Origin: Planctomycetaceae bacterium
Lineage (GTDB): Bacteria > Planctomycetota > Planctomycetia > Planctomycetales > Planctomycetaceae
DNA length: 64,000 bases
Assembly: GCA_002726205.1 (NCBI GenBank)
Contig: PBSL01000068.1
Span: 62,001 to 126,000 of the forward strand
Reading direction: 5' to 3'
Below the pieces are notes generated by a model, which saw only the letters and a program-made list of their open reading frames with translations, made no database searches and was not told where the DNA came from. Of the stretch, positions 1-64,000 are shown piece by piece (position 1 is the stretch's first letter; each line of letters opens with the position of its first letter). The position numbers and the translations under genes were made by a program.

Positions 1-2
1 AA

Positions 3-1463
3 CTGGTTGGACTGGAGCAGGGTGACGGCGACCGTCGGTTGCTTCGTGTTGCCTGGCGATTGCCGGTGGCCTCGTACCCGGTGGCCGTATCGGTCACGCC
101 CGACGGTCGCCGGGCGATCGTGGCCTCGCTGTGGTCGCGGCGGCTGACGCTGGTTCGGTTGGCCGGAAGCCAACGGCCCCGACCTGAAGCGGTCCGGGAT
201 CTGCCGTTTGCCCCGCGGCGGTTGCTGCAGTTGCCGGGGGGACGCTGGCTGGTGGCTGCCGCCTTTGGTGGCCGGGTGGCGGTAGTGGGCCGGCGCCTTG
301 CCGGGCCGATCGCCGTGCGTTTGCTCGAAGCCCACAACGTGGGGCGGATGGCGATTTCACCCGACCGACGGCACGTGTTGATTCCGCATCAGTTGATGGC
401 GGCCGAGGAGGCGACGACCGAGGGTGGTGTCCACTGGGGCGGTGTGATGCTCAACGTGGTTCGCACGGTGTCGATCGCCGCGATCGAGGCGGGCACGGCC
501 GACCTGGGGTCGCGACGCGGTCTCGACTATGTCGGCGTTCCTGATCGCGCGGCCGGCGACCCCGTGGCCCTTTGCCTGGGAGCGAAGGGCCTGAGGGTGC
601 TGTTGCTGGCGGGGGTTCATGAAGTGGTCACCAGCGAGGACGGGATCGGTTACTTCACGCGGCAGCGGCTTGGACTCGGGCCGACCGCCGTTGTTCTGGA
701 ACCGGTGGGGGCGCGGGCCTGGGTGGCGAATCGCTTCGACGATTCGGTCTCCCTGGTGCAGTTGTCACCGCTGGCGGTGCTGGCCAAGATCCCCCTCGGG
801 ATGACCGCCCGGCGAACGGCGGTCGACCGGGGCGAGGAATTGTTTCATGACGCGAGGCTCTCGAGTGATGGGTGGTTCAGTTGTCGGAGTTGTCACACGC
901 GGGGACACACCAACGGGGGACTGAACGACAATTTCGGCGATGACAGCTACGGTGCGCCCAAGAAAGTGTCCTCGCTGCTGGGAACCCGTGATACCGGGCC
1001 CTGGGCTTGGAATGGTGAGGTGCCGCGGTTGGTCGAACAGGTCAAGAAGTCGGTGAGGCTGACAATGCGCGGCCCCCGGCTCGGATCCCGTCAGGCCAAT
1101 GACCTCGCCGCCTACCTCAAGTCGCTGCCGGCGGCTCCGTCGCTGGCCGAAGCGCGGGGGACGATTGACACGGAAGTCGTCAATCGCGGTCGCGCCGTCT
1201 TTGCCCGTGCCAGATGCGGGTCCTGTCATGCGGCCCCGGCTTACACGTCACCACGAAATTATGATGTCGGGCTGGAAGACGAACTGGGCCGGACCCGTTT
1301 CAATCCCCCGTCCCTGCGTGGTGTCAGCCAGCATCGCCGGCTGTTCCATGACAACCGGGCGGGAAGTCTTGGCGAGGTGCTGGGTCGGTTCCGGCACGGT
1401 CTGGAGTCGCCCTTGTCGGATGGCGATCGGCGTGACCTGCTGCGATTTCTTGAGAGCCTGTGA
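3..1463 (+). CDS. Beta-propeller / di-heme cytochrome c protein (5'-partial)
   Basis: The frame is open to the left edge, so the start lies outside the window; a TTG at 39 is only an internal possibility. The N-terminal half has YVTN-type propeller repeats (for example SYPVAVSVTPDGRRAIVAS). The C-terminal half carries two c-type heme sites, CRSCH at nt 882-896 and CGSCH at nt 1215-1229, in a context resembling the cytochrome c peroxidase/MauG group (GEELFHDARLS, PSLRGVSQHRRLFHDNRAGSL). It is probably exported and works in periplasmic electron transfer; the substrate is unknown. The methyltransferase gene starts 3 bp after its stop, so the two are probably co-transcribed. The domain calls are firm; the enzymatic role is inferred. 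Confidence 0.82.
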   Translation: MVGLEQGDGDRRLLRVAWRLPVASYPVAVSVTPDGRRAIVASLWSRRLTLVRLAGSQRPRPEAVRDLPFAPRRLLQLPGGRWLVAAAFGGRVAVVGRRLAGPIAVRLLEAHNVGRMAISPDRRHVLIPHQLMAAEEATTEGGVHWGGVMLNVVRTVSIAAIEAGTADLGSRRGLDYVGVPDRAAGDPVALCLGAKGLRVLLLAGVHEVVTSEDGIGYFTRQRLGLGPTAVVLEPVGARAWVANRFDDSVSLVQLSPLAVLAKIPLGMTARRTAVDRGEELFHDARLSSDGWFSCRSCHTRGHTNGGLNDNFGDDSYGAPKKVSSLLGTRDTGPWAWNGEVPRLVEQVKKSVRLTMRGPRLGSRQANDLAAYLKSLPAAPSLAEARGTIDTEVVNRGRAVFARARCGSCHAAPAYTSPRNYDVGLEDELGRTRFNPPSLRGVSQHRRLFHDNRAGSLGEVLGRFRHGLESPLSDGDRRDLLRFLESL

Positions 1464-1466
1464 CCG

Positions 1467-2396
1467 GTGGACCGTTGCGAACTCGAGCGGCTCGACGGCG
1501 AACTGCGGTCCCAATGGGGGATCGATCTGCGGTCGATCGAAGAACCGCGATGGTGGGATGATCTGGCCCGCGAATGTCACGGCGAGCGGTTTGCCCTTTT
1601 CAGGGAACTGCAGCTTCGCTACTCGGAACGGGCTTGCGGTGCCCAGGCCGACGAGTCGCTGGAACGGGCCTTCTATGACCTGGTGGCCGAGGAGCCGTTT
1701 TCGGGATTCGTCCACTCGCATCGCCGCGGCGTGATCCTGGATGCCGCGGTGCTGGTCGACGATCTGATCGAGCGGGAAGGGATCACCGGAAGGGTGCTGG
1801 ACGTGGGTTGTCATGTCGGGTACCTGGCCGCGTGGTTGGCTCGCCGGGATGCGGCGGTCGTGGTGGCCTGCGACATCTGCCGTCCGGCCCTGGCGGCCGG
1901 GCGGCTCCGCTGCCGGGCCCTGGGACGGCGGGGGGAGTTTGTCGAGGCCGACCTGTTGCCGGCCGGTGGCGACGGGCGATTCGACGTGATCGTCGCGATC
2001 GACGTGCTGCCCGAGGAACGGCAAGCCGGACTGCGTGGCCTGCGGCGATTGGCCGCCGGCCTCTCGGCTGGCGGCTGGCTGATCCTCTCGACCGGTCATC
2101 CGCTGGACGTGGCCTGGTCGCCGTTGTCGCGGGTTCGCGAAAGTCTCGACACGATGGGCCTGGGGTTTGTCGAGGCGGGTTGCCTGGGGGGGGTCGTGGC
2201 CGCGGGACACGAACCGCTGGCTCAGAACGTCTTCGTGCTGCGACGGGGTGGCTCGCAATCACTACCGGAGGACTGCGTGGATCGGGCACGCCGGGGCTGG
2301 TCGGCGTTCCTCGAATACACGTCCACGCCGGGCGTCGCCGACCGCGAGAAGTCCCAGGCGTGGTTTGAACTGGCCGGGACGCCCCGCGATTGTTAG
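1467..2396 (+). CDS. Class I SAM-dependent methyltransferase
   Basis: 309 aa, GTG start 3 bp after the preceding stop. A SAM-binding motif I is seen near residues 110-118 (VLDVGCHVGYLAAW), with an acidic residue at the end of strand 2 (VVVACDI) and a motif like FDVIVAIDVLPE in the position of motif IV. The first ~100 residues are a helical extension with no recognised domain. The substrate cannot be deduced. Its stop overlaps by 4 nt the stop of the convergent DUF1501 gene. Confidence 0.75.
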   Translation: MDRCELERLDGELRSQWGIDLRSIEEPRWWDDLARECHGERFALFRELQLRYSERACGAQADESLERAFYDLVAEEPFSGFVHSHRRGVILDAAVLVDDLIEREGITGRVLDVGCHVGYLAAWLARRDAAVVVACDICRPALAAGRLRCRALGRRGEFVEADLLPAGGDGRFDVIVAIDVLPEERQAGLRGLRRLAAGLSAGGWLILSTGHPLDVAWSPLSRVRESLDTMGLGFVEAGCLGGVVAAGHEPLAQNVFVLRRGGSQSLPEDCVDRARRGWSAFLEYTSTPGVADREKSQAWFELAGTPRDC

Positions 2397-3754
2397 ACGA
2401 GTTCGTCGATCGGCTGGGAACCGTCGGCGACGAGGTACTGTGGTCGGCCCTGGAAGTCGTTGACCCTGGCGTTGGTGACGTCGATGCCCAGATGGTGATA
2501 GAGCGAGGAGAAAAGCTCGGAAAACTTCACCGGCCGTTCGACCGGTTCGCCGGCCAGCCGGTCGGTGGCCCCGATGACCTGTCCGTTGTTGAACGAGCCA
2601 CCGCCCAGCAGTGCGAACGAAACACGCGGCCAGTGGTCGCGACCGACACCCTTGTTGATCTTGGGGGTTCGTCCGAATTCGCCCCAGATACCCACCAGCG
2701 TGTCCTCGAGCAGGCCCCGTTGTTCGAGATCCTCCATCAGCGCCGTCAGGGCGCCGTCGAGCACGGGGTGATCCTCTCGCTGACGGTTGAAGATCGTCCC
2801 GTAGGAACTGCCGTGCCAGTCCCACTTGCTGTAGTTGACCGTCACGACCCGGGCCCCGGCTTCGATCAGCCGGCGAGCCGTCAGGAAACTTTGCGGCACA
2901 CGCGGGGCTCCGTTGCCGTCGATCATCACCTTCGGATTGCCGGTGCCGTAACGTGCCCGGACGGCGTCGCTTTCCTGGGAGAGGTCCAGGGCCCTGGCCA
3001 GGCGCGAGGAGGTCAGGACACCGAGGGCCTGTTCGGTGAACGCGTCGTGACCGGCCATCATGCCGCTCGAATCGGCCTCGCGCTGGAAGCGATCCAGGCT
3101 CTTTCGCAGCAGCGCCCGGTCACCGAGTCGGTCGTGAGTGATCCCGTTGAGCACCAGGTCGGCCCGGCCCGGCCCGAGTGGACGGAACGGCGAGTGCGGG
3201 ACACCAAGAAAGCCGGGGCTGGGCTCGTTGTAGGGACCGTGCGTACAGGTGTAGCAGAGGCTGACGTAGGGTGGGATGCTTGGATGCAACGGACCCAGCA
3301 ACTTGCTGGCGACCGCCCCCGGCGTGGGCCAATCACCCGGCGGCATCGGCAACCGCTGGTTGAAACCGGTGTAACTCTGAAACGCGTTGTGTTCGGGTTG
3401 GGCGTCGCAGATCGAGCGGATGATGGTGAACTTGTCCATCATCTTCGCGAGTTTCGGCAGGTGCTCCCCGATTTCGATCCCCGGCACGTTGGTCCGGATC
3501 GGGTTGAACTCGCCGCGGATCCCGGCCGGGGCATCCGGCTTCAGGTCAAACATGTCCTGGTGCGGTGGCCCACCCACCAGGTAGATGAAGATGACCGACT
3601 TGTTCGAGTCCCGTTTTCCCTGGGCCGCCTCGATTGCCAGGAGGTCGGCCAAGGACAGTCCGAGACCCAGGCCGCCAACCTGGAGGAAGTTGCGGCGTGA
3701 AAGACCATCGCAGAAGTTGTCGCCGTGACTGGCTGGCCCGAGGATCTTCAACAT
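2393..3754 (-). CDS. DUF1501 domain protein with Tat-type leader
   Basis: 453 aa from the ATG at 3754. I prefer this start over an in-frame ATG at 3805 because a good promoter -10 box (3789-3794) lies between them. The N-terminus has a twin-arginine motif followed by a hydrophobic stretch (SRRNFLQVGGLGLGLSLADL), indicating Tat export. The body is typical of the DUF1501 family, which belongs to the alkaline-phosphatase/sulfatase-like fold: IYLVGGPPHQDMFDLKPDAP, a GRTPKINKGVGRDHW motif and a C-terminal IDELV tail. In planctomycetes such genes usually sit next to DUF1549/DUF1553 cytochrome genes; here it is alone. The biochemical role of the family is not established. Confidence 0.9.
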   Translation of the reverse strand: MLKILGPASHGDNFCDGLSRRNFLQVGGLGLGLSLADLLAIEAAQGKRDSNKSVIFIYLVGGPPHQDMFDLKPDAPAGIRGEFNPIRTNVPGIEIGEHLPKLAKMMDKFTIIRSICDAQPEHNAFQSYTGFNQRLPMPPGDWPTPGAVASKLLGPLHPSIPPYVSLCYTCTHGPYNEPSPGFLGVPHSPFRPLGPGRADLVLNGITHDRLGDRALLRKSLDRFQREADSSGMMAGHDAFTEQALGVLTSSRLARALDLSQESDAVRARYGTGNPKVMIDGNGAPRVPQSFLTARRLIEAGARVVTVNYSKWDWHGSSYGTIFNRQREDHPVLDGALTALMEDLEQRGLLEDTLVGIWGEFGRTPKINKGVGRDHWPRVSFALLGGGSFNNGQVIGATDRLAGEPVERPVKFSELFSSLYHHLGIDVTNARVNDFQGRPQYLVADGSQPIDELV

Positions 3755-3788
3755 GAGATGGTGTCCTGTGGAATTCGTCCGGTCCCTG

Positions 3789-3797
3789 ATTATATCA
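3789..3797 (-). promoter_or_regulatory. Extended -10 promoter of the DUF1501 gene
   Basis: On the minus strand this reads TGATATAAT, a perfect extended -10 element. No clear -35 is found at the usual spacing. It would start RNA near 3782, about 28 nt before the ATG at 3754, and it supports that start codon. Confidence 0.5.
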
Positions 3798-3876
3798 ATC
3801 GGCATTTATGAGGCCAGTTGAATCAGTGATTCCGTGCGAAGTGGGAAATCCGGTGACGCGCTAGCGACGTGTTTTT

Positions 3877-4941
3877 ATGACGACAACAAGGGTTTTCCGG
3901 CCCCGGCCCCTTGAAGCTCTCGGCCGGGAGTTGTTTGAAGCCGCGGGGGCGAGCCGGGAGGAGGCTCGGATCGTGACCGGGCACCTGGTGGAAAGCAGCC
4001 TGATGGGCCACGATTCACACGGGATCCTGAGGTTACCCGAGTACCTGGACTTTGTGGCCGACGGTTCGATCGTGCCGGGGGCGGAGATCGAGATCGATCG
4101 GCGATCACCGACTTCGGCCGTGATCGACTGCGGCCGTGGGTTCGGGCCCGTCGGCGGAATTCGGGCGGTCGAACTGGCCATGGAACTGGCGCGCGACGCA
4201 GGAACCGGCTGTGTCGTCACCCGCCGTTGCAACCACGTGGCACGCTTGGGTGCGTATGTGCAGGCGGCGGCCGACAAGGCCCTGGTGGCCCTGGCCTTCT
4301 GCAATTCACCGATCCACGGTCACTTCGTGTTGCCGGTCGGCGGTCGCGAGGGACGGTTGGCAACCAACCCGATTGCCTATGCTCTTCCCACCGATGGCGA
4401 CCCGATCCTCGCCGATTTTTCGACATCGGTTGCCCCCGAGGGCAAGATCCGTGTTTACCGGAATCGGGGCGAGATGTTGCCCGAGGGCTGGGTGCAGGAT
4501 GCCGACGGGCAGCCGACGACGGATCCCGAGCGATTTTACGGATCGCCCCGCGGTGGAATCCTCCCGCTGGGAGGCGTTGCGGCTCACAAGGGCTATGCCC
4601 TGGGGCTGCTTGTCGAACTGCTGGGCAGCACGCTTGCCGGCCTGCAATGTGACGATCCTCGCCCCGGGGCCAACGGGGTTTGTTTCCTGGTGATCGATCC
4701 GTCTCGGTTCGTCGCCGAACACGAGTACCGGCGACTGGTGTCCGGGACGCGTGATTACATGAAGAGCTCGGCACCGGTCCCGGGTGTCGACGAGGTATTG
4801 GTGCCCGGCGAACTGGAGTTCCAGATGAAACAAAGGCGGATGGCCGAGGGGATCCCGGTCGATCCGGTGGCGTGGGAGCAGATCGAGAAGCACGCCCGGC
4901 GGCTGGGTATCCCGTTGCCCGTCCCCGAGCCGGGGACTTGA
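3877..4941 (+). CDS. Ldh2/malate-type NAD(P)-dependent oxidoreductase
   Basis: 354 aa, about the usual length of the family (malate/L-lactate/L-sulfolactate dehydrogenases, unrelated to Rossmann-fold LDH). Family motifs seen: HDSHGILRLPEY with the conserved His48, CNHVARLGAYVQAA, the nucleotide-site segment ATNPIAYALP, ADFSTSVAPEGKIRVY, and the GYALGLLVELLGSTLAG helix. It would reduce or oxidise a 2-oxo/2-hydroxy acid in the cytosol; the substrate cannot be predicted. No obvious Shine-Dalgarno precedes the ATG. The 122-bp gap to the divergent DUF1501 gene holds that gene's promoter. Confidence 0.88.
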   Translation: MTTTRVFRPRPLEALGRELFEAAGASREEARIVTGHLVESSLMGHDSHGILRLPEYLDFVADGSIVPGAEIEIDRRSPTSAVIDCGRGFGPVGGIRAVELAMELARDAGTGCVVTRRCNHVARLGAYVQAAADKALVALAFCNSPIHGHFVLPVGGREGRLATNPIAYALPTDGDPILADFSTSVAPEGKIRVYRNRGEMLPEGWVQDADGQPTTDPERFYGSPRGGILPLGGVAAHKGYALGLLVELLGSTLAGLQCDDPRPGANGVCFLVIDPSRFVAEHEYRRLVSGTRDYMKSSAPVPGVDEVLVPGELEFQMKQRRMAEGIPVDPVAWEQIEKHARRLGIPLPVPEPGT

Positions 4942-5094
4942 GACACCGGGGACCGTTGCGACACTGGGGGGAAAAACAAGAGAATGTCCGAAAGGCAGAT
5001 TGTCTTCGGCGGGATCGCGTTCTGGGATGTGGCGATGCCGATGTGTCGCCGAACAACCAGAGTTTGAACATCCTTCAGGTAAGGAAAAAATACC

Positions 5095-5835
5095 ATGGGG
5101 ACTCCAGCGTCACTGATTTCCGATCTCGGGCTGACAACGGCCCTCGTCGGAGCGGCTCCACTTGTTCTTTTCGCGTTCGGCATCATGTATGTGCTGGCCG
5201 ATCTTCGTCACTCCCGCGGTGGAGAGCGTGACCCGTTGCTGGGTGCCCAGGTCGCCCTGACACTGTTCATGACGATCGGTTTTCAACTGCTGTTGCTTTC
5301 TTCGGGAATGGCCCTGGGCCAGACGTTGAAGGGGAAGGTTTCGTCGTTCGACGAAAAAGTCAATGCCCTGAACACGACACCAGCGGTTGCCAGTAGCGGC
5401 GATGATTCCAAGCTCGCGGGAGTTGATTCCGGCACGCTGGCCCTGATGGCCACCGGTGGATTCACGCTGTTGTATGCAGCCGTGCTCTACCTGCTCCGTG
5501 TTCGCCGCAACAGTCATGGTCGGGTGGGGCGGCAGGCGGCCGGTATCAATGCCGTCGTCACGGGACTGGGGTTGCTGATTTCGCTGGGCAGCCTGCTGCT
5601 GATGGTCTTTGCCAGGCTGTCGGGATCGAGCACTTTGGCCTGGGACAACTGGCTGTTTCAGAGCGGAGCCGACGACACGCTGGCCTTCATGTTGGTCTAC
5701 CTGTTCGGGAATTTGTTGACACTCTCGGTCATCATGAAGAAGTCGGCCGTCGATGCGGCTGACGTGGCCATCGAGGCGGCTGAGATTGTCGAGGTGGCCG
5801 AGGTGGCCGAGGTTGTCGAGGTGGCCGAGGAGTAA
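5095..5835 (+). CDS. Five-helix integral membrane protein of unknown function
   Basis: 246 aa. The start is set by an AAGGA Shine-Dalgarno about 8 nt upstream. Hydrophobic segments are near residues 11-34, 50-73, 116-137, 148-172 and 194-215. A short hydrophilic loop between helices 2 and 3 carries small/acidic residues. The last ~28 residues are a low-complexity Ala/Val/Glu tail encoded by 9-bp repeats. I do not recognise a family. No partner gene is evident; the next feature is a convergent tRNA-Asp terminator. Confidence 0.75.
   Translation: MGTPASLISDLGLTTALVGAAPLVLFAFGIMYVLADLRHSRGGERDPLLGAQVALTLFMTIGFQLLLLSSGMALGQTLKGKVSSFDEKVNALNTTPAVASSGDDSKLAGVDSGTLALMATGGFTLLYAAVLYLLRVRRNSHGRVGRQAAGINAVVTGLGLLISLGSLLLMVFARLSGSSTLAWDNWLFQSGADDTLAFMLVYLFGNLLTLSVIMKKSAVDAADVAIEAAEIVEVAEVAEVVEVAEE
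5785..5829 (+). repeat. 9-bp tandem repeats encoding (V/I)(V/A)E units
   Basis: Five consecutive 9-bp units resembling GTGGCCGAG at the 3' end of the membrane-protein gene. They stay in frame and encode the acidic valine/alanine/glutamate tail. Slippage would change tail length without a frameshift. Confidence 0.75.
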
Positions 5836-5848
5836 GACGGGGGCGCCG

Positions 5849-5887
5849 AAAAAAAACACCCGCTGTCGCAGAGCGACAGCGGGTGTT
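5849..5887 (-). terminator. Rho-independent terminator of tRNA-Asp
   Basis: A perfect 15-bp stem (5855-5869 with 5873-5887) closes a 3-nt loop. On the minus strand it is followed by eight Us (As at 5849-5856 on the plus strand). It lies 6 bp beyond the tRNA 3' end. The stem may also separate the convergent membrane-protein gene, though the plus strand has no T-run. Confidence 0.88.
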
Positions 5888-5892
5888 GCCAG

Positions 5893-5966
<74 letters not shown>

Positions 5967-6005
5967 TGACCGTCCGACCGGATCGAGACCCGATCGACTC
6001 GCACG

Positions 6006-6033
6006 ATTCTAGCCGGAGGCGTTGCAAGGTCAA
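6006..6033 (-). promoter_or_regulatory. Promoter of tRNA-Asp
   Basis: On the minus strand: TTGACC, a 16-bp spacer, then TAGAAT, each one base from the sigma-70 consensus. RNA would start near 5999, about 33 nt before the mature tRNA end. Confidence 0.6.
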
Positions 6034-6120
6034 GAGATGGCGCCGACGGCGCACTCGGTTCGGATTCCCGGTAGAATGGTCGGTCGGGTCCGACGACGTG
6101 ACTTCAACCGGAGCGAAACG

Positions 6121-7566
6121 ATGATCCGCCGTCGCCTGATCACAGTCATGACCGTTGGTCTGGTCATGGCCACATCTCTCCCGGCCGCCGAGCGAATCAC
6201 CCGGGACCAGGCCAGGGTGGCACTGCGGAAGGCGGTTGGCTTTTTCCGCAACACCGTCTCGGCCGACGGCGGGTATCTCTGGCGTTACAGTCATGACCTG
6301 GCCCGTCGCGAGGGCGAGGGCCGGGCGAACCGTGGGACTTCGTGGGTTCAGCCGTCGGGAACGCCGACCGTCGGCGAGGGGTTGCTCGAGGCCTGGCTCA
6401 CCTGCGGTGAGACCGTGCTCCGTGACGCGGCTGTCCACGCCGGCCATCATCTCGCCGGGGGACAACTGCTCTCCGGCGGTTGGGATTACCGGATTGAAAC
6501 CGATCCCGCGCTTCGCAAGGCCTACGCCTACCGACTTGGTGGTAACCCCAGGGGGCGCAACCGCACGACGCTGGATGACAACACCACGCAATCAGCTCTT
6601 CGGTTCCTGATGCACCTGGACCGCGCGCTGGACTACAGGGACGCCACGATTCACTCGGCCGTTGAATTCAGCCTCGCCTCGCTGATCAAGGCCCAGTTTC
6701 CCAACGGGGCCTGGTCGCAGCGCTACAGCGAGTTTCCCGATCCCGCGAAGTTCCCCGTTCGCAAGGCCGGCTATCCCCGGTCCTGGTCGCGAGTCTTCCC
6801 CAAGAAGCGGTACTACACCTTCTACACGTTCAATGACAATTCGATCGCCGACGTGGTCCGGACGATGATCGAGGCGTCGGAAATCTACGGGAACCGTCGC
6901 TGCCGTGCCGCTGCCGAGAAGGCCGGCGACTTCATTCTGCTGGCCCAGATGCCCGATCCCCAGCCGGCCTGGGCCCAGCAATACGATCTCGAGATGCATC
7001 CCGCCTGGGCCCGCAAGTTCGAGCCACCCTCGGTGACCGGTGGCGAATCACAGGGCGTGATGCACACGCTGATCTTTCTCTACCTGAAAACCGGCCGGCA
7101 GGAATTCCTCGACGCGGTTCCCCGGGCACTGGAGTACCTGCGGAAGTCCGAGATCGGCCCCGGGAAGCTGGCAAGATTCTACGAGTTGAAGACCAACCGG
7201 CCACTGTATTTCACGAGGCAGTACAAGCTGGTCTACACCGACGACGACCTGCCGACGCACTATGGCTTCCAGGTCAACTCGAACCTCAACGCGGTCGAAG
7301 CCGCCTGGCGGCGTGCGAAACAGAGTGGACCCGCAAAGCCGGTCGATCGGAAAGCCCTGCCACCCCGCAAGAAGACCAGGCTGACGGCGACGATCGAAGG
7401 CCGGGCACTGGCGGCAATCAAGGCGATGGACGGGCGGGGCGCGTGGGTCGAGCAGGGCAAACTGAAATACCACGGCGACGACGATCCCACGACGAAGATC
7501 ATCACGACCACGACGTTCGTCCGGCACGTGACCGCCCTGGCCGTCTACCTGGCGGCCGACCGCTAG
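6121..7566 (+). CDS. Secreted pectate-lyase-family (Pec_lyase) protein
   Basis: 481 aa. I chose the ATG at 6121 because a signal peptide follows directly (MIRRRLITVMTVGLVMATSL, then PAAE). The in-frame extension back to 6022 has no secretory or domain features. The mature part resembles the family-10 type pectate lyase domain common in planctomycetes: GFFRNTVSADGGYLWRYS, SWVQPSGTPTVGEGLLEAW, GGWDYRIETDP and YYTFYTFNDNSIADVVRT. The fold is an alpha/alpha toroid. Pectate may not be the real substrate: planctomycete members are widespread and little studied. No partner polysaccharide genes are adjacent apart from a sugar-phosphate isomerase-like gene on the other strand. Confidence 0.78.
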   Translation: MIRRRLITVMTVGLVMATSLPAAERITRDQARVALRKAVGFFRNTVSADGGYLWRYSHDLARREGEGRANRGTSWVQPSGTPTVGEGLLEAWLTCGETVLRDAAVHAGHHLAGGQLLSGGWDYRIETDPALRKAYAYRLGGNPRGRNRTTLDDNTTQSALRFLMHLDRALDYRDATIHSAVEFSLASLIKAQFPNGAWSQRYSEFPDPAKFPVRKAGYPRSWSRVFPKKRYYTFYTFNDNSIADVVRTMIEASEIYGNRRCRAAAEKAGDFILLAQMPDPQPAWAQQYDLEMHPAWARKFEPPSVTGGESQGVMHTLIFLYLKTGRQEFLDAVPRALEYLRKSEIGPGKLARFYELKTNRPLYFTRQYKLVYTDDDLPTHYGFQVNSNLNAVEAAWRRAKQSGPAKPVDRKALPPRKKTRLTATIEGRALAAIKAMDGRGAWVEQGKLKYHGDDDPTTKIITTTTFVRHVTALAVYLAADR

Positions 7567-8387
7567 TCGCCGATCGACCCCTCGACAACCGCCCGCATCT
7601 TCTCGAGTCCCTCGCGGGCCACGTCGGCCGGGTCACGGGCCCACAGATCCTCGCGGAACAGTTCCAGCGACAACCAGCGGTCGTATCCCACCTCGCGGAG
7701 CAGATCACAGTATCGTCCCAGGTCCATCATCCCGTCGCCGGGCATCACGCGGTCCGGGTCGTGCTGTTGCTCGCGGGGCGGATCGTCGACGCAGTCGTTG
7801 AAGTGAGAAATGGCGATCTGACCGGCCGAGAGCTTGCTGATTGACTCGACGCTTCCACCACCACGAAAAATGTGAAACGGGTCAAGGACGGTCGTGGCAT
7901 CGGCATCGCCGCTGCCTTCGATGACCCGCAACGCGGCTTCGATCGAGTTCACCTCGTCGCTGAACCCCAGGAATTCCATGATCGGTTTCACGCCGAAGCC
8001 GCGACCCACCTCCAGCAACCGCGCGTACTGGCGGCTGCCCAGTTCGAAATCGACCGGCCCCAGCGGTGGACCGCCGATGGCGTAGGGTGCGCCGAGCTCG
8101 GCGGATTGCTCGAGTCGCCGCTTGATCTCATCAAGCTCCTGCTCGTATTCCTCACCCTGGGTATCCCACCAGCCTTTCAGGAAAATCGTCGTTGGCACCT
8201 CCAGCCCGTTGTCCTGGACCGCCTTGCGAATGTCACCCAGGGTTCCGCCGTGGAGCAGGTAGAGATCAATGTCGTCGTGCCAGAGTTCGATGGCGGCATA
8301 GCCACTGCTGGCCGCGATCGCGATTTTCTCGAGGATTGGTGTCGGTCGGATTGTGCTGGAATTCAGGCAGTAAATGAAATCGGCCAT
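7563..8387 (-). CDS. Sugar phosphate isomerase/epimerase (xylose-isomerase-like TIM barrel)
   Basis: 274 aa from the ATG at 8387; the longer in-frame reading upstream overlaps the divergent neighbour and looks non-coding. Features of the AP-endonuclease-2/xylose isomerase-like superfamily: SGYAAIELWHDDIDLYLLHG near the N-terminus, TTVLDPFHIFRGGG with metal-binding Asp/His, ISHFNDCVDD, VMPGDGMMDL and WLSLELFREDLW with a late acidic ligand. It probably isomerises or epimerises a sugar or hydroxy-acid in the cytosol; the substrate is unknown. It is convergent with the pectate-lyase-like gene (4-nt overlap of ends). Confidence 0.85.
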   Translation of the reverse strand: MADFIYCLNSSTIRPTPILEKIAIAASSGYAAIELWHDDIDLYLLHGGTLGDIRKAVQDNGLEVPTTIFLKGWWDTQGEEYEQELDEIKRRLEQSAELGAPYAIGGPPLGPVDFELGSRQYARLLEVGRGFGVKPIMEFLGFSDEVNSIEAALRVIEGSGDADATTVLDPFHIFRGGGSVESISKLSAGQIAISHFNDCVDDPPREQQHDPDRVMPGDGMMDLGRYCDLLREVGYDRWLSLELFREDLWARDPADVAREGLEKMRAVVEGSIGD

Positions 8388-8479
8388 GGAGACTCCGTCG
8401 CAGTTTGCACGATGGTCTTTCTTCGACGTGTCGTGAATTGTACCCTGCCGGGAACTCTGCTTCCAAACAGGCCGCCGCG

Positions 8480-9754
8480 ATGCTCCGCACGACCGCCATC
8501 GCCTTGTACCTGCTGGCCTCTTGCCTGGAGTGCGGATCGGCCGCGGCCGAGAAGATCCGCAAGTACGAGACACGGCGACTGACTCTCTACAGCGACGTTG
8601 CTCCTGCCACGGCTGCGATGTTGCTGAAGGCTTTCGATGACGCCTGGCGGGCCTGGGTCGCCGACTTCGGTCCGCCGCCGGGCGATTCCCCAGCGACGCC
8701 CTTCCGGATCACCGGTTGCCTGATGGCCGATCTCGAGGGCTTCTCCGATGCCGGCCTGCTGCCGGAAGCGATCGAACGTTTCCTGCAGGGAACCCACCCG
8801 GGCAAGCACCGGGGGAGCCGCTTCTGGATGAAGGACCAGCGGGGCGACTACTACCGTCGTCACCTGATGGTCCACGAGGCCACGCACTGTTTCATGACAA
8901 GCCGGGGCGGTCCGATGTTGCCGGTCTGGTACCTGGAGGGCACCGCCGAGTTGTATGCCACGCACGTGTTCGACAAGTCAACCGGCCGTTGGCGGTTTGC
9001 CGCGATGCCCGTCGATGTCGCCGCGATGCCCGGGTGGGGACGGCTGGGAATGCTCAGGCGGGATGTCCGTCGAGGTCGCCTGCCCCGGTTCGATGCCCTG
9101 GCCGGCTTGTGGAAGTCCGAGCACGAGAAGATCGAGACCTACGCCTGGTCGTGGGCTTTCGTTCGCTTCCTGGCGTCTCACCCGACCCTGGGCAAGTCGT
9201 TTCGAGAACTGGGACGGCATCTTGGGGACGGGCGATTCGAGGCGACTTTCGAGCGGGTCTTCCGACCGGAATTCGAGTCGCTGCAGTTCGAATGGCAACT
9301 GGCCGCCCGTGACCTGGTGCCCGGTTTTGATTTCCGTCGGGCGGCGATCCGGTTCAGGCGTTCGCAGCCGTTGCCCGCGAAGGGTGGCAGCACGGCGGTG
9401 GTGGCGGGTCGGGGCTGGCAGTCGACGGGGCTGCGATTGCGGAAGGGACGGAGCTTCCGCGTTGTTGCCACCGGTCGGTTTACGTTGGCCGAGAAACCCA
9501 GGCCCTGGGTCAGCACCGCCGACGGCATCAGCTTTCGCTACCACGCGGGACTGCCGCTGGGCCGGCTGGTGGGCGTTGTCCAGCCAAAGCGAGTGGCCGC
9601 CGATCGCCCGCCGAAAATCCACTCGCTGGGTTCCCGGGCCGAGTTCGTTCCGGAAACCGACGGCACGCTGTTCCTGAGACTGAACGACTTTTTCAGCGAA
9701 CTCGCCGACAACACCGGGACGGTTGATGTCGAGGTCGTCCCGTCCGGACCGTGA
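8480..9754 (+). CDS. Secreted HEXXH metallopeptidase-like protein (DUF1570-like)
   Basis: 424 aa from the ATG at 8480, directly followed by a signal peptide (MLRTTAIALYLLASCLECGS). Residues ~132-136 are HEATH, a zinc-metallopeptidase HEXXH motif, followed by WYLEGTAE about 17 residues later, whose Glu157 would be the third ligand as in gluzincins. The C-terminal third (about 300-424) is beta-rich and may be a carbohydrate- or protein-binding domain (GRSFRVVATGRFTLAEKPRPW). Proteolytic activity is inferred from the motif; the target is unknown. Divergent from the isomerase gene with only 92 bp between starts. Confidence 0.72.
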   Translation: MLRTTAIALYLLASCLECGSAAAEKIRKYETRRLTLYSDVAPATAAMLLKAFDDAWRAWVADFGPPPGDSPATPFRITGCLMADLEGFSDAGLLPEAIERFLQGTHPGKHRGSRFWMKDQRGDYYRRHLMVHEATHCFMTSRGGPMLPVWYLEGTAELYATHVFDKSTGRWRFAAMPVDVAAMPGWGRLGMLRRDVRRGRLPRFDALAGLWKSEHEKIETYAWSWAFVRFLASHPTLGKSFRELGRHLGDGRFEATFERVFRPEFESLQFEWQLAARDLVPGFDFRRAAIRFRRSQPLPAKGGSTAVVAGRGWQSTGLRLRKGRSFRVVATGRFTLAEKPRPWVSTADGISFRYHAGLPLGRLVGVVQPKRVAADRPPKIHSLGSRAEFVPETDGTLFLRLNDFFSELADNTGTVDVEVVPSGP

Positions 9755-9772
9755 CGGGGCAAACCGTCTGGC

Positions 9773-10951
9773 TCAGAGACTCTCCTCGATAGCCATGACC
9801 AGGCGATCGATGTCGTCGGTCGTGTTGTAGAGGTGGCAGGAAACGCGAAGGTAGCGGTGCTGGTGGAATCCGGTGATCGGAATTTCGATCCCGTAACGTT
9901 GCTGCAGCGTCTGCTGCAACGGGTCGGTGTGTCCGTGGCCGGTCTCGGTGTCAGGCGAGGGGGGCAGCGGGATGGTGACCATCGGTCCGTACCAGTCCCG
10001 GCTCTCGGGCAGCGGTGGTTCGAGTCCGATCGTTTCGACCAGTCGCCGGCGGGCGTAATTGGCCAGGCGATGAGTTTCCTCGCGAAAACGTTCGAGTCCG
10101 TACTCCTCGAGAAAGGCGACCGCCTCGGGAACGGCCAGCCAGGCCGCGGGGTCACGTGTCCCCAGCCAGGTGAATTCGTCTTTCCAGGATGGTTCGCGAC
10201 CGCTGACACTGCCGCCCCAGCTCGTGATGGCGGTCCTTAGCTGTGGCTGGTGCCTGCGGCGGACCCAGAGAAAGCCGCTGCCAAACGGTGCCGAGAGCCA
10301 CTTGTGACAACTGGCGACGTAAAAGTCGCAGCCCAGGCGGTCGAGTTCGACCGGCAACATGGCGACGGCGTGTGGTCCGTCGACACAGACCGGGACACGC
10401 CGCCTGGCGGCAGCCTCGCAGATGGCCTGGATCGGCAGGATCGTCGCGGTCGCCGAGGTGACGTGGCTGGCCACGACCAGGCGTGTCTTTTCGGTGATCG
10501 AGCTGGCGAGTTTCTCGACCAGTCGGTCCCCGGACCCGGGATCGTTGAGCGGCCATGGCAGTCGGCAAACGACCAGTTCGGCCCCGGCCGCGCGGCAGGC
10601 CCGCTGCCAGATGCGACGGACCGCCCCGTACTCGTGGTCGGTCAGCAGCACCTCGTCGCCGGGCTCCAGGTCGATGCTGGCGGCAACGATGTTCATGCCC
10701 ATGGTCGCATTGTCAACAAGGACCAGATCGCGGGGATCGCCGCCGATCAACCGCCCCAGCGCGGTGCAGCTTTCGTCGAGAAGTCTCTCGAGCCTGCGGA
10801 CGAAAAACTCCATCGGCTGTCGCTGCAATTCGGCGGTCCAGCGGATCTGTGCCTCGCGGACCGGTCGCGGAGCCGGTCCGAATGATCCGTGGTTGAGGTA
10901 GGTGACGCCGTCGGGAAAGTCCCAGGCCGAGGCGATTGGTTGGGGAGTCAC
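9773..10951 (-). CDS. Class V PLP-dependent aminotransferase / cysteine-desulfurase-fold enzyme
   Basis: 392 aa. The family is shown by YLNHGSFGPAPRPV at the N-terminus, VLVDNATMGMNIVA, the cofactor-contacting VCVDGPHAVAMLP and the Schiff-base lysine in SCHKWLSAPFGSGFLW (Lys217). It is closest in style to isopenicillin-N-epimerase-like members, which act on amino acids; the real substrate is unknown. Its start overlaps the stop of the upstream MATE gene by 4 nt, implying translational coupling. Confidence 0.88.
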   Translation of the reverse strand: MTPQPIASAWDFPDGVTYLNHGSFGPAPRPVREAQIRWTAELQRQPMEFFVRRLERLLDESCTALGRLIGGDPRDLVLVDNATMGMNIVAASIDLEPGDEVLLTDHEYGAVRRIWQRACRAAGAELVVCRLPWPLNDPGSGDRLVEKLASSITEKTRLVVASHVTSATATILPIQAICEAAARRRVPVCVDGPHAVAMLPVELDRLGCDFYVASCHKWLSAPFGSGFLWVRRRHQPQLRTAITSWGGSVSGREPSWKDEFTWLGTRDPAAWLAVPEAVAFLEEYGLERFREETHRLANYARRRLVETIGLEPPLPESRDWYGPMVTIPLPPSPDTETGHGHTDPLQQTLQQRYGIEIPITGFHQHRYLRVSCHLYNTTDDIDRLVMAIEESL

Positions 10952-12411
10952 GATTGTGCCAGGGGTTCGAGAGATGGTTCACACCCGAGGGGCTGGGTGT
11001 CCTGGCCGTCGAGTTCGATGACCGTCATCGACTTCCATTGGCCGCCGACAAATCGCCAGAGGAAGCCCAGCCCCATGACGACGATGAACCCGGTGCAGGC
11101 TGTCCAGCCAACGTAGAGTGTCAACCGGTCGCTGCGGATGGCGATCCAGGTGGGCAGGACCATCACGACCCAGGCGGCGACGAAGGTCAGGACCAGGGCG
11201 AACCGCGTGTCGCCGGCACCCCGGACAGCCGAACTGAACACGATGATCATCGCGTCGAAGAAGGCATAGACGGCAATGAATCGCAACAGCATCACCACGT
11301 GCTTGCGGACCAGGGCGAATTGGACCGGGTCGGCCTGGGCCGCGTAGGGCATCAGGATCAAGTCGGCGGCAAACAGGAACATCGAGGCGCAAAAGAGCAT
11401 GTAGACCGAGGCCAGGCCGAAAGCGGTCCACGTTGTTCTCACCGCCAACTCGGGTTGCCCTTCTCCCACGCGTCGGCCGACGAGTGTCATCACGGCCGTT
11501 CCCATGCCCAGCATCGGGACGAAGGCCATCGAGTTGATGTTGAAGGCGAGATTGGTTGCCGCCAGTTGCTCGGTTCCCAGTGTCCCCAGCAGCAGCAGGA
11601 AGACGGTGAACCCGGCCACATCGGCCAGGAACATCGTGCCATTGGGCAGGCCGTAGCGAAGAAAGCGGCGGAACAGCTCGGGATCGAATCGCCAGTGCAC
11701 CAGGATGCCGAACCTGTTTCGAAGGCCCGGCCCCAGCAGCACGGCGATGTACAACACGACCGCGGTTGCCTGGGCCGACACGGTGGCGACCGCCGCGCCG
11801 GTGATTCCCCAGCCGGGTAGCGGACCCCAACCGAAGATCAGGACGTAATCCAGGCCCGTGTTCAGCAAGGCCGCGACCACGTTGATCCACATCACGACCG
11901 CCGTCTTTCCCCGTCCCGTGAAAAATCCCGACAGCGCGGCCGACAGCAGAAAGGGCAGGCTGCCGATGCAGAGGACCTGGAAATAGTCGACCTCGAGTTT
12001 CTGGACGGCCGGGGCGTGGCCGGCCAGCCGGAAGATCGACGTCGCGAACGGAGTCATCAGCGCGAGGAAAACGCCACCGGCCAGTGCCAGGTAGATCGCC
12101 TGCCACAGTGACGCGGTGACCCGTTCGAAGCGGCCGGCCCCGTCGTACTGAGCGACAAACGTGTTGGTGTAAAGCGCCAGGCCGATCGGTACCGCCAGCA
12201 GGCTCCAGTGCACCATCGATGCCGGCATCGCGGCGGCCAGCGCATCGGGGCTGTACCAGGTCAGAAAGACCCGGTCGACAACGTACATCAGCGTCGCCGA
12301 ACCGGAACTGATGACCAGCGGCAGGGCCACCCCAAGCAGTTCCCGATGGCTGCCGGGAAGCGGAGTCGCCGCCGGAGTTTCGGCGTCGGCGGACGGACTG
12401 GTTTGCGACAC
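10948..12411 (-). CDS. MATE family efflux transporter
   Basis: 487 aa, the usual MATE length, with about 12 hydrophobic segments. N-terminal ELLGVALPLVISSGSATLMYVVDRVFL and the internal repeat start FLRYGLPNGTMFLADVAGF are typical of the two MATE halves. It should export a cationic or organic compound using an H+ or Na+ gradient. Coupling with the downstream aminotransferase suggests that the two deal with the same metabolite; this is inference. Confidence 0.9.
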   Translation of the reverse strand: MSQTSPSADAETPAATPLPGSHRELLGVALPLVISSGSATLMYVVDRVFLTWYSPDALAAAMPASMVHWSLLAVPIGLALYTNTFVAQYDGAGRFERVTASLWQAIYLALAGGVFLALMTPFATSIFRLAGHAPAVQKLEVDYFQVLCIGSLPFLLSAALSGFFTGRGKTAVVMWINVVAALLNTGLDYVLIFGWGPLPGWGITGAAVATVSAQATAVVLYIAVLLGPGLRNRFGILVHWRFDPELFRRFLRYGLPNGTMFLADVAGFTVFLLLLGTLGTEQLAATNLAFNINSMAFVPMLGMGTAVMTLVGRRVGEGQPELAVRTTWTAFGLASVYMLFCASMFLFAADLILMPYAAQADPVQFALVRKHVVMLLRFIAVYAFFDAMIIVFSSAVRGAGDTRFALVLTFVAAWVVMVLPTWIAIRSDRLTLYVGWTACTGFIVVMGLGFLWRFVGGQWKSMTVIELDGQDTQPLGCEPSLEPLAQS

Positions 12412-12595
12412 GTCATCTGCTCGAACGGGGAAACCGCTAAGTTAGGTCGAGGATCCTGTACGGTAAAGGCGAGGACTCTTGCTGCGGGACTGGTCGTGGG
12501 CATTCAACGCGTTGCCAACCCCGTGGGCACCGGTTAGGTTGCCGGATGCACTCGACACCTGTGCCGGTTCCTATTTCCTGTTCGGGAATCTCATC

Positions 12596-14077
12596 ATGTT
12601 GCGATTTGACCCGTGCCGCGCGTACGCGTTTGGCAGGTTGCCCCGATGGCGGCAAACGGTTCCAGCCACGGTGTTGCTGGTCGTGGTCCTGTTTCCGGCG
12701 CTCGCGTCGGCCGCCGTGGGCTTGCCGGCAGTCTTTGGCAAGCACATGGTCCTGCAGCGGGGCCGACCGGTTCCGGTCTGGGGAACCGCTGCCGCCGGCG
12801 AGTCGGTGTCGGTTTCGTTTGCCGGCCAGGCAAAGTCGACCACGGCCGACAAGAACGGCCGTTGGAAGATCTCGCTGGATTCCCTGCAGGCCGGCGGCCC
12901 GCACACGCTGGTCGTCAAGGGTTCCAACGAGGTGACGATTGCCGACGTGCTGGTCGGAGAAGTCTGGTTGGCCAGCGGCCAGAGCAACATGGCGATGACC
13001 GTGCGGCGGTGCCGCGACGCGGATACCGAGCAAGCGGCGGCGGACTTTCCGCGGATCCGGATGTTCACGGTCCGGCGGAACGCGCAACTGTCGCCCCAGC
13101 AGGATTTCCAGGGGACCTGGGCGGTCTGCAGCCCCGAGACAGTCGGCAAATTTTCCGGGGCCGCGTATTTCTTTGGCCGCCGGTTGCACCGGGAACTGAA
13201 GGTCCCGGTGGGACTGGTGAACTCCTCGTGGGGTGGAACGGCGATCGAGGCCTGGACCAGCCTGGATGTCCAGGAGAAAGACGCTCGTCTGGCCTCGATT
13301 TTTTCCCGCTGGAAGGACAAGCCGACCGCCGATCGGAATCGACCCGCCAACCTCTATAACGGCATGATCGAACCGCTGGTCGGTTACGGTATCCGGGGCG
13401 CGATCTGGTACCAGGGTGAACGCAATTCCCGGTCACCGGCAGCGGCGATGCTGTACCGGCACCAGTTGCCCCTGTTGATCAACGACTGGCGGAAGCGATG
13501 GGGCCAGGGGGCGTTTCCGTTCCTGTGGGTGCAGTTACCCAACTTCAAGGCACGACGTGCCGATCCCAACCTGCCCAGTTCGTGGGCGTTGATTCGTGAG
13601 AGCATGCAGCACGCGCTGCGGCAACCGGCCACGGGGATGGCCGTCACGATCGACATCGGGGAGGCCCGCAACATTCATCCGAAGAACAAGCAGGATGTCG
13701 GTCACCGCCTGGCACAGGCGGGCCTGGCCCTGGCCTACGGTCGTAGCATGGTGGGGATGGGGCCATTGATGCGATCGGTGACGATCGAGGATTCCCGGGT
13801 GCGGGTGCAGTTCGGTCACGTGGGCCGGTCGCTGGTCATTCGTGGGAAGGGCGAGGCGGTGAAGGGCTTTGCCCTGGCCGGACCCGACCGCCGGTTCCAC
13901 CCGGCCGAAGCGCGGATCGAGGGAAAGACGGTCGTGACCTGGTCGAAGGCGGTTACCGATCCGATCGCGGTTCGCTACGCCTTCTCGGACAACCCCGAGG
14001 TCAATCTCTACAACGCCGCCGGAATCCCCGCGGCGCCTTTTCGGACCGACGAGTGGGAGATCGGGACGGGGCGATAA
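12596..14077 (+). CDS. Sialate O-acetylesterase-like secreted SGNH esterase
   Basis: 493 aa from the ATG at 12596; the signal peptide (PATVLLVVVLFPALASAAVG) begins about 20 residues in, preceded by a basic stretch. It then shows VFGKHMVLQRGRPVPVWG, the catalytic-serine motif ASGQSNMAM near residue 130, NSSWGGTAIEAWTS and WYQGERNS, with the acid/His end in DIGEARNIHPKNKQDVGHRL. All are hallmarks of planctomycete and Bacteroidetes 9-O-acetylesterases. It would remove acetyl groups from exopolysaccharide sugars in the periplasm or outside. Confidence 0.9.
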   Translation: MLRFDPCRAYAFGRLPRWRQTVPATVLLVVVLFPALASAAVGLPAVFGKHMVLQRGRPVPVWGTAAAGESVSVSFAGQAKSTTADKNGRWKISLDSLQAGGPHTLVVKGSNEVTIADVLVGEVWLASGQSNMAMTVRRCRDADTEQAAADFPRIRMFTVRRNAQLSPQQDFQGTWAVCSPETVGKFSGAAYFFGRRLHRELKVPVGLVNSSWGGTAIEAWTSLDVQEKDARLASIFSRWKDKPTADRNRPANLYNGMIEPLVGYGIRGAIWYQGERNSRSPAAAMLYRHQLPLLINDWRKRWGQGAFPFLWVQLPNFKARRADPNLPSSWALIRESMQHALRQPATGMAVTIDIGEARNIHPKNKQDVGHRLAQAGLALAYGRSMVGMGPLMRSVTIEDSRVRVQFGHVGRSLVIRGKGEAVKGFALAGPDRRFHPAEARIEGKTVVTWSKAVTDPIAVRYAFSDNPEVNLYNAAGIPAAPFRTDEWEIGTGR

Positions 14078-14093
14078 CGGTGGCGACAATCCG

Positions 14094-15059
14094 GTGACGA
14101 CCAACGAACCTTATCTGCTCAGGCTCGGCAACCGGTTGGCCGGGGGACTGGCGGGGATGGCACCCGAGCGGCGTGAACGTCACCGGGCGTTCCTGCTGTC
14201 CCGGCAACAGCCCGATGGGGGATTCCGGGGTCGCGAGGGCGAGTCGGATCTCTATTACACCAGTTTTGCCGTGCGGGGTCTGGCGATGCTCGGTGGCCTG
14301 GGTGAGGACGAGTGCCGGGAAATCGGCCGCTATGTGCTCGAGTGCCGCTCACGCAAGCTCGCCGTCATCGATCTGATCAGCTGGCTCTCCACCGGCCTGG
14401 TCGTCCAGCTGGCAGGTGGTCCCGATCCCCTCGAAGAGGCCGGGGAGGGATTTCTCGACTCGTTAGCCGAGCTGCTCGAAAGCACGCGAACAGGCGACGG
14501 TGGCTACGCACGCACGACCGAGGGTGCGGCCGGCAGCACGTACCACTCGTTCCTGGTGGCGTTGACCTACGAGTTATTGGGTCGAGTGGTGCCCGAGCCG
14601 AACCGGTTGATCCAGTTCGTCTACGATCGCCAGCGCGACGACGGAGGATTCGTCGAAATCGCACCGATGAAACGTAGCGGAACCAACCCGACCGCGGCCG
14701 CGACGGCCCTGCTGACGATGCTGGGTGGCATGGACGATGAGTTGAAAGCCGACGTGGGGGAATTTCTTTCGGTGGTTCGGGGCGACGAAGGCGGGTTCCA
14801 GGCCAACACGCGGATCCCCTTCAGCGACGGCCTGTCGACTTTCACCGGTTTCCTGACCGTCCAGGATCTCGGGCTTCCCGGCATACTGAAACCGAAGCGG
14901 GTCGAGGCGTACGTGGCTGGCCAACTCGAGTTTCCGACGGGAGGATTCCGTGGTGCGGTCTGGGACCAGGAGGCCGATGTCGAGTACACCTTCTATGGTC
15001 TGGGTAACCTGGCCTTGCTCGGGAACCGTACCGGCGAGGGGGCCGCTGAAACTCCTTGA
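14094..15059 (+). CDS. Prenyltransferase/squalene-oxidase repeat protein (cytosolic)
   Basis: 321 aa, GTG start at 14094, 16 bp after the esterase stop. It has five or six alpha-toroid repeats of the QQPDGGFRG type: SRQQPDGGFRGREGESDLYYT, DGGYARTT, RQRDDGGFVEI, GDEGGFQAN, FPTGGFRGA. The layout resembles geranylgeranyltransferase II beta subunits, and no signal peptide is visible. The zinc ligands of true protein prenyltransferases are not evident to me, so enzymatic activity is uncertain. A possible terminator follows. Confidence 0.82.
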   Translation: MTTNEPYLLRLGNRLAGGLAGMAPERRERHRAFLLSRQQPDGGFRGREGESDLYYTSFAVRGLAMLGGLGEDECREIGRYVLECRSRKLAVIDLISWLSTGLVVQLAGGPDPLEEAGEGFLDSLAELLESTRTGDGGYARTTEGAAGSTYHSFLVALTYELLGRVVPEPNRLIQFVYDRQRDDGGFVEIAPMKRSGTNPTAAATALLTMLGGMDDELKADVGEFLSVVRGDEGGFQANTRIPFSDGLSTFTGFLTVQDLGLPGILKPKRVEAYVAGQLEFPTGGFRGAVWDQEADVEYTFYGLGNLALLGNRTGEGAAETP

Positions 15060-15087
15060 CGGTCACTGTCCCGGTTGAACAGCTCGC

Positions 15088-15116
15088 GCCGCTGTCGCAG
15101 AGGGGCGGTTTTTTTT
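15088..15116 (+). terminator. Possible Rho-independent terminator
   Basis: A short stem (CCGC 15089-15092 with GCGG 15105-15108, plus flanking wobble pairs) is followed by a run of eight Ts (15109-15116). It lies 30 bp after the prenyltransferase-repeat gene. The stem is weak; the T-run is the main evidence. The left arm shares CGCTGTCGCAGAG with the tRNA-Asp terminator. Confidence 0.42.
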
Positions 15117-15133
15117 CGAGCCGATACAGGGGG

Positions 15134-15163
15134 TTGACGCTGCCGGTGGGATCTGGGTAGAGT
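15134..15163 (+). promoter_or_regulatory. Promoter of ispE-spoVG
   Basis: TTGACG, an 18-bp spacer, then TAGAGT. RNA would start near 15170 and have a ~148-nt leader before ispE. That leader contains a 10-codon ORF (15213-15245) with its own GGGAGAG ribosome-binding site. Confidence 0.5.
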
Positions 15164-15317
15164 TCCAAGCCAGAATCAACCGTCAAAAGACGGTCGTGTA
15201 ACACGGGAGAGAATGGAGTTTCCCACACCGCTGTTTCGCTCATGACGATACCGATCGGTCTCTCGGCCGGACTGCCGACAGAGATGGATCGCTGCAGGCG
15301 AGGCGAGGCGCAGGGGC

Positions 15318-16217
15318 ATGAGGCTCGATGCTTATCTGGGTCCGGAAGGCCCAACGCTGGTCGTGCATGCTCCGGCCAAGCTGAACCTGTTCCTGGAAGT
15401 CCTGGGCAGGCGAGGTGATGGCTTTCATGAGCTGGAAACGCTCATGGTCACTGTCTCGCTGCATGACACCCTGCGTTTCACGGAGGAACCCACACCAGCG
15501 ATTCGGCTGCGTTGTCATGGCCGGGGTGACCTCTCCGAAGTTCCTTCCGGTGATGACAATCTCGTCGTCCGGGCTGCCAGGCTTTTGCAGGAGCACACGG
15601 GCACATCTCGAGGTGCTCGCATAGACCTGTGGAAGCGGATCCCGGTTGCGGCGGGCCTGGCGGGTGGATCAACCGATGCGGCGACCACCCTGGTGGCGCT
15701 CGACCGGCTGTGGGAGCTGGACTTGGCGCCCGAAGAGTTGTCATCGCTGGCTGCTCGACTGGGCAGCGACGTGGCTTTTTTTGTCAGCGGTGTCCCGGCG
15801 GCGATTTGCCGGGGACGCGGCGAGGAAATCCACCCGGTGCGTCTACCGTTGGGGTTGCCGGTGGTCATCGCTCGCCCGAGCGGGGGACTGTCGACGGCTG
15901 AAGTGTTTCGGCATTGCCAGCTGGCCGCCTCGCCCCGTTCGGTTCAGCCCTTGATCGATGCATTGGCCACTGGACGAATCGCCGCCGCCTCGCGGCTCTT
16001 ACACAACTCGCTGCAACCAACCGCGGAAGCCCTGAAACCGGAGATCCAGCAACTGATCACCCATCTTTCTCACCAACCGCTCCTGCAGCCCCTGATGACC
16101 GGTAGCGGCACGGCGTGCTTTGGCTTGTGTGTTTCACACCGCCTGGCCCACCGGACCGCCCGGCGGCTGCGCGGTCAGGGACTGGCCCACGTGGTCGCCG
16201 GCCGATTGGGAACGTGA
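15318..16217 (+). CDS. ispE: 4-diphosphocytidyl-2-C-methyl-D-erythritol kinase
   Basis: 299 aa, ATG start preceded by AGGGG. It phosphorylates CDP-methylerythritol in the non-mevalonate isoprenoid pathway. GHMP-kinase features: HAPAKLNLFLEVLGRRGDGFHEL at the N-terminus with the catalytic Lys, the ATP loop PVAAGLAGGSTDAATT at residues ~109-124, and motif 3 near the C-terminus (MTGSGTACFGL). It is followed after 39 bp by spoVG; an ispE/spoVG neighbourhood also occurs in Bacillus. Confidence 0.95.
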   Translation: MRLDAYLGPEGPTLVVHAPAKLNLFLEVLGRRGDGFHELETLMVTVSLHDTLRFTEEPTPAIRLRCHGRGDLSEVPSGDDNLVVRAARLLQEHTGTSRGARIDLWKRIPVAAGLAGGSTDAATTLVALDRLWELDLAPEELSSLAARLGSDVAFFVSGVPAAICRGRGEEIHPVRLPLGLPVVIARPSGGLSTAEVFRHCQLAASPRSVQPLIDALATGRIAAASRLLHNSLQPTAEALKPEIQQLITHLSHQPLLQPLMTGSGTACFGLCVSHRLAHRTARRLRGQGLAHVVAGRLGT

Positions 16218-16256
16218 AGGAGAGACGGACGAGCGGAGACAACAAGGAGGACAGAG

Positions 16257-16817
16257 GTGGAGATCACGGAAGTTCGCATCAAGCTCATGGACGATCCGCA
16301 CGAACGCCTGTTGGCCTTCTGTTCGGTCACGTTCGACAACAGTTTCGTTATTCGTGACCTGAAGATTATCCAGGGCACCAAGGGGGCCTTCGTGGCGATG
16401 CCCTCGCGGAAACTGACCGATCGTTGTCCGCAATGCAAAACGAAAAATCACCTCCGCAGTCTCTACTGCAACCAGTGCGGAGTCCAGTTGCACGACGACC
16501 GGGCTCTCAAGGGTGATGACGGCCGCGCGAAGCTCTACGCCGACATCGCTCATCCGATCAACTCGTCCTGCCGTGAGCTGATCCAGTCGCAGGTGATCGA
16601 GGCTTACGGGGAAGAACAGGTCCAGGCACAGCGGCCGGGGTACACCTGTTCCTACGACGACTACGACGAGGACCGGTACGCCTCGCTGGTCGATTCCGAG
16701 CCATACATCGCCGGGCGAATCGAACCGGCCGTCGACACGCCGACCGGGCCTCACACGGCCCCGGCCACCGATGCCACAGAAATTGAACCACCGGAATTCG
16801 GAGCCGGAGTGCTCTAG
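16257..16817 (+). CDS. spoVG: SpoVG family protein with internal zinc ribbon
   Basis: 186 aa, about twice the usual SpoVG length; GTG start with a strong AAGGAGG site. The SpoVG core is split: [14 protein letters not shown] to FVAMPSRKL at the N-terminus, and [22 protein letters not shown] after the insert. The insert carries a CX2C-X10-CX2C ribbon (Cys57, Cys60, Cys71, Cys74). The C-terminal ~60 residues are acidic and disordered-looking. SpoVG proteins bind nucleic acid and regulate gene expression in several bacteria. The ribbon probably adds a second binding element; this is inference. Confidence 0.88.
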
Positions 16818-16856
16818 CCGATCCGGCGGTCCGTTTCGGCCTGCGGCAACGCGGGC

Positions 16857-17711
16857 CTAGCCGAAGTACTCGACCGCGTTGCGGAACACCGCCAACCCTT
16901 CCCCGTCGCCACGAAGCCCCAGGCGTGTCCAGCGGGGGTGCTGCGTGGCGTGAAGAAATCTCTCGGGGTGAGGCATCAGGCCAAGCACACGGCCGCTGGG
17001 GTCACCCAGGCCGGCGATGTTGGCGATCGATCCGTTGGGGTTATGAGGATCCGGGAGCAGGGGATCGGCGGCCGCGGGCATCGTGCAGGGGAGGGTGGTC
17101 TCCTGGCCATCGGCAGGCCGCTCGCGATAACACAACCCGACCTGGCCGTTGGCGAACCAGTCGGAGAGGATCTGGGGGGTCCGCGGGACGAGTCGTCCCT
17201 CGGCGTGAGCGATCGGCAGATCGAGTTCGTCGAGACCCTTCAGGAAGACGTTTTCGGTGGCCATGACCTTCAGCCGGACCCATCGAGCCGTGTAGCGGCC
17301 ATTGTCGTTCCAGGTCAGCGTGGCGTCGGGCGAGTGATTCTCGGGATCGGTGGTCCAGGCCGGTGGCCAACCGTCGCTGCCACCGGGAAGAACACCGGCT
17401 TTGAGTAGCACCTGGAATCCGTTGCAGATTCCCAGGGCGAGCTTGTCGGCTGCCAGGAAACGTCCAATGGTCTCGGAAAGTTGTCCCCGCAGTTGGCTCG
17501 AGAAGATCACCCCGGCCCCGATGTCGTCGCCGTAGCTGAATCCCCCGGGGACGCACAGCACCTGGTAGCCGTCGAGCCGGGTCGGATCTTCGAGAACCCG
17601 GAACAGGTGCACTCGATCGGCCACCGCACCACAACTGGTGAATGCGTGTGCCGTTTCCACGTCGCAGTTCGTGCCGGGAGCGCGGAGTACGCAAACGCGG
17701 GGGGTCGCCAT
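16857..17711 (-). CDS. purQ: Phosphoribosylformylglycinamidine synthase subunit PurQ
   Basis: 284 aa from the ATG at 17711; the longer in-frame reading to 18110 is antisense to the divergent gene and non-coding in character. It is the glutaminase subunit of FGAM synthase (purine synthesis step 4). Class I amidotransferase features: RVCVLRAPGTNCDVE, CVPGGFSYGDDIGAG, the nucleophile elbow LGICNGFQ (Cys96), and MPHPERFLH with His248 and Glu250. It is longer than Bacillus PurQ (about 227 aa) and within the longer PurQ class. The purL and purS partners are not in the window. Confidence 0.93.
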   Translation of the reverse strand: MATPRVCVLRAPGTNCDVETAHAFTSCGAVADRVHLFRVLEDPTRLDGYQVLCVPGGFSYGDDIGAGVIFSSQLRGQLSETIGRFLAADKLALGICNGFQVLLKAGVLPGGSDGWPPAWTTDPENHSPDATLTWNDNGRYTARWVRLKVMATENVFLKGLDELDLPIAHAEGRLVPRTPQILSDWFANGQVGLCYRERPADGQETTLPCTMPAAADPLLPDPHNPNGSIANIAGLGDPSGRVLGLMPHPERFLHATQHPRWTRLGLRGDGEGLAVFRNAVEYFG

Positions 17712-17874
17712 GAGGATCGGCCCGTTTCCGTCCGGGGGGGTACACTCGAGAGTCAGTTTGGCAGCGATGCTACCGGTGACCCCGGTGAAAGGGAAGCGAT
17801 GTCTGCAACGGCTTTTCATTGCGACCAACATCGGTTTAGGATCAGGGCCACGGACAGTCCAGGGGGAAGTGATG

Positions 17875-19098
17875 ATGAGTGTGCTGAGAACAGGATTGTT
17901 GGTGGCCGTGTTGGCCGCTGATCTGGCGTGTTCCTCGCTGCAGGCGGCCGACGACATCGACGTGCACCTGTCGGCGATCGCCCGCACCGGACCCGGGGGC
18001 AGGGGTTCGGTTGCCGCCCGGGCCGCCCGTGAAAGACTCTCCCGCGAAGGGCTTGACCTTCTGCCCCAGCTGCTCGAGGCAATGAACACCAAGAACATCG
18101 TGGCGGCCAACTGGTATCGGTCGGTCTACGAGGACATCACACGTCGGGAACTGGCCGCTGACCCGGCTGCGAAGTTTCCCGTATCGTTCCTGAAACAGTA
18201 CGTGTCAAACCCCAAGCATCAGGGCCGGGTGCGTCGACTGGTGCTGGACCTCATCGATCGGCTCGAACCCGGTTACAGCAAGTCCCTGATTCCCGGGTTG
18301 ATCGATGATCCGGAGTTCCGTGACGAGGCGGTTGCGGTGGCACTGGTTCGGGGCGACAACGCAAAGAAGGCGGGGCAACTGAAGCGGGCGATCGCCGCGT
18401 ACGAGTCGGCTTTCCGCTCGGCGCGCAATCCGTCCCAGGTCAGCTCGGCCGCCGGCAAGTTGAAGTCGGTCGACCGGCAGGTCAGCGTGGTGGCGCACAT
18501 GGGGTTTGTCACCGACTGGTTCTTTCTGGGCCCGTTCGACGCCCCCGGGACGACCGGGTTCGACTTGGTCTTGCCGCCGGAGAAACAGGTTGCCACGGGC
18601 GTTGTCCTCAAGGACACCTACAAGGGCAAAGGCGGCGGACGGATTGGCTGGAAGCGGTTTCAAACGCCCGACCCGTTTGGCCAGACCAACCTGATCCAGG
18701 TGATCGCCCCGGTCAAGGAGGCCGTCGGCTATGCCTACACCGAGATCAATTCGCCTCGCAACCAGACCGTGCAGCTGCGTTGCGGCGCTGATGACAACAT
18801 CACTGTCTGGATCAACGGCAAGCAGGTGCTTCGTCGACTGCAGTGGCTCAACGGGACCCGGCTCGACCGCTTCCGTGTCAACGTGACGCTCAGGAAGGGA
18901 AACAACCGGATGCTCGTGAAGGTCTGCCAGGGTCCCCAGCACAAGAATCCCGCGGTTCCGAACAACTGGTCGTTGCAATTGCGGCTCTGTGATGCCGCCG
19001 GCGGCGGGGTGGGAGTGACCAACGGTCTCCCGCCGCTTGCCAGGACCGGGGCGGTTGACCTGCGACGGCGTATTGCAATCAAGGAGTCGGTTCGATGA
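17875..19098 (+). CDS. Secreted protein with C-terminal jelly-roll-like domain
   Basis: 407 aa. GTG 17869, ATG 17872 and ATG 17875 are all in frame; AGGGGGA at 17861-17867 gives the best spacing (7 nt) to 17875. Signal peptide: SVLRTGLLVAVLAADLACSS then LQAADD. Residues ~30-190 are helical and HEAT-like. From about 195 a beta-rich part begins with DWFFLGPFDAPGTTGFDLV, continuing through YTEINSPRNQTVQLRCGADD, NITVWINGKQVLRR and LRKGNNRMLVKVCQG, which resembles galactose-binding jelly rolls found in many planctomycete secreted proteins. Function unknown. It overlaps the next gene (PQQ propeller) by 4 nt, so the two are coupled. Confidence 0.78.
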   Translation: MSVLRTGLLVAVLAADLACSSLQAADDIDVHLSAIARTGPGGRGSVAARAARERLSREGLDLLPQLLEAMNTKNIVAANWYRSVYEDITRRELAADPAAKFPVSFLKQYVSNPKHQGRVRRLVLDLIDRLEPGYSKSLIPGLIDDPEFRDEAVAVALVRGDNAKKAGQLKRAIAAYESAFRSARNPSQVSSAAGKLKSVDRQVSVVAHMGFVTDWFFLGPFDAPGTTGFDLVLPPEKQVATGVVLKDTYKGKGGGRIGWKRFQTPDPFGQTNLIQVIAPVKEAVGYAYTEINSPRNQTVQLRCGADDNITVWINGKQVLRRLQWLNGTRLDRFRVNVTLRKGNNRMLVKVCQGPQHKNPAVPNNWSLQLRLCDAAGGGVGVTNGLPPLARTGAVDLRRRIAIKESVR

Positions 19099-20357
19099 GT
19101 TGGTGCCGAATGACGGGACGGGTGGCGTGGCTGGTGGCGGTGGCCGTCGGGCTGTCTGCTGATGTGGGTCGGGCCGAGAACTGGCCGGGTTGGCGTGGGC
19201 CAAGCCGCAACGGCACCAGTGCCGAGACCGGGGTGCCGGTGTCATGGTCGACGACGAAAAACGTGGCCTGGAAGACCGCTCTGCCCGGGTCGGGAATTTC
19301 GAACCCGATTGTTTTCGCCGACCGCGTGTTTGTGACGGCCTCGGATGGCAAGAACCTGGCCAACCTGCACGTGATGTGCTTGGACCGCGACGGTGGAGGT
19401 TTCCGCTGGCACCGGCGATTGTGGGGAACCGCACCCACGCGTTACCACGGTTCCAAGAGCAGCATGGCCAGCCCCTCGCCGTTGACCGACGGTCGACATG
19501 TCTGGTCGTTTTTCGGTACCGGTGACGTCTTTTGTGTCAATGCCGCTACCGGGAACCTGGTCTGGCATCGATCGCTGGCCGACGAATACGGAACGATCGA
19601 AAACCGGTTTGCCACCTCGAGTTCCCCCCTGCTTTACCGGGACATGGTCCTGCTGCAGGTGGACCACTACGGGGCCAGCTACCTGGTGGCACTCGATCAA
19701 AAGACCGGCGCGAATCGATGGAAGGTGGATCGTCCCGGTCGCTGGCTGTCCTGGAGTTCCCCGCAGTTGATTCGTGGTGCCGCTGGCGGCGACGAGTTCA
19801 TCGTCTGTGGCTCGCAGCGTGTCGAGTCGTTTCACCCGGCCACCGGCAAGGCCTTGTGGACGGTCGGCGACATGCGCCGCGAGTGCATCCCGACACCGCT
19901 GTTTGCCGACGGTCGATTGTACGTCGTCAGCGGTCCCAGCGGTCCCTCGATGAAAATCCGTCCGGGGGGACGTGGTGACGTGACGGCGACGCACGTCGAG
20001 TGGAAGAACTCGCGAGGCGCACCGTTTGTACCATCGGCCATCCTGGTCGGACGGCGGTACTACCTGGTGACTGATCGAGGGATTGCGACCTGCCTGGATG
20101 CCGGGAACGGCAAGCTGGTCTGGCAAAAGCGATTCGGTGGTGGTTACACGGCGTCGCCGGTGGCCGCCGCGGACCGGATTTACTGGGTCAATGAAGCGGG
20201 GGTGACGTTGGTGATTCGCGGGGGAGGTGATCGCTACGAGGAACTGTCAAAGAACCCGATCGGTGAAAGTGTGTTTGCCTCGCCGGCCATCTCCCAGGGT
20301 CGATTTTTCCTGCGGACGACCCGGCATCTCGTCTGTTTTCGTGTTGTCGACGAGTAG
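19095..20357 (+). CDS. Secreted PQQ-like beta-propeller protein
   Basis: 420 aa, ATG within the stop of the previous gene. A signal peptide (RVAWLVAVAVGLSADVGRAE) precedes NWPGWRGPSRNGTSAETG, the usual opening of planctomycete PQQ-repeat/BamB-like propellers. Blade motifs include DVFCVNAATGNLVWHRS, LVALDQKTGANRWKVDR and ATCLDAGNGKLVWQKRFGGG. No quinoprotein dehydrogenase catalytic set was recognised, so it is probably a binding or scaffold propeller. The coupled upstream gene suggests that they act together outside the cytoplasm. Confidence 0.88.
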   Translation: MSWCRMTGRVAWLVAVAVGLSADVGRAENWPGWRGPSRNGTSAETGVPVSWSTTKNVAWKTALPGSGISNPIVFADRVFVTASDGKNLANLHVMCLDRDGGGFRWHRRLWGTAPTRYHGSKSSMASPSPLTDGRHVWSFFGTGDVFCVNAATGNLVWHRSLADEYGTIENRFATSSSPLLYRDMVLLQVDHYGASYLVALDQKTGANRWKVDRPGRWLSWSSPQLIRGAAGGDEFIVCGSQRVESFHPATGKALWTVGDMRRECIPTPLFADGRLYVVSGPSGPSMKIRPGGRGDVTATHVEWKNSRGAPFVPSAILVGRRYYLVTDRGIATCLDAGNGKLVWQKRFGGGYTASPVAAADRIYWVNEAGVTLVIRGGGDRYEELSKNPIGESVFASPAISQGRFFLRTTRHLVCFRVVDE

Positions 20358-20448
20358 AAGATCGTGATCCCGCCAACTTGTCTAGGCCCGCGGTCGACGC
20401 CGAACTACAATCCCGCGCGGTCTGCGTCGGGAGGGTGGGAAGTTGTTG

Positions 20449-20805
20449 ATGAGCAAGGCGCGGTTGCGGCCGCCGGCATCGAGCGGATTGGCGATCCTGG
20501 CCTTGGTGTTGTCCGGCTGCCTTGTCAACCAGCACACGCGGATGCCCCAGCCCCGGCCCCGCCATCCCCGGGTGGAACACCGGAGCTTCGAGTTCCACGA
20601 CCCATTTGCCAGCAGCGAACTGGGACCGGTTGGAGGTCCGAGGCCTCCCGGGATGGGTCAGCCACGCACCGAGGCACGGCGGGCCATGGAGCAACGGGCG
20701 GCACACGGCGGCACGCGGCCCCGGTCCTGGTCGGTGCCCACGCTGCCGTTCCTGCCCCGCTTCCCCGCGCCGCAACCGGTTGTGCCCCAGGTCGTTCCCG
20801 AGTAA
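20449..20805 (+). CDS. Small proline-rich lipoprotein
   Basis: 118 aa from the ATG at 20449; TTGs at 20443 and 20446 also precede it, and GGAGGGTGGGA gives the ribosome site. The hydrophobic leader ends in a lipobox (LVLSGC), so the protein should be lipidated. The rest is rich in Pro and Arg (RMPQPRPRHPRVEHRSFEFH) and has no recognised domain. Its stop sits right at the beginning of the signal peptide of the next gene, in a different frame. Confidence 0.72.
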   Translation: MSKARLRPPASSGLAILALVLSGCLVNQHTRMPQPRPRHPRVEHRSFEFHDPFASSELGPVGGPRPPGMGQPRTEARRAMEQRAAHGGTRPRSWSVPTLPFLPRFPAPQPVVPQVVPE

Positions 20806-20810
20806 CCCGC

Positions 20811-21857
20811 CTGCCGCTGACCCTGGCATGGCTGCTGTCGGGGCTGTTCGTCGGCGTTCCGAGCGGACGCGTCCACGCCGGTCCACCGTCGGAGACCGCC
20901 GGGGTGGTGACTGCCGGAACCGACCGGGCGATTCAATCGGGGCTGGCCTACCTGGCGTCCCGGCAGCACCCCGACGGCTCGTTTGGTTCGGGACAGTCCT
21001 ACCGGCACAACGTCGCCGTCACGGCACTGGCCGGCATGGCGTTCCTGGCCGGGGGTCACACGCCCGGTCGAGGTCGTTACGGTGTGCAAGTGGCGAGAAC
21101 CGTCGATGGGTTGATCGGCGCGGCGCGGCCCAGCGGCTACATCGTTCGTGAACCCTACGTGTCGCACGGGCCAATGTACGGTCACGGTTTTGCGACGCTG
21201 TTCCTGGCCGAGGTTCACGGCATGGACAGGCGACCGGAGGTCCGTTCTCGCCTGCGGAGTACACTCAAGCGGGCCGTTGACCTGATCATCCGCTCGCAGA
21301 ATTCCGAGGGAGGCTGGCGGTACGAACCACGCCCGGCCCGCTACGCGGATCTCTCGGTGACGGTTTGCCAGGTCATGGCGCTGCGGGCGGCCCGCAACTG
21401 CGGGATTGCCGTGCCGCGCGAGACGATCGAGAAGTGCACGGCCTTCGTCAAGGGGTGCCAGAACACCGATGGCGGTTTCCGGTATATGCCCGTTCGGCGT
21501 GACAGCCTGTTTCCCGTTTCCGCTGCCGGGCTTGTCGCGCTCGCCGGCGCGGGGATCTACGATGGTCCCGAGGTCAAGCGGGGCCTGGCGTTTCTCTCGC
21601 GATACGTTCCGACCCCCAAGAATCTCGGGCGGGCCCCCGACCACTTCCTCTACGGCCACTACTATGCCGTCCAGGCGACCTGGCAGGCTGGCGGGGCCAC
21701 CTGGGCGACCTGGTATCCGGCGATTCGTGACCACCTGGTTGGCAGCCAGCAGTCGGGGGGCGAGTGGCGCGACCGGATCTGTCCGGAATACGCGACGGCG
21801 ATGGCCTGCCTGATCCTGCAGGTGCCCAACAACTATCTCCCGATCTTTCAACGCTGA
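20811..21857 (+). CDS. Secreted prenyltransferase/squalene-cyclase-type repeat protein (start uncertain)
   Basis: About 348 aa. A signal peptide is evident (RLPLTLAWLLSGLFVGVPSG), but there is no ATG, GTG or TTG in frame between the lipoprotein stop region and the signal peptide; 20811 is a CTG. The nearest in-frame standard start upstream is a GTG at 20364, which would add ~145 residues of obviously non-coding sequence. The mature part has alpha-toroid repeats: YLASRQHPDGSFGSGQSYRHN, IRSQNSEGGWRYEPR, KGCQNTDGGFRYMPV, QQSGGEWRDRICPEYATAMA. Enzymatic activity is not shown; such proteins are frequent in planctomycetes and often lack cyclase catalytic residues. Confidence 0.7.
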   Translation: MPLTLAWLLSGLFVGVPSGRVHAGPPSETAGVVTAGTDRAIQSGLAYLASRQHPDGSFGSGQSYRHNVAVTALAGMAFLAGGHTPGRGRYGVQVARTVDGLIGAARPSGYIVREPYVSHGPMYGHGFATLFLAEVHGMDRRPEVRSRLRSTLKRAVDLIIRSQNSEGGWRYEPRPARYADLSVTVCQVMALRAARNCGIAVPRETIEKCTAFVKGCQNTDGGFRYMPVRRDSLFPVSAAGLVALAGAGIYDGPEVKRGLAFLSRYVPTPKNLGRAPDHFLYGHYYAVQATWQAGGATWATWYPAIRDHLVGSQQSGGEWRDRICPEYATAMACLILQVPNNYLPIFQR

Positions 21858-21883
21858 GGGGCGGCTGGCCCGGAGTCCAACGC

Positions 21884-23146
21884 ATGCGTGCCACGGGGGG
21901 GCTGCTGTTGATCCTGGCCGGGAGTATCGGTGTGGCATCGGCTGATCCGCCATTGCACCAGGTCGAGACCGTTGCCGGAGAACAGGTTCGAGGAGTCCTG
22001 TCCGCGTTGACGAAGAGCGAACTCGTCGTCGGCACCACCCGGTTGCCGATCGCGCGGGTGCTGCGGTGGGATCGACGAGAAGCCTCTGAAGGGGACAAGC
22101 GGATTTCCGGGAGTTCCCGTCCCACGGGCCACGGCCGGTCGCTGGTGATGATGGTCGGAGGGGATCGACTGGCATGTGACGTGGTGAAGATTGGAGAGGA
22201 AGACATCGTGGTACGGTGGTCGTTGCCGGTCGGTCGTCACGATTGGCGGGTTCCGCTTGAGCAGGTCAGGGCCGTGGTTCTTGATTGGCCCCAGGACGTG
22301 AAGTCCCGACGTCGGCTGCTGTCACGACTCGATCGGAATCGTCAGGCCGCTGACATGCTCTGGCTGCGTGGTGGTGATCGGTTGACAGGAGAACTGCGGC
22401 GGATGACGCAGGCAACGGTGGTGTTGGCAACCGAGGCGGGGGAGCGGCATGTTCCCAGGAAAGCCGTGGCCCTGGTGGCATTGAACCCCGAACTGCAGGT
22501 TGTTGCGGATCGCCGAGGGCAGTTCGTTCGTGTTGCCTTCGCCGACGGTTCGAGACTGACTTGCGGTCGACCGACCGTCGGTGTCCGGGAACGGCTGGTC
22601 CTGGCGCTGTCGTCGCTCTCGGCAGCGGGTGGGACCTCTGGTTGCCAGGTGGCCGCGTCGGCGATCAGGAGCGTCCAGTATTTCGGCGGCCAGGCCGTGC
22701 GGTTGAGCGCGCGACCCCCGTTGCAGACGGTCCATCAACCGTTTCTGGGAAACAGTCGGCCGGCGGTGGTGAACCGGTCGATTGGGGGTGGGGCCCTGGT
22801 GGTCCGCAACCGCTGGACGGCCGACGGGCTGGGAATGTCGAGCCGGACGCGATCGACCTGGGCACTCGACGGAACCCGGCGCTGGTTCTGTGCCCGGGTG
22901 GCCATCGACGACACCGCCGCTGGTGGCGGTGACGTCGTGTTCCGGGTGAAGCTTGATGGTCGAACGGCCTGGACCAGCGGTTCGGTGACCGGTCGTGATC
23001 GGCCACAACAGGTGGGGCCACTGGATCTCTACGGTACGACCCGGTTGACGCTGGAGGTGGATTACGGTCGCCGGGCCGATGTCGGCGATCACGCCGCCTG
23101 GCTGGAACCTCGTTTGCTTCCCGGCTCCGGGCGGAAGCGACCCTAG
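21884..23146 (+). CDS. Secreted protein with C-terminal NPCBM-like domain
   Basis: 420 aa from the ATG at 21884, which directly precedes a signal peptide (MRATGGLLLILAGSIGVASA). The middle (about 30-290) has repeated beta segments of the type TVAGEQVRGVLSALTKSELVV, GDRLACDVVKIGEEDIVVRW and GDRLTGELRRMTQATVVLATE, as if three copies of a small domain. Residues ~305-417 match the pattern of the NPCBM carbohydrate-binding domain: RWFCARVAIDDTAAGGGDVV, FRVKLDGRTAWTSGSVTG, LTLEVDYGRRADVGDHAAW. It probably binds sugar or cell-surface polymer. Its end overlaps by 4 nt the end of the convergent DUF4159 gene. Confidence 0.78.
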   Translation: MRATGGLLLILAGSIGVASADPPLHQVETVAGEQVRGVLSALTKSELVVGTTRLPIARVLRWDRREASEGDKRISGSSRPTGHGRSLVMMVGGDRLACDVVKIGEEDIVVRWSLPVGRHDWRVPLEQVRAVVLDWPQDVKSRRRLLSRLDRNRQAADMLWLRGGDRLTGELRRMTQATVVLATEAGERHVPRKAVALVALNPELQVVADRRGQFVRVAFADGSRLTCGRPTVGVRERLVLALSSLSAAGGTSGCQVAASAIRSVQYFGGQAVRLSARPPLQTVHQPFLGNSRPAVVNRSIGGGALVVRNRWTADGLGMSSRTRSTWALDGTRRWFCARVAIDDTAAGGGDVVFRVKLDGRTAWTSGSVTGRDRPQQVGPLDLYGTTRLTLEVDYGRRADVGDHAAWLEPRLLPGSGRKRP

Positions 23147-25596
23147 GGATTGCGGCCGACGACCGGACGGCGTCTGAGTGCCAGTCGGCGGTCTTCGAGC
23201 AGATCCTTGAAACGGACGTCCTGGAGCATGGCGTAGAGAATCACGTTGATCGCGATGCGGAAGGCGTCCTTGCTGACGTAGCCGGAGCAGGCGACCGAGG
23301 CCTGTCGCTGCAGGGCACAGCTGATGTCGTAGCGGCTGTAGATCATCACGTAGCGTCCATCGACCCGCAGCCCCTCGAGGAACGGTTCTCCCTCGCGAAC
23401 GACCGTGGCCAGGGCCGATTCCTTGCCCTTGCCGTCGGGGATGACACGGCGTTTGACCTTGCGGATGTCGTGGCCGAGTTCGAGCTGAAAGAGCTCGTGA
23501 TCGACGGGGACACGTTCGAGTTTCACGTCGGGGTAGAGTTGGGCCACCAGTCGGCGAAAACTCTGATCGAATGGCCGGGCACCACAGATCGCGTCGGCGA
23601 ACAGGAGCCCTCCGTTGTCGAGGTACTTGCGGAGTTGCCGGCGTTCGCCATCGGAGAAGTCAAAGCGATTGCGGCCGTGCATGAAGACCAGCGGATAACG
23701 GAACAGTGTCGGATCGGTGGCGGGCAACTCGCGGGCACGGGTCGAGGCGGTCAGGCCGACGGTGCGGTTGAGTGCCAGCAACAAGTTCCGGATCGCCAGC
23801 GGAGCGTCATTCCAGCCGCCGGTGTGACGCAGTTTCGGGAGTTTCAGCAGGCCACGCTCGATCCGGTCTTCCTGTCCCGACTGGTCGGCGAGTTCCTGTT
23901 GGTCGAGCTTGTTGGGGGGCTCGCGACCGGTGGCATAGGCGACGACGTTCACGCCCAGCTTCAGGGCCCGGATGATCATCGTTTTCAGCGGGACCGGCCG
24001 ACCCGGCGGGTCCTGTCGCATCCACTTGTTCCAGAGGCAGGAGAGATCCTCGGGGGTGAAGATGATCACCGTGCGGCAGCCGAAATCGACCCCGTACAGC
24101 TTGATGCTCTCGGCCTCGGTGAACAGGTACTCGCTGCGGAAGACCGGGTGCTCGGGGGGAAGTTGCTTGAGCTTGGCTTCGCCGGCGGGGTAGAGCCGTT
24201 CGACGAGCCGGAACATGCCGTCGTGGAACCCGGCCCCGTTGCAGCAGTTGACCGCGAAGAGAAAACCTCCCTGGTCGAGGTAGGTCCTCAGCAGTTTGAC
24301 CTGAGGATCAGTCAACTGGGGAACATCCTCTCCGGTCATCAGCTGCATCGACCCCTGCAACAGGTCGCGGACGCCGGAATCACCGGTGAGTTTGTTGATG
24401 TCGACGACCTGCCAGGTCATCAATTTGGGCCACTTGGGTAGCCCGGTGATGTGTTCGACCAGGTTCCGTGCGTCGTCACGGTGGTGATTCCAGTCGTCGT
24501 TGTTTCCGAACTGGAGCTTGTTGATCAGGACCGGGGCGAGTCCCTTCGAGAGGAACAGCAGTGCGAAGCTGGTCGCGATCACCGGGTCGTTCTCGATCCC
24601 CCCGGCCCGCCAACTGCCGTTTCTCTGGTTCTGACCGTTGACCAGGAACAGCGCCCCCTCGCGATACCAGTCGTGGTTGCCGAAGAAGCGTCGGCCCGAG
24701 AGCCGGCCGGCCCGTTCCATCCCGTAGAGATAATAGAGCAGCCAGGATTGGCTGCCGGGGTTGTGACCGACGGCGAAGCGGCGTCCCAGCCAGGTCAAGG
24801 CGCGTTCGAGTCGCCCGTCCTCGTCGGCCGGGGCACAGCAGTTGGGAGTGCCGTCGGGGTTGAGATCCCGGCTGTCTCGCAGCATGCCGGATGTTATCTG
24901 CAGGGTGGCGATTCCCGCGACGGTCATGCTCCCGGTACTCCCCAGCTGGCCTCCCCCGCCGGTATAGGACCAGCCCCCGTCACCGTTCTGGAACCGTTCC
25001 CAGTGCCGGCGGGTGCGTTCCCAGGTACGTCGATCGACTGCGATGCCGGCATGGACGGCATCGCGGAGTCCGAGAATTGCGAACTGGCCGTTGCTGCGAT
25101 CGCCGCCGTTGCCGGGTCCGTTGCCCACCGAGTAATCCCACAGGCCCGCGCCGTTGCCGACGGCGACCTGGCCCTTCTGCAGCTTGTCGGCCAGTGTCTG
25201 GATTCGGCCCCGGTCGCGACGACCATCCTTGGCTGTCGCCAGGGCGCTGATCATCAACGAGACCTCGTAGGTCTCGTTGGGGAGTGCATCCAGTTGCCTG
25301 AGAAAGTTAAGGGCCTTGCGGACCGGTTCGTCCTCGGCCGTCATCCCGGAGTTCAACAGGGCGAGCAATGCCAGGCTGGTGGTCCCGACCGGGTTGCTCG
25401 CACGGGTCCGCGAGGTCCAGCTGCCGTCGGCCTGCTGGACACCACCCAGGAATTTCCTGGCCCGTTCGATTGAACGGACGACGGTTTCGGCTGTCAATTC
25501 GGCCGCGGGAGCAGGGCTGGGCGCCGCGAGCAGGATCCCCCACAACGGAAGAACAATCGACAGGATCACCGGACGGGAACAGGTGAAGTGCGGCAT
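23143..25596 (-). CDS. Secreted toroid-repeat protein with two DUF4159 domains
   Basis: 817 aa from the ATG at 25596; the frame stays open further upstream but there it is antisense to the moxR gene. The signal peptide (VILSIVLPLWGILLAAPSPA) is followed by prenyltransferase-type repeats over about residues 35-390 (GGVQQADGSWTSRT, RFQNGDGGWSYTGGGG). Two successive DUF4159-type segments follow: LQFGNNDDWNHHRDDARNLV ... QLTDPQVKLLRTYLDQGGFL, then HTGGWNDAPLAIRNLLLALN ... SDGERRQLRKYLDNGGLLFA ... MIYSRYDISCALQ. DUF4159 is glutamine-amidotransferase-like and of unknown function. It is divergent from the MoxR/DUF58 pair, a common companion. Confidence 0.85.
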   Translation of the reverse strand: MPHFTCSRPVILSIVLPLWGILLAAPSPAPAAELTAETVVRSIERARKFLGGVQQADGSWTSRTRASNPVGTTSLALLALLNSGMTAEDEPVRKALNFLRQLDALPNETYEVSLMISALATAKDGRRDRGRIQTLADKLQKGQVAVGNGAGLWDYSVGNGPGNGGDRSNGQFAILGLRDAVHAGIAVDRRTWERTRRHWERFQNGDGGWSYTGGGGQLGSTGSMTVAGIATLQITSGMLRDSRDLNPDGTPNCCAPADEDGRLERALTWLGRRFAVGHNPGSQSWLLYYLYGMERAGRLSGRRFFGNHDWYREGALFLVNGQNQRNGSWRAGGIENDPVIATSFALLFLSKGLAPVLINKLQFGNNDDWNHHRDDARNLVEHITGLPKWPKLMTWQVVDINKLTGDSGVRDLLQGSMQLMTGEDVPQLTDPQVKLLRTYLDQGGFLFAVNCCNGAGFHDGMFRLVERLYPAGEAKLKQLPPEHPVFRSEYLFTEAESIKLYGVDFGCRTVIIFTPEDLSCLWNKWMRQDPPGRPVPLKTMIIRALKLGVNVVAYATGREPPNKLDQQELADQSGQEDRIERGLLKLPKLRHTGGWNDAPLAIRNLLLALNRTVGLTASTRARELPATDPTLFRYPLVFMHGRNRFDFSDGERRQLRKYLDNGGLLFADAICGARPFDQSFRRLVAQLYPDVKLERVPVDHELFQLELGHDIRKVKRRVIPDGKGKESALATVVREGEPFLEGLRVDGRYVMIYSRYDISCALQRQASVACSGYVSKDAFRIAINVILYAMLQDVRFKDLLEDRRLALRRRPVVGRNP

Positions 25597-25687
25597 TGCT
25601 CGATTGACTCCCGGCACCGGAGCAGTCCATGATGAGCCAGCCGCCGGATGGTTGCCTGGCCGCGACCGTACCCGGCGGATCGCCCCT

Positions 25688-25716
25688 ATCTTCAGTTGCT
25701 TTGTCCTCACCGTCAA
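25688..25716 (-). promoter_or_regulatory. Possible promoter of the DUF4159 gene
   Basis: On the minus strand: TTGACG, a 17-bp spacer, then GAAGAT. The -35 is good and the -10 weak. It would give a leader of about 85 nt. It lies in the 153-bp divergent region shared with the moxR gene. Confidence 0.3.
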
Positions 25717-25749
25717 CTCCCTTACGCGTGTCTTCCTTTTTCCGCTGAC

Positions 25750-26762
<1,013 letters not shown>

Positions 26763-26763
<1 letters not shown>

Positions 26764-27659
26764 TGCCCTCCGTCGAAGAATACCTCAAGCCCGAGGTGGT
26801 CCGGACCGTGTCGCGGTTGGACCTGCGGGCGAAGTTCATCATCGAGGGGTTTCTCAGCGGGTTGCACGCCAGCCCTTTTCACGGGTTCAGCGTCGAGTTC
26901 AGTGAGCACCGTCGCTATGCCCAGGGCGACGACCCGAAGCTGATCGACTGGCTGGTCTACGCCAAGACCGACCGTTACTACGTCAAGCAATACCAGGCCG
27001 AGACCAACATTACCGGTTACCTGGTGATGGACCTCTCCGAGAGCATGGCCTACACCTACCGGCAGGAATTGACCAAGTTCGAATACTGCATCTGCCTGGC
27101 CGCGGCGCTGGGCTACCTGATGATTCACCAGCAGGATCCTGTCGGGTTGATCACGTTTGACGAGAAAATCCGATCGAGCCTGCCGGCGCGGAGCAAGCGA
27201 ACCCAGTTGGCCAACGTGCTGGCGACACTGGCTCGTGCCAAGCCCGGTGGAGCGACCGAGATCGGAGACAACCTGGCCCGGATCGCCGCGATGATTCGCC
27301 ACCGCAGCCTGCTGATGATTTTCAGCGACCTGCTGACCGAACCCGAGGCGGTTCTCCGCGGATTGCGGCAACTGCGGCACGCCGGCCACGACGTGATCGT
27401 GTTCCACGTGCTCGACGAGGCCGAAACCACGTTTCCGTTCCGTGGGCTGGTTGACCTGCAGGACCCCGAAAGCGGGGAATCACTGGTGCTGGATGCCGAG
27501 GGAATCCGCGGGGATTACCTGGAGACGCTCGATGCACTCTGCGAGCGTTACGAAAAGGAGTGCCTGTCGATGGGGGCCGATTACGTGCGGTTGGACACGA
27601 GCATGAGGTTTGACCATGCGCTGGTCGGCTACCTCTCGCAACGACGCGCCCGTTTCTAG
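26763..27659 (+). CDS. DUF58 domain protein
   Basis: 298 aa; start overlaps the moxR stop (TGATG). DUF58 pattern: PFHGFSVEFSEHRRYAQGDD, PKLIDWLVYAKTDRYYVKQY, and a VWA-like MIDAS region VMDLSESMAYT, then LMIFSDLLTEPEAVLRGLRQ. It is the usual partner of MoxR ATPases in bacterial operons of the BatA/aerotolerance kind. The VWA-transmembrane genes that often follow are missing; the next gene is an ABC transporter after 289 bp with its own promoter. Confidence 0.92.
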
Positions 27660-27766
27660 CCCGCTCGTTTTCACTCCTTAGACCGTCGATCCCGGGACAC
27701 AGTCGACAGGATCGGCACAACCGGTGCGATATCCGGGTTGCTGTTCGAAGCGTCCCGGGCAACTTC

Positions 27767-27795
27767 TTGCACGCTATTGAGACGGCTCGTAGAGT
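27767..27795 (+). promoter_or_regulatory. Promoter of the ABC transporter operon
   Basis: TTGCAC, a 17-bp spacer, then TAGAGT, in the longest gene-free stretch (27660-27948). It would give a leader of about 145 nt. The -10 hexamer is identical to the one proposed for ispE. The rest of the stretch shows no RNA gene or hairpin that I can support. Confidence 0.42.
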
Positions 27796-27948
27796 GAACT
27801 GCGGGCGATTTCGAATGGCCCGCAACACGGGATTCGACCCAACGGTTGCCGCCTCTCGTGCGTATGCGCGGGCGGGTCGCCTGACAGCCGCGCTGTCGTT
27901 TCCGAGATTTGACATCTCCTCCCATTCACCAACACGCGGACCTCCTCG

Positions 27949-28956
27949 ATGGACACCAACGAAGCGGTCATCAAGATTCGGAACCTCTCGAAGAGCTACC
28001 GTGACTTCTGGGGACTGGAGAAGGTCCAGGCTCTCAAGTCGCTCTCGCTTGACGTGCACAAGGGTGAGATCTTCGGGTTGCTTGGCCCCAACGGTTCGGG
28101 CAAGACCACCACGATGAAGCTGCTGCTGGGACTGCTGTTTCCCTCCAGCGGCGAGGTCACGATCCTGGGAGAATCGGCGAACAACGTCGAGAAAAACGAG
28201 CGGATCGGGTACCTGCCCGAGGAGTCCTATCTCTACAAGTTCCTCAACGCCGAGGAAACGCTCGACTTCTACGGTCGGCTGTTCAACATGACCAAGGCCG
28301 AGCGACACAGGCGGATCGACCACTACATCGACCTGGTGGGGCTCAACCACGCCCGTCATCGCCAGTTGAAGGAATACTCCAAGGGAATGACCCGGCGGAT
28401 CGGGTTGGCACAGGCGCTGATCAACGACCCCGATCTCGTGTTGCTCGACGAGCCGACCACCGGGCTGGATCCGCTCGGCACCCGGGACATGAAGGACCTG
28501 ATTCTGAAGCTGAGGGATGAAGGCAAGACGGTGGTGATGTGCAGTCACCTGCTGGCCGATGTCCAGAACGTCTGCGATCGGATCGCGATTCTCTACGAAG
28601 GCGAACTCAAGGAACTCGGGCGGGTCGAGGACCTGTTGAAGGAACAGGGACGGACACAACTGATGACCTCGCGACTCGACGAGGCGGCTATTACCGAGGT
28701 CCGCCAGGTCCTCGAGAAGCACGGGGCCTCGGTCGAGACTGTTGACCATCCCACCAGCACGCTCGAGGAACTCTTCCTGAAAACCGTCCAGGAGAGTCGC
28801 GATCGGCCGGGACGACGTTTCGTGCCCGAGGACGCTCCTGCAGATGCCAGTGAAGAAGAGAGTGTCGAGGATGTCGGGCCGTCGGATGACTCACCTGCCG
28901 ACGCGGCCGTCGAGTCCCAGGCCGCTTCGAACCAGGAGTCCCCGGACGCCGACTGA
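27949..28956 (+). CDS. ABC transporter ATP-binding protein
   Basis: 335 aa. Walker [11 protein letters not shown]-loop region, signature [13 protein letters not shown] (a YSKGM variant of LSGGQ, typical of ABC-2 exporters), Walker [13 protein letters not shown] and the switch His in CSHLLAD. The C-terminal ~95 residues carry a DUF4162-like segment and a disordered acidic tail ([17 protein letters not shown]). It energises the permease encoded 33 bp downstream. Confidence 0.94.
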
Positions 28957-28989
28957 CCAACATTCTCCCCTCCCGGGCAAAGACCTTCC

Positions 28990-30987
28990 ATGTCGTTTGA
29001 TTACGAACCCTTTGACTTCCTGGTCGAGGCCGGAAACTGGGCGATCCGCCTTGGATCGTTCCTGCTTCTGGTCGTCGTCCTGGCGTGCTTGCTTTCGCTG
29101 CAAAAGCACAAGACCGCCGGGCCGCGCCTGGTGTTCTCATGGATCCAGCGCTTTCTGCGCGACTTGATGCAGGTCTCGTTTCGGCGGGTCGGCGCGATTG
29201 CCCAGTTGACCTTCCGCGAGTCGGTCCGGCGCAAGGCCCTGTGGGTCTTTGGCATCTTCGCGCTACTGTTCATGTTCGGCAGCTGGTTCCTGGACGATCC
29301 CAACAACCGGGTTGATCTGCAGGTCAAGAACTACATCAGCTTTGTACTGACGGCAATCACCTGGTTGATCCTGCCGGTCGTGATACTGCTCTCCTGCTGG
29401 GGGCTGCCCGAGGACATTCGCAACCGTTCGTTGCACACGGTGGTGACCAAGCCGGCCCGGAAGACCGAGATCGTGATCGGCCGGGTGGTTGGTTTCGGCA
29501 CACTGATGACGATCCTGGTCCTGATCATGGGCGTGGCGGGCTTCTTCTGGATCGACCGCGAGGTGGCTCACAGCCTCAACACGTTCTCCGAGACGCTTGT
29601 TGAGGGCGGTGTCGAGAAGAGTGTTGCGATGGTTTCCGGTGACGACGGTGTGACGGTCACCGTGACGGTCGATGAAGCACCGACGGTGACAACTGCCGCG
29701 AGTCGATCGGCATTGCGGCAGGAGAGTCCCGAGGTCTACGAGTTGGCTGAACGGGCGCGCCTGAAGGCGCTGAACCGTTTTCTCGTCGCCAAGCGGCCCG
29801 TCTACGGCATACTCAGTTTCAAGGGGGCCGACGGTCGACCGACCGAAAAGGGTGTCAATACCGGCGATGTCTGGGAGTACCGGACCTACATCGAGGGTGG
29901 CAACCAGTGGCGGGCGATCTGGGACTTCGAGAACGTCGGTGACGAATCGGGTTCGGACAGCTGGCTGCTCGAGAGCAGCTTCGAGGCATTTCGGACGCAC
30001 AAGGGCAACGACATTTCCAAGAGTCTCCTGCTTCAGTATTCACTGACCCGGGTCCGGCGTCGCGTTTTCCAGGACGCCACGGGTCGCATGATCTCGGCCG
30101 CGGTCGTTCGCAAGGCCGGTGACGAGGCTTTCGAGGCTCACGTCGACGGCCAGACGGTTTCCGTACAACCGGTTTCGGTGTCGGCCCGGGCCGTCGAGGT
30201 TCGTGACAACCGTTACGTGCTGGTCTCCGATCCACTGGTCGTCGTGGATATGACCGAGGAATTGCGGGTGCCGCTGTCGAGTTTCAATATCAGCGAGTTC
30301 GGCGAAAACGTCACGGCGTTGAAAAGCGAGATCGACTTTTACGACCAGGAGAGTGGGGAAAGCAAGAAACTGAAACTCGAGGACCTGATCAATGACCAGG
30401 GTGAGTTACGGATCGAGGTCGCCTGCCTTGATTCGGGCCAGTATCTCGGCATGGCTCGCCGGGACCTGTTCATCAAGCTGCCCAGCAATCGCTTCGTCGT
30501 CGGTTACAGCAAGGCGATTTTCACCGTCTGGCTGATGCTGGTACTGGTCGTCACACTCGGCGTGACCTCCAGTTGTTTCCTGAAGGGCCCGATCGCCATG
30601 CTGTTGACGTTCAATTTTCTGATCGTCGGCCAGGGCTTCCGGCAGTTCCTCGAGAAGATCGTCGGGGGCGAGGTCGATGGCGGCGGGCCACTGGAGTCGA
30701 TCATCCGGATCGTGCGACAGATCAACCTGACCGATGACCTGCCCGATACGTTGTTCTACAATGCAGTGGCGACGATCGACGAGTTCCTCAACCAGGGTTT
30801 GTTTATCGTGCAGAACATCATTCCCGACTTCCGGAACTTCCGGGTGGCTCCCTACGTGGCCAATGGGTTTGACGTTCCCTGGTCCCAGGCACTGGCTCCT
30901 TCGATCGGTGTCACGCTGGCTTACTTGATTCCCTGCCTGATCGTCGGCTACTACAGCCTCTCGTTGCGGGAGCTCGAACACAAATGA
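28990..30987 (+). CDS. ABC-2 type transporter permease with large extracytoplasmic domain
   Basis: 665 aa. Hydrophobic segments are near residues 16-36, 78-97, 113-137 and 160-184, then a ~320-residue hydrophilic domain (about 190-505), then segments near 512-532, 536-556 and 637-660. ISFVLTAITWLILPVVILLS and the coupling-like motif PEDIRNRSLHTVVTKPARKTE are as in ABC-2 permeases. The large domain between helices 4 and 5 has no recognised family. The gene overlaps the following one by 4 nt (ATGA). Confidence 0.85.
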   Translation: MSFDYEPFDFLVEAGNWAIRLGSFLLLVVVLACLLSLQKHKTAGPRLVFSWIQRFLRDLMQVSFRRVGAIAQLTFRESVRRKALWVFGIFALLFMFGSWFLDDPNNRVDLQVKNYISFVLTAITWLILPVVILLSCWGLPEDIRNRSLHTVVTKPARKTEIVIGRVVGFGTLMTILVLIMGVAGFFWIDREVAHSLNTFSETLVEGGVEKSVAMVSGDDGVTVTVTVDEAPTVTTAASRSALRQESPEVYELAERARLKALNRFLVAKRPVYGILSFKGADGRPTEKGVNTGDVWEYRTYIEGGNQWRAIWDFENVGDESGSDSWLLESSFEAFRTHKGNDISKSLLLQYSLTRVRRRVFQDATGRMISAAVVRKAGDEAFEAHVDGQTVSVQPVSVSARAVEVRDNRYVLVSDPLVVVDMTEELRVPLSSFNISEFGENVTALKSEIDFYDQESGESKKLKLEDLINDQGELRIEVACLDSGQYLGMARRDLFIKLPSNRFVVGYSKAIFTVWLMLVLVVTLGVTSSCFLKGPIAMLLTFNFLIVGQGFRQFLEKIVGGEVDGGGPLESIIRIVRQINLTDDLPDTLFYNAVATIDEFLNQGLFIVQNIIPDFRNFRVAPYVANGFDVPWSQALAPSIGVTLAYLIPCLIVGYYSLSLRELEHK

Positions 30988-32372
30988 ACCGCCTGTCTTC
31001 TCGGCAACGCAAGATCGCCTACTTCCTGGGTATCCTGCTGCTGCTGATCCCGATCATCATGCTGGGCAGTCCGGCCAGCTCCGCCGATACCGGTGGTGTC
31101 CTGGCACGGATGCGGCAGCCCGAGACCGAGGGGCAACTGGGGCTGGCCGAGCACAATCTCGGGCGTGTCGACCCGACCAGTGCTGCGATGAACCTGGTGT
31201 TGCTGGGACTGCGCGGTGTCGCGGTCAACATGCTGTGGATGGACTACATCGATCAGCAGAAGACCAAGAACTGGGCCCAGATGAGATCGACCACCGATTC
31301 GATCACCATGCTGCAGCCGCACTATCTGCAGATCTGGCGGTACCACGGCTGGAACCTTGCCTACAACGTCGCTGCCGAGTGGGATGACGTTCGCGACCGG
31401 TACTACTGGATCAAGGAGGGGGCGAAGTTCATCATCGACGGGACCGAGTTCAACCAGTTCTCGCCGGAGTTGCGGTACGACATCGGCCGGATCATCGGGC
31501 AAAAAATCGGCATCGCCGACGAGTGGCGGATCTACCGTCGCTATTTCAACCCCGGCGGTGCCCAGTACGAGGATCTGGCGGCCGACGAGAAGGGGGATCC
31601 AAGTCCCGAAAACCGTGGCGGTCCCGATCTGAAACTCAACCCCGAGGGCCTCGACAACTACCTCGCCGCCCAGAGGTGGTACCAGGAGGCCAACGACCTG
31701 GAAGCCCGGGGCTACGAACAGCACCTGATGATGCAGCATATCTTCCGGCAGTACCCCTACCGTTGCCAGCTCGACTACGCCGGGACGCTCAACCGCGAGG
31801 GCTTTTTTGGCGACGTGGCGCTGGAGGCCTGGCGGCAGGCCCAGGATGACTGGATCACCAAGTACGGCCAGGAGATGTTTGATACCGGACAGGATTTCAA
31901 GGTGAAACTTGAATTGCCCGGTGAGGCGGATTACGCCGAGTTGGCCCGATCGCAGGATGTCGAAATCGCCAAGCTGCGGCAACTGGTCCGCAACTTCCAG
32001 AACGTCGTCAACTACCGCTACTGGCGGACCCGGGCCCTCTCGGAAGCCGAGCCGACAACCGCCCAGGCCCATCGGAAGTTGTTCGAGGGCGAGGAATTGT
32101 TCAAGGAAAACGAGCTGACCAGGGCCCGCAAGATGCTGATCGAGGGACTCGATCAACTCGAGGAGGTGCTGGTCCGCTACGAGAACCTGATCTCCGAAGA
32201 CCTGACTCTCGAGGAAGCCCTCTGGTCGTTGATGTTGATCAAGAAGATTGACGACCTGCTCGAGAAACCACCGGCGACCGACCTGCCCCTGACCGGGCTG
32301 TGGAACAAGCACATCAACGACAAGGTGCCGTCGATGCAGTTCGATTTCAACCGCCGCTTTGGCGGGCTCTAG
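30984..32372 (+). CDS. Membrane-anchored helical protein in the ABC operon
   Basis: 462 aa. One N-terminal membrane anchor (IAYFLGILLLLIPIIMLGSP), then a long helical body with TPR-like arrays: LGLRGVAVNMLWMDYIDQQ, MLQPHYLQIWRYHGWNLAYN, YYWIKEGAKFIIDGTEFN. The C-terminal part (KLFEGEELFKENELTRARKM) looks like another pair of repeats. It starts inside the permease stop, so it is probably a co-translated periplasm-facing partner of the transporter. No family name recognised. Confidence 0.78.
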   Translation: MNRLSSRQRKIAYFLGILLLLIPIIMLGSPASSADTGGVLARMRQPETEGQLGLAEHNLGRVDPTSAAMNLVLLGLRGVAVNMLWMDYIDQQKTKNWAQMRSTTDSITMLQPHYLQIWRYHGWNLAYNVAAEWDDVRDRYYWIKEGAKFIIDGTEFNQFSPELRYDIGRIIGQKIGIADEWRIYRRYFNPGGAQYEDLAADEKGDPSPENRGGPDLKLNPEGLDNYLAAQRWYQEANDLEARGYEQHLMMQHIFRQYPYRCQLDYAGTLNREGFFGDVALEAWRQAQDDWITKYGQEMFDTGQDFKVKLELPGEADYAELARSQDVEIAKLRQLVRNFQNVVNYRYWRTRALSEAEPTTAQAHRKLFEGEELFKENELTRARKMLIEGLDQLEEVLVRYENLISEDLTLEEALWSLMLIKKIDDLLEKPPATDLPLTGLWNKHINDKVPSMQFDFNRRFGGL

Positions 32373-32377
32373 GCCCG

Positions 32378-32407
32378 TTGACACGACTTCGGATTCGTCG
32401 CTACACT
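32378..32407 (+). promoter_or_regulatory. Promoter of the membrane pyrophosphatase gene
   Basis: A perfect consensus -35 (TTGACA), an 18-bp spacer and TACACT. RNA would start near 32414, about 41 nt before the ATG at 32455. It shows that hppA is transcribed independently of the ABC operon ending at 32372. Confidence 0.6.
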
Positions 32408-32454
32408 CGCCCCGTGACTCGGTCAGAGAAATCCAAACGGGGACGGATCAAACG

Positions 32455-35073
<2,619 letters not shown>

Positions 35074-35088
35074 GAGCGAGGCTGTAGC

Positions 35089-35523
35089 GTGAGTGCCGGA
35101 GATCCGACGATCGACATCGAGGAGACAGGAGAAACAGGGCCACCGGCACTGAGGTTCGAGCAGGCCTGTTGCGCGGCGCGGATTGCCGAGGACTACCGCA
35201 GCCGTGATATCGTTGTGCTCGATCTCACCGAGATCACGCCGATCGTTGATTTCTTCGTGATTGCAACCGGTACGAGTCGGAGACAGATTCGTGCCGTCGG
35301 CGAGGAGATCGGCCGCGTGTTCAAGGCGGCCGGTGATACCCGGCTGGGTATCGAGGGCTACGACAACAACTCGTCCTGGCTGTTGCTGGACTACGGCGAC
35401 ATTGTCGTTCACGTCCAGGACGCCGAGGCCCGGGAACTTTATGATCTCGAAGGTCTCTGGGCCGACGCGCTCCGCGTCGAATGGCAGTCGGACGCCGCGG
35501 CCCAGGATATCGAACCGGAATGA
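35089..35523 (+). CDS. rsfS: Ribosome silencing factor RsfS
   Basis: 144 aa, GTG start 15 bp after hppA. Core DUF143/RsfS motifs: DIVVLDLTEITPIVDFFVIA, TGTSRRQIRAVGEEI, GIEGYDNNSSWLLLDYGDIV, VHVQDAEARELYDLEGLWAD. It binds ribosomal protein uL14 and blocks subunit joining under nutrient stress. The ~25-residue acidic N-terminal extension is unusual and may not be translated if an internal start is used. It overlaps argS by 4 nt. Confidence 0.93.
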   Translation: MSAGDPTIDIEETGETGPPALRFEQACCAARIAEDYRSRDIVVLDLTEITPIVDFFVIATGTSRRQIRAVGEEIGRVFKAAGDTRLGIEGYDNNSSWLLLDYGDIVVHVQDAEARELYDLEGLWADALRVEWQSDAAAQDIEPE

Positions 35524-37481
35524 ATCTGCTCGCCGAGCTCCGCCGTCGTTTTCAGCAGGCGCTGGACCACCTGGTCGACGATTCGGACGTTTACACTTCG
35601 ATGGTCCGACCGGCCCAGGATGCCCGCTTCGGCGACTACCAGGCCAACTGCGCGATGCCGTTGGGCAAGATCCTTGGTCGCAATCCACGAGACGTTGCCG
35701 AGTCGCTGGTGGCGTCGTTGAAGGTGGATGACCTGTGTGAGCCGCCGGAGGTCGCCGGACCCGGTTTCATCAACCTCAAACTGCACCAGGAGTGGTTGGC
35801 TGCCGAGACGGCACGACTGGTCGATGATCCACGATTGGGTCACCAGGCGGTCGAAGATCCTCTCCACTACGTGATCGATTTTTCGAGTCCCAACGTGGCC
35901 AAGCCGATGCACGTCGGCCACCTTCGCAGCACGGTGATCGGTGATGCCCTGGTCCGGGTGCTGGGCTTCCAGGGACAGCGGGTGACCGGGGACAATCACG
36001 TCGGCGACTGGGGAACGCAGTTCGGGATGATCATCCAGGGCTACCGCCAGTTTCTTGACGCCGACGCCTACGCCGAGGATGCCGTCGGAGAACTGGCACG
36101 GTTGTACCGGCTGGTCAGCCGTATTGCCGGCTACCACGAAACGTCGGCCGCGTTGCCCGGACAACGTTCACGGTGGCAGGAGCGGCAGGCCGAGTTGGGT
36201 CGACTGGAAGAGATGATTGCCGAAGGCGACAAGTCCCGGAAGTCCGCGGCGAAGAAGTTGCGAGCCGAAGTGGCCGGGCTGGCCGAGACGATCGAGGCGG
36301 CCGAGGTCGAGCTGGCGGCCGTCGAGACCGACGAACATCTCGCCAGGCTGGCAGATCAACACCCGGAGATCGCCGAAGCATCCCGTGCCGAGACGGCCAA
36401 GCTCCACGCCGGTGATCCGGAGAACCGGGCGCTGTGGGAAGAGTTTCTGCCGTCGTGCCTGGAGGCGATGGACGCGATTTACCGCCGGCTTGATGTCGAG
36501 TTCGCCGAGCGGCTTGGCGAGAGTTATTACCAGCCGATGCTGGCCGATGTCGTCGAGAGTCTCGAGCAACGGGAACTGGCCCGTACCAGCGAGGGCGCCG
36601 TCTGCGTGTTCATCGAGGGCAACGACGCGCCGTTCATCGTCCGCAAATCTGACGGGGCGTTTACCTACGCCACGACCGACCTGGCGACGATCCGGCACCG
36701 GGTCGAGCAGCAGCAGGCCGACGTGATACTCTACGTCGTCGATGCGCGGCAGGGCGAGCATTTTCGGCTGCTGTTTGACACCGCGCGGCTGTGGGGCTTT
36801 GCCGAGACCGAGTTCACGCACGTCAGCTTCGGGACGGTGCTGGGCGAGGATCGGCGACCGTTCAAGACCCGCTCGGGCGACACCGTCGGACTGGAGAGTC
36901 TGCTCGACGAGGCCGTTGTTCGGGCCCGGCGGATTGTCGATGAGAACGACGATGCGAAACCGGAAGGACCGGAACTCGACGAGGCGACCCGGGCGGCGGT
37001 GGCCGAGGCGGTGGGGATCGGGGGAATCAAGTACGCCGATCTGCACCATAACCGGGACAGCGATTACCAGTTCAGCTGGGACAAGATGCTTGCCACCAAT
37101 GGCGACACCGCCACCTACATGCAGTACGCTCACGCCCGGATCCTGGGCATCTTCCGTCGCGGAGAAGTTGATCGCGAGACGTTGCGGCAGGGCGGCCCGC
37201 TGATCGTGCTTGGCGACGAGGTCGAGCGGGCACTGGCGATGGCATTGAACCGGTTTGCCGATGCGATTGACGTCACCGCGACCGAATGTCGCCCGAACGT
37301 GCTGACGCAGTACCTGTTCGAAACCGCCAACGCGTTTTCGACGTTCTACAACGCCTGCCCGGTGTTGAAGGAACCCGATGCCGGTCGCCGCGACAGCCGA
37401 CTGGCGCTGTGCGATCTTACGGCGAGAGTGCTTGCCAGGGGCCTGTCGTTGCTGGGGATCGACGTCTGCGAGCAGATGTAG
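35520..37481 (+). CDS. argS: Arginyl-tRNA synthetase
   Basis: 653 aa from the ATG overlapping the rsfS stop. Class Ia features: the additional N-terminal domain (MVRPAQDARFGDYQANCAMP), the HIGH-equivalent HVGH within VAKPMHVGHLRSTVIGD, the VGDWGTQFGMI segment, the FKTRSGDTV region that replaces KMSK, and the C-terminal anticodon-binding DALR domain (TQYLFETANAFSTFYNACPV). Residues ~216-290 form a charged coiled-coil insertion (QAELGRLEEMIAEGDKSRKS), longer than in E. coli ArgS. Confidence 0.96.
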   Translation: MNLLAELRRRFQQALDHLVDDSDVYTSMVRPAQDARFGDYQANCAMPLGKILGRNPRDVAESLVASLKVDDLCEPPEVAGPGFINLKLHQEWLAAETARLVDDPRLGHQAVEDPLHYVIDFSSPNVAKPMHVGHLRSTVIGDALVRVLGFQGQRVTGDNHVGDWGTQFGMIIQGYRQFLDADAYAEDAVGELARLYRLVSRIAGYHETSAALPGQRSRWQERQAELGRLEEMIAEGDKSRKSAAKKLRAEVAGLAETIEAAEVELAAVETDEHLARLADQHPEIAEASRAETAKLHAGDPENRALWEEFLPSCLEAMDAIYRRLDVEFAERLGESYYQPMLADVVESLEQRELARTSEGAVCVFIEGNDAPFIVRKSDGAFTYATTDLATIRHRVEQQQADVILYVVDARQGEHFRLLFDTARLWGFAETEFTHVSFGTVLGEDRRPFKTRSGDTVGLESLLDEAVVRARRIVDENDDAKPEGPELDEATRAAVAEAVGIGGIKYADLHHNRDSDYQFSWDKMLATNGDTATYMQYAHARILGIFRRGEVDRETLRQGGPLIVLGDEVERALAMALNRFADAIDVTATECRPNVLTQYLFETANAFSTFYNACPVLKEPDAGRRDSRLALCDLTARVLARGLSLLGIDVCEQM

Positions 37482-37515
37482 ACCGGGTCCGATGCCAATC
37501 CGGCCCCGCGGGGCA

Positions 37516-38574
37516 TCAGCCGCGATTTGTCCCCTCGCTGCTGGTCCCGGCCTGGCGTCCGAAGATCATCCGGCCGGCGCTGCTCTGCAGGACGCTGGTC
37601 ACGGTGATCTCGATTTCGCTGCCGACCAGGTTCACCGCCTGCTCGCAGACCACCATGGTTCCGTCGTCAAGATAGCCGACGCCCTGGCCACTGGATTCCC
37701 CTTCCTTGATGATCCGCGTCTTGAGCGTGTCTCCGGGAAGGAATCGTGGCTTCAAGGCGTTGGCCACGTCATTGAGGTTGATCGACTCGACACTCTGCAG
37801 CGAGGCGACCTTGTTGAGGTTGAGATCGTTGGTCACGATCCTTCCACCCAGTTCGCTGGCGACCTCGATCAGTCTCTGGTCATTCGTCAGGTCCTTGCGT
37901 TCGATCGTGGGGGCCCGGTAAACGGTCACCTCGGTGTGCGCGTTGTTCTGCAGCTTGGTGAGAACATCCAGGCCGCGGCGGCCCCGTGTGCGGCGGTTCT
38001 TGTCGTTGCTGTCGGCGATGTCCTGGACTTCCTTGAGGATAAAGGAAGGCACGATGATCTGGGATTCGATGATCTGGGTCTCGGCCACGTCGGCGATCCG
38101 ACCGTCGATCAGGGCACTGCTGTCGAGTACCAGCGGGCGACCACCCTTGAGTTCCCTGGAGAACTCGACGAAGGGGATCACGAAGCGGAAATCATCCTTG
38201 GTCTGCAGCAGGAACGAGATGCTGATGTAGATCAACGTCAGCGGGGCCAACAGGCCGACGATGCTCCGGAGGTTCAGTCTCGCGTCGGCGCCGTTCTCCT
38301 CGAAAGCCATGAAAACCGGCTCGAGAGCCTGCAACAGCAGGTAACTCAGCAGCACACCCACGAGCAATCCAAAGTAGATCGACGAGATGATCTCGATCCG
38401 CTTGCGCTGGATCACCATGTCCATCAGCGTGACGAGCTGCGTCAGCGCCAGCAGTATGATCCACCACGACCAGGCAAAGTTCTCGGAGAGATCGAAGGGA
38501 AAGAGGTTGATGTAGGTGGAGATGGCGCCCAGGCAGACGATGAAATACAGCAGCCGGATGATGAAGATCAGCAT
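37516..38574 (-). CDS. PIN-TRAM domain membrane nuclease-like protein
   Basis: 352 aa from the ATG at 38574; upstream in-frame sequence is not protein-like. Four membrane segments occupy residues ~1-135 ([57 protein letters not shown]). The PIN domain starts with [16 protein letters not shown], with further acidic residues in [12 protein letters not shown] and [14 protein letters not shown]-terminal TRAM domain follows ([20 protein letters not shown]). The architecture matches the YacL/TRAM-PIN family; RNA or nucleotide cleavage is inferred, and the substrate is unknown. Confidence 0.9.
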
Positions 38575-38711
38575 GAGTCGGTGTGCCACGGCGGGCGGCG
38601 TCGAGGGAAGGGGCAGGACAATTTCGCCGGGATGGCGTGCGTGGAGGGTGGCGGCAGGTGGGCAGCGCCGGTGTGCCGAGGATGGGAGCGACGCGGCTGC
38701 GCCGAGCCTCA

Positions 38712-39245
38712 TCATAGGGGGGGATCTGGAGGAAATCCACCGGTCACTTCATCCGGCGGCTGGTCGGCGGTGAGTAGTTCAAACAGCGAGTCGAGTGACT
38801 GGGGGATCACGCTGGGATTGCCCAGAACCGGCATGAAATTCGTGTCACCTTCCCATCGCGGTACGATGTGCCAGTGCAGATGACCGGGCAATCCGGCGCC
38901 GGCGACCCGGCCAAGATTCAGACCGATGTTGAACCCGTGCGGGGCCATCGTTTCACGCAACCGCCGTGTCCAGTGCTGCAGTTGCTCGACGCACTCGGTG
39001 ACCACGGCCGGGTCCAGGTCCACCAGGTCACCGACGTGTTCGCGGGGGGCGACCAGCAGGTGGCCGTTGTTGTAGGGGAAGCGGTTGAGCATGGTCATGG
39101 TGTGTTCGCCGCGGGCGATCACCAGTTGCCTGCTGTCGTCGGTTGGATCTGCGTCGCGATAGCGGCAGAGGAAGCAACCGTCGTCGTTGTCGCTTGTGAC
39201 GATGTAGTCCAGTCGCCAGGGGGCCCACAGCGATTGACCGGTCAT
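38712..39245 (-). CDS. HIT-family hydrolase/Ap4A phosphorylase-like
   Basis: 177 aa from the ATG at 39245. The opening [11 protein letters not shown] is characteristic of the Ap4A-phosphorylase-like HIT subfamily, with a CFLC pair as a probable zinc site and the histidine triad in [11 protein letters not shown]. It should cleave dinucleoside polyphosphates or related nucleotides in the cytosol. The C-terminal tail is low in structure. Confidence 0.9.
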
Positions 39246-39287
39246 GGATTCGGTTCTTTCGGGAAGGGGAATCAATGGCGGTAACGG

Positions 39288-40421
39288 TTACGTGTCGTGC
39301 TTGTCCGGAGGCGTTTCGGATTCCCGGAACCACCCGGCGATGGTGCTCAGGCCGCGAGAGATGGCCCGGCCGCTGAGCAGTTCCTCGGTCCAGGTTTCCT
39401 GCTCAACCGAGAAATTCGTCCAGACGGCGTCGATGTAGGGCTCCGACGTGTCGCGGAGCGTCTTGTAGATTCCCTGTTCCTTCACCGTCTTGAGTGAATC
39501 GAAGTAGTGGCCAACCATGTGCCGGTTGACCAGCCCACCGGCCACCTGGAGTCCCGTCAGTGCCCCCTGTCCCACGGTGCTGACCTTTTGCATGGTCAGC
39601 ATTGTCAGGGCCCCGGAGACTCCCAGCAGGCTGACGTCTTCGGCCGCGGAAATTCCTTTCATCTCCTCCCAGTACTTCGCCATTTCACTCTCGGGGACAA
39701 TCTGGGAGATGTCGGCGCTTTCCAACGACTGGCGTGTCGCCGTCAGGGTGGCTTTCAGGTCATCGATCGACAGCGGGGGCGTGTCAAACATGCCCGCTGT
39801 TTCGCCGGTGGCACCCTGGATGGCGGCGAGCAGGTCGTCGATGCCATTGATCGTCGAGTCCTCATCGATCAGGCCCTTCTCCTGCAGTTCGTCGGCCAGT
39901 TCCCGGACGTAGCTCTTGGTGCCGTAGGCGACATCGCTGACAACGGCCAGCAACCAGACCGGGGAACAGGAGAGCGAAGCCCAACCGGCAAGATCGACGA
40001 AGTTGCCGACGGCCTTGCGGGCCAGGTATCCCTCGACGGGTGGCTCGCTGTCATCGCTCGATTCGACCCCGCCGATTTCCTCGGTCAGAAACCTCAACGA
40101 GTTCCGTACGACGATGCCATAGGTTCGGGAGTCCTGGAAGGCTTGCGGCACCAGGAACTCGGCGGTTTCCTTGGCCGTTCCGGCGGCCAGCCCGACGGCA
40201 CTTCTCACGGCGCGTTCGGGGAGCGAGAGCCCGAAGAAAAGATACTGCCCCAGCGAGTCGACCATCTTCCCGGCCGGCCCGTTCTTGCCGTCGCCGGCCA
40301 TCGGTTCTTCAGCCGCAGCCACCCACTCGGCATTGCACTTGCTGCACTGCCAGCGCGACACCCCCTGGGTGGCCTCGGACATCCCGCTACCGCACAAGGG
40401 ACACGTCCGTGATTCGTTCAT
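39288..40421 (-). CDS. Zinc-ribbon protein of unknown function
   Basis: 377 aa. The N-terminus has a CX2C-X15-CX2C zinc ribbon (Cys7, Cys10, Cys26, Cys29: TCPLCGSGM, WQCSKCNAEW). The remainder is mainly helical with amphipathic stretches, plus Gly/Ala-rich helices that could touch membranes (RAVRSAVGLAAGTAKETAEF, LTMLTMQKVSTVGQGALTGL). No named family recognised. The flanking gaps to the HIT gene (42 bp) and the Gfo/Idh gene (15 bp) are short, so it is probably in one transcript with them, driven from the promoter at 41916-41945. Confidence 0.72.
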   Translation of the reverse strand: MNESRTCPLCGSGMSEATQGVSRWQCSKCNAEWVAAAEEPMAGDGKNGPAGKMVDSLGQYLFFGLSLPERAVRSAVGLAAGTAKETAEFLVPQAFQDSRTYGIVVRNSLRFLTEEIGGVESSDDSEPPVEGYLARKAVGNFVDLAGWASLSCSPVWLLAVVSDVAYGTKSYVRELADELQEKGLIDEDSTINGIDDLLAAIQGATGETAGMFDTPPLSIDDLKATLTATRQSLESADISQIVPESEMAKYWEEMKGISAAEDVSLLGVSGALTMLTMQKVSTVGQGALTGLQVAGGLVNRHMVGHYFDSLKTVKEQGIYKTLRDTSEPYIDAVWTNFSVEQETWTEELLSGRAISRGLSTIAGWFRESETPPDKHDT

Positions 40422-40436
40422 CAGCCGCCGTTTGAC

Positions 40437-41867
40437 TTAGACCGTTTCAGGCACCACAAACGGTTTGCGGTAGTTCCGGGTCAGCAATGCATTGGCGTCG
40501 GCGTCGTCAATGAACTTCTCGGCCTTGGGATCCATCTGCAGTGACCGGCCCAGGAAATAGGTGGTTTCCTCGAGCTTGTGTCCGACGGTTCGTACGTTGT
40601 CGCGGATCTTCTCGAGCGACGCAACCACCTCCTTGTTGTCTCCCAGCGAACCCGTCTTGCTGTTGAACGGGACGCTGGCGCCGAGACGGTAGGAGATGTT
40701 GCAGAGGTGGCAGAGGGCACTGGAGTAGTGGCCTTCCAGGACATCGGCGTTGAGGTCTTTGACCTTTCGGCTGCGGACGGCGTGGATGAAACTCCCGAAG
40801 GCACCGCCGGGAGTCACCTCGACCTTGGGGCCTTGCACCTTCACGGGTTTGCCGCCGTTCTTCGGGTAGAATGTCCCGTCCTTCATCATTCCTTCGGTCG
40901 TGTAGAATTCGTTGGTGACGATTCGGTCCATGCCTTTGTGCTTGCCGACCAGGCCACGCGTTTCAAACAGCAACAGCGCCTCGTCGTACTCCATGACGGT
41001 GACCTGGGTGTTGGGTGTTTGTCCCTGGTCGTCGTAGCCGAACCGGCCCCCCATGCTGACGATGCTCTTGGGCAGGGTCGCTCCGGGGATGGCCCAGCGG
41101 GCGACGTCCATCTGGTGGACGCCCTGGTTGCCGGTGTCGCCGTTGCCGGTGTCCCAGAACCAGTGCCAGTTGTAGTGCACCAGGTTGTCATGGTAGGGCT
41201 GGTCTTCGGCCGGACCGAGCCACATGTTGAAATCGAGTTCCTTGGGCGGCTTTCGCTGGGGCTTCTCGCCGATGCTCCAGCGAGGCTTACAGCAGTAGCC
41301 TTTCGAGACGGTCAGCTTGCCGTACTTGCCCGTGTGCAGGGCGGCAATCTCGTTGGCCCGGCTGCCGCTGGAACGCTGCTGGGTTCCGTGCTGGACCATT
41401 CGCCCGTATTTTCGGGCCGCTTCGACCAGCTTGCGACCCTCGGAGATGTTGTGCGAAAGAGGTTTTTCGACGTAAACATCCTTGCCCGCCTGGCAGGCCC
41501 AGATGCTCATCAGCGAATGCCAGTGGTTGGGCGTGGCGATCGAGACGATGTTGAGTTCCTTGTCGTCGAGCACCTGGCGGATGTCGGAGATCGGCTTGGG
41601 AGCGCGCCCCGAGACGTTCTTGACATCAGCGATCGCGCGGGCGTACTGCCGCGTGTCGGGGTCAACCACGTAGGCCACCTCGACATCCTTCATCCGGGCA
41701 TACGCCCCGTAGTGCGATCGACCGCGACCGTGCAGCCCGGCCACCGCGACCCGCAGGCGGTCGTTGGCACCGATGATGTTTCCCGAGGACTTCGTACCGC
41801 TGATCGCGAACGTTGCACCCGCGGCCAGGGACGATTGCAGGAACCGACGACGATTCTGACCACTCAT
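40437..41867 (-). CDS. Gfo/Idh/MocA family oxidoreductase with Tat leader
   Basis: 476 aa from the ATG at 41867, which has a GAGGGAGAG ribosome site. The Tat motif NRRRFLQSSLAAGATFAISG is followed by the Rossmann motif RVAVAGLHGRGRSH and the family EKP motif [19 protein letters not shown]. The body includes GYCCKPRWSIGEKPQRKPPK and HYNWHWFWDTGNGDTGNQGV, typical of the large planctomycete group of exported dehydrogenases thought to act on sugars. Substrate unknown. Confidence 0.92.
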   Translation of the reverse strand: MSGQNRRRFLQSSLAAGATFAISGTKSSGNIIGANDRLRVAVAGLHGRGRSHYGAYARMKDVEVAYVVDPDTRQYARAIADVKNVSGRAPKPISDIRQVLDDKELNIVSIATPNHWHSLMSIWACQAGKDVYVEKPLSHNISEGRKLVEAARKYGRMVQHGTQQRSSGSRANEIAALHTGKYGKLTVSKGYCCKPRWSIGEKPQRKPPKELDFNMWLGPAEDQPYHDNLVHYNWHWFWDTGNGDTGNQGVHQMDVARWAIPGATLPKSIVSMGGRFGYDDQGQTPNTQVTVMEYDEALLLFETRGLVGKHKGMDRIVTNEFYTTEGMMKDGTFYPKNGGKPVKVQGPKVEVTPGGAFGSFIHAVRSRKVKDLNADVLEGHYSSALCHLCNISYRLGASVPFNSKTGSLGDNKEVVASLEKIRDNVRTVGHKLEETTYFLGRSLQMDPKAEKFIDDADANALLTRNYRKPFVVPETV

Positions 41868-41904
41868 GATCTCTCCCTCTTGGAAAACCTCAACACGGTA
41901 AACT

Positions 41905-41914
41905 GCACCGGTGC
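41905..41914. promoter_or_regulatory. Palindrome at the Gfo/Idh start site (possible operator)
   Basis: The perfect 10-bp palindrome GCACCGGTGC lies just downstream of the -10 box of the Gfo/Idh promoter, around the expected RNA start. It could be an operator half; only position and symmetry support this. Confidence 0.25.
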
Positions 41915-41915
41915 G

Positions 41916-41945
41916 CTTATACATCAGCCTTGGGCCGGTGTGCAA
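41916..41945 (-). promoter_or_regulatory. Promoter of the Gfo/Idh-zinc ribbon-HIT gene set
   Basis: On the minus strand: TTGCAC, an 18-bp spacer, then TATAAG. RNA would start near 41909, about 42 nt before the ATG. Confidence 0.55.
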
Positions 41946-41969
41946 GCAGATGTCGCTGTTGGGCAGCGT

Positions 41970-42662
41970 TCAATCGTCACCAGCCCCGTCGGCCAATTTC
42001 TCTCGGGCCAGGTCGAACACGTTGTCGAACATCGTTTCGGTCAATCGTCCGGTGAACGTATTCTGCTGACTGGGATGGTAACTTCCCAGCAACCAGCGAT
42101 CTCCTGCGAGTGATTGGCAGGCACCGTGCGAAAACTTGGGTCGGCGTCCGTCGAACCACTCGCGGTCCCGGGCCAGGTCGACCACGACCTTCCAGGCGAT
42201 TCCACCCAGGGCGAGCAGGACGCGGGCGGGAACCGAGTCGACAGCCTGGTCGAACCAGTGCCGACATGCGGCCAGTTCCTCACGCGAGGGCTTGTTCCGG
42301 GGTGGTGCGCAGTGGCAGGCATTGGTGATCAGGCAGTCGGCCAGTTCCAGGCCGTCATCACGCCCGGTCGCCGTCGGCTGGTTGGCAAAACCGGCCCTGT
42401 GCAGTGCCCGGAACAGCCAGTCACCGCTGCGATCGCCGGTGAACATCCGCCCGGTCCGATTGGCCCCATGAGCCCCCGGCGCCAGGCCGATGACCAACAG
42501 CCGTGCCCCCGGATCACCGAAACACGGTACCGGTTGTCCCCAGTACTGCTCGTCGCGGTACGCTCTGCGTTTTTCCCGGGCCACGTCGGCACAGTGGCCC
42601 CGCAGTCGGGGACAGCGGTCACAGGCAATGACCTGCCGGGCAAGCGTGTCGAGTCGTGTCAT
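41970..42662 (-). CDS. Type-5 (UdgB-like) uracil-DNA glycosylase
   Basis: 230 aa from the ATG at 42662; an in-frame ATG at 42698 would add MALLPVPWYHSK. Fe-S cysteines CDRCPRLRGHC near the N-terminus, then CFGDPGARLLVIGLAPGAHG with active-site motif A GLAPGAHGANRTGRMFTGD, a middle CLITNACHCAPPRNKPS, and motif B SYHPSQQNTFTGRLT. The lack of a catalytic Asp/Asn in motif A is as expected for family 5, which removes uracil and other deaminated bases. Confidence 0.9.
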   Translation of the reverse strand: MTRLDTLARQVIACDRCPRLRGHCADVAREKRRAYRDEQYWGQPVPCFGDPGARLLVIGLAPGAHGANRTGRMFTGDRSGDWLFRALHRAGFANQPTATGRDDGLELADCLITNACHCAPPRNKPSREELAACRHWFDQAVDSVPARVLLALGGIAWKVVVDLARDREWFDGRRPKFSHGACQSLAGDRWLLGSYHPSQQNTFTGRLTETMFDNVFDLAREKLADGAGDD

Positions 42663-42801
42663 CTTGGAGTGGTACCAGGGGACTGGCAAGAGAGCCATCG
42701 TGCCACGCCGCGCCGGCCCCGTCTACCACGGGTGGCAACCGGCACGATCGTCAAATCCGCGTCACCCGGAATCGGCCCGCCGAATTTGCCGAAACAGGAA
42801 C

Positions 42802-42831
42802 TTGCCGATTTGCCGGTTTTCGACCTACTAT
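42802..42831 (+). promoter_or_regulatory. Possible promoter of the acidic-tail membrane protein gene
   Basis: TTGCCG, an 18-bp spacer, then TACTAT; four of six matches in each box. It would give a leader of about 80 nt before the GTG at 42918. Confidence 0.35.
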
Positions 42832-42917
42832 CTAGTAATGAAGAGGAGACGGTACCGGGCCGCGTCCGGTGTCGCGAAGCAGCGTGAGTTGCCCTGAAAA
42901 GGGACGGAGGTCCTCCC

Positions 42918-43370
42918 GTGACGAAAACCGGCCTGTTTTTTGCCTCGCATGTCGCGGCCATTCCCGCGGCGGCTCTTGCCTACCTGTTGATCATGGTTTT
43001 TCTCGACGGAGAGCGTGCCAGGGAGGTGACTGGGAACATGCCCCTGCTGATCGTTGTCGGCACGACGTTGACGATCTGCGTGCTGGTCGCATTGTTGCCG
43101 GAGGCCATCCTGGTTTTTGTCCGGAGCGGAAAATCGGGAGATGACGACGGGGACCTGCTAACAGACGATGCGAGTGGTGGAGACACCGGCGGCGAGCTCG
43201 ACGACGACCCGTTTGCCGCCGATGACGATGTCTTTGCCGACGACGACGTGGAAGAAGAAGACGACGAAGACGACGACGACGAAGAAGAAGCGGATCTTGA
43301 AATCGAGGGGCTCGACGAGGACGACATCTTCGCTGAGGATGATGCCTTCGATGTCGATTTCGACGAATAG
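42918..43370 (+). CDS. Small membrane protein with long acidic tail
   Basis: 150 aa, GTG start preceded by GGAGG at a good distance. Two hydrophobic segments (about residues 5-28 and 42-67) form a hairpin. Residues ~72-150 are almost entirely Asp, Glu, Ala, Phe and Gly (FAADDDVFADDDVEEEDDED), giving a very negative cytoplasmic or periplasmic tail. I know no family. Such a tail could bind metal or basic proteins; this is speculation. Confidence 0.75.
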   Translation: MTKTGLFFASHVAAIPAAALAYLLIMVFLDGERAREVTGNMPLLIVVGTTLTICVLVALLPEAILVFVRSGKSGDDDGDLLTDDASGGDTGGELDDDPFAADDDVFADDDVEEEDDEDDDDEEEADLEIEGLDEDDIFAEDDAFDVDFDE

Positions 43371-43401
43371 TCGTCAAGAACGACCGACGAAACCGATCCG
43401 C

Positions 43402-44268
43402 TCAGCTGCTCGCACTGCGGTAGCTTCTCAGCGACCAGTTGAAGATCAGTCGCGAGACGACCAGTCCGACGATCGCCGCGGCGGCGCCGATGACCGCCAG
43501 TCGCCAGTCGTCGCCGAGTGTCTGCAGCAGCAACCGGGCCGGGACGGTCACCACGACCAGGATCGGCACGATGCAGGTGAAGGTGAATCGGATCACGTCA
43601 CCGGCGGGTGTCGCCGTGTCGTAGATGCTGCGTGGGTAGCGGGCAAAAACGGTGATGTAGAACCAGAAATCGTACAGGCCCTGGTTGCGTCCAAACCAGA
43701 TCGTGGTACTCGCCAGCGCGATCATCAGGCTGTAGAAAATTGTCACACCCAGGCCGATGAACAGCAGGTACAGGAGTATCCCGCCGACGGTCAGCGTGAT
43801 GGGTTCGGGCAGGTGAGTCAGTGAATACACCAGCAGCCCCACGGCCAGCAGGACCTGGTTGAGCATTGCCAGGTCCATTTTTTCGAACGAGATCAGGAAC
43901 TGGGTGTCGATCGGCTTGAGCAGGGCGAAGTCAAGGTTGCCGGTCCGGATCAGTTCACTGAAGTTGGCGCAGTTGGGCATGAACAGCGCTTCGATCACCG
44001 CGTTGATCAGCATGCCGGTCGCCATGAACGCGAAGTACTGGTATTCGTTCCAGCCGGGCGTGATGTGGCTGACGTTGCTGAAGACGATCTTGAACATCAC
44101 CAGCTGGCTGCAAAACCACAGGGCCCGGGTCGCCACGGTAATCAGGAAGTTGCCGCGAAAGGTCATCTCGCGGACAAGCGCGTTCCTGGCGAACGTCCTC
44201 CAGACCCGCCAGTAGTTCGGACCCGGCAGACTTTCGCCAGCGGGCGGACTGGTTGTCGCGCCGCTCAT
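43402..44268 (-). CDS. ABC-2 type permease (DUF990-like)
   Basis: 288 aa from the ATG at 44268, overlapping the purM stop by 4 nt. About six membrane segments. [58 protein letters not shown] and [20 protein letters not shown] fit the COG3694/DUF990 permease group, which normally works with a second permease and an ATPase. Neither lies next to it in the window; they may be downstream genes elsewhere, or the ABC protein at 28 kb. Exported compound unknown. Confidence 0.82.
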
Positions 44269-45332
44269 ACCGTCTTCCGCTCGACGCCCCGGGTCCCCGG
44301 TTCGACGTGGCCGATCACCCACGATTCGATTCGTGATTCGACCAGCCGCCGCTGGATGCTCTCGACGTAATACGGGTTCACCACCAGCACGAATCCGATA
44401 CCCATGTTGAAGACGCGAAACATCTCGTCGTGCTCGATGCCGCCGAGTGACTGGATCCAGTCGAAGACGCCGGGGACCGACCATGTCCCTTCCTTGACCA
44501 CCGCCCGGCATCCCTCCGGCAGGATTCGCTCGAGGTTCTCTTCGAGGCCCCCGCCGGTGATGTGGGCCATGCCGCGGATGACCGTCTTGATCCGGTATTG
44601 TCGCATCACCGCCCGCAGCGGTCGGCTGTAGATCCTGGTCGGTTGCAGCAGAACCTCGCCGACGGTCTGCCCCAGCGACTTGACCGGGTCGTTGATTCCC
44701 AGTCCGGCCGAGTCGAAGACGGCCTTGCGGGCCAGGCTGTAGCCGTTGGAATGCAGACCGCTGGAAGCCAGCCCGAGCAGAACATCGCCGGGGCGGATCG
44801 CGGTGCCGTCGATCAGTCGCTTGCGTTCGACCACGCCAACGCTGAACCCGGCCATGTCGAAGTCGTCGTTCGCGTAGAGGTCGGGCATGATCGCCGTTTC
44901 CCCGCCCAGCAATGCCGCTTCGGCCTGCAGGCAGCCGTCACTGATCCCCGACACCAGCGACGCGATCAGCGGCGGGTTGTCGGCACCCAGTGCCAGGTAG
45001 TCGAGGAAAAACAGTGGCTCGGCTCCCAGGCACAGGCAGTCGTTGACGCACATCGCGACCAGGTCGATACCGACGGTGTCGAACCGTCCGGCCATCGAGG
45101 CGACTTTGACCTTCGTACCGACGCCGTCAGAACCCGCGACCAGCACCGGGTCGCGGTAGCCCCGCCCCAGCAGTCGGCTGCCGGGGTTCAGGCGAAACAG
45201 CCCGGCAAATCCTCCGGGCAGGTCCATCACGCGGGGCCCATGGGTTCGACGCAACAGCCCCGGCAACCGCTGCATCGCCTCGCGGTATTGCTCGAGGTCA
45301 ACGCCGGCGTCCTTGTAGGTGAGTTGGGCCAT
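44265..45332 (-). CDS. purM: Phosphoribosylformylglycinamidine cyclo-ligase
   Basis: 355 aa. It makes aminoimidazole ribonucleotide from FGAM (purine synthesis step 5). PurM family features: [55 protein letters not shown]-like [49 protein letters not shown], and [18 protein letters not shown]. It is translationally coupled to the ABC-2 permease downstream. Unlike many bacteria it is not beside purN or purF here. Confidence 0.96.
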
Positions 45333-45472
45333 GAGAGCGTACCGCGGCCGGTGTTGTGGAGTCGGTGACCGGCTCGATCATACCAACGCTCAAATCGTGG
45401 GCAAAGTGGCAGCCCCTGCCAATCGACGGCTACCGTCAGCAATCATCGGATTCATCCTCCCCGCTCGCTATC

Positions 45473-45913
45473 ATGGTCCGGATGAACCAGCGGCCGAAGC
45501 GGATCCTGTTCCTGTGCACCGGCAATTCCTGTCGCAGCCAGATGGCCGAGGGTTTCCTGAGACTGCTGGGTGGGCCGTTGATCGAGAGCCTCTCGGCCGG
45601 GTCCAAACCGTCCGGGTTCGTTCATCCGCTGGCCATCGAAGCCATGCGCGAAGCCGGCGTCGACATTTCCAGCCAGCAGAGCAAGTCGATCCGGAAGTTT
45701 GTTTTTCCCGGTGCCGCGCCCGATGTCGTGATCAGTGTCTGCGACCGGGCGGCCGACGAGTGCCCCGTGTTTCCCGGCGGCGAGGTCGAGCGGTTGCACT
45801 GGCCGTTTGACGATCCGGCCGATGTCGCCGGTGATCCCGAAGAACAGTTGCACGCCTTCCGGCGGGTCCGGGACGGGATCAAGGTGGCGATCGAGGCGTA
45901 TCTTTCGACATGA
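45473..45913 (+). CDS. Low-molecular-weight phosphatase-fold / arsenate reductase
   Basis: 146 aa; ATGs at 45473 and 45482 are both possible. The P-loop LFLCTGNSCRSQMAEGFLR (CX5R) starts at about residue 15. DVVISVCDRAADECPVFPGG and LHWPFDDPADVAGDPEEQ with the catalytic Asp match the thioredoxin-coupled arsenate reductase (ArsC-type) subgroup, with the Cys in SVCDRAADECP as resolving residues. It would reduce arsenate to arsenite; a protein tyrosine phosphatase role is the alternative. No ars genes are adjacent. Confidence 0.85.
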   Translation: MVRMNQRPKRILFLCTGNSCRSQMAEGFLRLLGGPLIESLSAGSKPSGFVHPLAIEAMREAGVDISSQQSKSIRKFVFPGAAPDVVISVCDRAADECPVFPGGEVERLHWPFDDPADVAGDPEEQLHAFRRVRDGIKVAIEAYLST

Positions 45914-45920
45914 AGGCCGG

Positions 45921-46634
45921 CTATTGCACCAGCGATTTCATCTCGCGTACCGCGCGTTCCAGGCCGACCAGGACGGCACGGGCGACGATGCTGTGCCCGA
46001 TGTTGAATTCACAGATCCCCGGGATCGCCGCGACGCGCGAGACGTTGCGGTAAGTCAGCCCATGTCCCATGTGCAGCACCAGTCCGGCGTCGCAGGTGGT
46101 CTGAGCGGCGGCAACCAGCGATTCGAATTCGCGGTCGACGGCCTCGGGCGTCTTCGCCTCGGCATACGCACCGGTGTGCAACTCGATGGCGTCGGCACCC
46201 AGTTCGTGCGAGGCGTTGATCTGATCGGCGACGGGGTCCACGAACAGGCTGACCTCGATTCCCGCCTGCTGCAGTCGCCGGATGGCGTCACCCAGTCGGT
46301 CCTTCTGCCCGACGACATCCAGCCCCCCCTCGGTCGTGATCTCCTCCCGCTTCTCCGGCACCAGTGTGCACTGTCCGGGTTTTGTCTCAAGCGCGATCCC
46401 GATGATTTCTTCCTCGGCCGCCATCTCCAGGTTCAGCTTCACCTGGACCGACTCTTTGAGCGCCCGGACGTCGCGGTCGATGATGTGTCGACGGTCCTCG
46501 CGGAGATGGATGGTGATACCGTCGGCACCTCCCAGTTCGGCCAACGCCGCCGCCCACACCGGGTCGGGTTCGATGGTTCGCCGGGCCTGGCGGATCGTCG
46601 CCACGTGATCGATGTTGACTCCCAGGGCGGGCAT
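45921..46634 (-). CDS. pdxJ: Pyridoxine 5'-phosphate synthase
   Basis: 237 aa. It condenses 1-deoxyxylulose 5-phosphate with 3-amino-2-oxopropyl phosphate to make pyridoxine phosphate. Motifs: [86 protein letters not shown] and [13 protein letters not shown]. The DXP-dependent vitamin B6 route is thus used, in line with the non-mevalonate IspE. Convergent with the arsenate reductase-like gene (7-bp gap). Confidence 0.96.
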
Positions 46635-46756
46635 CGCGAATCTCTCTCGGAGGTAGCTGGCGTGACGCGGTTGAAGTTCCTCCGGGAAATTCTATCCGTC
46701 GTCGACCGGCATCAACAGTCAGCCCGCGGCAGCGGAAGAAGCAGGGGGCAGGCGGA

Positions 46757-46975
46757 ATGAACGAACAGCAGTTCATGGGGACCGCGGTCGCGTTGTTGTG
46801 CGGAATCGGCTGGTACCACCAGCGGTGGTTGATCACCAAAACGGCCAAGGGGCAGCGACTGGTGCAGTGGTTCGGAAACCCGGGCGGGACCTGGGTTCTC
46901 CGCGGTCTGTTGGGGACGGGTGTAATTCTCGGGGTGTTGCTGGCCGGCGACGTGATCCGTCCGATTCAATGGTGA
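46757..46975 (+). CDS. Small two-helix membrane protein
   Basis: 72 aa. The hydrophobic segments (FMGTAVALLCGIGWY near residues 6-20, TWVLRGLLGTGVILGVLLAG near 45-65) are separated by a basic loop (HQRWLITKTAKGQRLVQWFG). The Shine-Dalgarno is weak (GCAGGCGGA upstream of the ATG). No family recognised; accepted because codon use and membrane topology look real. Confidence 0.6.
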   Translation: MNEQQFMGTAVALLCGIGWYHQRWLITKTAKGQRLVQWFGNPGGTWVLRGLLGTGVILGVLLAGDVIRPIQW

Positions 46976-47054
46976 CCGGTCGGTTGGAGGGTTGGCAGCG
47001 ATCACCGCCATCACCGACAATGAGCGGACCCGCTTTACAGGTAGGAGAGTTGCG

Positions 47055-47789
47055 ATGACCCGATGCAGAAAACTCGCGATGTTGTCAGTGACGGTCCTGG
47101 TGGCCCTGCTTGTTGTGGGAGGGGTGCTTCGGGCCCAGGGCGGGACCGGACAGAAGGCCCGCAAGAAGACAACGCGGAAGAAGACAACACGGAAGACGGT
47201 CAGCACCAAGTCGGTTGATGTCAAGGTGAAGAAGTTTCGAGAGTCGTTCGTTCGACAGGCGGCCGGATTGGCCCGCTCCTACGAAGAGTCCGGCAACCTG
47301 GTCAAGACGCGGCAGATGCTCGAGTTGATCCTGAAATTCGATCCCGAGGTCAGGGGCGTTCGCGACAAGATCAAGCAGATCGATGAACAGATGCTCTCGG
47401 CCAACGAACTCGAGGCCGAGGTCGATGTTTCCAAGGGGTGGGGCCAACCGGTTGCGGCGGTTTTCAAGGGGCAGCCTCTTCGAATCCAGGCTGCCGGTGA
47501 TTTCCGGTTCGTGGCCAGCTTGTCGATCGGTCCGGCTGGTTTTCCCGTCGCCGATACGGCCCGGGACATGGCCGGGGGAATTCGCTGTGGTGCATTGATC
47601 GGCGTGGTCGTTCCTCCACCGAAGGCCGGCAAGCGTCCCAAGCCCGGTAAGCCCTTCCTGGTTGGTGGCGGCGGTACGATCACTCCCAAGGAGAATGGGC
47701 TGTTGTTCCTGAAGATCAATGCCCCGGCTGGTCACAAGTGCAACGGACGGGTGCAGGTGCGGATGACCGGCAACGTCCGCAAGCCCTGA
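47055..47789 (+). CDS. Secreted hypothetical protein with Lys/Thr-rich linker
   Basis: 244 aa. The ATG at 47055 follows TAGGAGAG and precedes a signal peptide (AMLSVTVLVALLVVGGVLRA). A basic linker (KKTTRKKTTRKT) encoded by two 15-bp repeats comes next, then a helical hairpin (FVRQAAGLARSYEESGNLVK), then beta-rich segments ending in FLKINAPAGHKCNGRVQVRM. The C-terminal part resembles the sugar-binding-like beta folds that planctomycetes add to secreted proteins. Function unknown. Confidence 0.72.
   Translation: MTRCRKLAMLSVTVLVALLVVGGVLRAQGGTGQKARKKTTRKKTTRKTVSTKSVDVKVKKFRESFVRQAAGLARSYEESGNLVKTRQMLELILKFDPEVRGVRDKIKQIDEQMLSANELEAEVDVSKGWGQPVAAVFKGQPLRIQAAGDFRFVASLSIGPAGFPVADTARDMAGGIRCGALIGVVVPPPKAGKRPKPGKPFLVGGGGTITPKENGLLFLKINAPAGHKCNGRVQVRMTGNVRKP
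47163..47192 (+). repeat. Two 15-bp tandem repeats encoding KKTTR
   Basis: Two consecutive AAGAAGACAACRCGG units, differing at one base, encode the basic linker of the secreted protein at 47055-47789. Confidence 0.7.
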
Positions 47790-47832
47790 CGGCTCGACGA
47801 CGATTGAATGCATCGCGGTGGGGACAGTGGTC

Positions 47833-48780
47833 ATGGTCACTTCTGCACAGCCGCTGTCGGTGGGCCTGCTCGGGCTCGATCGCCACGGCCTGTTTCACCT
47901 GGAGCAGTTGAGCCTGCGTGGTGACCTGGTCCCGGTTGCGGTGGTCGCCGATGGTCATGGTCGGGCCGACCTGGGTGAAGGATTTGGTTGCCGGGTGTTC
48001 GAGGACCGCGTCGAGTTTCTCAGCGACGAGCGGATTGACCTGGTCCTGGTCACCGTCACCGGGAATCAACGAATGGCAGCGATCCGCCAGGTCCTGCTGG
48101 CGGGTCGATCCGTCGCCGTCTTGTCGCCGCTGTCGGAGGATCCCGCCGAGGCCGAGGCCCTGCTGGTCGCCGCCGAGGAGTCTGCTGGCCGGCTGTTGGT
48201 CCTTTCGCCAGGGCTGGGCGATGATGATTTCCAGGCCGCTCATGACCAGGTCCAGAGCGGTCGACTGGGATGTCCGATGACGTTGAAACACGTCACCTGG
48301 GGCTTCGCCGGAGCCGAGACCACGTTCGGGGGGTTGCCGGAACCGTTCCTGGTTGTTCTTGAACAGCTGCTGGTCCTCTCGGAAATCGGCCCATCGGCCG
48401 TCCTGGCCCGGACGCTTGGCGGTGCCGGAACGTCGGTGGGCCTCGGGGCAACGGTGACGATGACCAGCGGGGTGACCGCCGATGTCGAGTACCATCCGTC
48501 GAGTCCTGTACCGTTGAGGACCGGCTGGGTGGTTGCCGGATCGACGGGAGGTTATTGCGGTTTCGAGGTCTACACGGCGACCGATGATGACGAGGTCTAT
48601 TCCACGCCGGTTCCGGTTCCACCGGTCGATCCCGGCCAGACCTATGACGACCTGATCGCGCAGTGGCGCGACGATGCTCATCATGCGACGGTGTTGCAAC
48701 GGGCCGTTCGCCTGGCCGGGCTGGTCCACGCGGTGCGGCGGTCCCTGGACTTGGATGCGGTGGTAACACTCAGCGGCTGA
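47833..48780 (+). CDS. Divergent Gfo/Idh/MocA-like protein
   Basis: 315 aa. I chose the ATG at 47833, which has GGGGA at 8 nt; a GTG at 47818 is possible. The N-terminal half folds like a Rossmann domain (SVGLLGLDRHGLFHLEQLSL, then IDLVLVTVTGNQRMAAIRQV, then AGRSVAVLSPLSEDPAEAEA). The EKP catalytic motif of the family is replaced by LSP, and the glycine motif is altered, so NAD-dependent catalysis may be lost. The C-terminal half is beta-rich as in the family. Its end overlaps that of the convergent mfnF-like gene. Confidence 0.72.
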   Translation: MVTSAQPLSVGLLGLDRHGLFHLEQLSLRGDLVPVAVVADGHGRADLGEGFGCRVFEDRVEFLSDERIDLVLVTVTGNQRMAAIRQVLLAGRSVAVLSPLSEDPAEAEALLVAAEESAGRLLVLSPGLGDDDFQAAHDQVQSGRLGCPMTLKHVTWGFAGAETTFGGLPEPFLVVLEQLLVLSEIGPSAVLARTLGGAGTSVGLGATVTMTSGVTADVEYHPSSPVPLRTGWVVAGSTGGYCGFEVYTATDDDEVYSTPVPVPPVDPGQTYDDLIAQWRDDAHHATVLQRAVRLAGLVHAVRRSLDLDAVVTLSG

Positions 48781-49801
48781 GGAGGTGCGTCGCGCGTTCC
48801 CCGGCCAGCCGGGCGACGGCGTAGGCACAGGCGGCCGTGGCGACCGCATCGGAGAAGCACTTCGAGAGGTCGACGCGGTCGATTTTCGAGAGCACAGGGT
48901 GGTTTTCGAGAAGGCGGTGGGCCAGGAAGCAGCCACTGCCGCTGATGAGGAAGCGTTGGCAGGGAGCCGTGGATCGAGCGAGAACCCGCTGGAGGGCGTC
49001 TCCGATCCGCTGGCCCTGCGCCGCGGCAATCTCGTCGGCGATTTGCTCGAGGTCTTCAACGGACAGCTCGCTGGAATCGCAGCACAGCATCCTCGCCAGC
49101 CGGGCAGCCGCCCGGTGGCGGGTCGACGACCGGCCGTCGGGCGTGTCGTGGTCGGAGCTGTCTTCAGGGCGATCGCCGGTCAACAGGTACACGTCCGCGG
49201 TGGTCGCAAACGCTTCCGCCGCCACCCCGCAGGGATGGCCATCGTATGTGACCTCGGGAACGACCGCACACACCGGTGTTCGTGACACGCCAGAATAGAC
49301 CAGTTCGCCACTCTGCAGCCGTTGGAGATCGGTCAGGCCGCGGGGAATGGGAACACCGTCGAGCAACGGGATGATGTCGGTCGTCGTGGTACCGATATCC
49401 AGCAGCAGCGCCGCTCCGTCCGGGGCCAGGCGGCCGGTGAAGGTCGCCAGGGCGTGCCAGTTGGCCGCGGACACCAGCAGGGGAATTTCCGGGGCGACCT
49501 CGGCTTCGACGAATTCACCGCCGGTCTGCCAGGCGATCACCGGGCGGTTGCCGGCCACCTCGACGATCGCCGACAGCACCGCCGCAACGCCCTCGGCCTT
49601 CGTCTCAAAACAGTCGGCCAGCTCGGCCGTCATTGTCACCGCGAATCCGTCGGCAGCAGGCAATGCCAGCAGCAGCCGGTGCAATTCCGCCGCCAGTTGC
49701 TCGGGATGTCGCCAGATCGCGAAGCTGCGACTGGCGGCCTGGCCGTCGCCGTTGGCGGCCTTGAGGTTGGAACCGCCGATGTCCAGGCCGACGATCTGCA
49801 T
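48770..49801 (-). CDS. mfnF: Methanofuran biosynthesis MfnF-like / H4MPT-linked hydantoinase-family protein
   Basis: 343 aa. ASKHA-type protein: IVGLDIGGSNLKAANGDG at the N-terminus, TMTAELADCFETKAEGV, LLLDIGTTTTDIIPLLDG phosphate-loop motif, LQRLQSGELVYSGVSRTPVC. This is the signature of the H4MPT-linked C1 pathway protein family that includes archaeal MfnF, which joins the furan and tyramine parts of methanofuran. It is followed upstream, 59 bp away, by the mfnD-like ATP-grasp gene, which supports the assignment. The precise substrate in planctomycetes is inferred. Confidence 0.78.
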   Translation of the reverse strand: MQIVGLDIGGSNLKAANGDGQAASRSFAIWRHPEQLAAELHRLLLALPAADGFAVTMTAELADCFETKAEGVAAVLSAIVEVAGNRPVIAWQTGGEFVEAEVAPEIPLLVSAANWHALATFTGRLAPDGAALLLDIGTTTTDIIPLLDGVPIPRGLTDLQRLQSGELVYSGVSRTPVCAVVPEVTYDGHPCGVAAEAFATTADVYLLTGDRPEDSSDHDTPDGRSSTRHRAAARLARMLCCDSSELSVEDLEQIADEIAAAQGQRIGDALQRVLARSTAPCQRFLISGSGCFLAHRLLENHPVLSKIDRVDLSKCFSDAVATAACAYAVARLAGERATHLLSR

Positions 49802-49860
49802 GAAAGAGAAGTTCCCGTTTGTTGCTGGCTGTGCGAATCGAGATCAGGATAGCGATCGTT

Positions 49861-50892
49861 TCAATCGTATCGCCAGTCGCCACTCGCTTCGAACAGTACG
49901 TGCCGGTCACTCCATTCGATCGTTTCCGGATCCGAGGGAATCGTCTCCGGGTGGGTGATCCAGCCGGCCAATGGTTGTTGAGTCAACCGGCGGTAACCGA
50001 GATAGGATGTTGTTAGCCTCGGATTGATCTCCATCACCACGGGAATCCCTGTCTCGGGCAACAGGATATCGACACCAATCCAGCCGGCCAGCCCGTCGAT
50101 CGCGCGGCAGGCATCAATAGCCAGCGTGCGAACGGCCCTGGTTGTCTGCTCTACGTCGAGTCGTGCCGGCAAGAGACCACCTTCATAGGTGAAACGGCTT
50201 TCCTTGTTGACGCGTTGTTCGGCAAGCGGCAGGGCCAGGATTCGCCTTTGACGGACCGGGTCGTCTTCGCGAGGGGCCATCTGCGGTGAGACCAGCACGG
50301 CCACCGACAGCGCCAGTCCCTCCAGCAGTGGTTGAGCGATCGCGGCCGGATCCGGAGGGGGCTGGTCGGCCGGTTGAATGGTGATTCCGACCGATCCGGC
50401 TCCGTCGCGTGGCTTCCAGACAACGGGACCGTTGATCGAAAGGACCTGGCCGGCCTCGACGGTTTCGATCACGGCAATCCCGGCTCGTTGCAGGTGACGG
50501 GCGGTCGCCAGTTTGTCGCTGCAGAGGACCAGTGCATCGCGGTCACAGCCGCTCCAGCGGCCCCCGGCGGTGCGGACCTGGTCGAAGCGATCGACGAGGG
50601 CTCCATCGAGTTCGGGAGCCACGACGAGCGTTCGATCGCATTCCCCGGCAAGCCGATTCAGGCAGTCAGCGGCGTGAACGCCGTTGTCGATGCTGACTGC
50701 CTCCACCCCGGGCAGCGGGAAGGGGCCAAGTCGCGAGTCCCAGCTGGTGACAACCGTGGTGTCGGGTTCGGCCAGCAGGTCTTCGGCCAGTGCCACGAGC
50801 ATGGCACGTCCCTCGGTGGCCAGCGATCCCACCAGGGGACGATCGGTCCAGGCACCACTGGTGATCTGCTCGGACAGAAAAACCCGTTCCAC
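49861..50892 (-). CDS. mfnD: ATP-grasp ligase, MfnD-like (tyramine-glutamate ligase)
   Basis: 343 aa. ATP-grasp features: LCSDKLATARHLQRAGIAVI, VVWKPRDGAGSVGITIQP with the ATP-binding lysine, and WIGVDILLPETGIPVVMEIN ending in PRLTTSYLGY, where the Glu/Asn metal ligands sit. Family members in methylotrophs and methanogens attach glutamate to tyramine in methanofuran synthesis. The neighbouring mfnF-like gene strengthens this. On sequence alone it could be another ATP-grasp peptide ligase. Confidence 0.66.
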   Translation of the reverse strand: MERVFLSEQITSGAWTDRPLVGSLATEGRAMLVALAEDLLAEPDTTVVTSWDSRLGPFPLPGVEAVSIDNGVHAADCLNRLAGECDRTLVVAPELDGALVDRFDQVRTAGGRWSGCDRDALVLCSDKLATARHLQRAGIAVIETVEAGQVLSINGPVVWKPRDGAGSVGITIQPADQPPPDPAAIAQPLLEGLALSVAVLVSPQMAPREDDPVRQRRILALPLAEQRVNKESRFTYEGGLLPARLDVEQTTRAVRTLAIDACRAIDGLAGWIGVDILLPETGIPVVMEINPRLTTSYLGYRRLTQQPLAGWITHPETIPSDPETIEWSDRHVLFEASGDWRYD

Positions 50893-50918
50893 GGCCGGGA
50901 TCCTCGATCGAGACGGTG

Positions 50919-52268
50919 CTAGTCCCCGTTGCCGGGGGCAAACAGGGCCAGGACGGCATCGATGCTGTCGGACTGCACCAGCACGATGGCGACATCGCCC
51001 ACCTTCAGCTCATCGGCTCCTCCGGGGACCCAGATCATCGATGATCGGACGACGGCGGCAACCAGTCCACGGGAGAGGGGGAGGTTCTTCAGCGGGGCCT
51101 GGGAGATCGCCGCCCCCTCGCGGACTTCCAGTTCGAAGACCTCGGCGGCTCCATCGGCGATCTGTCGTCGACTGATCACCGGTCCCGACTGGAGCATCGC
51201 CAGGATCTCCTGTCCAAGCACCTCACGGGGACTGACGGCCTGTTCGATTCCCAGCTTGGTGAGCACGTTGTCGTAGTCGGGCCGGCGAACGACGGTAAGA
51301 ATTCGCGGGCAGCCCATTTCCCGGGCTTCGACTCCGCAGACAATATTGTCTTCGTCGTGCCCGGTGGCGGCGACAAACACGTCGGCGGTCCCCACCCGGG
51401 CTTCTTCCATTTCACTGCGTCGCGTCGCGTCGGCGATCAGGATCGTGGTCATCTCGAGCCGCTCGGAGAGAAACTCGCAGCGAGCCTCCTCGCTCTCGAT
51501 CAGCGTGACGTGAAATCGCAGCCGGTGTTCGAGGATTCTTGCCAGTGAAAAACCGATTTCGCCGCCCCCGGCGATCACCACGTGTTGTCGGGGTGGCGGC
51601 TTGTGCTCGAAGAGCCGGCGAACATCGTCGAGTTCGCCGAGCCGACCGATCAGGGTCACGCGGTCTTCGGGTGTGACAACGTCGTCGGCCGAGGGAATGA
51701 CCGTGCCCCGATTGCCGGCGATCAACCCGACCAGGATTTCATGCGGTAGATCCAGTTCATCGAGCCGACGGCCGTCGGCCTTGGCATCTTCCTGGACGCT
51801 CACTTCCTGGACCTCGACACTTCCCTGCGCCAGGTTTTCCAGTGCCAGCAATCCCGGGACACGGATCTTTCGTGCCAGTGCCAGCGCGGTGAGGTGTTCG
51901 AGGCTGAAGAGGCGGGCGAGCTGAAAGTGATCGGCGACGTCGAATGTTGTCGTATCCAGATAGGTCGGCTGATGGACGCGAGCGACACTGCGGCCCGCTC
52001 CCATTTCCTTCCCGACACTGGCGCCCACAATATTCACCTCGTCGCGGTCGGTCAGTGCCAGGCAGAGGTCTGCCGACTGGATTCCGGCCTGGAACAATGC
52101 GACGGGGTCACACGCGGTACCGCAGACGGTGCCGACGTCGAGTCGTTCCTCGATTTCGGCCAGGGCCGTTCGCGATTGATCGACCAGGCACACGTTGTGG
52201 TGCTGGGCGCAGAGACTGCGGGCGATCGAGTTCCCGACCGTCCCGGCTCCAAGAATGACGATGTTCAT
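50919..52268 (-). CDS. trkA: Trk potassium uptake regulatory protein TrkA
   Basis: 449 aa from the ATG at 52268. Two RCK_N (Rossmann) domains: MNIVILGAGTVGNSIARSLC at residue 1 and HVVIAGGGEIGFSLARILEH near ~232, each followed by an RCK_C domain. The first lobe has VCGTACDPVALFQAGIQSAD; the second ILIADATRRSEMEEARVG. It gates a TrkH/KtrB K+ channel in response to NAD(H) or ATP. The channel gene is not in the window. Confidence 0.94.
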   Translation of the reverse strand: MNIVILGAGTVGNSIARSLCAQHHNVCLVDQSRTALAEIEERLDVGTVCGTACDPVALFQAGIQSADLCLALTDRDEVNIVGASVGKEMGAGRSVARVHQPTYLDTTTFDVADHFQLARLFSLEHLTALALARKIRVPGLLALENLAQGSVEVQEVSVQEDAKADGRRLDELDLPHEILVGLIAGNRGTVIPSADDVVTPEDRVTLIGRLGELDDVRRLFEHKPPPRQHVVIAGGGEIGFSLARILEHRLRFHVTLIESEEARCEFLSERLEMTTILIADATRRSEMEEARVGTADVFVAATGHDEDNIVCGVEAREMGCPRILTVVRRPDYDNVLTKLGIEQAVSPREVLGQEILAMLQSGPVISRRQIADGAAEVFELEVREGAAISQAPLKNLPLSRGLVAAVVRSSMIWVPGGADELKVGDVAIVLVQSDSIDAVLALFAPGNGD

Positions 52269-52380
52269 GTCGAAAGCCCCAGGGGATCGCGGGGTTCCGG
52301 TCGGTGATCGGAGCGCGGTCGGTTGCAGCAGATGAGTGTGGGATGCACGAGAGTCACCATGACTCCCCGTTTGTACTCCC

Positions 52381-52410
52381 TTGATCGGGTGTTGACCAGC
52401 GACGTAAGAT
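52381..52410 (+). promoter_or_regulatory. Possible promoter of trpF
   Basis: TTGATC, an 18-bp spacer, then TAAGAT. The leader to the ATG at 52480 would be about 63 nt. It lies in the divergent region between trkA and trpF. Confidence 0.38.
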
Positions 52411-52479
52411 GGCCGCGCCGTCGCCGGGGGCGGCGCGGCGACACAGAGATTTTGGGGCAGAGTGCGGGTGAAGGACAGC

Positions 52480-53166
52480 ATGTGGGTCAAGGTCTGTGGC
52501 ATTCGGGATCCGCTCACCGTGACCGAATTGACCCGGCTGCCCAAGACTGGTCGGCCCGATGCGATCGGGCTGAATTTCTACCCGAACAGTCCGCGTTTCA
52601 TCGATCGTGAAACGGCGGCGGCTGTTGTTGCTGAACTGGATGGGGCGATCGAAGCGGTCGGGTTGTTCGTGAATGCCGCGATCGAGCAGATCGTGGCCAT
52701 CCAGCGTGAACTCCGCTTGCCGAGGCTCCAGTTGCACGGTGACGAGTCGCCGGAATTCCTGTCAGAACTTGGACAGGCCTGTCCGGGGGTGGCTTTGATC
52801 CGGGCGATGCGAGTGGGCGAGAAGGGAACCGGGGAAATCTCCGACTACCTCCGGCGATGCTCGGAGCTTGACGCGATCCCCGATGCCTGCCTGGTGGATG
52901 CGCGTGTCCCCGGGAGCTACGGCGGAACCGGGCAGTCGCCACCCTGGTCGCTGCTGGCCGGAGAGTACCGGTTTGAATCCTGGCCGCCACTGGTATTGGC
53001 CGGAGGGCTGGAGCCGGGAAACGTGCTCCAGGCGATCGAGACAGTTCGGCCGTTCGGTGTCGACGTGGCCAGTGGTGTTGAGACGAACGAGGGTGTCAAG
53101 GACATCAAGGCGGTGTCCCGGTTCGTAGAGAACGCGCGGGCCGCCGCGGATCGGAGGGAAGGCTGA
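52480..53166 (+). CDS. trpF: Phosphoribosylanthranilate isomerase
   Basis: 228 aa. In-frame GTGs at 52462 and 52468 exist; the ATG at 52480 puts WVKVCGIRDP at the extreme N-terminus as usual, with AAGGA just upstream. Motifs: KVCGIRDPL (catalytic Cys), GLNFYPNSPRFIDRETAA, RLQLHGDESPEFL, SYGGTGQSPPWSLLAG, PLVLAGGLEPGNVLQAI and VDVASGVETNEGVKD with the general acid Asp. It converts N-(5-phosphoribosyl)anthranilate in tryptophan synthesis. No other trp gene is next to it. Overlaps the next gene by 1 nt. Confidence 0.93.
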   Translation: MWVKVCGIRDPLTVTELTRLPKTGRPDAIGLNFYPNSPRFIDRETAAAVVAELDGAIEAVGLFVNAAIEQIVAIQRELRLPRLQLHGDESPEFLSELGQACPGVALIRAMRVGEKGTGEISDYLRRCSELDAIPDACLVDARVPGSYGGTGQSPPWSLLAGEYRFESWPPLVLAGGLEPGNVLQAIETVRPFGVDVASGVETNEGVKDIKAVSRFVENARAAADRREG

Positions 53167-54461
53167 TGGCCGAGATTCAACCGTTTCGCGGGTGGCGCTA
53201 CGACATCGCCCAGGTGGGCATGCTGGCCGACGTGGTGGCTCCACCCTATGACGTGATCGACTCTGGAGAACAGGATCGGTTGTACCAGCGACACCCGTGC
53301 AACATCGTCCGCTTGATTCTCAACCGCGACGAACCCGGTGACCCGTCGCCGGCAGCCCGGTACGAACGAGCGGCACGGTTTCTGCGTCAGTGGCAGGGCG
53401 AAGGTGTCTTGAGCCGTGAGCCCTCGCCCGCGCTGTACGTCTATCACCAGTCCTTTGACTGGGAGGGTGTGAGGTACGATCGGCGCGGTTTTCTGTGTCG
53501 AATCCGGCTCGAGGAATTCGGGACCGGCAGCGTGTTTCCTCACGAGCAGACCATGCCCGGTCCCAAGGCCGATCGGTTGGCCCTGTGGGAACATGGTCAC
53601 ACGTGTCTTTCACCGGTCTTTGGCCTTTACCCTGGCGATGCAGCGGCAGTGCAGGCCCCGCTGGATGAGGCCTGCGGCGATCGGCCACCCCGGGAGGTTG
53701 TCGACGCCGATGGGGTGACTCATCGCCTCTGGGCGGTTGATGATGCCGATGCGATTGCCCGTGCCTGTGCCGAGTTGGCCGACCTGCCGGTGTTCATCGC
53801 CGACGGGCATCATCGTTACGAGACCGCCCTGAACTTCCGTCGCGCGCACCCCGATGTCGATGCGGCCGGTTTCACGATGATGATGCTGGTGGCGATGAAC
53901 GATCCCGGCCTGGCGATTCTGCCGACGCATCGCCTGGTCAGCGGTCTGCCTGATCTGGAGACCGGTCCGCTGGCGGAATTGCTCGGCGAGTTCTTCGAGA
54001 TTGCTGAGATGGGGAGCGGCCGCGAGGCGGCCCGGGCGGCCTGGGCCGAGATCGACGGTTCTGGCGACCAGGACTGCCTGGCCCTGGGCACCGCCGCCGA
54101 TCAACGCTGGCTGCTGGCCCGGCTGAAGGACCCGGTCGTGATGGAATCCCTGGCGGCCGATCACGGTGAGGACTGGCAGGGCCTGGGAGTGAGTCGACTG
54201 CACACGCTGGTCCTGGACACGATACTGCGACCAGCGTTTGCCGGGCAAAACCTCTCCTGCCGCTACGTGCACCAACTCGAGGAGGTTGACAGGGCCATCG
54301 AAAACCGGGAGGTTCCGCTGGCCGTTCTCGTTGCACCGGCGACACTGGAACACGTCAGGCGGATTGCATCGCAACGGGAGACGATGCCGCCAAAGAGCAC
54401 CTTCTTTTTCCCGAAACTGCTCTCCGGCCTGGTGCTCTACCCACTGGAAGAAGACAGCTGA
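53166..54461 (+). CDS. DUF1015 family protein
   Basis: 431 aa, start inside TGATG. Conserved DUF1015 pattern: IQPFRGWRYDIAQVGMLADV, VAPPYDVIDSGEQDRLYQRH, NIVRLILNRDE, LYVYHQSFDWEGVRYDRRGF, VFPHEQTMPGPKADRL, the HxxxE-like FIADGHHRYETALNF and FFFPKLLSGLVLYPL at the C-terminus. The family contains the archaeal serine kinase SerK, but most bacterial members are untested. Function inferred only from family. Confidence 0.9.
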   Translation: MAEIQPFRGWRYDIAQVGMLADVVAPPYDVIDSGEQDRLYQRHPCNIVRLILNRDEPGDPSPAARYERAARFLRQWQGEGVLSREPSPALYVYHQSFDWEGVRYDRRGFLCRIRLEEFGTGSVFPHEQTMPGPKADRLALWEHGHTCLSPVFGLYPGDAAAVQAPLDEACGDRPPREVVDADGVTHRLWAVDDADAIARACAELADLPVFIADGHHRYETALNFRRAHPDVDAAGFTMMMLVAMNDPGLAILPTHRLVSGLPDLETGPLAELLGEFFEIAEMGSGREAARAAWAEIDGSGDQDCLALGTAADQRWLLARLKDPVVMESLAADHGEDWQGLGVSRLHTLVLDTILRPAFAGQNLSCRYVHQLEEVDRAIENREVPLAVLVAPATLEHVRRIASQRETMPPKSTFFFPKLLSGLVLYPLEEDS

Positions 54462-54464
54462 TTG

Positions 54465-54481
54465 TCGAGAAGTTTTCTCGA
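54465..54481. other. Small inverted repeat after the DUF1015 gene
   Basis: Arms TCGAGAA and TTCTCGA, perfect 7 bp, enclose GTT, 3 bp beyond the DUF1015 stop. No T-run follows, so it is not a classical terminator; it could stabilise the mRNA end or pair with a regulator. Confidence 0.45.
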
Positions 54482-54514
54482 ATCCCTCGTCGATGTGGAA
54501 AGTCGGTCGACCCG

Positions 54515-54543
54515 TTGAGAAACATCGCCTCGACCGCCACAAT
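54515..54543 (+). promoter_or_regulatory. Possible promoter of the response regulator, leaderless
   Basis: TTGAGA, a 17-bp spacer, then CACAAT. The -10 ends only 7 bp before the ATG at 54551, so RNA could begin at the start codon. Confidence 0.4.
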
Positions 54544-54550
54544 GTGACGT

Positions 54551-54955
54551 ATGTCAGCACCTGCGCGGAAAATCGTCCTGATCGAAGATGACCGCGAGAC
54601 GGCCACGACGCTCGTCGGTGTTCTCGAATCAGCCGGCTACGAGGTGCAGCACGCGATCAACGGGATCGAGGGCCGCAAGTTGGTGGAAGCCAGCAATCCG
54701 GCGCTGGTGATCACCGACATGATGATGCCGCGGATGGGAGGATTCCCGGTTCTGGAGTTTCTCCGCACGCTCGACGATCCTCCCCGGGTGATCATGATCA
54801 CGGCCAACGAGGGAGGACGGCACAAGGCCTACGCCGAGATGCTCGGCGTCCACGATTACCTTCGCAAGCCTTTTACGATGGACGTCCTGCTGGCGGCCGT
54901 CGAGCGAGCACTCGCCAATGGCGATTCCGAAAAGTCGGACGATGAATCCGAGTGA
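54551..54955 (+). CDS. Single-domain response regulator
   Basis: 134 aa CheY-like receiver without output domain. Acidic pocket IVLIEDD, phospho-acceptor Asp in [13 protein letters not shown], switch Thr in IMITANE and the conserved Lys in YLRKPFT. A short acidic tail ([11 protein letters not shown]) follows. The kinase partner is not adjacent. No usable ribosome site is seen upstream (see the promoter entry). Confidence 0.93.
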
Positions 54956-54965
54956 GCCTCTCGGA

Positions 54966-55301
54966 TCAATCAACTCCGAGATGACGTTCGGTCTGGCGAG
55001 CCTTTTCCGACATGAACAGTTTGCGGTACCACGGGTCGGGGTCTTTTTCGGCCGTGTGGGTCGCCCGGGCCTCGCGGGTGAAATCAGCCCACTGGTCCTG
55101 GCTTTCGTCGGTCGGATCACGGTAATCGATCGGCGAGGGGCGAAACTGCCGCATGACCTGTCGTGTCGATGTCCGCGTCGCGTCGATCATCGACTGGCAA
55201 CCACCGGCGGCGGTCAGTGTCGTGGTGACCGACAGCAAAACCAACAGCCGGGCCACCACCGTTGGGACACCGGTCACCGCATCAAGAAATTGTCGTATCA
55301 T
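54966..55301 (-). CDS. Small planctomycete-type lipoprotein
   Basis: 111 aa from the ATG at 55301, with AGGAAGAG upstream. The leader (VVARLLVLLSVTTTLTAAGG) ends in a lipobox-like AAGGC, so lipidation is likely. The rest is short and charged (MIDATRTSTRQVMRQFRPSP, YRDPTDESQDQWADFTREAR, DPWYRKLFMSEKARQTERHL) with no known domain. Confidence 0.72.
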   Translation of the reverse strand: MIRQFLDAVTGVPTVVARLLVLLSVTTTLTAAGGCQSMIDATRTSTRQVMRQFRPSPIDYRDPTDESQDQWADFTREARATHTAEKDPDPWYRKLFMSEKARQTERHLGVD

Positions 55302-55394
55302 CTCTTCCTCGCTGGCCCCCCGTCGCCGCCCCCCGTCGAAGGCGGTATTCTGTTGAAATTGGACTGAGCGTCCAGAGCGATTCGCTGGATTGTG

Positions 55395-56141
55395 ATGAGG
55401 CACAAGATGACAGGGCCGGCAGCGACACCCGAAGTGATCTACAGCGGTGAGCCGCTGGACCTGCTTGTCGTGGCGCCGCATCCCGACGATGCCGAGATCA
55501 GTGTTGGCGGCACAATCCTGGCGGCCCGGGCCGCCGGTCGACGGGTGGGTGTTCTCGAACTGACCAACGGCGAACCGACACCGCGGGGCACGCCCGAACG
55601 CCGTGCCGCCGAAACCGCCGCCGCCTCGGCTGTACTCGGACTCGAGTGGCGGGCCAATCTCGGCCTGCTCAACCGCAGCCTGCAGGACGACCTGGCCGCT
55701 CGCCGTGCGCTGGCGTGCGTATTTCGCCAGACCCGCCCGGCAGTGATCCTGGCCCCCTACTGGGAGGATGCTCATCCCGATCATGTCGCCGCCAGTCGGC
55801 TGGTTGATGACGCCAGGTTCTGGAGCAAACTGACCAAGACCGAGATGACCGGGGAGCCCTTCTGGCCACCGAGGTTGTGCTACTATTTCAGCGTCCACCT
55901 GAGGATTCATCCGTCGCCGTCGTTTGTCTTCGATGTCAGCGATCATCTCCAGGAGAAGTTAGAAGCCATCCGCTGTTTTGCCAGCCAGGTGATCGAAGGA
56001 CGCAGCGAGGAATTTCCCACACTGCTGGACGACATCCGTGACCGGGCACGCTACTGGGGTTGGACGATCGGGACCAGCTACGGGGAACCGCTGGTCTGCC
56101 GCGAGGAAATCGGGATTGCCGACTTCGAGGCTCTGCGCTGA
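55395..56141 (+). CDS. PIG-L family deacetylase, BshB1-like
   Basis: 248 aa; GTG 55392, ATG 55395 and ATG 55407 are all in frame. Zinc motif APHPDDAEISVGGTI near residue 30 and PYWEDAHPDHVAAS near ~117 give the metal ligands and catalytic Asp. The segments LTNGEPTPRGTPERRAAET and CYYFSVHLRIHPSPSFVFDV match planctomycete members named BshB1, which deacetylate N-acetylglucosaminyl-malate in bacillithiol synthesis; related PIG-L enzymes act on other GlcNAc derivatives. It overlaps the moaD-like gene by 1 nt. Confidence 0.8.
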   Translation: MRHKMTGPAATPEVIYSGEPLDLLVVAPHPDDAEISVGGTILAARAAGRRVGVLELTNGEPTPRGTPERRAAETAAASAVLGLEWRANLGLLNRSLQDDLAARRALACVFRQTRPAVILAPYWEDAHPDHVAASRLVDDARFWSKLTKTEMTGEPFWPPRLCYYFSVHLRIHPSPSFVFDVSDHLQEKLEAIRCFASQVIEGRSEEFPTLLDDIRDRARYWGWTIGTSYGEPLVCREEIGIADFEALR

Positions 56142-56416
56142 TGGGGGTCACTGTCGAGTTTTTTGGGATTGCACGTGAACGGGCCGGCCGGCCCGATCTC
56201 GAGGTCTGTTGCGGTATCGAATCGACCCGACTCGGCGATGTGCTGCTGGAGGTGGCCGAGCGGCTGCCGGTCCTGGCCGGCGAATGTCTTTCGGGTGAGC
56301 ATCCGCAGGTTGGTTTCCTGGTCAACATCAATGCCCATCGGTTCCTGGCCGATCCCGACGCGCTGGTCCATGCCGGCGACCACGTACTGTTGATGTCAGC
56401 CGATGCCGGGGGCTGA
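56141..56416 (+). CDS. MoaD/ThiS-type sulfur carrier protein
   Basis: 91 aa, start overlapping the deacetylase stop (TGATG). It has a beta-grasp layout (VEFFGIARERAGR, FLVNINAHRFL, DHVLLMSADAGG) and ends in the Gly-Gly needed for thiocarboxylation. It therefore should donate sulfur to molybdopterin (MoaD), or less likely to thiamine. Its position 51 bp before an aldehyde ferredoxin oxidoreductase gene argues for a tungsto/molybdopterin role. Confidence 0.86.
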   Translation: MGVTVEFFGIARERAGRPDLEVCCGIESTRLGDVLLEVAERLPVLAGECLSGEHPQVGFLVNINAHRFLADPDALVHAGDHVLLMSADAGG

Positions 56417-56467
56417 TCACTGGCCGGGGCTGTTGCAATTCGGTCTTTGGCACTTTGCAATTGATCC

Positions 56468-58306
56468 ATGACAGTTCTTCACGGCTACCACGGCTGTTAT
56501 CTCCGGATCGACCTGTCTGGTCGGACCAGCGAGGTCGTGAACTGGCCCGAGGGTGTGCTGCGTCGTTTTCTGGGCGGAACGGGGTTGGGCACCTGGTTGC
56601 TGCTCAGGGAGACACCCGGCCAGATCGATCCGCTGGCAGCGGAGGTCCCGCTGGTGTTCGTCTTCAGTCCCCTGGTCGACAGTCCGCTGACGACATCGGC
56701 GAAGTTTGCCGTGCTGGCCAAGAGTCCGTTGACCGGACGAATCAACGATTCGCTTGCCTCGTCCCATTTCGCGATCGCCGGCAAGCGGACCGGTCACGAT
56801 GCGATCGTGATCCACGGCGCGGCCGAGGCACCGACGTGCGTGGTGGTGTCGCCCAACGGCGTGGAGTTTGTTTCGGGAGAACCGTACTGGGGTCGATCGA
56901 GTCGCGAAACGGAAGCCGGATTACAGGACCGACTGGGCAAGGAGTTCCGGGTTGCCGCGATCGGGCCTGCCGGCGAAGCACTCGTGCACTTCGCGACGAT
57001 CTCGCACGAGGGTCGTCACGCCGGCCGCGGCGGGCTGGGGGCGGTGATGGGATCCAAACGTGTCAAGGCCGTCGCCGTTGCCGGCGATCGACGCGTGACA
57101 TTTGCCGACCCGGACCGGCTGCTCGAGATTTCCAGGGACCTCTCCCAGCGGTCACTCGGACCGGCCACCGCGAAATACCGCGAGCTGGGGACCATCGACA
57201 ATCTGCTGACGTTCAACCGTCTTGGCTCGCTACCGACGCGAAACTTCCAACGCGGGTTTTTTGAGGAGGCCGAGATGCTGGCTGCCGAGATGGCAGTCGG
57301 TGACGGAAATCGGACGCAAAAGAGCTGTGCGTCGTGCACGATCGGCTGCGAACACATTTTTCGCTTCAAGACGCCGCTGGGAACAGACGGCGAGACGAAA
57401 GATCCCGCGACCGACGTCGTGCGGATGGAATACGAGAATCTCTTCGCGCTGGGGCCGCTGTGCGGCATCTCGGACCCCGACACCGTGCTGGCTGCCTCGG
57501 CACGTTGTGACGAACTGGGTCTGGACACGATCAGTGCCGGAGCGACCGTGGCGTTTGCCATGGAGTGTGTCGAGCGGGGTCTGCTGGAAGTTCCCGGTCT
57601 GCGATTCGGGAACGGCGAGGCATTGCTGGCGATGATCGATGACATCGGTCGGCGGCGGGGCTGGGGAGAGTTGTTGGCCGGTGGCACGCGGGCGGCGGCC
57701 GAGTCGATCGGGGGAGGATCCGCGGCCTTTGCACCGCACGTCAAGGGACTCGAGATTCCAGGTTACGAGCCCCGGGCCCTGCAGACGATGGCCCTGGGAT
57801 TTGCCGTCGGCACGCGGGGTGCCGACCACAATCGTTCGGGGGCCTACGAGGTCGACTTTTCTCCAGAGGTCAATCGACTCGATGTCGGGTCCGAGGCGAT
57901 TGGACCGGCGGTGCGGGTTGAGGACGAAGCCGTGCTGATGGACTCACTGATCCTCTGCAAGTTCCTCCGGGGTGTCTTCGAGGATCGGATTGTCGGCATG
58001 GCCGAGTTGATTGGACCGGTGACCGGCTGGGATGTGACCGCTCGGGAACTTCGTAAAACCGCAAGCCGGATCGTGACCGCCAAGAAGGTCTTCAATATTT
58101 CCCAGGGCTGGACGCCGGCCGAGGACACCCTGCCGCAGCGGTTCTTCGAGGAGCCATTGGAGACCAGCGACGGTGGCCAGGTGTGGCTGGAGGAGTCACG
58201 TCTGGCCGAACAGGTTCGCGACTACAACCTCGCCCGCGGCTGGCTGGCCGATGGACACGTGCCGAACGAGCGGTTGGTGGCTCTGGGCCTGGCCAACATG
58301 ACGTGA
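56468..58306 (+). CDS. aor: Aldehyde:ferredoxin oxidoreductase (tungsten type)
   Basis: 612 aa, family length. N-terminal AOR_N features: GYHGCYLRIDLSGRTSEVVN, FLGGTGLGTWLLLRETPG, SPLTTSAKFAVLAKSPLTGR and the tungstopterin-contact GRHAGRGGLGAVMGSKRVKA. All four 4Fe-4S ligands are in place: Cys287, Cys290 and Cys294 in CASCTIGCEH and Cys497 in SLILCKFLRG, closely matching the spacing in Pyrococcus AOR. The enzyme oxidises aldehydes to acids, or the reverse, with ferredoxin. Substrate unknown; formaldehyde or an aldehyde linked to C1 metabolism is possible because fmd genes follow. It sits downstream of moaD. Confidence 0.93.
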   Translation: MTVLHGYHGCYLRIDLSGRTSEVVNWPEGVLRRFLGGTGLGTWLLLRETPGQIDPLAAEVPLVFVFSPLVDSPLTTSAKFAVLAKSPLTGRINDSLASSHFAIAGKRTGHDAIVIHGAAEAPTCVVVSPNGVEFVSGEPYWGRSSRETEAGLQDRLGKEFRVAAIGPAGEALVHFATISHEGRHAGRGGLGAVMGSKRVKAVAVAGDRRVTFADPDRLLEISRDLSQRSLGPATAKYRELGTIDNLLTFNRLGSLPTRNFQRGFFEEAEMLAAEMAVGDGNRTQKSCASCTIGCEHIFRFKTPLGTDGETKDPATDVVRMEYENLFALGPLCGISDPDTVLAASARCDELGLDTISAGATVAFAMECVERGLLEVPGLRFGNGEALLAMIDDIGRRRGWGELLAGGTRAAAESIGGGSAAFAPHVKGLEIPGYEPRALQTMALGFAVGTRGADHNRSGAYEVDFSPEVNRLDVGSEAIGPAVRVEDEAVLMDSLILCKFLRGVFEDRIVGMAELIGPVTGWDVTARELRKTASRIVTAKKVFNISQGWTPAEDTLPQRFFEEPLETSDGGQVWLEESRLAEQVRDYNLARGWLADGHVPNERLVALGLANMT

Positions 58307-58430
58307 ACGTGTCAATTGACCTTGGTGGTGGGGAGTGCGAGAATCGGCGGTCGGTGGCTCCGAGACAGGCGGCTGTCCGTCGTCGCCGGTCCCCTCGCAG
58401 CATGGTCCCCGACCGTCGTGTGTGTGTCTC

Positions 58431-58778
58431 ATGTCCGAACTGTTCATCCTGATCCCCGGCCGGACCGCTCAGCAAGGCGCGGCGCTCAGCGAAGGCAAGC
58501 ACACCGAAGGGTACCGCGTCGAGATCAGTACGCTGCTGGTTTCGCCGGAAGACATGCAACGGCTGGAAATGGCCGACGGCGACCGGGTGCGGGTCCACAA
58601 CGACGTGGGAGAATTCACGGTGCCGTGCAAGACCGCGCGGCGTGATGAACTGCCCCCCGGGATGCTCTTCATCAGTTACGGCGACAATTCCAGTCGGCTG
58701 ATGGGAGGGGATACCCACGGTTGCGGAATGCCCGACAGCAAGGGGTTGGACGTGTTCCTGGAAAAGGCGGGCGATTGA
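58431..58778 (+). CDS. fmdD: Formylmethanofuran dehydrogenase subunit D-like (molybdopterin dinucleotide binding)
   Basis: 115 aa from the ATG at 58431, 124 bp after aor. FILIPGRTAQQGAALSEGKH, VEISTLLVSPEDMQRLEMAD and GDRVRVHNDVGEFTVPCKTA are typical of the stand-alone molydopterin-dinucleotide binding subunit D of archaeal Fmd/Fwd. Its C-terminus (DTHGCGMPDSKGL) also matches. The fmdB gene follows after 3 bp. In bacterial Fhc complexes of methylotrophs this domain is part of a metal-free complex, so its conservation matters for the function. Confidence 0.85.
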   Translation: MSELFILIPGRTAQQGAALSEGKHTEGYRVEISTLLVSPEDMQRLEMADGDRVRVHNDVGEFTVPCKTARRDELPPGMLFISYGDNSSRLMGGDTHGCGMPDSKGLDVFLEKAGD

Positions 58779-58781
58779 TCG

Positions 58782-60125
58782 ATGAATGCGACCGAAGCCG
58801 TTTCGTCCGACGAATCGCCTCAGCAACTCAAGGTTGTCGAGGACGCGACCTGCACGTTTTGTGGATGCGTGTGCGACGACATGGAGTTGACGGTCGAGGA
58901 AAATCGCATCACCAAGGCCAGGAACGCCTGCGTGCTTGGCAAGGCCTGGTTCTTCAATCATCACATCGAGGACCGACCCGAGGCGACGATCGACGGGGAA
59001 CCGGCCGGCTACGACGCCGCGATGGATCGTGCCGCCGAGATCCTGCTCGCCGCCCGGTTTCCATTGACCTACGGACTTTCCGATACCACCACCGAGGCCC
59101 AGCGTGTGGCGATGGCAATCACCGACTGGATCGGTGGTGTGATCGACACGACCACTTCGGTCTGTCACGGGCCCACCGGGATTGCCTTCCAGAGCGTTGG
59201 TGAGGTGACCTGTTCGCTGGGCGAGATCAGGAACCGCGCCGACTACGTGATCTTCTGGGGTGGGAATCCCGCCGAGAGTCATCCGCGGCACTTCACCAAG
59301 TACAGCCTGATGCCCAAGGGCGAGTTTGTTCCCGGCGGTCGAAAGGACCGCACGGCGGTACTCATCGATGTCCGCAGGACCAAGAGCGCCAAGGCCGTGA
59401 ACCATTTCCTGCAGATCAAGCCCCGCTGCGATTTTGAGCTGGCGTGGGCCCTGAGAGCACTGGCGCGGGGATTGGCGGTGGACGAGTCGATCGAGGAAAC
59501 GACGGGGATCCCCCTGGCGACCCTGCACGAGGTGATGGACGGGATGAAGCGGGCCCGGTTCGGCGTGATCCTGTTCGGGATGGGAGTGACCATGACCCGT
59601 GGCAAGCACTTCAACAGCGAGGCCATTCTCGCACTGACCCGCGACATGAACCGGCACACCCGCTGGTGCGCCAAGCCGATGCGCGGTCACGGCAACGTGA
59701 GCGGCGCCGACAATGTGGTGACCTGGTCGACGGGATTTCCGTTCGGCGTGCACCTGGGCCGTGGCTACCCGCGGTTCAACCCCGGCGAATTCACCTCGTC
59801 GGACGTGCTGGCTCGTGGCGAGGCGGATGCGGCACTGATCATTGCCAGCGATCCCATGGCGAATTTCAGTCAGCCGGCTCGTGACCACCTCGAACAGATC
59901 CCCTCGATCGTGCTCGATCCCAAGCTCTCCACCACGGCTCGCACCGCCACGGTCGCCTTCACCACTTCGACCTACGGGATCAACACGCCGGGAACCGTCT
60001 ATCGAATGGATGACGTGCCGATTCCGCTGAGACCGGCGTTCGCCTCGCCTTACAAGAGTGACCTGGAGGTGTTGCAGGGTATCGAGTCACGGATCCGGCA
60101 GCGACAACTGGCGGACGGTCAATGA
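58782..60125 (+). CDS. fmdB: Formylmethanofuran dehydrogenase subunit B
   Basis: 447 aa, catalytic-subunit homologue of archaeal FwdB/FmdB. An N-terminal 4Fe-4S site is present: Cys24, Cys27, Cys31 (CTFCGCVCDDMEL) and Cys50 (NACVLGK). SVCHGPTG contains Cys128, which lies where archaeal FmdB has its Mo/W-ligand Cys (or Sec). Other segments: GEIRNRADYVIFWGGNPAES, VLIDVRRTKSAKAVNHFLQI and KPMRGHGNVSGADNVVTWST. With FmdD and FmdA it should reversibly link CO2/formate-level carbon to methanofuran. Overlaps fmdA by 4 nt. Confidence 0.92.
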   Translation: MNATEAVSSDESPQQLKVVEDATCTFCGCVCDDMELTVEENRITKARNACVLGKAWFFNHHIEDRPEATIDGEPAGYDAAMDRAAEILLAARFPLTYGLSDTTTEAQRVAMAITDWIGGVIDTTTSVCHGPTGIAFQSVGEVTCSLGEIRNRADYVIFWGGNPAESHPRHFTKYSLMPKGEFVPGGRKDRTAVLIDVRRTKSAKAVNHFLQIKPRCDFELAWALRALARGLAVDESIEETTGIPLATLHEVMDGMKRARFGVILFGMGVTMTRGKHFNSEAILALTRDMNRHTRWCAKPMRGHGNVSGADNVVTWSTGFPFGVHLGRGYPRFNPGEFTSSDVLARGEADAALIIASDPMANFSQPARDHLEQIPSIVLDPKLSTTARTATVAFTTSTYGINTPGTVYRMDDVPIPLRPAFASPYKSDLEVLQGIESRIRQRQLADGQ

Positions 60126-61774
60126 GTTCGCTGCGGATCACGGGTGGAACGATCCACGACCCGGCCAACGGGGTCGATGGTGTGGTAGGTGACATCTGGA
60201 TCGTCGCTGGGCGGGTCGTCGAACCGCCGACCGATCCGCAAGCAAAGGCTGACCGCACGCTTGATGCGACCGGCATGGTGGTGCTGCCCGGTGGCATCGA
60301 CATGCACTGCCACATTGCCGGGCCCAAGGTCAACACCGCGCGAAAGATGATCCCCGACGACAAGCGGCGCGCCGAACCGGTTCGGCGAACCCTGCTGACT
60401 CGATCGGGTACCGGCGGCAGCGTGCCAAGTACGTTCGCCACCGGCTATCTCTATGCCGGACTGGGTTATACCACCGCTTTTGATGCCGCCGTTCCGCCGC
60501 TGGGCGCTCGTCACGCGCACGAGGAATTCGAGGATACCCCGATACTCGACAAGGGCTTTTATGTCCTGATGGGGAACAACCACTACGTGATGAAACAACT
60601 CGCGGCCGATGAGCCGAAGCGGTTGGAAGCCTATATCGCGTGGTTGCTGAGGGCGACGAAGGGCTACACGGCCAAGTTGGTCAACCCCGGTGGCGTGGAG
60701 GTCTGGAAGAGCGGCGGCGGTAACGTCAGCGGAATCGATGACACCGTCAAACACTTCGATGTCACCCCGCGGCAGATCATCCGGGGAGTTGCCGCGGCGG
60801 TCGAGGATCTCGGATTGCCGCACTCGGTACATATCCACTGCAACAACCTGGGCCTGCCGGGTAACTGGTCGACCACCCGGCAGACCATGGAAGCGCTGGA
60901 CGGACGCCGCGGGCACCTGACCCACATCCAGTTTCACAGTTACGACGGCGATCCCGACGACCAGGCGACCTTCGGGTCGCGGGTGCCGGAGTTGGCCGAG
61001 TACATCAACACGCACGACAATCTGACCGTCGACGTCGGCCAGGTGATGTTCGCCAATACGACGTCGATGACCGGTGACGGACCGCTGGGCTATTTCCTGC
61101 ACCAGGTGACCGGGCGAAAGTGGTACAGCGGCGACCTCGAGATGGAGTCCGGATGCGGAATCGTTCCGATCACCTACAAGCGCAAGAGCCTGGTGCATTC
61201 GCTGCAGTGGGCGATCGGGCTGGAATGGTACCTGCTGGTCGATGACCCGTGGCGAATCGCGATGAGCACCGATCACCCCAATGGAGGATCGTTCCTGGCC
61301 TATCCGGAGATCATCGCGCTGTTGATGGATCGCGAGCGGCGGCGGGAGGCGTTGGCAGGGTTACCGGCGGCGGTGACCGACCACTGTTCGCTGGGTGATC
61401 TTGACCGGGAATACACTCTCAACGAGATCGCGATCATCACCCGGGCCGGGCCGGCCCGGATTCTGGGGCTGGCCGACAAGGGACACCTCGGCCCCGGTGC
61501 CGACGGAGACGTCACGATCTACAACCCCGACGATGACATCCAGCGAATGTTCGAGTTGCCCCGCTATGTTGTCAGTCGAGGCGAGGTGGTTGTCGATGAC
61601 GCCCAGATCGTTCATGACTCGCGAGGCCGTACACTGCACGTCGAACCCGACTTCGATCTTGAGGCCGTTGACGACATCCAGCAGTGGTTCGAGCAGACCT
61701 ACTCGATCCAGTTCCGCAACTACCCGGTCGATGATCATTATCTCGAGAATCCTCAAGTGGTTCCAACACACTGA
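60122..61774 (+). CDS. fmdA: Formylmethanofuran dehydrogenase subunit A
   Basis: 550 aa, amidohydrolase fold. Metal ligands: His62 and His64 (GIDMHCHIAGPKVN), the Lys of YTAKLVNPGG (position of the carboxylated lysine), HIHCNNLGLPGN, HIQFHSYDG and the Asp of AMSTDHPNGG. This subunit hydrolyses formylmethanofuran to formate and methanofuran (or the reverse). The C subunit and Ftr, which complete the complex elsewhere, are not found downstream: the next gene is a repeat-rich membrane protein. Confidence 0.95.
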   Translation: MSSLRITGGTIHDPANGVDGVVGDIWIVAGRVVEPPTDPQAKADRTLDATGMVVLPGGIDMHCHIAGPKVNTARKMIPDDKRRAEPVRRTLLTRSGTGGSVPSTFATGYLYAGLGYTTAFDAAVPPLGARHAHEEFEDTPILDKGFYVLMGNNHYVMKQLAADEPKRLEAYIAWLLRATKGYTAKLVNPGGVEVWKSGGGNVSGIDDTVKHFDVTPRQIIRGVAAAVEDLGLPHSVHIHCNNLGLPGNWSTTRQTMEALDGRRGHLTHIQFHSYDGDPDDQATFGSRVPELAEYINTHDNLTVDVGQVMFANTTSMTGDGPLGYFLHQVTGRKWYSGDLEMESGCGIVPITYKRKSLVHSLQWAIGLEWYLLVDDPWRIAMSTDHPNGGSFLAYPEIIALLMDRERRREALAGLPAAVTDHCSLGDLDREYTLNEIAIITRAGPARILGLADKGHLGPGADGDVTIYNPDDDIQRMFELPRYVVSRGEVVVDDAQIVHDSRGRTLHVEPDFDLEAVDDIQQWFEQTYSIQFRNYPVDDHYLENPQVVPTH

Positions 61775-61791
61775 TCCGCGTCAATGTCCCA

Positions 61792-61820
61792 TTGTCAATT
61801 GCCGCGGACTCGTGAAGAAT
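61792..61820 (+). promoter_or_regulatory. Possible promoter of the repeat-rich membrane protein
   Basis: TTGTCA, a 17-bp spacer, then AAGAAT, with a leader of about 53 nt. It would separate this gene from the fmdDBA operon. Confidence 0.35.
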
Positions 61821-61879
61821 GGCACCCCTGTGACCAAGTCATAATCCAGTTTGGCGAACAGATTTCTCGGGAGAGACCA

Positions 61880-62386
61880 ATGACTTTGACGACCCGTTTA
61901 GGATTGGGCCTGCTGGGCGGAATGTTGCTGCTTTCGTTGGCCGTCAGCCCCGTCGCTGCCCAGAGCGGCGGCAGTCCTGCAGACCAGGCGAAATTCGAAC
62001 AACAGGGCGACGCGCCGATCAGCCAGGGCGGCCAATCTGCTGATACCGGGGAAGTGATCGAAGAAGTGGCTCCGGATGTGTTGCCGTATGTTCTCGTTGC
62101 GGTCCTGATTGTCGGTGGCGGGATCTACTGGTTTACGACTAGCGCAGGCCAAGGTGCTGATGCCGGACCGGCTGCCACCGAGGTCGAAGCGACTGAACCG
62201 GCAGTAACTGAACCGGCAGTAACTGAACCGGCAGTAACTGAACCGGCGGCGACTGAACCGGCAGCGACTGAACCGGCAGCGACTGAGGAAGCTGTGGCTG
62301 AGGCTGCCGATGCCGGAGATGCCGGAGATGCCGATGCCGGAGATGCCGATGCCGGAGATGCTGATGCCGCGCCGGATGATGGCTGA
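61880..62386 (+). CDS. Membrane-anchored protein with tandem-repeat tail
   Basis: 168 aa from the ATG at 61880, preceded by GGGAGAG. A signal peptide (LGLGLLGGMLLLSLAVSPVA) precedes a short linker, then a membrane segment (VLPYVLVAVLIVGGGIYWFT), so the tail faces one side. The tail consists of EPAVT/EPAAT pentapeptides (about six copies) followed by AGDAD repeats. No known family. Repeat slippage should make its length vary between strains. Confidence 0.72.
   Translation: MTLTTRLGLGLLGGMLLLSLAVSPVAAQSGGSPADQAKFEQQGDAPISQGGQSADTGEVIEEVAPDVLPYVLVAVLIVGGGIYWFTTSAGQGADAGPAATEVEATEPAVTEPAVTEPAVTEPAATEPAATEPAATEEAVAEAADAGDAGDADAGDADAGDADAAPDDG
62192..62281 (+). repeat. Six 15-bp tandem repeats (TEPAV/TEPAA)
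   Basis: Six head-to-tail units of the form ACTGAACCGGCAGTA or close variants, starting at 62192, 62207, 62222, 62237, 62252 and 62267, with a partial seventh. All are in frame inside the membrane-protein gene. Confidence 0.9.
62309..62367 (+). repeat. GATGCCGGA-type short tandem repeats (AGDAD)
   Basis: Interleaved 9- and 15-bp units (GATGCCGGA with GATGCC) encode the acidic Ala/Gly/Asp end of the same protein. Confidence 0.8.
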
Positions 62387-62427
62387 CCGACCGATTCCAA
62401 CGAGAAACAACACCAGGGAGTGCATTC

Positions 62428-63324
62428 ATGACGATCTTCAGGACTGCGGTGAAGGGCCGATCCGAAACCCGCTGGTTGGGGATTCTGCTGGGACTCTTCC
62501 TGGCGGTCGGGGTCGTCGAGTACGTGGCGGCGGCCGAGCGGCAAAAGCCCGCGCGGGTGCTGATGGTGACCCAGAGCAAGGGATTCCGTCATGGGTCGGT
62601 CAACCGTCGCCAGAAGAAGCTCTCGCCCTCGGAAATTGCCATGACGCAACTGGGCCAGCAGACCGGCCTGTTTCGGGTTGATTGTACCCAGGACTGTGCC
62701 GCGGATTTCACGGCCGAGAACCTGAAGAACTATCAGATCGTGATGTTCTACACGACCGGCGTGCTGCCGATCAGCGACAAGGACCGTGACCACTTCATCA
62801 ACAAGTGGTTGAAGACCAAGGGCCACGGTTACATCGGGTTTCACTCGGCGACCGACACCTACCGGACCAAGGATCCCAAGCACCGTTGGTACCAGGAACT
62901 CTCCGGTGGCACGTTCAACGGCCATCCCTGGAACGCTCGTAACACGGTCACGATCACCGTGCACGACACGTCTCACCCGGCGATGAAGCCCTTTGGCAAG
63001 GAGTTCCGGTTCACCGACGAGATTTACCAGTACGTCAACTGGGTGCCGAAGAACGTGCACGTGTTGATGAGTCTGAACATGGCCAAGTGCAATCCGAAAC
63101 AGCCCTACCACGTTCCGGTGGCCTGGTGTCGCAACTGGGGCCAGGGAAAGATCTACTACAACAATCTGGGCCACAACGAGAAGACCTGGACGAACCCGGT
63201 CTTCTTGAAATCGACAACTGCCGCGGTTCGTTGGGTCTTGAACCTCGAGAAGGGTGACGCGACGCCCAATCCCGGGGTTTCGGCGGCCGAAGAGAAGAAA
63301 GCCAAGGCGGCGGCAGCGAAATAG
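62428..63324 (+). CDS. ThuA-domain secreted protein
   Basis: 298 aa, preceded by AGGGAG. N-terminal membrane/signal segment (LGILLGLFLAVGVVEYVAAA), then the ThuA (glutamine-amidotransferase-like) domain: ARVLMVTQSKGFRHGSVNRR, NYQIVMFYTTGVLPISDKDR, GYIGFHSATDTYRTKDPKHR, YQELSGGTFNGHPWNARNTV, then DEIYQYVNWVPKNVHVLMSL and GQGKIYYNNLGHNEKTWTNP. The C-terminus is a short Lys/Ala-rich tail. Planctomycetes encode many such proteins, thought to act on sugars; activity unproven. Confidence 0.9.
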   Translation: MTIFRTAVKGRSETRWLGILLGLFLAVGVVEYVAAAERQKPARVLMVTQSKGFRHGSVNRRQKKLSPSEIAMTQLGQQTGLFRVDCTQDCAADFTAENLKNYQIVMFYTTGVLPISDKDRDHFINKWLKTKGHGYIGFHSATDTYRTKDPKHRWYQELSGGTFNGHPWNARNTVTITVHDTSHPAMKPFGKEFRFTDEIYQYVNWVPKNVHVLMSLNMAKCNPKQPYHVPVAWCRNWGQGKIYYNNLGHNEKTWTNPVFLKSTTAAVRWVLNLEKGDATPNPGVSAAEEKKAKAAAAK

Positions 63325-63399
63325 CCGGTTTCCGGCGAAGCCATCACCACACTCGACCTTGCCGGCGGCACCGTTGCCGGCCCGGGTGATCGTGGAAGG

Positions 63400-63999
63400 T
63401 CAGGCGTTGGCCAGGAGCGGTACGATCGACTCCTGGCAGGGGCCGCCGGTGACGTGGACCGTGCCGTCGTTGTCGACGAACACGTTGACCTCGCTGCGAA
63501 CTCCGAACTCGGGCAGGTAGATCCCCGGCTCGATCGAAAAACACGTGTTTCGCATCACGCGACGAAGTTCGTGGGTTTCCAGGTTGTCCATGTTGGCGCC
63601 GTTGCCGTGGACCTCCTGGCCGATACTGTGACCGGTACGGTGGATGAAGGCGTCGCCGTAACCGGCCGCCTCGATGACCTCGCGACAGGCCTGGTCAACT
63701 TCCCAGCCGGCCAGCAGTCGGTCGGCTGCAAAAGCCTCGCTGACACAGGCAATCGCAGCGTCGCGTGCCGCTGCCACGACGGTGAACACCTCGGCGAATC
63801 GTTCGGGGACACTCGTACCGACAAAACCCATCCGGGTCAGGTCGCTGTAGACGCTGTGCGGCCGGTCCAGCTTGCACCACTGGTCAATCAGCACCAGGTC
63901 CCCCTCGCGGATCGCCGTGTTTTCTCCGGTGCCGGTCTCGTAATGAGGATCGCCGGAATGTGGGCCGACGCCGACGATTGGCGGATGGTAGGTGGTGGC
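63400..63999 (-). CDS. M24 family metallopeptidase (Xaa-Pro peptidase-like), partial at right edge
   Basis: The reading frame runs off the right edge, so the N-terminal half is missing (about 199 codons seen). Pita-bread metal ligands are present: Asp in LVLIDQ and in VYSDLTRMG, His in HRTGHSIGQEVHG, Glu in FSIEPGIYLPEFG and in RSEVNVFVD. GVGPHSGDPHYETG just inside the edge is also typical. It should be a dinuclear-metal aminopeptidase or prolidase. A GTG at 63894 is internal, not the start. Confidence 0.9.
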   Translation of the reverse strand, partial: ATTYHPPIVGVGPHSGDPHYETGTGENTAIREGDLVLIDQWCKLDRPHSVYSDLTRMGFVGTSVPERFAEVFTVVAAARDAAIACVSEAFAADRLLAGWEVDQACREVIEAAGYGDAFIHRTGHSIGQEVHGNGANMDNLETHELRRVMRNTCFSIEPGIYLPEFGVRSEVNVFVDNDGTVHVTGGPCQESIVPLLANA

Positions 64000-64000
64000 A

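Follow-up and report, generated by a model that had tools for sequence, protein, structure and literature searches.

The fwdDBA operon and its immediate surroundings

The window, the whole 64,000-nucleotide stretch of DNA that was analysed, comprises positions 62001-126000 of contig 69 in a planctomycete genome of 4.86 Mb and 76 contigs, and the closest loci to it are found in Planctomycetaceae MAGs, with 85% identity in B. It carries a run of genes on the forward strand which begins with bshB1 (55392-56141), continues with a gene for a MoaD/ThiS-like small protein (56141-56416; a weak TIGR01687 match, E 8e-4, below the cut-off) and one for a tungsten-type aldehyde ferredoxin oxidoreductase (AOR) of 612 residues (56468-58306; PF02730 and PF01314), and ends with fwdD, fwdB and fwdA. 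These encode, respectively, a stand-alone molybdopterin-dinucleotide-binding subunit D of 115 residues (58431-58778), a catalytic subunit B of 447 residues (58782-60125) and an amidohydrolase subunit A of 550 residues (60122-61774) of a predicted formylmethanofuran dehydrogenase (FMD), an enzyme familiar chiefly from methanogenic archaea. An earlier note on this DNA had described the three as contiguous and coupled, and this was borne out over 58431-61774, with all genes on the forward strand, a gap of 3 nt between fwdD and fwdB and a 4-nt overlap, ATGA, between fwdB and fwdA. The region contains three promoter-like matches where chance would give 1.2; one of them precedes fwdD (58316-58344), and nothing is claimed from it on that account.

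Family assignments exceeded the curated NCBIfam cut-offs for FwdB (TIGR03129, 486 bits against 327.8), which also had PDB matches to archaeal FwdB, and for FwdA (TIGR03121, 752 bits against 393). FwdD matched NF042908, an archaeal tungsten model with a cut-off of 175 bits, at an E value of 1e-18 and 67 bits, and matched the Pfam family Molydop_binding (PF01568) above cut-off; its best PDB matches are subunit D of archaeal FMD, and 26 positions are invariant in an alignment of 12 planctomycete D proteins. A separate subunit D, as previously claimed from the sequence and as would be needed to complete the pterin pocket of such an enzyme, is thus present. Compared with the three closest relatives, dN/dS of D, B and A was approximately 0.09-0.11, indicating strong purifying selection on all three.

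The predicted FwdB metal site and its retention together with fwdD

FwdB is approximately 40% identical to the B subunit of the archaeal tungsten/molybdenum enzyme. In the alignment, C128 and H129 (59163-59168), the predicted Mo/W ligand and adjoining histidine, and R301 and H303 of the second-sphere motif R301-G302-H303 (59682-59690) fall on C118, H119, R288 and H290 of M. wolfei FwdB (5t5i_B, the Methanothermobacter tungsten enzyme), which places C128 at the archaeal ligand position as the earlier note had proposed. The same column holds Cys in 8rja_B and 9sw6_J and a non-standard residue, printed x and read as Sec, in 9sfi_Q. These positions correspond to the Cys/Sec ligand, the possible gate at the His119 position and the metal-proximal His290 described in a 2024 review, according to which tungsten and molybdenum are not feasibly distinguished by sequence (PMC11656701). 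An AF2 model of FwdB built from a 33-sequence alignment (pLDDT 87.9) had 8rja_B and 5t5i as its best PDB matches (TM 0.89-0.90, 1.8-2.0 Å), whereas Methylorubrum FhcB (6s6y), which also matches FwdB weakly by sequence, superposed at TM 0.67-0.68 and 3.4-3.8 Å. The predicted model is therefore a better fit to archaeal FwdB than to FhcB, and supports the fold rather than the loading of metal.

Two further sets of residues are intact and were set aside as evidence for a dehydrogenase. The N-terminal cysteines C24, C27, C31 and C50 of FwdB (58851-58931), predicted [4Fe-4S] ligands, carry exactly the numbering given previously, as does C128, and their presence stands; their value as a sign of activity does not, since decayed planctomycete B copies that lack the metal ligand, and proteobacterial FhcB, have them as well. 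In FwdA, H62, H64, K185, H237 and D384 map to H57, H59, K178, H229 and D385 of 5t5i_A, which we take to be the binuclear metal site, and K69 maps to K64. Lys64 has been shown at the FwdA cavity (PMC11656701), K69 being the corresponding gate residue. The FwdA metal residues are non-discriminating, given that hydrolase complexes need them too.

As proteobacterial controls, four plasmid Fhc loci were used (L188-L191), three of them annotated in the order B-A-Ftr-C. Their FhcB proteins keep all four N-terminal cysteines and lack both the metal ligand and the Arg-Gly-His motif, and no subunit D was found at these four loci. The absence of D together with remodelling of a B loop has been held to have caused the loss of the metallopterin in Methylorubrum (PMC11656701). 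The present system shares subunits A and C, Ftr and the logic of the H4MPT/methylofuran pathway with Fhc, both in Methylorubrum extorquens (6S6Y) and in the plasmid operons, but differs from the latter in keeping both B sites and fwdD. An Fhc would be expected to combine a B subunit without the metal ligand and no D, and here C128 and fwdD are both present. With H129, R301 and H303 retained as well, the earlier view that the sequence fits a Mo/W enzyme, apart from the metal-free Fhc, holds.

The same pattern extends across related genomes. Searching public genomes with peptide patterns free of the active-site motifs gave 80 related loci. Every one has all four N-terminal cluster cysteines as well as C128, H129 and Arg-Gly-His, and fwdD was found in 62, no more than about 350 bases from fwdB in 59 of these. 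From 294 planctomycete genomes drawn, four classes of B were distinguished (class names are those of this analysis). Class I, which includes FwdB of the window, has Cys, His and Arg-Gly-His; class II is the same apart from TGA (Sec) at the ligand codon, which in a related lineage is what would be expected of a working metal ligand. Class III proteins, 41-47% identical to the B of the window, carry Cys, Gly or Ser in the ligand column, and class IV proteins are approximately 23-34% identical and have lost the ligand region; Arg-Gly-His is broken in every planctomycete B of these two classes.

In a search of 23 genomes, stand-alone fwdD was present in 9 of 9 with a class I or II B and in 0 of 14 with only class III or IV, and the remaining weak matches sit inside open frames of 730-990 residues. 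The bare-count probability of this split is 1.2e-6, with the qualification that the genomes are related and classes I and II form a single group in the tree, so that independent events are far fewer than 23. The tree including Proteobacteria has very long branches, and no branching order is taken from it. In two genomes, G125 and G323, fwdD is present although unlinked from fwdB. Judged on these comparisons, the discriminating signs of a putative dehydrogenase are the Cys/Sec-His pair, Arg-Gly-His and a stand-alone D subunit.

The formyl pathway and the direction of the enzyme

Neither a C subunit nor Ftr lies within the window, in agreement with the earlier note, and a genome search places both on other contigs. 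FwdC (G000:C1:84392-85198, 246 bits) is the sole C above the family cut-off, a weaker C-like match on C36 falling below it, and there is one Ftr (C21:57012-57878). The genome has a single B, a second weak match being a formate dehydrogenase, and the fwdA of the window is its only full A copy. Genes for Fae and an MtdB-type dehydrogenase lie side by side on C75, and mch lies on C59, adjoining an MptN-like ligase. Upstream in the window, on the reverse strand, are an MfnF-like methanofuran-biosynthesis protein (48770-49801; TIGR03123, 286 bits, above cut-off; NF040623 MfnF, E 6e-52, below cut-off) and an MfnD-like ATP-grasp protein, possibly a tyramine-glutamate ligase (49861-50892; NF040722, E 7e-14, below cut-off). 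An NAD-type formate dehydrogenase (TIGR01591) with a NuoE/NuoF-like partner is encoded on C2 and a haem-copper oxidase on C57.

From these residues and gene contents, the product of fwdDBA is likely to be the catalytic core of a redox-active formylmethanofuran dehydrogenase with a Mo- or W-bis-pyranopterin, and would assemble with the unlinked FwdC and oxidise formaldehyde-derived formyl groups to CO2. Formaldehyde would pass through Fae, the MtdB-type dehydrogenase and Mch to formyl-H4MPT, from which Ftr would pass the formyl moiety on to methanofuran or methylofuran. Hydrolysis by FwdA would then release formate inside the complex, and oxidation of this formate to CO2 would take place at the FwdB/FwdD metal held by C128, with electrons leaving through the [4Fe-4S] cluster of FwdB. 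Their probable acceptor is soluble ferredoxin, since no FwdF/FwdG-like partner was seen nearby: a Fer4_7 search of the 96%-complete assembly, on which the genome-wide absences reported here rest, gave 13 matches, none near fwdDBA, and those inspected resemble other complexes or a small ferredoxin. Neither this search nor clustering of 1031 ORFs around fwdB yielded a dedicated polyferredoxin. The bacterium can thus probably oxidise carbon from formaldehyde all the way to CO2, and, if the enzyme is active, formyl groups could be converted to CO2 with the yield of low-potential electrons instead of being released as formate.

Some features of the genome count against a dehydrogenase. The NAD-type formate dehydrogenase would let a hydrolase-only route reach CO2 too, a haem-copper oxidase is present, yet FMDs are oxygen-sensitive (PMC11656701), the searches turned up no dedicated electron acceptor, and C and Ftr are unlinked from fwdDBA. 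The corresponding alternative is an Fhc-like formyltransferase/hydrolase in which FwdA frees formate, B and D are structural and the separate NAD-type enzyme with its NuoE/NuoF-like partner oxidises the formate. Such a complex would use the very metal-site residues seen in FwdA and would be at home in an organism with a terminal oxidase; however, it leaves unexplained the retention of C128, H129, R301, H303 and fwdD under strong purifying selection, and relatives on the hydrolase path have lost both the motif and fwdD. We regard it as unlikely.

The direction of the putative dehydrogenase is a separate question, as published work ties the direction of FMDs to metabolic flux and the electron acceptor rather than to the active site (PMC11493965). 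That site is here equivalent to those of CO2-reducing enzymes, and ferredoxin could in principle be reduced by the neighbouring AOR, so that formylmethanofuran might be synthesised from CO2, as methanogens do, to provide C1 units for biosynthesis. Against this, fae and the mtdB-type gene are the usual formaldehyde-oxidation set, and neither a low-potential donor nor a dedicated polyferredoxin was found nearby, which makes a reductive role very unlikely. The earlier suggestion of a reversible synthesis from CO2 goes beyond the present evidence: fae, the mtdB-type gene, mch, ftr, the haem-copper oxidase and the NAD-type formate dehydrogenase point to oxidation, and on this gene set the dehydrogenase most likely runs oxidatively.

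Cofactor-gene neighbourhood, known systems and loss of the metal site

The AOR upstream of fwdD is 40% identical to 1aor and has the AFOR N and C domains, the cluster cysteines and the catalytic Glu and His (C287, C290, C294, C497, E323 and H454 kept). Near class I fwdB, among the 80 loci, AOR was found at 20, a MoaD-like gene at 17, FwdC at 16, MobA at 10 and MoeA at 9, whereas none of these, nor FwdD, was found at 16 class III/IV loci, a control too small to be informative for MoeA and MobA. The presence of cofactor genes next to the operon is in keeping with a pterin-dinucleotide enzyme. The AOR occurs in three arrangements, upstream on the same strand at 12 loci, upstream on the opposite strand at 5 and downstream at 3, and in genome G323 it still adjoins fwdD, even with fwdB 3.7 Mb distant.

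These arrangements raise the possibility, additional to the dehydrogenase reading and not exclusive of it, that the FMD and the tungsten-type AOR form one module in which the AOR oxidises formaldehyde or another aldehyde, with a common cofactor supply (MoaD-like, MoeA, MobA) and one ferredoxin pool. A strict link was rejected, as related AOR occurs in three genomes of one genus without fwdD and none was found in three Sec-type genomes, and the association is hence partial. The module is thus a possible but tentative proposal. Within partial coverage of the literature, no paper was found that links AOR to the fwdDBA operon in Planctomycetes.

Compared with archaeal Fwd (Methanothermobacter wolfei 5T5I; ethanotroph 8RJA), the system has the same A, B and D, plus C elsewhere in the genome, with identical metal-ligand, second-sphere, cluster and FwdA metal residues and, in the predicted model, a B fold within about 2 Å. 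It differs in that C is unlinked, no FwdF/FwdG polyferredoxin or F420 module was seen, and the host is bacterial and has both an oxidase and genes for formaldehyde oxidation. Unlike in Fhc, where Ftr lies within the operon, Ftr is here on another contig. The Hakuba Actinobacteria, with a bacterial fwdDBA-ftr-fwdC operon (PMC7325909), likewise have FwdB with the cluster and Cys118, a D subunit and no FwdFG; there Ftr and C are in the operon and H4MPT synthesis genes were not seen, whereas here both are outside it and an MptN-like gene accompanies H4MPT-dependent enzymes.

Within the Planctomycetes, fmdD-fmdB-fmdA-fmdC was reported in 2016 from Rhodopirellula isolate P2, where B is of the Sec type, along with a Gly-type B from three other planctomycetes; the paper noted Cys forms too (PMC4807772). 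Isolate P2 shares the phylum, the D-B-A order and the intact metal-ligand position with the present locus, and differs in having Sec and an operon-borne fmdC; the present genome has Cys at that position, an unlinked C, only one B and an AOR/MoaD neighbour. According to a second paper from 2016, Planctomycetes lack fwdD (PMC5020050); the present results disagree for several lineages, fwdD being present across several planctomycete groups, where it tracks the intact metal site. A planctomycete D-B-A-type operon is thus already known, and less has been described of the AOR/MoaD neighbourhood and of the way fwdD and an intact metal site go together.

These observations bear on the origin of the formyl-handling complex of bacterial methylotrophs from an archaeal CO2-reducing enzyme. 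A wider and more speculative reading, which we consider rather doubtful, is that planctomycetes preserve, step by step, the change by which an archaeal-type CO2-linked dehydrogenase became the bacterial hydrolase complex, and that in this bacterium, which has a terminal oxidase, the intact enzyme and the tungsten AOR make up a single tungsten-dependent module leading from formaldehyde to CO2. The change would have run from an intact Cys/Sec with D, through loss of D and Arg-Gly-His with Cys kept, to replacement of Cys by Gly or Ser and finally loss of the whole site. Some planctomycete genomes carry both an intact and a decayed B, so that the loss of redox function is testable by comparing relatives.

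Forms of subunit B

At three class II loci (L104, L105 and L106), fwdB, the gene for the catalytic subunit B of formylmethanofuran dehydrogenase, has an in-frame TGA precisely at the metal-ligand codon, which indicates that selenocysteine forms exist in two planctomycete families. Four genomes (G323, G003, G298 and G125) carry an intact B plus a second, class III copy (L135, L136, L137 and L138, respectively) in which the Cys is kept and the Arg-Gly-His motif is gone. Such Cys-retaining copies are possibly intermediates toward loss of redox function. Contig L062 bears the name ‘Euryarchaeota archaeon isolate SP207’, and the B that it encodes groups within Pirellulaceae sequences in the tree of B; this is probably a planctomycete contig, mislabelled or mis-binned.

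Genes near fwdD

An aldehyde ferredoxin oxidoreductase (AOR) gene stays near fwdD in variable arrangement, often with a MoaD-like gene alongside, as in the window (56141-58306). This proximity persists even where fwdB has been relocated, as in the planctomycete genome G323 (AOR region adjoining fwdD at C1:1018398-1020575). A second AOR in the window's own genome, on contig C21 (L170:3084-7014), is set apart from the window copy by its partner genes, with its own 4Fe-4S subunit and an NADH-type flavoprotein adjoining.

In some relatives, two MoeA-type genes lie in tandem close to fwdDB (L075:13186-16406 and L093:13182-16447, both minus strand; L086:2299-5494, plus strand), and the paired copies might each serve a separate metal. 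The longer gene of L075 matches PRK14498, including the extra C-terminal domain.
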